Shown here: piece after piece, positions 1 to 34,172 of the stretch | How the letters are laid out: each line of letters opens with the position of its first letter | Numbering within the stretch: position 1 is the stretch's first letter | Source of the DNA: an uncultured Flavobacteriales bacterium | GTDB lineage: Bacteria > Bacteroidota > Bacteroidia > UBA10329 | Direction: 5' to 3' | DNA length: 34,172 nucleotides | Assembly (NCBI GenBank): GCA_937900875.1 | Contig: CALCGD010000163.1 | Location: 1 to 34,172, forward strand | Notes under the pieces: generated by a model | Database searches by the model: none | What the model was told of the DNA's origin: nothing | The model's input: the letters and a program-made list of their open reading frames with translations, nothing else | Program-made: the position numbers and the translations under genes

Positions 1-116
1 CCTTCTACGCTAGTCACGGTCCAAGTACCAAACAAAACCTTATCTAAATTTTTATTACAAGAATTGAAGATTAGGCTTACAAATGCGAAACAAACGATGG
101 GAATAATTCTCTTCAT
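1..116 (-). CDS. Putative lipoprotein, 5' part only (runs off the left edge)
   Basis: The minus strand opens with ATG at 116 and reads 38 codons to the window edge. The N-terminus has Lys-Arg after the Met, then a hydrophobic stretch, and ends in a lipobox-like LIFNSC with the candidate lipidated Cys at residue 20. After it comes Asn-Lys-Asn-Leu-Asp and a segment reading FGTWTVTSVE. A GTW motif shortly after the lipobox is common in lipocalin-like lipoproteins of Bacteroidota, so an outer-membrane-attached, lipocalin-type protein is possible, but too little is visible to decide. A perfect TACCTTTG promoter box sits 18 bases upstream, which supports the start. The rest of the gene lies outside the window. 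Confidence 0.7.
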   Translation of the reverse strand, partial: MKRIIPIVCFAFVSLIFNSCNKNLDKVLFGTWTVTSVE

Positions 117-133
117 AGGGTGGTTTTCAAATT

Positions 134-141
134 CAAAGGTA
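134..141 (-). promoter_or_regulatory. Promoter -7 box (TACCTTTG) of the lipoprotein gene
   Basis: The minus strand reads TACCTTTG, an exact match to the Bacteroidota -7 consensus TAnnTTTG. It ends 17 bases before the ATG at 116 and lies just downstream of the terminator at 153-183, so it starts a new transcript. I see no clear -33 TTTG at the usual distance. Confidence 0.55.
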
Positions 142-152
142 GAGCAATAAAA

Positions 153-183
153 AGACCCTTGACCAGTGATTGGTCAAGGGTCT
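153..183 (-). terminator. Rho-independent terminator after the PKD/T9SS gene
   Basis: A perfect 13-bp hairpin pairs AGACCCTTGACCA with TGGTCAAGGGTCT around a 5-base loop. On the minus strand the stem is followed by a run of T (the plus strand has a run of A at 149-153). This places a terminator 15 bases after the stop codon of the secreted-protein gene ending at 199. Confidence 0.85.
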
Positions 184-198
184 CTAAATACAATATGT

Positions 199-3102
199 CT
201 ATTTGCTGATAAGCATTCGATTAGTTAATGCGCTTACTCCGTTTGTCAACGAATAAGTGTAAACACCTGAACTCAATGTGCTTCCGTCAAATATGATGTT
301 GTTTTCTCCACTTCTGGCAGATATTGGCATGGTTGCCACAACTCTTCCTGTGGCATCTCTTACAATAAAGTTGTACGAACCTTGGTCTTTACTTACAAAA
401 CTGATTGTAGCGTTTCCAGATGTCGGGTTAGGCACGCTTTGACCTAAAGTAAAGCCGTATTGCTCTAACTCCTGAACCCCAAGATATGGTCCAGTAAGTA
501 CAAAGGTTTCTGTTGCAGTAAGTCCATTAGCATCTTGCACGTTAATCGTGTAAGACCCAGGAATCAGGTTCAATCTATCTTCACTTGTCGGGCCATCAGT
601 CCAAGAAATGGTGTAAGGCTGAATTCCTCCAGAAATACTCACATCAATATTTCCAAAAATGTAGTTGTTCTGAAAATCGAGTGTTGGATTGCTCACTATT
701 CCGGTTACAACTAGGTTGTTTGTCAACTCCGGAAAACAGTCAGCAAACGTGATTAAGATAGGCTCGCCAAATGCAGCACAATCTTCGTTCACAGAAGGGA
801 AATTGCTAGGAAGTGGCGGTATATCAAAATTCGCAGTCACTGTTTGACCAGGATTCGCTGTCAAATCCACGCCCTCAATAAAATACGTTTCGTCTTCAGT
901 AATAAGATTACAGCTATCTGCCCAGTTAATCACGATGAAATCAGGAACTGACATATCCAACGCTGTTGTACCAGTGTTGGTAACGCTAATAGACCAAACT
1001 CCATTTGGATCTCCGACATACAAATCTGTAAGTGCTAAACAAGGCAAGCCACCTGCTAAATCAAGCAATTGCTGATTGATTGGCAATCCGAATGCAATGG
1101 CATCATTTACGTTTAAGGTGGATCCATCAGGGAATGTGAAAATCATTGGAAATATCTCCCAATTATCATCTGCCGCAGCCAATGCAGGACAGATTTCCGC
1201 GAACGGTGCACAACCTTGGAGTGTATCGTAAGTAAGCGGAGTGACAGACGGATTGTCAATAGCGAATGGCGTCACGAAGTAGTTTCCTGAAAGAACGCTA
1301 TCTGAGTAAGACAAACAGTTTCGAGTGAAATCAACTGACGTTCCATATTGAGAAAGAATTTGGTCATTATTTTCTGCATCTGTTGCGCTTTGCTGATCAA
1401 CAACAGGACCATCTGCTTGTGGCGTAATAGCCCAAGCAATTGTGCTAAATGGATTAACCGTAAATCCAGAAGCGTCAAAGGTTACCATGTCGCCACAGCA
1501 AATTGTATCGTTTGCAAGCGCAGTAACTTCAGCAGGCAAGCACAACCAGTATTCTGTCGATGTCGATGATGCGCACAATCCACCGTTTACATAAACAGCT
1601 GAGTAAGGCCCAGCTGTTCCTGGTGATGGCAGTGTATCTCCTGTTTCTCCTTGAACCAATACGCCATCGATGTACCATTCTACATTGTATCCGTTCGGGT
1701 TATTGGCAACTTCCAAATTGTTAGTTGCCGCATTATATCCTACCACTGGAGGAAGCGGGTAAGTGAACATTTCTACTAAAGAAGAATCCGACTCAATACC
1801 GCAGTAGAATGTAGTATCAATTATCATTAACGAGTAATAAGCAGTTGAGTTAACCCATACGGCTATCGAATCTGAGATGAATGAACCAGAGTTTAACCAC
1901 TGGTACTGGTAAGGTCCAGCTGGACCTGAAATAAGAATCGAATCTCCAGCACACATTTGCTGAGAAGGAGAAAACGTCAATGTTGGCTGAGCGGGTACTG
2001 GGAATACTGTTACAGTATCCATAGTTGTGATTTCTTGGTCAATTACGGTTCCAATGGTGTAAGTACCGAACACCTCAGAATTTGAGAAGTTAAACGTTCC
2101 CACATCAGTTACACTGAAGGCCAAGGCTCCTAAATTATCATTTTGAGAAGTCCCATCAGAATCCCAAAAAGTCATAGAGAAGACCAGTGTATTCAGTTCA
2201 ATATCGAGACCAGACCAGCTGGCATTCAAATTATTTCCAACTTCACTAGAAGTGTAGGTTTCACCGTTATTGGCATAATTAAAAAACAAATCTGGTGCTC
2301 CTTGACAAACTCCAAACAAACTAATCTCTTCAATATCACCGCACCATCCTGAACCAGAAGCAGTTACGTTAACATCAGTAAGTACGTAATTGTATACTGT
2401 CGTTACTAATTCGGGGTAATACTCACCTGGGTTTGTGTAAGATTGAACCGCAGGAGTAGCATCTGTAGATGTATTGCCATTGTCAAAATCCCAAGAGTAT
2501 GTTGTAGGCTGAAGAGGACCGAAATCAAGCAACGCAGCATAATTCACATCCAGAGCACCACAAGCTGATGGAGGGTTGAAGCTAAAACAGCAATTGCCGC
2601 CTGGCGCAGGATCAACCGTCAATGGAATTGTAAAACTGGTTGGCTGATTTATTACTCCAATAGGAGTAGATACGTTTGCAACTACCTGAATTACAATATT
2701 GTAATTACCTGGAGCGGCTGGAATTCCGCACATTTTAACACAACCTCTTTCTGTCTGAGGATCGTTTGTGATTGTATAAGCACAGCCGGGTTGATCACAT
2801 TGGTAAGATAATCCTTGAGGCATACCTGTAACGCTTGTAACTGTAACCGAATTCAATGTCACGCTTTGTCCAGAACCAGAATCAACGAAATCCCGCGGCA
2901 TGTAAAACGTTGCATTTTCATCATAGTAAACCCCTTGCGTGCCGTTTGGCAACGTTGCCGGACAAAGAGCTGGTTCAACAGGATTGATTCCAACACCGCA
3001 TGTTTGATCAATTATACAACCAGGACATTGTGCAGAAACCGAGTTTACTTGCAACGCAAACATTGCAGAAATCATAAACAGAATGGTAGCTATTCTTTTC
3101 AT
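199..3102 (-). CDS. Secreted PKD-domain protein with T9SS C-terminal sorting domain
   Basis: A secreted protein of about 967 residues, function unknown. The N-terminus (MKRIATILFMISAMFALQVNSVSAQ) is a signal peptide with probable cleavage after SVSA. A PKD-type fold is suggested around residues 170-245 by the YSWDFDNGNTSTDATP segment (Trp near 204) followed by an aromatic YTNPGEYYP segment. The middle has several Ig-like segments rich in Asn, Ser and Thr. The last 75 or so residues are a type IX sorting domain: a VPNPTSG motif, then VRDATGRVV, GENNIIFD and a final SGVYTYSL...LISK. Such proteins are exported through the outer membrane and either released or anchored to the surface. I chose the ATG at 3102 (3108 is equally possible) because the longer TTG-initiated frame from 3126 overlaps the -7 promoter box. 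The gene appears monocistronic. Confidence 0.88.
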   Translation of the reverse strand: MKRIATILFMISAMFALQVNSVSAQCPGCIIDQTCGVGINPVEPALCPATLPNGTQGVYYDENATFYMPRDFVDSGSGQSVTLNSVTVTSVTGMPQGLSYQCDQPGCAYTITNDPQTERGCVKMCGIPAAPGNYNIVIQVVANVSTPIGVINQPTSFTIPLTVDPAPGGNCCFSFNPPSACGALDVNYAALLDFGPLQPTTYSWDFDNGNTSTDATPAVQSYTNPGEYYPELVTTVYNYVLTDVNVTASGSGWCGDIEEISLFGVCQGAPDLFFNYANNGETYTSSEVGNNLNASWSGLDIELNTLVFSMTFWDSDGTSQNDNLGALAFSVTDVGTFNFSNSEVFGTYTIGTVIDQEITTMDTVTVFPVPAQPTLTFSPSQQMCAGDSILISGPAGPYQYQWLNSGSFISDSIAVWVNSTAYYSLMIIDTTFYCGIESDSSLVEMFTYPLPPVVGYNAATNNLEVANNPNGYNVEWYIDGVLVQGETGDTLPSPGTAGPYSAVYVNGGLCASSTSTEYWLCLPAEVTALANDTICCGDMVTFDASGFTVNPFSTIAWAITPQADGPVVDQQSATDAENNDQILSQYGTSVDFTRNCLSYSDSVLSGNYFVTPFAIDNPSVTPLTYDTLQGCAPFAEICPALAAADDNWEIFPMIFTFPDGSTLNVNDAIAFGLPINQQLLDLAGGLPCLALTDLYVGDPNGVWSISVTNTGTTALDMSVPDFIVINWADSCNLITEDETYFIEGVDLTANPGQTVTANFDIPPLPSNFPSVNEDCAAFGEPILITFADCFPELTNNLVVTGIVSNPTLDFQNNYIFGNIDVSISGGIQPYTISWTDGPTSEDRLNLIPGSYTINVQDANGLTATETFVLTGPYLGVQELEQYGFTLGQSVPNPTSGNATISFVSKDQGSYNFIVRDATGRVVATMPISARSGENNIIFDGSTLSSGVYTYSLTNGVSALTNRMLISK

Positions 3103-3123
3103 ACTCATAGATTTAAGGGTTTG

Positions 3124-3131
3124 CAAAATTA
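3124..3131 (-). promoter_or_regulatory. Promoter -7 box (TAATTTTG) of the PKD/T9SS gene
   Basis: The minus strand reads TAATTTTG, an exact TAnnTTTG match, 15-21 bases before the two candidate ATG codons. It covers the TTG that begins the longest open frame, so that TTG cannot be the normal start if this promoter is used. No convincing -33 element at the usual spacing. Confidence 0.5.
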
Positions 3132-3223
3132 GTTTTTTAATGCCTCAATGACGCTCTGAACTGAGCACGTTTAGCAAAATGGTATTTCAATATACAGACG
3201 AAAGAAGGGAGGTTCGTTGCTAT

Positions 3224-6001
3224 TTATCGTTGACAAACCTCCTTAAAATCGCAGTAATCACAAGATTTAGAGTCTGTAGTTTGCACAAAAGCTAGTTCTT
3301 TATTAAGCATCTCGCTTAACAATTCCGTAAGGTATTCTTTGATAAAAACTATACGCTCGGCACTTGAAATCGGAATTTTCTCAATCACAACTCGAATGGC
3401 CTTTTCTACATTTTTGGCGCGCAAATAGAAAACCGTTGGTTGTAATTCAGTTTTTGAGTCCACTTGGGTTTGAAACATAAAACTGTACAGCAGCAACTGA
3501 AATGCGTGGTCTGCTTTTGAGCCTTTTATATGTTCTATTCCTCGTATGTCAGAATCTTTATCAAAAGAGCCTGTTTTGTAGTCAATTATCCGAACAATGC
3601 CATCTGATAATCTATCTACCCTGTCTGCCAATCCTTTAATTTTCACCGTAATTTGGTCCTCACCAACGGAAATTGACAGCGAATTTTCCAGCTTTTCTTC
3701 AAGTCGAAGGGGTGTTACAACAACTCCCTTTTTAATCTTGCCAAGGTCGTGCTCTATCACACGGTTTACGTACGTTCTAGCAACTTCAAATGCTAAAAAA
3801 TTCTTGCCATGCTTCAACTTTTCTATTGAAACCTGTTTTAAAAACTGAGATTCAAGTACCGCATCCTTTGATTTTCGCATTACAGCAATATCCGTCTCCG
3901 TAATGGCCCGCCCAACTGTTGGCTTAAAAAGCTCTTCAAGTGTGTCGTGTACTGCAGTACCAAATGTCGCATGATCCACTTCCTCTCGTAACTCGGCATC
4001 TTCCTTAAATCCAGCTACATATTTGAAGTAAAATTTGAGGGAACAGCTTCGATATGTGTTCAAAGCAGAAGGCGATAAGCCTCTTTCTGCTAAACTCACA
4101 AGTTTTTGGTGTTCAATTTCTCCCTTGGGAATTGCAATCTCGTTTTTAGTTTGAGATTTGGTTAAGGTCTGTTTAATTCCCCAGCGTTTTATGCTAATGT
4201 TGGCGGGTGCTTCCATCTCCAATTGCTGTACATACCTACTCACCTCGCCTCCACCAAACGAACTGGTGTCTTGATCATAAATCAGATAGACTTTTTTGGC
4301 GCGCTGAATAAGCCGATAGAAATGATAGGCTGTTACTGCATCCCGCTCATTCTGGCAAGCCAAGCCAAATACTCGTCTAATATCAAAGGTAAAATTGGAA
4401 GGAGAATGTGCATTTGATGGCAGTTTTCCTTCATTTACTCCTAGAATAATCACCTCCTCAAAATCTAGATTTCTAGTTTCTAACATTCCCATAATCTGCA
4501 AACCTCCAAGTGGTTCACCTACAAAATCGAGGTTTTGTTGATTGACCAATTGTCTCCAAAAAACTTGTAACGTTTTAAGGGTTTCAATTCCACCAAACTG
4601 ATGATGTAAATCTGACAAGCGATAAACCATTCGCTCAATAAGAGATAGAAACTTCGATTCAAGAATATTCGATTTATCGGCCCAAGACGTTCTCAAACTG
4701 ACACAAACTTTTTTCAAATAGTCTAGAAAATCAGCAATAGTATTGGCTTTTGTACCAAACAGAACTTTATCCAAATCCGTTGCCTCAAAATCTTCTAGTT
4801 TGACATATGCTTTTTGCTCTTTAATCAGCATTTGACGAACTGTCCCAACGTTCCTTTTCTGAACCGATAGATAAAGTCCATCTCCGAGAATGGACAATAC
4901 ATCTTTATGATAAAATGCGCCATCAGAATTTTTGCCCAATTGAAGTCGAAACAACTTCTCTACAAATGAAACGGACTGAGAATACTGCAATCCATACCCC
5001 ATTGTAATATTGACTCCATTTAATTGGGCAGGCATGGTATTTAGAAGTGGCAAAAGCAGTTTTTCATCATTCAATACAACAGCTGTATTTTCCAGAGTCG
5101 ACTTTCCTGATTTATTGCATTTCTCATTCAAAATAGAAGCTGCGGCTTCTGCCTGTGCTACATTTCTTTGTGCAGAAATGACATGTATTTCTTTGGGTTC
5201 GGCTGTAAAATGCTTGTTGTTCCATTCGAATGGCTGGCTGAGTTTAAACCGACCGTGAGCATTCAAGTATTTACGCACGTAAAACCCTGCTTCATGAATT
5301 GGGTCTTTGGTATAGAATTCGTCCATATCCCAAAACACCCGTCCCCGCTCCTCTCGAACAAACACTTGCATTATTTCTTCTTCGGAAACGGTAAGCGCGT
5401 TAAATCCAGCAAACCACACTTGCTGCCAACTGCAGTCGGATACATAAGAAACAGCATTCTCGGCAACTTTTCTAAATGCCATGCCTTGATATGCCTTGTT
5501 TTGCTGGTTGAGATTAGTGCGGACCGCACTATACAAATCGTAAAACGTTTTAACGAAATCTATGTGCTTCTGCTGAAACTCGGTGATAGTTTTTCCGCTC
5601 GGATTCCACTTTGAGATACGCTCAATAGAATAAAGCTGATTGAAAATGTCTTCGGCATTCACCAAGTTAATATCAACCTCATTTATATCAGCTAAAAAAG
5701 TGGGAGCCCAATTGGCGAACAATTCTAGAGCTTGAGGGTCTTTTACATGCTTTTTATACACCTCATAAAAGGCAAAAAGCAAGGTGGTTTTATCAATTTT
5801 AACCGAACCTGATAGTTCAAACACAAAATCTTCAATAGACAAGATTTTAGGTGCCCAAATGGCCCTATTTGAAGCCTTTGAAAGTGCATCTTTCAAAAAC
5901 ACTCCTGCTCTTCTGTTCGGAAGCACAATGCACAATTCCGAGAAATCTGTTTTATCTCCACGCAGCACCTCAGCTGCTAGCTCGTCCATAAAGGTTTTCA
6001 T
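3224..6001 (-). CDS. AddB-like PD-(D/E)XK nuclease
   Basis: A 925-residue protein resembling the AddB subunit of AddAB-type helicase-nucleases, which process double-strand breaks for recombination. The C-terminal nuclease domain is clear: GTAVH with His685, GLADRVD with Asp793, and IIDYKTG with Asp807 and Lys809, matching the RecB-family PD-(D/E)XK active site. Cys653 (RSCSLKFYFKY) together with Cys914, Cys917 and Cys923 (C-x2-C-x5-C) match the four ligands of the Fe-S 'staple' of AddB. The N-terminal half begins abruptly at FSELCIVLPNRRAG and shows no GxxxxGKT Walker A loop, so I infer an inactivated helicase fold. No AddA partner is in the window. It is divergent from the TerC gene; the 122 bases between them carry no strong promoter for this gene (only TACCTTAA at 6008-6015). 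Confidence 0.85.
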   Translation of the reverse strand: MKTFMDELAAEVLRGDKTDFSELCIVLPNRRAGVFLKDALSKASNRAIWAPKILSIEDFVFELSGSVKIDKTTLLFAFYEVYKKHVKDPQALELFANWAPTFLADINEVDINLVNAEDIFNQLYSIERISKWNPSGKTITEFQQKHIDFVKTFYDLYSAVRTNLNQQNKAYQGMAFRKVAENAVSYVSDCSWQQVWFAGFNALTVSEEEIMQVFVREERGRVFWDMDEFYTKDPIHEAGFYVRKYLNAHGRFKLSQPFEWNNKHFTAEPKEIHVISAQRNVAQAEAAASILNEKCNKSGKSTLENTAVVLNDEKLLLPLLNTMPAQLNGVNITMGYGLQYSQSVSFVEKLFRLQLGKNSDGAFYHKDVLSILGDGLYLSVQKRNVGTVRQMLIKEQKAYVKLEDFEATDLDKVLFGTKANTIADFLDYLKKVCVSLRTSWADKSNILESKFLSLIERMVYRLSDLHHQFGGIETLKTLQVFWRQLVNQQNLDFVGEPLGGLQIMGMLETRNLDFEEVIILGVNEGKLPSNAHSPSNFTFDIRRVFGLACQNERDAVTAYHFYRLIQRAKKVYLIYDQDTSSFGGGEVSRYVQQLEMEAPANISIKRWGIKQTLTKSQTKNEIAIPKGEIEHQKLVSLAERGLSPSALNTYRSCSLKFYFKYVAGFKEDAELREEVDHATFGTAVHDTLEELFKPTVGRAITETDIAVMRKSKDAVLESQFLKQVSIEKLKHGKNFLAFEVARTYVNRVIEHDLGKIKKGVVVTPLRLEEKLENSLSISVGEDQITVKIKGLADRVDRLSDGIVRIIDYKTGSFDKDSDIRGIEHIKGSKADHAFQLLLYSFMFQTQVDSKTELQPTVFYLRAKNVEKAIRVVIEKIPISSAERIVFIKEYLTELLSEMLNKELAFVQTTDSKSCDYCDFKEVCQR

Positions 6002-6123
6002 CGGGGATTAAGGTAATATTCGATGAGGGTAATTTGAGCCACTGTTGATAATTAACATCGCAGTGTCAGCAAACAAAACGATTAGCACATCAGTTGTGCT
6101 CAAAGTCAAGATACCTTCATTGC

Positions 6124-6879
6124 ATGGAAATTTTTCTTCACTCGGAAACGTGGATTGCACTTCTTACGCTCACATTCCTTGAAATCGTTCTTGGAATTGA
6201 CAATATTATCTTCATATCTATAGTCACCGACAAACTACCAATTGACCAACAAGCAAAAGGTAGAAACATTGGTTTGGGCTTGGCTTTAATCTTCAGGATT
6301 GGTCTTTTGCTAGGAATTACATGGATTATTGGTTTTTCAGACCCTTTATTTCATGTTTTTGACCATGCAGTTAGTGGCAGAGACTTAATTCTCATGGCTG
6401 GCGGTTTATTCTTACTCGGAAAAAGCACCTCCGAAATTCACCATAAACTAGAAGGAGAAAATGAGGATCGAGAACCTGGCAATAAAGCAGCACTAACACT
6501 ATCAAGTGCTCTGGTCCAAATTGTGGCTTTAGATATGGTTTTTAGTTTCGATTCTATCCTTACCGCCATCGGACTTACGCAACATGTTTTAATTATGATT
6601 GTGGCTGTTGTATTATCCATGATTGTTATGATGCTCTTTTCGGGAGCCATCAGCAAATTCATTAACGAACGCCCAACACTTCAAATTCTTGCTCTCGCAT
6701 TCCTTATTCTAATTGGGTTTATGCTAATGCTAGATGCAATGGGATTCCATGTACCCAAAGGATACATCTACTTCGCTGTAGCCTTCTCTCTACTTGTAGA
6801 AATGGTAAACATTCGCTTGCGCAAACCGAAAAAATCCGTAAAACTGAACAAACACATGACTCCAGATGAAGACAGTTAG
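6124..6879 (+). CDS. TerC family integral membrane protein
   Basis: A 251-residue polytopic inner-membrane protein of the TerC/Alx family, whose members are linked to metal (manganese, tellurite) handling and to metal loading of exported proteins. The signatures are EIVLGIDNIIFISIV in the first membrane segment and VALDMVFSFDSILTAIGL in a later one; the acidic residues within these membrane helices are the family's hallmark. About seven hydrophobic segments are visible. I chose the ATG at 6124 (MEIFLHSETW) over the TTG at 6094, because family members begin close to this point and a TACCTTCA box (6112-6119) that may be the -7 element lies inside the longer version. The gene overlaps the following TPR/SPOR gene by 14 bases, so the two are co-transcribed. 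Substrate cannot be told from sequence. Confidence 0.9.
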   Translation: MEIFLHSETWIALLTLTFLEIVLGIDNIIFISIVTDKLPIDQQAKGRNIGLGLALIFRIGLLLGITWIIGFSDPLFHVFDHAVSGRDLILMAGGLFLLGKSTSEIHHKLEGENEDREPGNKAALTLSSALVQIVALDMVFSFDSILTAIGLTQHVLIMIVAVVLSMIVMMLFSGAISKFINERPTLQILALAFLILIGFMLMLDAMGFHVPKGYIYFAVAFSLLVEMVNIRLRKPKKSVKLNKHMTPDEDS

Positions 6880-8047
6880 ACTTATCGTACTCGCCATATT
6901 TACATCATTCTTTAGCCTACAATGTTTGGCTGCAGATACCGCAGAATTAGATGCTGCCAAATTGCTTATTGCCTCAAACAAAACAAGAGATGCGATTCCT
7001 GTTTTGGAAGGGTTGATGAAAGTGGATCCATCCGCAGCTCCGCACAATTACTTTCTCGGTATGTGCCTAATGAAAGAAGGTATTCGCATTGAAGAGGCGG
7101 TGAAATACCTTGAGAAGGCTGCTGCTTTTTATAGCACACAAGACATCGACCCTGGAATGGGTGAACCCGAATATTGCTGGTATTATTTGGTGGTTGGTTA
7201 CAGTAGATTAAAAGATTGCGACCAAGCCATGGACCGTTACAACAAGTTCGTTCAAGTCTACTCTCAAGGCGATCCGTTTTACACAAACGAGGCAATGAAA
7301 TGGATTGAATTATGCCATGAACCAATGCGAATGGCGCAAGAGATTAAAACGCGTAGCTACATCAACACACATTCTTCTCAATATCTGAAAGATAGGTTGG
7401 TGAGTATGCAACCAGAAGACCCAGATGTAATAACTCGAGAAGTGAATTACACAACTTCCTCTGTTCTATACGGGGTGCAAGTTGGAGCATCCATTACTCC
7501 CACCTACACTAGCGATTTCCCTGGCTTGAAAAATATTGGTGTTTATGAAGATGAAAACAAGGTTTACCGGTACGTAATTGGCAACCTTTCTTTTCGCTCA
7601 CAGGCTGAAGAATTATTGGCGCAAGTGCAAGCAAATGGCTATCCAGATGCGTTTATCGTAGACATTAATCAACCAAAACGCTATGGCGAAGAGGTGGTTA
7701 TGCTGAATGATTACAGCATAAATGCTGAGTTGAGGGGGAAAATTGAATTTCGAGTTCAGATAGGGGCTTTTGCAGAAACTCTACCAAAAGATTTAACGCA
7801 ACTTTATTTTGATGTTGATAAGCTAAAAGAAGTACACGAAAACGACCTTACCATTCTTACAGCTGGGAAATTCGATTCATATGAAGAAGCACAAGCCTAT
7901 CGAGATAAATTGCAGAAATCAGGTTTGGTTGACGCTTTCGTAACGGCATTTAATAGGCGCAAAAGGATTCCTGTAAATATTGCTTTAAAACATCTCAACC
8001 AAGGCAAAACCGAAGAGATTGTACCTCAGAAACGAGGCAAGAAATAA
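6866..8047 (+). CDS. Exported TPR and SPOR domain protein
   Basis: A 393-residue protein with a signal peptide (MKTVRLIVLAIFTSFFSLQCLAA, cleavage near residue 23). Residues 25-160 are helical TPR-like repeats (for example AAKLLIASNKTRDAIPVLEGLMKVDP and EEAVKYLEKAAAFY). Two SPOR-like segments follow. The first is at about 195-270 (YGVQVGASITPTYTSDFPGL... FRSQAEELLAQVQANGYPDAFIV). The second is at about 290-365 (FRVQIGAFAETLP... TAGKFDSYEEAQAYRDKLQKSGLVDAFV). SPOR domains bind peptidoglycan glycan strands, mostly denuded septal strands, and TPRs mediate protein contacts, so a periplasmic cell-wall scaffold is likely. The start codon lies inside the end of the TerC gene. Cys20 does not sit in a good lipobox (Gln at -1), so I do not call it a lipoprotein. 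Confidence 0.82.
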   Translation: MKTVRLIVLAIFTSFFSLQCLAADTAELDAAKLLIASNKTRDAIPVLEGLMKVDPSAAPHNYFLGMCLMKEGIRIEEAVKYLEKAAAFYSTQDIDPGMGEPEYCWYYLVVGYSRLKDCDQAMDRYNKFVQVYSQGDPFYTNEAMKWIELCHEPMRMAQEIKTRSYINTHSSQYLKDRLVSMQPEDPDVITREVNYTTSSVLYGVQVGASITPTYTSDFPGLKNIGVYEDENKVYRYVIGNLSFRSQAEELLAQVQANGYPDAFIVDINQPKRYGEEVVMLNDYSINAELRGKIEFRVQIGAFAETLPKDLTQLYFDVDKLKEVHENDLTILTAGKFDSYEEAQAYRDKLQKSGLVDAFVTAFNRRKRIPVNIALKHLNQGKTEEIVPQKRGKK

Positions 8048-8050
8048 TCC

Positions 8051-8058
8051 GATATTTG
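8051..8058 (+). promoter_or_regulatory. Possible internal promoter -7 box (GATATTTG)
   Basis: GATATTTG matches TAnnTTTG at all but the first position and is followed by the GCGG sequence often seen after this box. It lies 13 bases before the epimerase ATG, in the only gap of more than a few bases between 6124 and 11151. No -33 element at a normal distance, so this is tentative. Confidence 0.3.
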
Positions 8059-8071
8059 CGGCCTTGCAGCA

Positions 8072-9076
8072 ATGAAAATCTCGGGCTCTATTTATTCAAA
8101 TTCCAAGCAAGAATTGTCGACCACAATTCGAGATTTGGAGGAGCACCACATTGACATGCTGCATGTTGATTGCCTTGATGACGAATCAGTTTTTGAAGAC
8201 ATCAAACGCATTAGAGCCACTACCGCGCTCCCAGTCGATTTGCATCTCATAACTTCTACACCCTCTAAATTCCAACAACATTTAGACGAAAACCCCGTAG
8301 ATTTCCTCACGCTTCAATTCGAAAATTTGAATGGAGATAGCTTACCAAAATCGGGTTTTAAGAAACTGGGGCTGGCACTTACTTCTGCCACATCTTTGGA
8401 AGCATTTGCTAGGTATTCTGACGAGTGCGATTTCGTCCTATTAATGGCCACAACACCGGGGAAAAGTGGTGGAGAATTCAATAAGGAAAATTTTAGACGT
8501 ATAAGAGAATTCAGGAAGAAATTTCCTGATAAGCAGATTCATGTAGATGGAGGTGTAAATGCAGAGGTGTCTTTCATACTCAGAAACTTAGGTGTTCATT
8601 GCGCTGTTTCTGGCTCTTATTTATTTACCCAAAAAACGGTAGGAAGTGCTGTTCTAGGTTTGAAAAATGCTCAAACTGAATCGCATTATCGAGTTGCAGA
8701 TTTTATGCATTTACTTGATGAAACTCCTTCGGTTTCACTAGCTGGTCTCAATTTAAAATCTGTTCTTCAAAGTATTGAAGACTCAAAAATGGCATTCACG
8801 GCAATTGTGCAGCTCAATGGTGTTTTAGATGGAATTATCAGCAATGCAGATGTAAGAAAGGGTATGCTAAAAAGCATCGAAAATCTATCTGAAATCAAAG
8901 TTGAAAATCTCATCAACTCGAATCCAATCGTATTAAAGGAAGACCTAACAGTTACCGAAATGCTGCACTTTATACGGCAGCAAACAATTCCAATTAACTT
9001 TTTACCGGTAATCAATTCAAACGGAATCCTAACCGGTTCTCTCACATTTAACGACCTTATTAAAGGAGAAGCATGA
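8072..9076 (+). CDS. Ribulose-phosphate 3-epimerase-like domain fused to a CBS pair
   Basis: A 334-residue two-part protein. Residues 1-205 are a TIM barrel of the ribulose-5-phosphate 3-epimerase family, which interconverts ribulose 5-phosphate and xylulose 5-phosphate. The four metal ligands appear intact: His31 and Asp33 (LHVDCLD), His58 (VDLHLI) and Asp159 (HVDGGV). LLMATTPGKSGGEF matches the phosphate-loop region (LLMSVNPGFGGQ in E. coli), and VSGSYLF matches AGSAIF. Residues 215-334 form two CBS repeats (FTAIVQLNGVLDGIISNADVR and INFLPVINSNGILTGSLTFNDL), a module that usually senses adenine nucleotides. The barrel is diverged from housekeeping Rpe, so substrate is uncertain. Its last four bases overlap the DAHP synthase start (ATGA), which implies translational coupling. 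Fusion of this epimerase to CBS domains is unusual to my knowledge. Confidence 0.8.
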   Translation: MKISGSIYSNSKQELSTTIRDLEEHHIDMLHVDCLDDESVFEDIKRIRATTALPVDLHLITSTPSKFQQHLDENPVDFLTLQFENLNGDSLPKSGFKKLGLALTSATSLEAFARYSDECDFVLLMATTPGKSGGEFNKENFRRIREFRKKFPDKQIHVDGGVNAEVSFILRNLGVHCAVSGSYLFTQKTVGSAVLGLKNAQTESHYRVADFMHLLDETPSVSLAGLNLKSVLQSIEDSKMAFTAIVQLNGVLDGIISNADVRKGMLKSIENLSEIKVENLINSNPIVLKEDLTVTEMLHFIRQQTIPINFLPVINSNGILTGSLTFNDLIKGEA

Positions 9077-10071
9077 TCATTAATCTGAAGAACAATATTG
9101 AAGAAAGCAAAGCGCAAGAGTTAGCTGTACAGGCAGAAGCTTTCTGCATTTTTGATGGCGCTAAATACGTGCTTATCAATAGTTCTTCGGTGAAAGAATT
9201 ACCTCAGTTTTTGGAAGGCTACACAGCCGAATTCTTCTCATTTGATAATGACTTACAACTCGGCAGTAGAAAGTATTTGCCAGAAACACGGCAGATTCAA
9301 ATTGGGAACGTTCAAATTGGTGGAGGCACAAACAACACAATGGTTATTGGTGGACCATGCTCGGTAGAAAGCGAGGAACAGATTAAATCATCTGCTTCCC
9401 TCATGAAAGAACTAGGAGTAAACATCCTTCGTGCTGGAGCTTATAAACCTAGAACATCGCCATATAGCTTTCAAGGTTTAGGTTTAGAAGGCTTAAAACT
9501 ACTTGCCAAAATGCGAGACAAATATGGTTTGAGCATTATAACGGAGGTTCGAGACGCCACGCAAGTGGATGACATTATTGAGTACGCAGATATTATTCAA
9601 ATTGGTGCTAAATCGATGTATGACCATGGCATTCTTAAGAAGTGTGGTAAGGCCAAACAACCAGTTCTACTGAAACGAGGTTTTGGCACTACCCTGCAAG
9701 AATTTGTGCAGGCCGCAGAGTTTATTTTATCAGGCGGAAACCAAAACGTGATGCTTTGCGAAAGAGGAATAAGAACCTTTGAAACCAAGACTAGGTTTAC
9801 CCTTGACCTTTGTGGTGTTGCCTATCTGAAGGAACACACCAATTTGCCAGTTGTACTAGACCCATCGCACGCAATGGGTTACGCGTATGGTGTTGCTGAT
9901 TTGAGCAGAGCCTGTGTGGCTATGGGCGTGGATGGTTTGATTGTGGAAGTTCATCCAAACCCAAAGATTGCCAAAAGCGATGCCTCGCAGCAACTGAACC
10001 ATGATGAGTTTAGAGATTTGCTAGCTACTCTCCACCCAATTGCAAATGCAATTGGAAGAAAAATTATTTAG
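9073..10071 (+). CDS. aroF: 3-deoxy-7-phosphoheptulonate (DAHP) synthase, class I-beta
   Basis: A 332-residue enzyme condensing phosphoenolpyruvate and erythrose 4-phosphate to DAHP, the first step of the shikimate pathway. Visible motifs: IGGPCSVES, GAYKPRTSPYSFQGLG, ITEVRD, IIQIGAKS, VLLKRGF, LCERGIRTFE and DPSHAMG. The metal ligands Cys96, His266, Glu292 and Asp303 are all present, with the same spacing as I recall for the Thermotoga maritima enzyme. Residues 1-70 look like a diverged ferredoxin-like regulatory domain, followed by the typical linker (SRKYLPETRQIQIGNVQIGGG). It is not KdsA: the substrate loops are DAHP-type. It has no chorismate mutase domain, unlike the fused form often found in this phylum. 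It overlaps the epimerase gene by 4 bases and sits 2 bases before the phosphatase gene. Confidence 0.87.
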   Translation: MIINLKNNIEESKAQELAVQAEAFCIFDGAKYVLINSSSVKELPQFLEGYTAEFFSFDNDLQLGSRKYLPETRQIQIGNVQIGGGTNNTMVIGGPCSVESEEQIKSSASLMKELGVNILRAGAYKPRTSPYSFQGLGLEGLKLLAKMRDKYGLSIITEVRDATQVDDIIEYADIIQIGAKSMYDHGILKKCGKAKQPVLLKRGFGTTLQEFVQAAEFILSGGNQNVMLCERGIRTFETKTRFTLDLCGVAYLKEHTNLPVVLDPSHAMGYAYGVADLSRACVAMGVDGLIVEVHPNPKIAKSDASQQLNHDEFRDLLATLHPIANAIGRKII

Positions 10072-10073
10072 TC

Positions 10074-10574
10074 ATGAGTCAAGACGCATTTGAATCCTTA
10101 GCTACGCACAACATTAAATTTTTAGTGCTTGATGTAGATGGTGTAATGACCGATGGTGGCATGTATTACACTGAATCTGGAGATCAGTTCAAGAAATTCA
10201 ATACAAAGGATGGAATGGCAATCAAGATTGTTCAGGAAAAAGGAATAAAAGTGGCTTTCCTAAGTTCAGGAAGCACCGAACATATCATTCAGAATCGAGC
10301 AAAGACTTTGGGCGTTGATTGTGTTTATGTTGGTTCGAGACCAAAAATTGACGTGTTAAACGAATGGTGCGCTGAGCTTGGCTTTACCATGGAAAACGTA
10401 GCCTATGTTGGAGACGACATCAACGATTTGAAGGTAATGGATGTCGTTGCATTTTCAGGATGCCCTGCAGATGCAGTTGAAGCCATTAAACTTAAAGCCA
10501 ACGTAGTGCTGAATAGAAATGGCGGAGACGCCTGTGTGCGTGAATTCGTAGATGAGCATCTTCTCGATGATTGA
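10074..10574 (+). CDS. KdsC-like HAD phosphatase
   Basis: A 166-residue member of the C0-type HAD hydrolases that includes Kdo-8-phosphate phosphatase (KdsC). Motif I is LVLDVDGVMTDGG, with nucleophile Asp20 and acid/base Asp22. Motif II is in FLSSGS. Lys91 (SRPKIDVL) serves motif III, and motif IV is YVGDDINDLKVM with Asp114, Asp115 and Asp118. Length fits the family, which works as a tetramer without a cap domain. Where E. coli KdsC reads TGRKAK, this protein reads SGSTEH, so the Arg is replaced by Ser67; the substrate may differ from Kdo 8-phosphate. Being 2 bases after the DAHP synthase gene, it may act on a related sugar-acid phosphate. Annotation as KdsC should be taken as family-level only. 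Confidence 0.8.
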   Translation: MSQDAFESLATHNIKFLVLDVDGVMTDGGMYYTESGDQFKKFNTKDGMAIKIVQEKGIKVAFLSSGSTEHIIQNRAKTLGVDCVYVGSRPKIDVLNEWCAELGFTMENVAYVGDDINDLKVMDVVAFSGCPADAVEAIKLKANVVLNRNGGDACVREFVDEHLLDD

Positions 10575-11151
10575 GAATTTCGACTATTACAATTACATAG
10601 GCGTTCCATTGCTCATATTCTTAGCGCGTGTTGTTGACACGAGTTTAGGGACACTGCGGATTGTGATGATTAGCCGAGGAAATCGAAAAGCGGTTCGGAT
10701 GGTCGGTTTTGTGGAAGTATTGCTTTGGGTTATTGCAATCGGTCAAATTATTCAAAACCTAAACAACTGGGCCGGTTACCTTGCTTGGGCACTAGGCTTT
10801 ACTGTTGGCAGCATGATTGGCTTCAAAATTGAAGACAAACTTGCTCTGGGAAAGCATCAACTTCGAATAATCACTTCTCAGCCTATTGACGCATTTTTGG
10901 AAGCGCTAAAAAAGATTAACCAAGGATTTACAGTGTTTGACGGCATGGGCGCTCAAGGTCCTGTGAAACAGATTTTTCTCATTCTTAATCGTCAGAATAA
11001 CCGTGAAATAACTGCCATGGTGAAGCAGCATATTCCAACGAGCTTCTGTTCTGTAAGTGATGTAATGGCAACCGATAGCGGCATTTTTAACACCAAAAAA
11101 AGAGAGTTCGATTTGTCTGGATTGTTACTTCCATTGCGAAAGGGAAAATGA
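10567..11151 (+). CDS. UPF0316 / DUF2179-type membrane protein
   Basis: A 194-residue membrane protein of unknown function. It begins FDYYNYIGVPLLIFLARVVDTSLGTLRIVMISRGNRK, the typical start of UPF0316 proteins. Further hydrophobic segments follow (VGFVEVLLWVIAIGQII and LAWALGFTVGSMIGFKIEDKLALG). Residues from about 100 are soluble and match the C-terminal DUF2179-like part (QLRIITSQPIDAFLEAL... FTVFDGMGAQGPVKQIFLILNRQ). I chose the ATG at 10567 because it aligns with the usual family start; an ATG at 10552 in the same frame is possible. The start overlaps the phosphatase stop by 8 bases, so it ends this operon. No structural link to sugar metabolism is visible. Confidence 0.83.
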   Translation: MIENFDYYNYIGVPLLIFLARVVDTSLGTLRIVMISRGNRKAVRMVGFVEVLLWVIAIGQIIQNLNNWAGYLAWALGFTVGSMIGFKIEDKLALGKHQLRIITSQPIDAFLEALKKINQGFTVFDGMGAQGPVKQIFLILNRQNNREITAMVKQHIPTSFCSVSDVMATDSGIFNTKKREFDLSGLLLPLRKGK

Positions 11152-11180
11152 TTTTAGACGTACATCGGCAATCTTGTTCG

Positions 11181-11188
11181 TACCTTTG
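11181..11188 (+). promoter_or_regulatory. Promoter -7 box (TACCTTTG) of a small RNA candidate
   Basis: TACCTTTG is an exact TAnnTTTG match, 30 bases after the end of the upstream operon, with no plus-strand gene following. A strong terminator lies about 80 bases downstream. The same octamer precedes the lipoprotein gene (134-141) and carA (33814-33821) on the minus strand. Confidence 0.6.
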
Positions 11189-11193
11189 CAGTG

Positions 11194-11272
11194 TCTTCAG
11201 TTTATGGTGAACTGTTGACAAGCTTTAGGAGCCGCAGAAACCCGTCACAGGTGGAGCGGCTTCTTTTTTTTT
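11194..11272 (+). ncRNA. Candidate small structured RNA (about 75-80 nt)
   Basis: The stretch between a perfect promoter box and a terminator has no protein frame apart from a four-codon ATG (Met-Val-Asn-Cys-stop at 11204). It can fold as a small hairpin, CAGTT/AACTG with a 7-base loop (11199-11215). A longer one follows at 11228-11263: GGAGCCGC pairs with GCGGCTTC (one G-U), and an inner ACC/GGT closes a loop of seven. Nine T end it. It shares the GGTGAAC string found in bacterial SRP RNA but lacks the GGAA tetraloop and the AGCA side, so I do not call it SRP RNA. It may be a trans-acting small RNA or antisense to the 3' end of the convergent serine hydrolase gene. Confidence 0.45.
11228..11272 (+). 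terminator. Rho-independent terminator
   Basis: The stem GGAGCCGC (11228-11235) pairs with GCGGCTTC (11256-11263) and is followed by nine T (11264-11272). The T run includes the first two bases of the stop codon of the convergent gene at 11271. It can terminate both the small RNA and read-through from the upstream operon. Confidence 0.75.
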
Positions 11273-12377
11273 ACAACTGATCTACAATTTGCCTGAACAC
11301 ATGGCGCCACCTAACACGCTCAGCAGCTACTTTATCATCCTTGTTTGCCATTAATACAATGATGATTTTCTTGGAAGGATGAACGTAAATATGTTGTTTG
11401 TACATGCCATCAGCCATGTAATCTCCGTAGGCTTTCTCGCCAATGTGCCAATTGTAATTGTATCCGAAACTGCTTCCGTTTGCAGTGTCTCTACTCACCG
11501 ATTTTTCAACCCAATCAATTGGTACAATCTGATTTCCATTCCAATTTCCATTATTGAGAAATAGCCGACCAAATTTGGCATAATCTAAAGCTGTTGCACC
11601 CATGCAGCAAAAGGTTTTGTCCGCTCCCTTTTTATCCGTAGTCCAAATAGCATCCGAACACATATCAATCGGTTTCCAGATTTTCTCAGTTAGGTATTCA
11701 GAAGGCTTTTTACCAGTAGCGCGATGAAGAATTAATCCTAAAAGCTGTACATCCAAATTGATATATTCTTGGTAAGTGCCTGGCTGGTGAGCAAACTCAA
11801 CGCTTCTGAGTGCTTTGGTAACATCATTGCCATAGTATAACTGAGCATCGGTCATCAATTTCAACTTGATACCGGAAGTCATATTGAGTAGGTGTTCAAT
11901 TTCCAGTTTTTCAGACATCGCAATGCCTATCAGCTCTGGTATATAATCAATCACTTTATCGTTTACGTTCTTAATCTTGCCTTCATTAATTGCAATTCCA
12001 ACTAATGCAGACGTAAACGACTTTGCTACTGAATAAGAAGGATTGACGTCTGATGCAGACGTATTCTGTCCGTAATATTCATAGAGCAGGGTATCGTTTC
12101 TGATAATGAGCATACTCCGAACCGGTCTCGATTCGTTTAATTCATTGAGTGTAACGAAATAAGGACTACCACTACTCCAATCCGTCACCTTCATGTTTAA
12201 AGCAACTGTCTTAGTGTCATCTTCAAACTCAAAACAATCAGTCCCTGCAGCTATTGTAGAGGATGGAAACCTATGAATATCATTATGATCCGGGAAGCCC
12301 AGAAAAACGCCTCTCATTAAGGTGCAGCCCGAAAGCAAAATGCAAAGGAGAATATAAGTTGCCGATTGAAATCTCAT
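11271..12377 (-). CDS. Lipoprotein serine hydrolase, beta-lactamase/DD-peptidase fold
   Basis: A 368-residue member of the class C beta-lactamase / penicillin-binding-like serine hydrolase family. The signal peptide MRFQSATYILLCILLSGC ends in a lipobox with Cys18. The catalytic SxxK motif is Ser116-Val-Ala-Lys119 (in PSYSVAKSF), and the YxN motif is Tyr205-Ile-Asn207. Family blocks such as LLNMTSGI, FGYNYNWHIG and the C-terminal VHPSKKIIIVLMANKDD are present. Substrates in this family range from muropeptides to esters and amides; antibiotic resistance should not be assumed. I use the ATG at 12377 because it starts the signal peptide directly; a longer version from 12395 adds six residues and overlaps the DinB gene. 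It follows that gene by one base, so the two form an operon. It is convergent with the small RNA. Confidence 0.85.
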   Translation of the reverse strand: MRFQSATYILLCILLSGCTLMRGVFLGFPDHNDIHRFPSSTIAAGTDCFEFEDDTKTVALNMKVTDWSSGSPYFVTLNELNESRPVRSMLIIRNDTLLYEYYGQNTSASDVNPSYSVAKSFTSALVGIAINEGKIKNVNDKVIDYIPELIGIAMSEKLEIEHLLNMTSGIKLKLMTDAQLYYGNDVTKALRSVEFAHQPGTYQEYINLDVQLLGLILHRATGKKPSEYLTEKIWKPIDMCSDAIWTTDKKGADKTFCCMGATALDYAKFGRLFLNNGNWNGNQIVPIDWVEKSVSRDTANGSSFGYNYNWHIGEKAYGDYMADGMYKQHIYVHPSKKIIIVLMANKDDKVAAERVRWRHVFRQIVDQL

Positions 12378-12378
12378 G

Positions 12379-12906
12379 CTATTTGTATCGCTCATTCAAA
12401 ATTCTGAGATGATGTTCAATATGATAGATGGTGAAATACAGCATTTCTCTAAAGGTCAGTTTGCCAATTAGTGGATGAGGAACAGCCGTATTATCTAAGT
12501 TAGATTCTGACCATTTATGAAGGTTATTAACCAAAATTCCCATTTCCGATTTAAAGCGATTTACCAATACTTCTCGCTCATCTTTTCTTACAACTCTTGG
12601 CACAAAAACTCCTGTTGCTTGCCCTCCCGCAGCTAGAGCATCTGTATATTTTTCAATCAATGCATGGTAGTCTAAACTTGGTGATTTCACTTTTCCAAAC
12701 TTCCATCTAAGCAATAACCGTGGGTAACCAGCACCTACTGCCAACGGCTTTGTGCTCTTAATCATGTGTAACAAATGCTGTCCTGCCGTCCAAGCACCTT
12801 CAGGTCCATTTTCCATGGATTGAATCGGACGATTTATGTACCACCCTACCAATTCTTTGGTTTGCCTATCAAGTTGCTCAATAATCTCCTTTTTGGTGTA
12901 GCGCAT
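12379..12906 (-). CDS. DinB superfamily protein
   Basis: A 175-residue four-helix-bundle protein of the DinB/YfiT superfamily. The likely metal-binding histidines are in AGQHLLHMIKS near the start and in IYHIEHHLRILNERYK at the C-terminus, the usual three-His arrangement. Members include thiol-dependent transferases for bacillithiol or mycothiol and many uncharacterised proteins; the activity here cannot be told. I chose the ATG at 12906 (MRYTKKEIIEQL) rather than 12972, because a TATCTTCG promoter box ends 3 bases before it and the extra 22 residues look unlike the family. It is the first gene of a two-gene operon with the serine hydrolase. Confidence 0.78.
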   Translation of the reverse strand: MRYTKKEIIEQLDRQTKELVGWYINRPIQSMENGPEGAWTAGQHLLHMIKSTKPLAVGAGYPRLLLRWKFGKVKSPSLDYHALIEKYTDALAAGGQATGVFVPRVVRKDEREVLVNRFKSEMGILVNNLHKWSESNLDNTAVPHPLIGKLTFREMLYFTIYHIEHHLRILNERYK

Positions 12907-12909
12907 GCA

Positions 12910-12917
12910 CGAAGATA
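12910..12917 (-). promoter_or_regulatory. Promoter -7 box (TATCTTCG) of the DinB/hydrolase operon
   Basis: The minus strand reads TATCTTCG, one base off TAnnTTTG, three bases before the ATG at 12906. The same octamer precedes the RlmB gene (23140-23147). Such a position implies a nearly leaderless mRNA and excludes the longer open frame. No -33 box at normal spacing was seen. Confidence 0.45.
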
Positions 12918-13099
12918 TTCTTTGAAAGCCAATGATGCATGAAGGCTTGTCGTAACACTTAAAACTCTTCATTTTGCCAATAAATCAAGGTTTTACAGGA
13001 CAAATTCATTGATAATAACCGAAATAAAAATGCATGTTAATGCAATTTATTCGAGATGTGGTAATTTTTTCTTCCTGACTATCAGTTAGTTACGTTTTT

Positions 13100-13128
13100 T
13101 ATGGTACTATGTTTTGCATAGTACCATA
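13100..13128. promoter_or_regulatory. Palindromic operator, probable PadR autoregulation site
   Basis: A perfect 12-bp inverted repeat, TATGGTACTATG / CATAGTACCATA, with a 5-base centre TTTTG. The centre supplies the -33 TTTG of the padR promoter, so a bound dimer would block RNA polymerase. It lies upstream of the -7 box and is therefore not transcribed as an RNA hairpin. PadR repressors usually regulate their own operon through such sites. Confidence 0.7.
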
Positions 13129-13145
13129 TTAATAATATACATTTG
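13113..13145 (+). promoter_or_regulatory. Promoter of the padR-pspC operon (TTTG-N21-TACATTTG)
   Basis: TTTG at 13113-13116 and TACATTTG at 13138-13145 match both Bacteroidota promoter elements at a spacing of 21. This is the most complete promoter in the window. The leader to the ATG at 13189 is about 35-40 bases. Confidence 0.65.
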
Positions 13146-13188
13146 TCCCAGTACTTTGCATTACAAGGTATTATAAAAGATAAATAAC

Positions 13189-13527
13189 ATGAACATTGAG
13201 AGAGTAAAATCGCAGATGAGAAAAGGAGTTCTCGAGTACTGCATTCTCTCCATCATCAGTAAGGATGAAGTGTACGCATCAGACATTTTGCAAACACTTA
13301 AAGACGCCAAACTGATTGTGGTTGAAGGCACGCTCTACCCTCTTCTAACGCGGCTCAAAAACGATGGGCTGCTCAATTATCGCTGGGAAGAAAGTACCAG
13401 CGGACCTCCACGTAAATACTACGGACTGACTGAAATGGGTCAGAAATTTCTAATTGAAATGGACTCTACCTGGCAAGAACTTGTTGATGCCGTAAGCCAC
13501 ACCACCTCTAAAACCAAGAAAAAATGA
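13189..13527 (+). CDS. PadR family transcriptional regulator
   Basis: A 112-residue repressor with a winged helix of the PadR type: QMRKGVLEYCILSIISKDEVYASDILQTL (helices 1-2), VVEGTLYPLLTRLKNDGLLNYRWEES (recognition helix and wing) and PPRKYYGLTEMGQKFLIEM (wing and C-terminal helix). The short C-terminal tail is lysine-rich. Proteins of this size belong to the short PadR subfamily and dimerise through the last helix. The gene overlaps the PspC gene by 4 bases (ATGA) and follows a promoter covered by a large palindrome, so it most likely represses itself and the membrane protein downstream. The inducing signal is not evident. Confidence 0.9.
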   Translation: MNIERVKSQMRKGVLEYCILSIISKDEVYASDILQTLKDAKLIVVEGTLYPLLTRLKNDGLLNYRWEESTSGPPRKYYGLTEMGQKFLIEMDSTWQELVDAVSHTTSKTKKK

Positions 13528-15410
13528 ATAAGACGATAACTAGCAATATAGCAGGCTACGTTTTTCATATTGATGAAAACGCCTTCGATAAGCTCGATGC
13601 GTATCTGAATACCATTAGAAGCTATTTCACAAACTCGCAGGGTAAAGACGAAATCATAGCCGACATAGAGGCACGTCTTGCAGAAATGCTTCAAGAACGC
13701 GTTGGCGATATGAAGCAGGTTGTAACCATGGAAGACGTGAATCATGTGATTCAAATAATGGGTCAGCCAGAAGCATTCATAGAAGATGACGCAGACAATG
13801 CATCTTGGACCAATCAGAAATCAGAAAGTAAAACAACAGGACCTAAACGTCTTTTTAGAGACCCAGACAACCAAGTTGCTGGTGGTGTTTGCGCAGGTAT
13901 TAGTAACTATTTAGGCTTGGATGATCCAATTTGGCTGAGATTGGCGTTGGTCATTTCGTTCTTCTTCTTCGGTACGGGGGGCCTACTCTATTTTATCCTG
14001 TGGATAATCATTCCGCAAGCAAAAACTACAGCCGATAAACTGCAAATGCGGGGAGAGCGCGTGACCGTTTCCAATATAGAAAAGCGAATTCATGAAGAGA
14101 TGGACTCGGTCACCGGTAAATGGAATAATCTTCATGGCAACTCAGGTCCAGGTAGAAAAGTTGGAAATGCAGTGCATCGAATCGTAACCTTATTAGGGAA
14201 TGTCCTTCTACTATTAATCAAGTTTTTCACCAAGATTATTGGGTTTTCCTTCCTTGTAGGTGGGATAGTTGGAATCATTTCACTAATGAGTATTCCGTTC
14301 GGTTTACCAGCGGTAATCAGTCTTAATAGCGATGGAGTAATGAGCATGCTAGATGTTCAGGAAATCCTAAGCAATTTGGTGGGCGGTTCTGGCATGATGA
14401 CCTGGATTATGGTTACCGGAATACTCGTTTGCGGAATTCCGATGCTCGCCATGGCTTTATTTGGCGCTCGCTTGTTATTCAATTTGGGGTCGAAAACTAA
14501 GGGAATTGCATTCTCTTTACTCGGACTTTGGATAGTCGGTATTTTCATGTCATTTGCAATAGGAATGATTGTGGCAACAGACTTCTCATCCGAAGGGAGC
14601 AAAACCGAAACCACTGAGCTACATCTTTCTACTAGCCAAGATCAAACAATAAACCTTGCACTTAACCACGAATTAGGAGATGATGAACCAAATGTTGAAG
14701 CTGATATTTTCAACCTAAATCTATTATCGGCTGGTAACTCGGCTAAGTTGTACGGAAAGCCAGAATTGAATATTACAATGGCAAAAACTGGAGGTCCGAA
14801 GTTGGTAATTAAGCGTTTAGCAAGGGCTAAGAAAAAGCAAGATGCAATGGAGCGGGCCAATAAAATTGACTATGGTTTTATTGTATCAGATACAGCATTG
14901 CTTTTCAACGGATACTTCGCAATACCTGAAGACGAACTCTGGAGAACTCAAGAAGTGAAACTAGAGCTTCAACTACCAGTGGGTTACACGGTCTATTTGA
15001 GTACTGAAATGGGTAGCATCATTTATGACATCACCAATGTTACCGGAACTCTTGACCGTAAAATGCTAAACAGAAGATGGGAAATGACACCTGAAGGTCT
15101 GGCTTGCGTGGATTGCAAAGGGCTTGTAAAAGAAGAAGATGAAATTGAAAAAACAGAGGTTTTGAAAATGGAATTGGAAGACAGGCAAAGGGCTCTTGAA
15201 AATGAGCAAGAAAGACTTGAAAGAGAGATGGAGAAACGCCAACAAGAGCTAGAGAAAATTGAAGGCGAAATAGAGCGAGAAGCTGAAAGTTTAGACGATG
15301 AGGAGGCTTCAGTTGCTCCTCGAGAAATTCTGCTAAAACGAGTAATCAACGCCACCTATTGGGTTACCCCAACAACCTTTAAACAGGTTACCGTTTCCTA
15401 CCCAGGGTAA
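13524..15410 (+). CDS. PspC domain membrane protein
   Basis: A 628-residue membrane protein. Residues 1-95 are a helical cytoplasmic region (SNIAGYVFHIDENAFDKLDAYLNTIRSYF...) typical of Bacteroidota proteins encoded beside PadR. Residues 108-167 are a PspC domain (KRLFRDPDNQVAGGVCAGISNYLGLDDPIWLRLALVISFFFFG), including its own membrane segment. Three or four more membrane helices lie at about 220-350. The part from 380 on is a soluble, probably beta-rich domain. Residues 538-594 form a charged Glu/Lys/Arg coiled coil (LEDRQRALENEQERLERE), followed by a short tail. PspC proteins of other bacteria sense envelope stress and switch on the phage-shock response. Translationally coupled to padR, so expression is probably induced when PadR leaves the operator. 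Confidence 0.85.
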   Translation: MNKTITSNIAGYVFHIDENAFDKLDAYLNTIRSYFTNSQGKDEIIADIEARLAEMLQERVGDMKQVVTMEDVNHVIQIMGQPEAFIEDDADNASWTNQKSESKTTGPKRLFRDPDNQVAGGVCAGISNYLGLDDPIWLRLALVISFFFFGTGGLLYFILWIIIPQAKTTADKLQMRGERVTVSNIEKRIHEEMDSVTGKWNNLHGNSGPGRKVGNAVHRIVTLLGNVLLLLIKFFTKIIGFSFLVGGIVGIISLMSIPFGLPAVISLNSDGVMSMLDVQEILSNLVGGSGMMTWIMVTGILVCGIPMLAMALFGARLLFNLGSKTKGIAFSLLGLWIVGIFMSFAIGMIVATDFSSEGSKTETTELHLSTSQDQTINLALNHELGDDEPNVEADIFNLNLLSAGNSAKLYGKPELNITMAKTGGPKLVIKRLARAKKKQDAMERANKIDYGFIVSDTALLFNGYFAIPEDELWRTQEVKLELQLPVGYTVYLSTEMGSIIYDITNVTGTLDRKMLNRRWEMTPEGLACVDCKGLVKEEDEIEKTEVLKMELEDRQRALENEQERLEREMEKRQQELEKIEGEIEREAESLDDEEASVAPREILLKRVINATYWVTPTTFKQVTVSYPG

Positions 15411-15430
15411 ACGTATTTCTACCAGTTTTA

Positions 15431-15462
15431 AAATAGCGGTCTTAGAGCCGCTATTTTTGTTT
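15431..15462 (+). terminator. Rho-independent terminator after the padR-pspC operon
   Basis: AAATAGCGG (15431-15439) pairs perfectly with CCGCTATTT (15448-15456) around an 8-base loop and is followed by a T-rich tract. It begins about 20 bases after the stop codon. Confidence 0.8.
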
Positions 15463-15466
15463 TATA

Positions 15467-15483
15467 TAACTGATAATCAGTTA
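15467..15483. repeat. Inverted repeat TAACTGAT-A-ATCAGTTA
   Basis: A perfect 8-bp inverted repeat with a one-base centre, between the padR-pspC terminator and the propeller gene. It could be a repressor half-site pair for the gene at 15586. The right half with its flank (ATCAGTTAGTTA) also occurs once at 13081-13092. Function unknown. Confidence 0.4.
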
Positions 15484-15585
15484 GTTATATTTTAACAGTT
15501 CTTGTATTTGGTTAACATCGATTAGCGGTTTTTAACAAATGATTCGTAGACATTAGTACTGTAATAATCAACTAAACAAATAACC

Positions 15586-16827
15586 ATGAAAGCCGCATTT
15601 CTTACCGCCATTTTTGCAGTATCAGTTTCATTTTTCAATAGCGCAGATGCCGCTAGTTGGATGCATTATGACCAAGACAATTCCCCCCTTCCATCAAACT
15701 ACGTTTCTACAATACTTTCAGACGATGAGGGCACTTGGGTTGGAACCGATAATGGTCTAGCATTTTTTGACGGGTCGGACTGGTTTATATACGATAGTGA
15801 AACCTCCGAATTGCCTGATAATAACATACGTGATATTCACAAAGACAACACTGGTAAAATTTGGGTTGCAACAGATAAGGGGCTATTGGAAATCAGTACC
15901 GATGGTTGGCAAACTCATAGTACATCCAATTCCAACATACCATCGGATTATATTCGTTCAGTAGCTTCAGATTCTGAAGGCAACATATGGATTGGCACTT
16001 GGGGAAACGGGATAGCGGCCAAAAACGGAAACAACTGGACTGTGTATAACACGGACAATTCCGACCTACCATCAGATGGTGTGTTTACGGTGGAAATAGA
16101 CGAATTAGGTGTTATTTGGGTTGGAACATTCAACGGAGGCGTGTCTAAATTTAATGGGCTTGGTTGGACTACCTACAACACTTCCAACAGCGAATTACCA
16201 CACAACCATGTTAGGAGCATTAATTTTGACCAAAACCATATTGCTTGGTTTGGAACTGAAGATGGCGTAGTTCGTAAAACTCCGGGCGGACATTGGGATG
16301 TATACAATGCGGAAAACATCGGCTACAGTTTTCATACAATTTATGGTGGAGTGATAGAATCAGCCGGAAAGCTATATTTCGCAACAGATGGAGGTATTCT
16401 CAAATTCAACGGAAGTGATTTCAGTATGGTAACATCTCAAAACTCAAGTTTGCCTTCCAATAATGTGAGAAGTTTGGCCCTTGACCTAAACGGAAATCTT
16501 TGGGTTGGCTCTGGCAATGATGGGTTGTCAATCTACAATCCACAAGGGACTTTAGGGGTAAAAGAACCTTTGAAAACAGCTGAATCCTTGACCGCATATC
16601 CGAACCCAACATCAAATGAACTGACTTTTCTATTACCCAACAAAAGCTCAGGAAACTCAGAAATTACAGTCGTAAATGGAACTGGTCAAACCGTTCTCAC
16701 CAAGCAAATATCAAACGGAGGATTAAGTCAGCACATCCTAGATGTAAGCTCGCTATCTACGGGCACCTACTTTATATCGGTTTATTCATCCACAGGAATT
16801 TCGCAGGGTAGATTTGTAAAACTGTAG
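15586..16827 (+). CDS. Secreted seven-bladed propeller protein with T9SS sorting domain
   Basis: A 413-residue exported protein. The signal peptide is MKAAFLTAIFAVSVSFFNSADA. Residues 25-325 hold seven two-component-regulator-propeller repeats, marked by TWVGTDNG, IWVATDKG, IWIGTWGNG, IWVGTFNGG, AWFGTEDG, LYFATDGG and LWVGSGNDG. Most are separated by a linker resembling NSxLPSNxVRSI. Seven repeats would close one complete propeller. In hybrid sensor kinases this module binds polysaccharide fragments outside the cell; here there is no kinase. The last 80 residues are a type IX sorting domain (AYPNPTSNELTF... TGTYFISVYSS... GRFVKL), so the propeller is sent to the cell surface or released. Binding of a glycan is an inference. 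The gene stands alone between two terminators, with a leader that shows no clear -7 box. Confidence 0.87.
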   Translation: MKAAFLTAIFAVSVSFFNSADAASWMHYDQDNSPLPSNYVSTILSDDEGTWVGTDNGLAFFDGSDWFIYDSETSELPDNNIRDIHKDNTGKIWVATDKGLLEISTDGWQTHSTSNSNIPSDYIRSVASDSEGNIWIGTWGNGIAAKNGNNWTVYNTDNSDLPSDGVFTVEIDELGVIWVGTFNGGVSKFNGLGWTTYNTSNSELPHNHVRSINFDQNHIAWFGTEDGVVRKTPGGHWDVYNAENIGYSFHTIYGGVIESAGKLYFATDGGILKFNGSDFSMVTSQNSSLPSNNVRSLALDLNGNLWVGSGNDGLSIYNPQGTLGVKEPLKTAESLTAYPNPTSNELTFLLPNKSSGNSEITVVNGTGQTVLTKQISNGGLSQHILDVSSLSTGTYFISVYSSTGISQGRFVKL

Positions 16828-16845
16828 ATAGCCTGAACTTAATTG

Positions 16846-16880
16846 AAGGCCGCTCGCTCACCATAGCAGCGGCCTTTTTG
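16846..16880 (+). terminator. Rho-independent terminator after the propeller gene
   Basis: AAGGCCGCT (16846-16854) pairs with AGCGGCCTT (16868-16876), a 9-bp perfect stem with a 13-base loop, followed by a short T run ending at 16879. The promoter box of the next gene begins one base further on. Confidence 0.8.
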
Positions 16881-16888
16881 TATATTCG
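16881..16888 (+). promoter_or_regulatory. Promoter -7 box (TATATTCG) of the E1 dehydrogenase gene
   Basis: TATATTCG is one base off TAnnTTTG and directly follows the terminator. The leader of about 20 bases contains AGGAG at 16901-16905, eight bases before the ATG. This is a Shine-Dalgarno-like site of a kind rarely seen among the other genes here. Confidence 0.45.
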
Positions 16889-16912
16889 TGCCCCCTAATA
16901 AGGAGACGGAAT

Positions 16913-19315
16913 ATGGCAGAAGAAGTGGTAAAAAAGGGTTCAGAAAAGACATTGAAAAAAGAAGAATTTCATACGGAGGTTTTGAACGATTTCCGACTGG
17001 CCAACGAAAGTAGACAAGCCAGTTTAACTGGAAGAAAAGAGGTGCTCACCGGAAAAGCCAAATTTGGAATTTTCGGAGACGGAAAAGAAGTAGCCCAAAT
17101 TGCGATGGCCAAGGCATTCAGAAATGGCGATTTCCGTTCTGGGTATTACAGAGACCAGACTTTTATGATGGCCTCTGGGCTTTTAACCGTTCAAGAGTTC
17201 TTCGCACAGTTATACGCTCATCCAAGTTTAGATGCCGACCCATCATCTGCTGGACGTTCAATGAACGGTCATTTCTCTACACGCTCTATTAATGAAGATG
17301 GGTCTTGGAGAAATCTGATGGAGCAGAAAAACAGCGCATCAGACCTCTCGCCTACTGCTGGTCAGATTCCTAGACTTTTGGGTTTGGCGCACGCGTCAAA
17401 ACTGTATAGGGAAAACAAAAACCTGCATCAATTCAGCCAGTTTACTGACAAAGGAAATGAAGTTGCATTTGGAACCATAGGAGATGCAAGTACATCAGAA
17501 GGTCATTTTTGGGAAACAATGAATGCTGCCGCGGTAACCCAAGTACCACTTGCAATTTCTATTTGGGATGACGGATACGGAATTTCGGTTCCAAAGAAAT
17601 TTCAGACAGTTAAGGAGAGTATTTCCGAAGCTTTAAAAGGTTTTGAAACAGAGGGAGACAAAAAAGGAATCCGAATCTTTAAAACAAAAGGTTGGGATTA
17701 CGCTCACTTGGTAAAAACCTACCAAGAAGCAATTGAAATTTGCCGTACAGAGCAAACTCCAGTTCTTATTCACGTTGAAGAAGTTACTCAGCCACAAGGT
17801 CATTCTACATCTGGTTCTCACGAACGCTATAAGAGCAAAGAGCGATTGACATGGGAGGTAGATTTTGATTGTATTAAGAAACTTAGAGAATTCATTATTG
17901 ACAACGGAATTGCCACTAACGAGCAATGCGATGCTATTGTTGATGAAGCCAAAAAGTCTGTTCGAGATCAGAAAAATGCAGCATGGCAAGCATTCATCTC
18001 AGAGATTGAAGCCGAAAGAGACACAGTAACTGGTTTGCTTAATGATGCTGGTTTAAATGAACTTTCTGCAAGTCTTAATACTGGTTTTGCCCCTAGCAGA
18101 AAAGACGTAGTTAGTGCTGCCAGAAAAGGCCTTCTTCAACTTAAAGATTCTGAAAGTACCAAGAGAGATACCATTCTAAACTGGCTAAAAGAACAGAAAA
18201 CTCTTAATGGAGACAGATACAACAGTTTCCTGCACAGCAACACGCCAAATAGCGCTACTAAAATTGATGCAGTTGCACCAGAATACACTGATGATAGCCC
18301 AAGTTTGGACGGTAGAGAAATTCTGCTGAACAATTTTGACAACATTTTTTCATCTCGTCCAGAGGCTGTTGCATTTGGAGAAGATTTAGGCGGGATTGGA
18401 GGTGTAAACCAAGGATTTGAAGGGCTTCAAAAAAAGCACGGAGATAATCGAATATTCGATGTAGGCATTCGTGAAGCAAGTATAATGGGACAAGGAATTG
18501 GAATGGCTCTTCGCGGCCTAAGACCAATTGCCGAAATACAATACTTAGATTATTTACTCTACGGTTTGCAGCCGCTTAGCGATGACCTAGCTTCGCTGCA
18601 ATACAGAACCAAAGGCGGTCAGAAATGCCCGCTTATTATTAGAACAAGAGGCCACCGTTTAGAAGGAATTTGGCATGCAGGTTCGCCTATGGGAATGATC
18701 ATTAACGCACTCAGAGGAATTCACATATGCGTTCCTAGAAACATGACTCAAGCAGCCGGTTTCTACAATACCTTACTTGCATCTGACGATCCGGGTTTGG
18801 TAATAGAGCCTCTAAACGGATATAGAACTAAGGAGAGGTTGCCAGCAAATCTTGGCGAAATAAAAACGCCACTTGGTGTTCCTGAAACCCTTATCCAAGG
18901 AACTGACCTTACAATTGTGACTTACGGATCGTGCGTAAATCTTGCTATAAAAGCTTGTGCAGAGCTTGATTCAATTGGAATTTCTGCCGAGTTGATTGAT
19001 GTACAGACTTTGCTTCCATTCGACCTTAACCATTCAATTGTTAAATCGATTAAAAAGACTAATAGGCTTTTGGTAATTGATGAAGACGTACCTGGAGGTG
19101 CATCGGCCTACATTTTACAAAAGGTGGTAGAAGAGCAAAGTGGGTATTTTCATTTGGACAGTGAACCAAAAACACTAACCGCACAGGCGCACAGAACTGC
19201 CTATGGCACAGATGGAGATTACTTTAGCAAGCCAGGCATAGAAGACATGGTAGAGGCCGCTTACAAGCTTATGATGGAGGTAAATCCGTCAAAATTCCCA
19301 GATATTTTCGGATAG
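16913..19315 (+). CDS. 2-oxoacid dehydrogenase E1 component, fused alpha and beta chains
   Basis: An 800-residue thiamine-diphosphate enzyme that decarboxylates a 2-oxoacid and passes the acyl group to the lipoyl E2 subunit. Residues 30-380 are the E1 alpha part: TGRKEVLTGKAKFG, QTFMMASGL, and the cofactor segment starting GDASTSEG (Gly190-Asp191) and ending WDDGYGIS (Asp219-Asp220). Residues 470-800 are the E1 beta part: VAFGEDLGGIGGVNQGF, FDVGIREASIMGQGIGMAL, YLLYGLQPLSDDLASLQYR, RTRGHRLEGIWHAGSPMG and VIDEDVPGGASAYILQ. A linker of about 90 residues joins them. The fused layout is common in Bacteroidota and is usually named branched-chain or pyruvate dehydrogenase E1; the substrate cannot be fixed from this window. 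No E2 or E3 gene is nearby. The stop is followed after 3 bases by murQ. Confidence 0.87.
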   Translation: MAEEVVKKGSEKTLKKEEFHTEVLNDFRLANESRQASLTGRKEVLTGKAKFGIFGDGKEVAQIAMAKAFRNGDFRSGYYRDQTFMMASGLLTVQEFFAQLYAHPSLDADPSSAGRSMNGHFSTRSINEDGSWRNLMEQKNSASDLSPTAGQIPRLLGLAHASKLYRENKNLHQFSQFTDKGNEVAFGTIGDASTSEGHFWETMNAAAVTQVPLAISIWDDGYGISVPKKFQTVKESISEALKGFETEGDKKGIRIFKTKGWDYAHLVKTYQEAIEICRTEQTPVLIHVEEVTQPQGHSTSGSHERYKSKERLTWEVDFDCIKKLREFIIDNGIATNEQCDAIVDEAKKSVRDQKNAAWQAFISEIEAERDTVTGLLNDAGLNELSASLNTGFAPSRKDVVSAARKGLLQLKDSESTKRDTILNWLKEQKTLNGDRYNSFLHSNTPNSATKIDAVAPEYTDDSPSLDGREILLNNFDNIFSSRPEAVAFGEDLGGIGGVNQGFEGLQKKHGDNRIFDVGIREASIMGQGIGMALRGLRPIAEIQYLDYLLYGLQPLSDDLASLQYRTKGGQKCPLIIRTRGHRLEGIWHAGSPMGMIINALRGIHICVPRNMTQAAGFYNTLLASDDPGLVIEPLNGYRTKERLPANLGEIKTPLGVPETLIQGTDLTIVTYGSCVNLAIKACAELDSIGISAELIDVQTLLPFDLNHSIVKSIKKTNRLLVIDEDVPGGASAYILQKVVEEQSGYFHLDSEPKTLTAQAHRTAYGTDGDYFSKPGIEDMVEAAYKLMMEVNPSKFPDIFG

Positions 19316-19318
19316 GTT

Positions 19319-20134
19319 ATGGACAACCGCATAACGGAATCGGCATCTAACTACAACAATCTTGAGAAGATGTCGGTTGGAGAATTACTTTCCAATATTA
19401 ACAACGAAGACAAAACCGTTCCACACGCCATCGAAAAAGCCTTGTCTCAAATTGAGGCATTGATAAACATCGTAGTAGAAAGATTGGGTAATGGAGGACG
19501 TTTATTCTACTTAGGTGCCGGTACGAGCGGTCGATTGGGTATCGTTGATGCATCGGAATGCCCACCCACCTATGGAGTACCTCATGGTTTGGTGGTTGGC
19601 ATAATTGCAGGTGGTAATTCGGCCATTTTAAAGGCCGTTGAATTTGCAGAAGACAGCACAACCCAAGGCTGGAAAGACCTGCAGGAATACAACGTGAGCA
19701 AGAAAGACGTGGTGGTCGGAATAAGCGCATCTGGCACAGCTCCCTATGTTATTTCAGCGTTAGATGAGTGTCAAAAAAATGGAATCTCAACAGGTTGTAT
19801 TGCCTGTAATCCAAGTTCAGCCATGGCTGAGGTCGCTGATTTTCCAATTGCTGCGGTGGTCGGTCCTGAATTTGTAACCGGAAGTACTCGGATGAAAGCA
19901 GGTACCGCTCAAAAGCTAATTCTAAATATGATTACCACGACTACCATGATTAAACTTGGCCATGTGGTGGGAAACAAAATGGTTGACATGCAATTGAGCA
20001 ATAATAAGCTAGTTGACCGAGGCATCAGAATGATAATGGAAGAAACAGGTGCAGATTACGACACGGCAGATGAACTGCTTTCTGAGCACGGAAGTGTTAG
20101 GGGTTCTGTTGAGGCGTTCAAAAAATCAAATTAG
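19319..20134 (+). CDS. murQ: N-acetylmuramic acid 6-phosphate etherase
   Basis: A 271-residue SIS-domain enzyme that cleaves the lactyl ether of N-acetylmuramic acid 6-phosphate, giving N-acetylglucosamine 6-phosphate and D-lactate during peptidoglycan recycling. The family signatures are FYLGAGTSGRLGIVDASECPPTYG and VTGSTRMKAGTAQKLILNMITT. Glu80 and Glu111 match the two catalytic glutamates of E. coli MurQ (Glu83 and Glu114) in spacing. ISASGTAPYV is the second SIS phosphate-binding loop. It is about 25 residues shorter than E. coli MurQ, mostly at the C-terminus. It starts 3 bases after the E1 gene and is followed 17 bases later by an unrecognised gene, so all three probably share a transcript. 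No AnmK or transporter gene lies beside it. Confidence 0.93.
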   Translation: MDNRITESASNYNNLEKMSVGELLSNINNEDKTVPHAIEKALSQIEALINIVVERLGNGGRLFYLGAGTSGRLGIVDASECPPTYGVPHGLVVGIIAGGNSAILKAVEFAEDSTTQGWKDLQEYNVSKKDVVVGISASGTAPYVISALDECQKNGISTGCIACNPSSAMAEVADFPIAAVVGPEFVTGSTRMKAGTAQKLILNMITTTTMIKLGHVVGNKMVDMQLSNNKLVDRGIRMIMEETGADYDTADELLSEHGSVRGSVEAFKKSN

Positions 20135-20151
20135 GTCTTTGGTGAAACTGC

Positions 20152-20721
20152 ATGCATTCTATTGAACCATTTTTTAGCTGGGCAGATTTATACACTGCAG
20201 CGGAAGATTCTCGTTCTCCCTTTTTCAATCGCGAGTACAGTGAGTTCGAGTTTACAGACCACCTTTACGACCATGTACTCCACCCTCAATGGGATAACAT
20301 GGGCTCTCCTACCCTTTTCATCAAAATCCTTTATGTCGATTACGAAATTGGTTTCTCTGTAATAGAACTTATTGGAGAATGGAATGATCTTTTGCACAAC
20401 GACATCATGACATTGAAGCGAGACATCGTTGAACTGTTGATGGCTGAGGGTATTAATAAATTCGCACTTATTGGTGAGAATGTGCTCAACTTCCATTATT
20501 CTGATGACGAGTATTATGCAGAATGGTTTGATGACATTGAAGAAGGGTGGATTATAGGCTTAAACTTTAGAGATCATGTGATTGCCGAAATGCAAAACGC
20601 CCAAATCGATTATTACATCAATTTGGGCGGTTCGTTTCAAGATACTAATTGGCGAAAATTCAGTCCACCAAGTTTATTCTACCATTTAAACCAGCTGGTA
20701 ACTAAACGACTGCAAGCCTAA
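20152..20721 (+). CDS. Unrecognised conserved-looking cytoplasmic protein
   Basis: A 189-residue protein that I cannot assign to a family. It is acidic and rich in aromatic residues, with no signal peptide and no membrane segment. Conspicuous stretches are FFSWADLYTAAEDSRSPFFNREYSEFEF, WDNMGSPTLFIKILYVDYEIGFSVIELIGEW and a DD-rich segment, FHYSDDEYYAEWFDDIEEGWIIGLNF. It ends with INLGGSFQDTNWRKFSPPSLFYHLNQLV. The composition and alternating hydrophobic strands suggest a compact alpha/beta fold. It lies 17 bases after murQ on the same strand, so it is likely co-transcribed, but no functional link can be shown. The ATG at 20152 is the only reasonable start. It is convergent with the glycine-rich protein gene, with a 7-base gap. 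Confidence 0.75.
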   Translation: MHSIEPFFSWADLYTAAEDSRSPFFNREYSEFEFTDHLYDHVLHPQWDNMGSPTLFIKILYVDYEIGFSVIELIGEWNDLLHNDIMTLKRDIVELLMAEGINKFALIGENVLNFHYSDDEYYAEWFDDIEEGWIIGLNFRDHVIAEMQNAQIDYYINLGGSFQDTNWRKFSPPSLFYHLNQLVTKRLQA

Positions 20722-20728
20722 TTTATGC

Positions 20729-23016
20729 TTACTCAACTACAATCCGTTTGTAATAAGATTTGTCTTCAATCGTTACATGAATCAAGTAGATTCCGGTCGT
20801 TTCAAGATTAACAAATGACCGATTTCCGTTCTCCGTCTTATCTACATAAACCATTTGGCCAACTGCATTTAGCACTTCAATAGTAAATGGTCCATTCATG
20901 TCCATTTCAAGTTGAAAATGACCATTACTTGGATTAGGATACACCACAAACGGCAAATTGGCTTCAAGTTCATTCACCGCACCAGGTAGCGTGTATTCTA
21001 GTATATAAGACAGACCAGTGCAACCGTTTGCATCTGTAACTTGAACAGTGTAATTACCACTGGTTGTTGTGTTGTAAGTCGCTCCTGTAGCACCCGGAAT
21101 TGGATTTCCATTGAGGAACCATTGATAAGAACTATACGTTCCAGGAACGGATAAAACTGATCCACTTTCCACAATTTCAAAAACGATGGCAGAAATTGAT
21201 ACGGTAAATGTGTCCGAAGCAAATGAGCAGCCTCCTAGCGTACCTGTTACCCAATAATCTCCTTCAGCAACGGTTGTGGTTTGCGTTGCATCACCATTAG
21301 ACCATAAATACGTATCGTAACCGCTACCTGCATCCAGTGTCAAACTTTGCCCCTCGCAAATTTCTGGTGGGCCGTCAGCGATAATAACCACATCCGCTAA
21401 ATTCTGGATGGTTACCATAATGGTATCAGAATAACCGTCACAACCCAGCGTATCAGTTACATATGCTGAATAACTTCCTGTTTCAGATATCGAAATCGTC
21501 TGGGTTTGCTCCCCGTTTGGCTCCCAAATGTAGCTAGCATAGCCACTTCCAGCATCAAGCGTTAACGTTCCTCCATTGCAAATGGTCTGACTACCAGAAG
21601 GTGCTATTTGTGGTGCAGGATATGGGTTTTCGATAACCACAATTGTATCTGAAACTGTGCATGCTCCGTTACTTACTTCAACCCAATGTGTTCCCGGTCC
21701 TAGTTCAACATTTTGAGAATTATCTCCACTAGACCAGTTGTAAGAAGTTGCTCCCGCACCTGCATCAAGACTTACCAATGCTTGACCGCATATCTCCTGA
21801 TCTGGGCCAAGGTCAACAGTTGGGCTTAAAACCTCCACTACCACAACCGTAGCTGTACCAGTACAGCCGCTAGCTCCTGTACCTATTACGGTATATGTAC
21901 CCTCAGTTATTGACAATTCAGCTGTATTTGTGTTTGACGGGTCATCCCAAACATAACTTTGCCCTCCACTTGCCGTAATTGTTGTAGAACTGCCAGAACA
22001 GTATTCGAGTATGCCTTCTACACTGATAATTGGTTGTGCAAGTTGCACTTCAGTGCTAAATGCTAGGCTTGCGGGAGATACACAGGCACCTATCGTAGAT
22101 ATCGTGGTGTAGCTCGTTCCGGCAACCATACCAGATATTAATCCCCCGCCACCAACTGATGGTCCTGATGGAGTAAACGAGTAAGCGGCAGCAGAATTAT
22201 AGTTGCTTATTGTAGCGCTTCCATCAGCTGAACAAGAAGCCGAGGCTGTTAATATTTCAGGAGTAAATGAGCCTTGAGTAACATAGGTTATCAGAATACC
22301 ACCTGCACCACCGTTGCCTCCATCAGAATTACCACCTCCGGCACCGCCACCTCCATAAGAAGCACCAGCCCCACTATTAGGTGTTCCACCAAGACCGCCA
22401 CTTGGTCCTGCTCCAGCACCACCAGCACCGCCACTTCCTCCGCTGCCATTGTTACCAGAACCGCCAGGAGTATTAGTTGACCCTCCACTCGCAGAACCCC
22501 CAGCACCGCCATCGCCTGGATCACCCCCAGATTCACCTTCCTGACCACCACTACCCCCATTGGCTGTAATGGCTATACTATTTCCTATATCATCCATACC
22601 TGAGAAACTAGTAGTTCCTCCTGCACTTCCGCTATCGCCATCATTAAAATCACTCCCATTATCTCCGCCACATCCACCCGGAGCAGCACTGTAAGAAAAT
22701 GTTGAGCCAGGAGTAACATTAATGGTTATTGTGGAATAACCACCACCGCCTGCGCCACCGCCACCTTTCGTGCTAAATAAACCACCACTACTACCACCAC
22801 CTCCACCACCAGCACCACCACCGCCACCATATACTTCTACAGTAATAGATGTAACATCACAGAGGGTACTGACCATGTACCTGAGCTGCCAACAGAACCA
22901 CAGCCAACTGGCCCAGACAAAGTAATATCCTGTGCATACAGAACTGCTCCTGTTAATAGGAAGAAAAGCGTCCATGCGCCTTTCAGCATTTTAAATTCTA
23001 AGTAATTTTTCATCAT
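20729..23016 (-). CDS. Glycine-rich Ig-like T9SS secreted protein, apparently frameshifted near its start
   Basis: The main open frame (20729-22975) codes for a glycine-rich region (about 22290-22830 on the plus strand). Five or so Ig-like repeats follow, with LDAGSGYxxYxWS motifs, and then a T9SS domain (VYPNPSNGHFQLEM... GIYLIHVTIEDKSYYKRIVVE). Its own N-terminus looks wrong: it has no signal peptide. In another frame, ATG at 23016 or 23013 gives MKNYLEFKMLKGAWTLFF then LLTGAVLYAQ, a good signal peptide, and continues DITLSGPVGCGSVGSSGTWSVPS to a stop. Adding one base near 22858-22866 joins the two as GTWSVPSGDVTSITVEVYGGGG, the standard opening of glycine-rich surface proteins. So this is one gene of about 762 residues with a -1 frameshift, either a sequence error or a real mutation. 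Role unknown, probably a surface or released protein. Confidence 0.72.
22290..22830 (-). repeat. Low-complexity glycine-coding tract
   Basis: On the plus strand this is a run of CCACC, CCGCC and CACCA units. On the coding strand it gives GGGG, GGAG and GGSGG repeats. It encodes the glycine-rich part of the secreted protein and is not an independent element. Confidence 0.6.
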
Positions 23017-23139
23017 TGATTAGGGTTGGATTGTTCTATCTAATTTATGTAAAAAATTGTAGCGCGATTCTATTACCGCTTGGCGAGAAATAGTTGTTTC
23101 ATCTGATAAACTGCAGACTGGTTCCGCAATCTAACTTAG

Positions 23140-23147
23140 TATCTTCG
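23140..23147 (+). promoter_or_regulatory. Promoter -7 box (TATCTTCG) of the RlmB gene
   Basis: TATCTTCG, one base off TAnnTTTG, followed by GCAG and placed 20 bases before the ATG at 23168. Identical to the box of the DinB operon. No -33 element at normal spacing. Confidence 0.45.
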
Positions 23148-23167
23148 CAGCCTTATTAAGATAGAGC

Positions 23168-23920
23168 ATGCGCCAGCAAGAAACAGATCAGAACATAATT
23201 TTCGGAATTCACCCAGTAATTGAAGCATTAGATTCTGGAAAAGAAATTGAGAAGGTTTATCTAAAAAAAGGAGTTAGTAATGAAGCCTTAGCTGGAATCA
23301 AAAGGACTTTGAAAGGAAGAAGAGTTCCTTTTCAAGAAGTGCCTCAAGAAAAATTGAATCGTCTTACGAGGAAAAACCACCAAGGCGTAGTAGCGCTCCT
23401 CTCTCCTATTGAGTATTCGAACATTGAAGAAGAGTTAAAGCGTGTATATGAGCGAGGCGAAGTTCCGTTGATTCTTGTTTTGGATAGAGTGTCTGACGTA
23501 GGAAATTTCGGGGCAATTTGTAGATCTGCAGAATGCGCTGGTGTTCATGCCATACTTATTCCAACCAAAGGAAGTGCACAGATTAACTCATTTGCAGTTA
23601 AAAGTTCGGCAGGTGCAATCTTTAACATTCCTATTTGCCGCACTGGTCATATTCTTTCTGAAGTAAGAAACATGAAAGAAAGCGGGCTTCAGTTAGTTGC
23701 CGTAACCGAGAAAGGAGATAAGTCAATGCACGATTCAAATTTGACGGGGCCGATGGTTGTCATAATGGGTTCGGAGGAAGATGGAATTGGAGATGGACTT
23801 TTAGAGTTGGCAGACATTCACGCAAATATTCCCATGGCCGGTAGTACAGGCTCACTAAATGTGTCAGTTGCAACTGGCATAATCCTGTTTGAACGACTCC
23901 GTCAGATATCCAATGGCTAA
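23168..23920 (+). CDS. rlmB: 23S rRNA 2'-O-ribose methyltransferase, RlmB/TrmH family
   Basis: A 250-residue SPOUT-class methyltransferase. It has the N-terminal RNA-binding substrate domain (IIFGIHPVIEALDSGKEIEKVYLKKG... RLTRKNHQGVVALLSP) and the C-terminal trefoil-knot domain. Motif 1 is LDRVSDVGNFGAICRSAECAGV, motif 2 is VIMGSEEDGIG, and motif 3 is IPMAGSTGSLNVSVATGIILFE. In E. coli RlmB methylates the 2'-OH of G2251 in 23S rRNA, using S-adenosylmethionine. The overall match fits RlmB better than plain TrmH because of the N-terminal domain, but the exact target nucleotide is inferred. Its last 8 bases overlap the start of the glycosyltransferase gene. Confidence 0.88.
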   Translation: MRQQETDQNIIFGIHPVIEALDSGKEIEKVYLKKGVSNEALAGIKRTLKGRRVPFQEVPQEKLNRLTRKNHQGVVALLSPIEYSNIEEELKRVYERGEVPLILVLDRVSDVGNFGAICRSAECAGVHAILIPTKGSAQINSFAVKSSAGAIFNIPICRTGHILSEVRNMKESGLQLVAVTEKGDKSMHDSNLTGPMVVIMGSEEDGIGDGLLELADIHANIPMAGSTGSLNVSVATGIILFERLRQISNG

Positions 23921-25757
23921 ATCGACCGAAAAGGTCGTTATTTCTGCCATCCTGTTACTGGGTGCCGCTTTGCGCATCTTCAATTATTGGGATTTCTCCC
24001 TCTCGAATGATGAGTTAAGCGCTCTTGCCAGATTAAACTTTAGTTCGTTTTCAGACCTTATCCATCAAGGAGTGAAAATTGATGGACACCCAGCAGCTGC
24101 TCAGGTTATTCTCTATTACACCACCAAATTTTTCGGAAACAGCGTTGCCGTAGTTCGCTTTCCGTTTGTGTTGGCGGGAATTGCAGCTGTATTTTATATG
24201 TTCCGATTAGGCAAGCAATGGATTAGCGCGTCTGCCGGACTTCTATCGGCTGCTGTTTTTGCCACACTTTCGTTTCCAATTCTGTATTCTAGAATTGCAA
24301 GACCATATGCGCTAGGTATGCTTTTCACGCTTATGGCTGCCTACTATTTCATTCGAATTGTAAAAAACGAACATGAGGGAAAACACTATTTCCTATTGGC
24401 CTTAAGCTTAGCATTGTGTGGATATAGCCACTATTTCAGCGCGCTAACAGCTGCTGTAATAGCCATTTCAGGAACGTTTCTGCTGACAGGCAAAACCTTG
24501 AAGTATTATATACTCGCCCTATCATTGGGTTTCATCCTTTACGTTCCGTACATCCCAATTTTCCTGCATCAATTAAGTTTGGGCGGAGTTGGTCAGTGGC
24601 TTGGCCCACCGAGCAATGGGTGGCTTTTGGAACATATAGAATACGTGTTCAATAACTCAAAGTTGGTACTAGCCTCTGTCCTTAGTTTGGGTGTTTTAGG
24701 TTATGCCCTATTCAATCCGAAAAAGACGTTTGTCAATCAGGGATTGCCACTTATTCTTTTTGCCGCTCCTTTTCTAGTTGGTTTTGGTTATTCAAAATGG
24801 GTTAACCCCGTTATGCAGCACAGCACTTTACTTTTTTCATTTCCTTTTCTACTTGTTTTTATTTTTTCAGGATGGGGTGATTCTAAACCATTGCTGACCA
24901 AAATTTCGATTGGACTTATTTCGCTAATTATTTGTGCTAGTACTATAATTGAAAAGAAGTTTTACTCGACAAATCATTTTGGAGTCTTCAAAGAAATAGC
25001 CCAGCATATGGTGAAGTGGCACGGTGAGTCTGGTGGAAATTCGATCTTAATTGGGGACTTTAATTATCCGTTTTACCTTCATTATTACACTGACCGATTG
25101 GCACCTATGCAACTGGACTTGTATCGAACTACAGATGAAAAAAGCTTGGCTAAACTGAAATCAATAGTGTCTAATTCGGAAAAAGAAACTTTGATTTACG
25201 GATGGTCAACGGTGAATCAATCGCCAGAAGTGGAGGAGATTATTAGAATGAAGTTTCCTGATGTTATTGAAAGAGCAACTTACTTTAATTCTGGAGCTGT
25301 GCAGTTTAGAGTTGGAACCCCGTCAATCTTCAGGGAAATTTTTGAATTTGAGAAGACTGAAAAATGGAACTTTAATCCAGACGCGATTGAATCTGATTCA
25401 ATTGGCAGTAAATGGATTAACATTTCTTCTAACAATCCATACGGACCTACTCTCACCACTAACGTATCGGCCCTTTATAATGATAGTATAAGAGAAGTTA
25501 TTGTTCTGATAGAATGTTCGGGATTGGAGAACGGCACCAAGCTACAAATGGTTTACGAACAGGTTAATGAAGAAGGCGGTTACGCTTGGGAATCAGATGA
25601 ATTCGACAAGCAATATGAACCTGGAGGGCCGCTTTGGGGTGTTTTTCATTATCAACTGAAGGAGCCAAAAACAGACCAAGATATTTTGAAAATTTATCCG
25701 TGGCTACCAGAAGGGCAAGAAGTTAAGATTAGGAGGGTATCGGTAAGGTTCCGTTAA
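23913..25757 (+). CDS. GT-C type membrane glycosyltransferase (GT39/ArnT-like)
   Basis: A 614-residue polytopic membrane protein. The first membrane helix (VVISAILLLGAALRIFNYW) is followed by an outer loop with the acidic pair in LSNDELSALARLNF, where GT-C enzymes keep their catalytic Asp. IDGHPAAAQVILYYTTKFFG and the multi-helix core to about residue 355 fit the PMT_2 / GT39 family, which moves sugars from polyprenyl-phosphate carriers outside the membrane. The C-terminal 250 residues are soluble and probably periplasmic. The longest open frame starts at a TTG (23889); I chose the ATG at 23913 (MAKSTEKVV), which begins just before the first helix. It overlaps the end of rlmB by 8 bases. Acceptor and donor unknown. 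The stop overlaps that of the convergent phosphatase gene (TTAA). Confidence 0.8.
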   Translation: MAKSTEKVVISAILLLGAALRIFNYWDFSLSNDELSALARLNFSSFSDLIHQGVKIDGHPAAAQVILYYTTKFFGNSVAVVRFPFVLAGIAAVFYMFRLGKQWISASAGLLSAAVFATLSFPILYSRIARPYALGMLFTLMAAYYFIRIVKNEHEGKHYFLLALSLALCGYSHYFSALTAAVIAISGTFLLTGKTLKYYILALSLGFILYVPYIPIFLHQLSLGGVGQWLGPPSNGWLLEHIEYVFNNSKLVLASVLSLGVLGYALFNPKKTFVNQGLPLILFAAPFLVGFGYSKWVNPVMQHSTLLFSFPFLLVFIFSGWGDSKPLLTKISIGLISLIICASTIIEKKFYSTNHFGVFKEIAQHMVKWHGESGGNSILIGDFNYPFYLHYYTDRLAPMQLDLYRTTDEKSLAKLKSIVSNSEKETLIYGWSTVNQSPEVEEIIRMKFPDVIERATYFNSGAVQFRVGTPSIFREIFEFEKTEKWNFNPDAIESDSIGSKWINISSNNPYGPTLTTNVSALYNDSIREVIVLIECSGLENGTKLQMVYEQVNEEGGYAWESDEFDKQYEPGGPLWGVFHYQLKEPKTDQDILKIYPWLPEGQEVKIRRVSVRFR

Positions 25758-26740
25758 ACTCTTATTCCAATAATGAGTACATCATCCAACTGTACTAAGT
25801 CTCCCATCCAATCGTCAAATCTTGAACTTAGTTCCTTGAACTGTTTTCTTGGACTTAATAGATGAATGTCCATCAACATCTTGCGGAACTGATCATACTT
25901 AAACTTCTTTCCCATTGGTCCACCAAATTGATCTGGATAACCATCAGAAAAAATATAAATCATGTCCCCTTCAATTAAGTCAAAGGTGTGATTGGTAAAC
26001 AATCTCAATTGATCATCAATAGAAAGGCCAATTGGAAATTTATCCGCCTTGGTCTCAATAAGGTGACCATCTCTGATAATGTATAACGGGTTATATGCTC
26101 CTGCATATTGCACCTTCATATTTACATAGTCTATACTAACTAGAGCTATGTCCATTCCGTCTTTAATTCCCACATCATTAATGTCGGCCTGTAAAGTAAG
26201 CGTACTACTAACTCCTCTGTTTAGGCTATCAAGAACCAGAGAAGGTGTGGTAAGTTCATCTTCTCTAACAGCGGCATTCAAGGCATTATTACCAATAATA
26301 GACATGAAGGCACCAGGAACGCCATGACCCGTACAATCAACTGCGGCTATTAAAATCTTATTGTCATATTCTTGAAGCCAGTAAAAATCTCCGCTTACAA
26401 TATCGCGAGAGCGATGTAACACAAATGAGTTTGGCAATATTTTTCTAAACCGCTCTTCAGAAGGTAAAATTGCGTTTTGAATTAACTTGGCATAGTGAAT
26501 ACTACTTAGGAGGTCTTCATTCTTTACATGCAGTTCCTCCAAGGCTCTGCTAATTTTATTTTTCGCTTGATTGAGTTCGACTGAACTTAACTCCAACGCA
26601 CGTTGTAATAAAACAAGGTTAGACTCGTAGTGATTGTAAGCATCGTTTATAATGCCCAAAAGGCCCTCTATCTCCGGTGGAATAGGGGCGCCTCTTAGGT
26701 ACTTTCGTATCTGTCTATTAAGAAGTTTACTGTCGTACAC
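25754..26740 (-). CDS. SpoIIE-type PP2C serine/threonine phosphatase
   Basis: A 328-residue signalling protein without membrane segments. Residues 1-95 are helical and coiled-coil-like (YNHYESNLVLLQRALELSSVELNQAKNKISRALEEL). Residues 100-328 are a PP2C-like phosphatase of the SpoIIE/RsbU type. Metal-binding and catalytic motifs are visible: IVSGDFYW, AAVDCTGHGVPGAFMSIIG, DGMDIALVSID, IFSDGYPDQFGG and LDDVLIIGI. Such enzymes usually dephosphorylate anti-sigma-factor antagonists, or in Bacteroidota act in less-known pathways. The gene lies 3 bases after the FIST gene and is surely co-transcribed, so FIST likely senses a small ligand and controls this phosphatase. No STAS or HATPase partner is in the window. 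Confidence 0.88.
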   Translation of the reverse strand: MYDSKLLNRQIRKYLRGAPIPPEIEGLLGIINDAYNHYESNLVLLQRALELSSVELNQAKNKISRALEELHVKNEDLLSSIHYAKLIQNAILPSEERFRKILPNSFVLHRSRDIVSGDFYWLQEYDNKILIAAVDCTGHGVPGAFMSIIGNNALNAAVREDELTTPSLVLDSLNRGVSSTLTLQADINDVGIKDGMDIALVSIDYVNMKVQYAGAYNPLYIIRDGHLIETKADKFPIGLSIDDQLRLFTNHTFDLIEGDMIYIFSDGYPDQFGGPMGKKFKYDQFRKMLMDIHLLSPRKQFKELSSRFDDWMGDLVQLDDVLIIGIRV

Positions 26741-26743
26741 TTT

Positions 26744-27883
26744 TTAAACTTCGGCAAACGTAGTTATAGTCATTGTCTGATTGTGCAGTTCACATTTTGC
26801 TGATTCAACAACTGGTGAAATTTCTCCGTAAGAGTAAAAACCTGTAATAGTACTACCGTCTCCTAGCACTTCCATTACGGCTTCAACTTCTTCATCAATT
26901 CTCTGACCTAAAATCAGCTTTCGGCCAACACAACTAATTAGCAACGCTAACTTATCTGAAGAATCACCACCTTTTTGAGTGGTGTGTTCTGCAGCAAGAT
27001 TAGCTCCTTCAATCAGTTTATCAAAATTGGCTTTCATTAATCTTACATAACATCCTTCAGGAATATCTCCAGCAAACGTCATGCTGCTCTTTTCATCATC
27101 CACAGCCAATACCGTTCTCACAATAGTATCAGAATCCTCATCGAATTTTAGTCCGAGTGGAAACAATAATGCAGAACCAGGTAATTCAGCTGCCTTGTCT
27201 CCTAGGTACATTTTGTATAAATCAAGTGCAGATTGTCCATCCAATTCATAAAGTACGTTTCCTTCAGATCGGGTTACCAGGCGTTCAGCACCAAAATTAT
27301 CCCATCCCCCCACAGAGCCGTAACCAACTTCTAGGCTATCTCCGTAAAAACCAACGGCTACAATTTGGTACTCTTTTGGTGCCCCATCTAAACCAACCAG
27401 GGTTTTTTCAAAATTAGCAGCATCTCCGGCAAGACCCCCAGTACACGGCACATTAACATCCAATGCTGAATTTATGCCTTTAACGATTTCGCTTCCATTC
27501 ACATGTAATCCATCAGAAATAAGGAATACATGACAAAGACCTTCGCCAGCTAGTTTTCCAGCCATTTGAACTCCCGCCTCAAAACTATCCTTTGCATCAT
27601 TAATGTTCATAGATGCAACTTGAATTTTAGTTTTCTCAAACTCAATAGCCGTCACAGCCAAAGAATCATCATACACTAAGTCTTCTAAAATTTCTCCAGA
27701 GGTGCTGGCCGATACGATGTGAGCAGAAGGATAAAATTGCTTTATCTCATCAAATTTAGTTGAATCCTCCAACAGACTTCGAGAACCAAAAACCAAAACG
27801 AGGTTGGCTGTTTCTCCAATTCCAGATGTTTTAAGCTCCATCCATCCGCCCTCTGCGGTCCATTGTCTTTGTTCTGTTTTCAT
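26744..27883 (-). CDS. FIST domain sensor protein
   Basis: A 379-residue soluble protein made of the FIST N-terminal domain (about 25-215) and the FIST C-terminal domain (about 220-365). Typical elements are NLVLVFGSRS, IVSASTSGEILED, VFLISDGLHVNGSEIVKGIN, VPCTGGLAGDAANFEKTLV, AVGFYGDSLEVGYGSVGGW and, near the end, ALLISCVGRKLILGQRIDEEVEAV, TITGFYSYGEISPV. FIST modules are proposed to bind small ligands such as amino acids and are usually fused to, or encoded beside, signalling enzymes. Here the partner is the SpoIIE-type phosphatase that follows after 3 bases. The upstream gap (27884-27986) shows no clear TAnnTTTG box. Confidence 0.88.
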   Translation of the reverse strand: MKTEQRQWTAEGGWMELKTSGIGETANLVLVFGSRSLLEDSTKFDEIKQFYPSAHIVSASTSGEILEDLVYDDSLAVTAIEFEKTKIQVASMNINDAKDSFEAGVQMAGKLAGEGLCHVFLISDGLHVNGSEIVKGINSALDVNVPCTGGLAGDAANFEKTLVGLDGAPKEYQIVAVGFYGDSLEVGYGSVGGWDNFGAERLVTRSEGNVLYELDGQSALDLYKMYLGDKAAELPGSALLFPLGLKFDEDSDTIVRTVLAVDDEKSSMTFAGDIPEGCYVRLMKANFDKLIEGANLAAEHTTQKGGDSSDKLALLISCVGRKLILGQRIDEEVEAVMEVLGDGSTITGFYSYGEISPVVESAKCELHNQTMTITTFAEV

Positions 27884-27986
27884 TGTTTCCTGATTTCCAA
27901 TTCAATTTTTCTTATGCATGGAACGCCCAACTTATACTAAGGTTACATCTGACATTGAATTTAAGAAGAGGATAAATGAATTCTAA

Positions 27987-28040
27987 GCATTTTGCGTATT
28001 TGTATTTACGCATAAAGCCTATCAATTACTTACAAAATGC
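27987..28040. repeat. Nested inverted repeats after the UbiD gene
   Basis: GCATTTTG (27987-27994) and CAAAATGC (28033-28040) are perfect 8-bp arms. Inside lies TGCGTA (27993-27998) / TACGCA (28007-28012) with an 8-base loop. The site sits between the stop of the UbiD gene and the FIST promoter region. It may act as a 3' end structure for the UbiD transcript, but there is no good T run on the minus strand. Confidence 0.35.
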
Positions 28041-28048
28041 ACTACTTG

Positions 28049-29863
28049 CTAGATGACACCTTCTAATGATGCACCTTTAACGCTGAGCGCATCTACGCGC
28101 TTCTCTATCTCGAGATTTAGCACGAGCGGTGGAGCATGATGTGGTTTTATCCGAGCATCTATGACAACTGAACCTTTACAGCCCCAATGTTTGTTTTCTA
28201 TGAACTCCCCTACTCCATATACATCGTGAGAAGGATTGCTGCGTGTAAAAGTGACCCACAAAAAATTATTAAGGGTAAGGCTAACAAACTCGCTATCGTC
28301 AGCAACACATATAAGAGGAAACCCTTCAAGAGCATTCATTTGCGATTGAAGGCCGGTCGTCAAACCTGCAACATCAGAGCCATCTATGTATTTATCGGCC
28401 TGAATAATGAGAACACCTGCAAAAGCGACTTGTGGTTTTGAGAAGCCAACAGGTAGATTAAGCACTGGTATTGTATTACACAACTCTCGTTTCTTTTCGC
28501 CAACAGCTGCCACAATAAGTTTAGACCCACTGTTAACATCCGTTCCACTATAATCAAGTGTGTCAATAGTTGTATTAGTTTGGAAGTGAAAATCTCTCGT
28601 AGTGTCAATTCTCTCCAATAGGTATTGAAAATGCGCTTTAGGATCGTTAGCAGAGGGTGTTTCGACACCCTGTTTAGCTATAATAAATAGATACTTGGCA
28701 AGAGACATCTGTCCAAAACCTAAGATTGCATTAGCCGTTGTAAGCAACTCTTGAGGTCGCTTAACTTTAATGTAAGGCGTATAGCGTTCGCTTCCTACAG
28801 CTAGCAGTAATGGATGAACCCCAGCAGCATCAACGGCATTTACTTCATGTAAACCTGGAATAGTTTGAGGGATAATCGACCCAGTTATCTCATGAATAAG
28901 TGCTCCAAAACTTGTGTCTTCTTGCGGTGGTCTTCCAACAACTGTAAAAGGCCAAATTCCATCTTTCTTGGCCAAAACCTTATGCACTTGCATCAACGGA
29001 AAATCATGCTTCAGGCTATAATACCCCAAGTGATCGCCAAAAGGCCCTTCAGGTTTGTTTTGCATGGGATGCACTTCTCCAAGAATTACAAAATCGGCAT
29101 CTGAAGAAATAGTAAACCCGTCCGCCTCAAAGTATCGGAAGTTTTTGGCGCCTAAAACACCAGCAAAACTTACTTCCGGTAGTCCTTCAGGAAGCGGCAT
29201 TACTGCTGCAAAGGAATGTGAAGGTGGTCCTCCAATAAACACGGCAACTTTCATTGGTATACCTAGTTCATTGCACTTGGTCTGATGCACACCTATGCCT
29301 CTATGCAACTGATAATGCAATCCTATTTCTTGGTCCTTTTCATACTCATTCCCTGCGAGTTGAATTCGGTACATCCCAAGATTGGAATTCAGAATTCCGG
29401 GCTTATCAACGTCTTCAGAATAAACCTGCGGAAGAGTGACGAATGGACCGCCATCATCTTCCCAACATTTGATTTGCGGTAATTCGGAAAGAGAAATTTC
29501 CTCAAATTCTGTTTTTCGCTTGTGCGGAATGGCGTCAATACCACCGTTTAACGCTGAAAATATCCAAGATGGATGTTTGAATATTAAACTTGGATCACCC
29601 TTAAGTTGTACCAACCGTTTAACGGTTTCCAGAGAATCTCGAAAAATGAACCTGCTACGTTCTACAGATCCAAATAGGTTTGATACAGCTTTATAATTGC
29701 AGCCTTTTATGTTTTCAAAAAGTATCGCAGGCCCATTGTTTTCGAACACACGCATATGAATTGCGGCCATTTCTAGATTAGGATCAACCTCTTCGGTAAT
29801 CCTAATTAAATGACCGTGTTTTTCAAGGTCGACTATGCACTTATTTAAGGAACTGTATCCCAT
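28049..29863 (-). CDS. UbiD family decarboxylase
   Basis: A 604-residue member of the UbiD family, which uses prenylated FMN to decarboxylate aromatic or unsaturated acids; the quinone-pathway members act on hydroxybenzoate-type intermediates. Conserved blocks: MGYSSLNKCIVDLEKHGHLIRI at the start; LNSNLGMYRIQL and HYQLHRGIGVH, which include the cofactor-binding Asn and Arg; FVILGEV; and KPEGPFGDHLGYYSL, with the catalytic Glu. The length fits the long Bacteroidota form, often named menaquinone biosynthesis decarboxylase, but substrate is not proven. I chose the ATG at 29863 (MGYSSL), the universal family start; the longer frame from 29887 adds eight residues that overlap a -7 box. UbiX, needed to make the cofactor, is not in the window. 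Confidence 0.88.
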   Translation of the reverse strand: MGYSSLNKCIVDLEKHGHLIRITEEVDPNLEMAAIHMRVFENNGPAILFENIKGCNYKAVSNLFGSVERSRFIFRDSLETVKRLVQLKGDPSLIFKHPSWIFSALNGGIDAIPHKRKTEFEEISLSELPQIKCWEDDGGPFVTLPQVYSEDVDKPGILNSNLGMYRIQLAGNEYEKDQEIGLHYQLHRGIGVHQTKCNELGIPMKVAVFIGGPPSHSFAAVMPLPEGLPEVSFAGVLGAKNFRYFEADGFTISSDADFVILGEVHPMQNKPEGPFGDHLGYYSLKHDFPLMQVHKVLAKKDGIWPFTVVGRPPQEDTSFGALIHEITGSIIPQTIPGLHEVNAVDAAGVHPLLLAVGSERYTPYIKVKRPQELLTTANAILGFGQMSLAKYLFIIAKQGVETPSANDPKAHFQYLLERIDTTRDFHFQTNTTIDTLDYSGTDVNSGSKLIVAAVGEKKRELCNTIPVLNLPVGFSKPQVAFAGVLIIQADKYIDGSDVAGLTTGLQSQMNALEGFPLICVADDSEFVSLTLNNFLWVTFTRSNPSHDVYGVGEFIENKHWGCKGSVVIDARIKPHHAPPLVLNLEIEKRVDALSVKGASLEGVI

Positions 29864-29868
29864 CTGCG

Positions 29869-29876
29869 CTAAAATA
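29869..29876 (-). promoter_or_regulatory. Possible promoter -7 box (TATTTTAG) of the UbiD gene
   Basis: The minus strand reads TATTTTAG, one base off TAnnTTTG, five bases before the ATG at 29863. This would give a leaderless or near-leaderless mRNA. It is paired with the divergent box at 29899-29906. Confidence 0.35.
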
Positions 29877-29898
29877 ACCACAAGCATGCTGAGTTGTT

Positions 29899-29906
29899 TA
29901 TTTTCG
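29899..29906 (+). promoter_or_regulatory. Promoter -7 box (TATTTTCG) of the GT-C-like gene
   Basis: TATTTTCG is one base off TAnnTTTG and ends four bases before the ATG at 29911. Transcription would start at or next to the first codon, so the mRNA is probably leaderless. Confidence 0.45.
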
Positions 29907-29910
29907 CTTC

Positions 29911-32671
<2,761 letters not shown>

Positions 32672-32686
32672 TTATTGTACGTAAAA

Positions 32687-33796
32687 TTAGGCCAAAACAG
32701 CCTCAATATTTTTGATGAATTCATCAAAAAGATACCTACTATCATTCGGTCCTGGAGATGATTCTGGATGATATTGCACGCTAAAAACAGGTTTGTTTTT
32801 CAATTTTAATCCAGCAACAGTATTATCGTTTAGATGTACGTGTGTTATCTCTACATCTGGATGGTTTTCGCAATCTTCTCTGTTAACCACAAAGCCATGG
32901 TTTTGCGAAGTCACTTCACACTTTCCTGTTACCAAATTTTTTATTGGATGATTGATGCCCCGATGGCCGTTGTGCATCTTAAATGTGGAAATTCCTTGAC
33001 TGATTGCCATAACCTGATGCCCAAGACAAATACCGAATACGGGTATGTCCGAATTAATCATTTTACCTACCGTTTCTTTTACTTGTGGCATTGCGGCAGG
33101 GTCACCAGGGCCATTTGAAATCATAAACCCAGAAGGATTCCATTCCATAATCTCCTCAAAAGAAGTATGCATTGGAAACACTTTTAGGTAACAGCCTCTT
33201 TCTGATAAACATCTTAAAATGTTCTTCTTTACACCAATATCAAGAACAGCTACTTTATGGGTTGCAGCTTCATTTCCGAAGTAATATGGCTCTTTCGTGC
33301 AAACCTTTGATGAAAGCTCTAGTCCTTCCATAGAAGGAACTTCTTTCAGCAAAGCGCCTAATTTATCCACATCCAACTCTTCGGAAGATACAATCGCATT
33401 CATAGCGCCTTTATCGCGTATGTGCTGTACAATTGCACGAGTATCAACATCAGATATTCCAACTACACCATTCTCCTCAAAATAATCTTGAATATTTCCA
33501 GTAGCACTTGGTCTACTGTAGTTTGGAGAAAAATACTTGCAGACTAGTCCGCTAATTTTCATCGAATCCGACTCAACATCTTCTGGGCTTACTCCATAGT
33601 TGCCTATATGCACGTGAGCGGTAACCATTATTTGGCCGAAATAAGATGGGTCAGTAAAAATCTCTTGGTAACCAGTCATCCCGGTATTAAAGCAAATTTC
33701 CCCTGTGGTGGTACCTAACTTTCCTGCTGCTTTGCCTCTAAATACGGTTCCATCTTCTAGTAATAAAATGGCATCAGGTCTATTCAGGTATTTCAT
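32687..33796 (-). CDS. carA: Carbamoyl-phosphate synthase small (glutaminase) subunit
   Basis: A 369-residue glutamine amidotransferase subunit that supplies ammonia to CarB for carbamoyl phosphate, used in pyrimidine and arginine synthesis. The N-terminal small-subunit domain has LLLEDGTVFRGKAAG and TGEICFNTGMTGYQEIFTDPSYFGQI. The class I glutaminase domain has the triad Cys257 (FGICLGHQ), His343 and Glu345 (QYHPESSPGP). I start at the ATG at 33796 (MKYLNRPDA), because the GTG at 33814 that would extend it by six residues overlaps a perfect promoter box. CarB is not in the window. It lies between rplQ and eno and has its own promoter after the rplQ terminator. Confidence 0.95.
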   Translation of the reverse strand: MKYLNRPDAILLLEDGTVFRGKAAGKLGTTTGEICFNTGMTGYQEIFTDPSYFGQIMVTAHVHIGNYGVSPEDVESDSMKISGLVCKYFSPNYSRPSATGNIQDYFEENGVVGISDVDTRAIVQHIRDKGAMNAIVSSEELDVDKLGALLKEVPSMEGLELSSKVCTKEPYYFGNEAATHKVAVLDIGVKKNILRCLSERGCYLKVFPMHTSFEEIMEWNPSGFMISNGPGDPAAMPQVKETVGKMINSDIPVFGICLGHQVMAISQGISTFKMHNGHRGINHPIKNLVTGKCEVTSQNHGFVVNREDCENHPDVEITHVHLNDNTVAGLKLKNKPVFSVQYHPESSPGPNDSRYLFDEFIKNIEAVLA

Positions 33797-33813
33797 TGGC
33801 TCTTTGGTTTGCA

Positions 33814-33821
33814 CAAAGGTA
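33814..33821 (-). promoter_or_regulatory. Promoter -7 box (TACCTTTG) of carA-eno
   Basis: The minus strand reads TACCTTTG, an exact TAnnTTTG match, 17 bases before the carA ATG. It overlaps the upstream in-frame GTG, which therefore is not the start. It lies just downstream of the rplQ terminator. Confidence 0.6.
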
Positions 33822-33890
33822 GGTATGCGCTTTCTTTTGAACGTTTCGGATACTATCTTTTTTCCACAGGATTTGAACCAGATATAAACA

Positions 33891-33924
33891 AAAGACCCTG
33901 ATTCCGTTTGGAATCAGGGTCTTT
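33891..33924 (-). terminator. Terminator after rplQ
   Basis: A perfect 15-bp stem: AAAGACCCTGATTCC (33891-33905) pairs with GGAATCAGGGTCTTT (33910-33924), with a 4-base loop. The A/T ends give a T run on the minus strand, and partly on the plus strand, so it is potentially bidirectional. It ends the ribosomal protein operon before carA. Confidence 0.88.
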
Positions 33925-33946
33925 ATCAATTTATAATCAATACGTA

Positions 33947-34172
33947 TTAAGCGTCTTTCTCCTCCTCACCTTCTTCTCCTTCCTTCTCGGCAGGAGCGTC
34001 AGTTGCTGGTGCTTCCGTAGCTGCTACTGGGGCTTCTTCAACCACTTCAGCCTTAGGTGCTTCCTTAACTTCCTCTTCAACAACCGCAGCAGGTGCTGCA
34101 GCTACTGGAGCGGCAGCTCCCGAACCAGAACCACCTCTACGGCTTCTTCTAGCTTTCTTAGGCTTAGCGTCT
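33947..34172 (-). CDS. rplQ: Ribosomal protein bL17, C-terminal part only (runs off the right edge)
   Basis: The minus strand has an open frame of 74 codons to a TAA at 33947-33949, continuing past the window edge. It reads DAKPKKARRSRRGGSGSG, then an Ala/Pro/Val/Glu-rich stretch ending EKEGEEGEEEKDA. A KARRSRR-type end followed by an acidic, alanine-rich tail is what I know of bL17 in Bacteroidota, and the order rplQ-carA-eno supports this. The conserved core of bL17 is outside the window, so the name rests on tail and context. Other basic-then-acidic ribosomal or RNA-binding proteins are possible. The terminator at 33891-33924 follows directly. Confidence 0.65.
   Translation of the reverse strand, partial: DAKPKKARRSRRGGSGSGAAAPVAAAPAAVVEEEVKEAPKAEVVEEAPVAATEAPATDAPAEKEGEEGEEEKDA

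Follow-up and report, generated by a model that had tools for sequence, protein, structure and literature searches.

A sharply bounded intergenic element is a probable clade-specific small RNA gene in one genus of uncultured Flavobacteriales

The stretch of DNA analysed here, which we refer to as the window, comprises 34,172 nucleotides from an uncultured Flavobacteriales bacterium. A short element lies between a gene for a DUF5698/DUF2179 protein on the same strand and a convergent gene for a serine hydrolase, and had been put forward in the initial annotation as a small RNA with its own promoter, two hairpins and a terminator. The features of the element and the two genes outside it are as follows.

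10552-11151, plus strand: upstream gene, DUF5698/DUF2179, outside the element; its stop lies 29 bases ahead of the box
11181-11188, plus strand: predicted -7 promoter box, TACCTTTG, a match to TAnnTTTG
11189-11192, plus strand: variable bases -4 to -1, between the box and the predicted start (mean pairwise identity 0.55)
11193-11219, plus strand: stem-loop 1, GUC uu CAGUUUA ugg UGAACUG uu GAC, from the predicted fold; 10 of 10 pairs are kept in five genomes
11220-11226, plus strand: linker, unpaired in the fold of the window and mostly conserved; AAGCUUU in the window, AAGCUUG in most copies
About 11227-11265, plus strand: stem-loop 2, predicted to act as the hairpin of an intrinsic terminator; its internal and apical loop, AGAAACCCGUCACAGGUGGA, is conserved
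11264-11272, plus strand: nine-T tail; the stop codon of the convergent gene shares its final two bases
11271-12395, minus strand: convergent serine hydrolase (Pfam Beta-lactamase), outside the element; the syntenic right-hand neighbour

The housekeeping promoter is outlined as TAnnTTTG at -7 with TTTG at about -33, and in the account of PMC9723704 the sigma-A box TAnnTTTG of Flavobacterium psychrophilum sits at -12 to -5. With the box of the window placed at -12 to -5, the predicted transcript start, +1, falls at 11193, which is the first base of both stem-loop 1 and a nearly invariant block described below. In the five genomes that carry the element the -7 box reads TACCTTTG, TACCTTTG, TACCTTCG, TACCTTTA and TACATTTA. 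Positions T1, A2, C3, T5 and T6 are invariant; two boxes match TAnnTTTG fully and three are a single letter off, the TTTG part being TTCG in one genome (G008) and TTTA in two (G001 and G005). The box by itself is not unusual, because TANNTTTG matches the window 22 times against 35.8 expected by chance. A TTTG at -33 was observed in only one of the five homologues, G008 (-36 to -33), and is missing from the window genome; PMC7366714 reports no identified -33 motif in F. johnsoniae either. The promoter had been called perfect, which was overstated: the TACCTTTG box is present, but four of the five copies lack a -33 box and three have an altered TTTG.

At the DNA level, 59 related genomes were searched, counting the one that holds the window, and five of them, all from one genus, contain the element. 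A covariance model built from the five copies gave one strong full-length copy (112-117 bits) in each of five of the nine genomes of the genus, and these were the same five carriers: G000, which is the window genome, G001, G004, G005 and G008. Searching named genomes with a 25-letter pattern identified two Flavobacteriales records, UBA10329 (DMRV01000224.1) and Tobar13m-G11 (JAIOYP010000030.1), which are carriers G001 and G005, as their neighbouring genes are 100% identical. Both are metagenome-assembled genomes, and work on sRNAs in Flavobacteriales has been sparse. Plasmids, phages and viral contigs were also searched and gave no match to the element, and the rest of the 395 genomes of the class gave no convincing match to the covariance model. 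Two matches in other genera were not accepted, one in G310 (27.5 bits), which is antisense within a 341-codon ORF, and one in G085 (28.6 bits), which lies between ORFs and covers mainly stem-loop 1; about 0.15 matches of this sort are expected by chance in 395 genomes. Further weak matches within the genus (19-22.6 bits) resemble only parts of the element and were not accepted. The match in G085, a genome from another family (L026 1300-1357, minus strand), has a TACTTTT box, a stem-loop similar to stem-loop 1 and an ACAAG motif, and may be a product of chance.

The remaining four genomes of the genus, G002, G003, G006 and G007, contained no accepted copy. G002 is 83% complete and closest to G004, with a DAHP synthase gene identity of 92.8%, and the contig stops within its serine hydrolase gene, exactly where the element would come next. 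We did not count this as an absence, since the contig ends at the expected site. G003 is 76% complete, with an SRP RNA 99% identical to that of G005. G006 and G007 are both 95% complete and are the most distant members by DAHP synthase (65-69% at the DNA level); the region flanking their serine hydrolase orthologue has no copy. This distribution is what an RNA of one subclade would show, present in every member that can be judged.

Over alignment columns 13-85, corresponding to 11193-11265, the predicted transcript is 93.2-98.6% identical in the ten pairs formed by the five copies, and 65 of the 73 columns are invariant. Conservation in relatives had been set as the point that would decide against the candidate if lacking, and the five copies, at 93-99% identity, pass it. 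Protein genes of the same genomes are far below this level, with 71.2-80.5% for the DAHP synthase gene (six pairs from G000, G004, G005 and G008; G001 gave no match) and 67.0-76.7% for the serine hydrolase gene (six pairs from G000, G001, G004 and G008). The SRP RNA, compared in six pairs from G000, G004, G005 and G008, is 90.9-99.0% identical, and the element is thus as conserved as the SRP RNA within the genus. Mean pairwise identity rises from 0.23-0.29 in upstream blocks of 20 bases to 0.82 in the box, falls to 0.55 over the next four bases, reaches 0.98 in the following 20 bases and drops to 0.24-0.33 downstream. This is not the conservation of a whole region, because the flanks are at chance identity (0.23-0.33). 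Near-complete conservation begins exactly where the spacing of a flavobacterial promoter would place the transcription start, and the coincidence of the block's start with the predicted +1 is, in our view, the strongest argument for a promoter.

The predicted RNA from 11193 to 11272 has a minimum free energy of -28.2 kcal/mol, with z = -3.13 against 200 shuffled sequences, one of which was equally stable. The two hairpins of the initial annotation were recovered at 11193-11219 and about 11227-11264, with the seven-base linker separating them, and the same two stem-loops are predicted in all five copies with z scores of -2.6 to -3.7. Standard pairs make up 99.1% of the 115 pair cells in the five genomes; within stem-loop 2, 98% of cells are paired in the outer stem and 100% in the inner stem. 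Two-sided changes occur in none of the 23 pairs of the five copies. Covariation could not show up here because the copies are too similar, and it neither supports nor refutes the predicted fold. The transcript has seven distinct substitutions; six of them fall at unpaired bases or leave their pair intact, which is only a weak tendency to avoid breaking pairs (permutation p 0.08).

Stem-loop 2, at -17.8 kcal/mol, is the most stable hairpin found ahead of any of the 39 runs of at least six T in the window, and is not listed by a simple terminator scan that requires a loop of 3-8 bases. The hairpin and nine T that had been described as a strong terminator are present, and the T run at 11264-11272 reaches into the stop codon of the minus-strand gene at 11271-12395 as claimed, but the nine-T tail is not conserved. 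The pure run is private to the window genome; the other four copies have interrupted U-rich tails, the weakest being GTGCTTT in G005. These tails bear on the possibility that the block is a portable terminator or 3' end, read through from the upstream gene and giving no RNA of its own. The box does lie only 14-29 bases past a same-strand stop codon in four of the five carriers (135 in G005), and the second hairpin of the window genome is a good-looking terminator. A terminator needs neither conserved loops nor a 5' stem-loop, yet 65 of the 73 columns are invariant, and the T tail, which would be its chief need, is the least conserved part. The genes that would be read through are also unrelated to one another, and we consider this explanation rather unlikely.

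The upstream neighbour is different in all five carriers and always on the same strand as the element. It encodes a DUF5698 protein in G000, a Beta-lactamase-family protein with a Por secretion tail in G004, an alpha/beta hydrolase in G008, a TonB-dependent receptor in G001 and TauE in G005. On the other side, G000 and G004 have the serine hydrolase directly next to the element, and G008 has it one gene away, behind a phosphatase-like gene. From the serine hydrolase side G008 (L072) is collinear with the window for about 18 kb, from about 12.4 to 30 kb; the two do not share what lies upstream of the element. In G001 and G005 neither neighbour is shared. Position thus marks the copies of three genomes as orthologous; in the other two the element has been separated. 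The next gene is convergent in four of the five carriers, and G001 has about 170 bases between the element and the start of the following ORF on its strand. This bears out the earlier statement that the element is not a 5' leader. A local cis role does not fit, because the upstream genes differ in all five genomes and both neighbours in two.

The changing neighbourhood, seen beside an SRP RNA gene order that is largely kept in the genus, might also be expected of a short, non-autonomous mobile or repeat-like element, in which conservation would come from recent movement and not from function. The element is present as a single copy in each of the five carriers, however, and it has no counterpart in the plasmids, phages and viral contigs. 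The three copies on the serine hydrolase side, together with the 18 kb of collinearity in G008, show orthology by position, and the most diverged pairs of copies are those involving G005, as they are for the SRP RNA. This origin appears quite improbable to us. It is also conceivable, although unlikely, that a self-contained sRNA cassette, from box to terminator, moved intact and was re-inserted just behind stop codons. If so, the location would be free while the sequence is frozen, and the site may perhaps be a preferred one for rearrangement or integration. Some tRNA and tmRNA genes are preferred sites of this kind. An attempt to find an empty site through the gene that adjoins the element in G005 gave no clean one, as the neighbours of that gene differ in G003 and G004.

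We also considered whether the element encodes a small protein or is a coding remnant. The initial annotation had found no frame beyond four codons, and this holds for ATG starts (ATG GTG AAC TGT TGA) but not for the frame from 11182, which is open across the element in four of the five genomes (11182-11280, plus strand, in the window) and reads TF..SSVYGELLTSLRSRRNPSQVERLLVFY in most copies. In this frame four of the transcript's seven distinct substitutions are synonymous, and so are the box changes in columns 4 and 7. The copies have no start codon in common; only the window genome has a GTG, at 11191, that opens 29 codons, and a one-base deletion in G008 shifts the frame. The synonymous bias is not significant: permutation p is 0.16 for this frame and, when the best of six frames is taken, 0.38, or 0.09 and 0.22 with the box included. 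Searches of Pfam, PHROGs, NCBIfam, plasmid and PDB sequences gave no match, and those of phages only partial matches with E of at least 3. A small protein or a coding remnant is very improbable.

The element does not correspond to a known RNA family. Rfam 15 gave no match in the window at the gathering threshold, and only weak ones at relaxed thresholds, such as BcKCsr2 with 13.5 bits against a threshold of 40 (E 0.65). The comparison that had been proposed, including SRP and flavobacterial motifs, thus returned no family. The covariance model of the bacterial small SRP RNA (RF00169) has no match at the element. The two RNAs are alike in length and in their level of conservation within the genus, and differ in that the SRP RNA has its own gene, located elsewhere in eight of the nine genomes, whereas the element has no Rfam match. 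The 6S-Flavo RNA (RF01685) has no match in the window, and a search across the genus gave none in nine genomes; no positive control gave a match in that search either, so the genus may still have this RNA. Novelty is claimed here only in the sense of no match in Rfam 15; in kind, the element belongs with the known clade-specific sRNAs.

In Bacteroidota, independent intergenic sRNAs have been recognised by their own start site, coverage and a Rho-independent terminator, according to PMC7366714. The element is likewise intergenic with a predicted intrinsic terminator, and only its T tail overlaps the stop codon of the neighbour. GibS of Bacteroides thetaiotaomicron, as described there (PMC7366714), is similar in being intergenic, conserved at the genus level and ended by an intrinsic terminator, and both RNAs come from a phylum without Shine-Dalgarno sites. 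In contrast, GibS is about 145 nt long with a conserved unstructured 5' seed and a PM2 promoter, while the element, compared with it by description only, is about 76-80 nt with a predicted 5' end inside a stem-loop. Rfp18 of F. psychrophilum is a further flavobacterial independent sRNA that is strongly folded and conserved beyond the species, and its predicted targets are described as pairing with one stem-loop (PMC9723704); it is found in a different carrier group, and this comparison too is one of description, not of sequence.

Taken together, we put the probability at roughly 0.72 that the element is an independent, clade-specific gene for a small, presumably regulatory RNA of about 76-80 bases. 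The original proposal of a small RNA draws good support from the comparison, since five conserved copies are predicted to fold alike within unrelated flanks; covariation was seen in none of the 23 pairs, and transcription is inferred. In this model a flavobacterial housekeeping-type promoter, with its -7 box at 11181-11188, would start transcription near 11193. Termination would take place in the T run, behind the hairpin that ends at about 11265. The product would be a stable RNA of about 76-80 bases, with stem-loop 1 at its 5' end, then the short linker, and last the terminator stem-loop with its conserved loop. Because no neighbour is constant, a role in cis is unlikely and action in trans is probable. 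The RNA may then base-pair with mRNAs through the conserved loop of stem-loop 2 or a segment of the linker, which are the candidate contact regions, and would have no local partner gene. The linker (11220-11226) is a possible pairing region, and in the folds modelled for homologues some of its bases may pair with the tail. The RNA could also bind a protein. Strictness similar to that of the SRP RNA, confinement to one group and differing neighbours would suggest an important task that needs no particular neighbour, and the element makes a clean candidate for the study of sRNA action in a phylum without Shine-Dalgarno sites.

Possible targets were sought with the complement of two conserved segments, allowing up to three mismatches. 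The complement of the loop segment gave 20 sites against 34 in the reversed control and therefore no excess. The complement of the stem-loop 1 segment gave 78 sites, five of which are the element itself, against 26 in the control. We inspected nine sites from both searches, and none lay near the start of a gene shared by the carriers. One site is present in G000 and G004, within an orthologous ORF of about 430 codons and some 140-160 bases from its start, where 16 of 18 bases match the stem-loop 1 complement (position 1501; L108, L118, L098). It was rejected as a target, and is probably coding conservation, because G007 shares the site yet is without the element.
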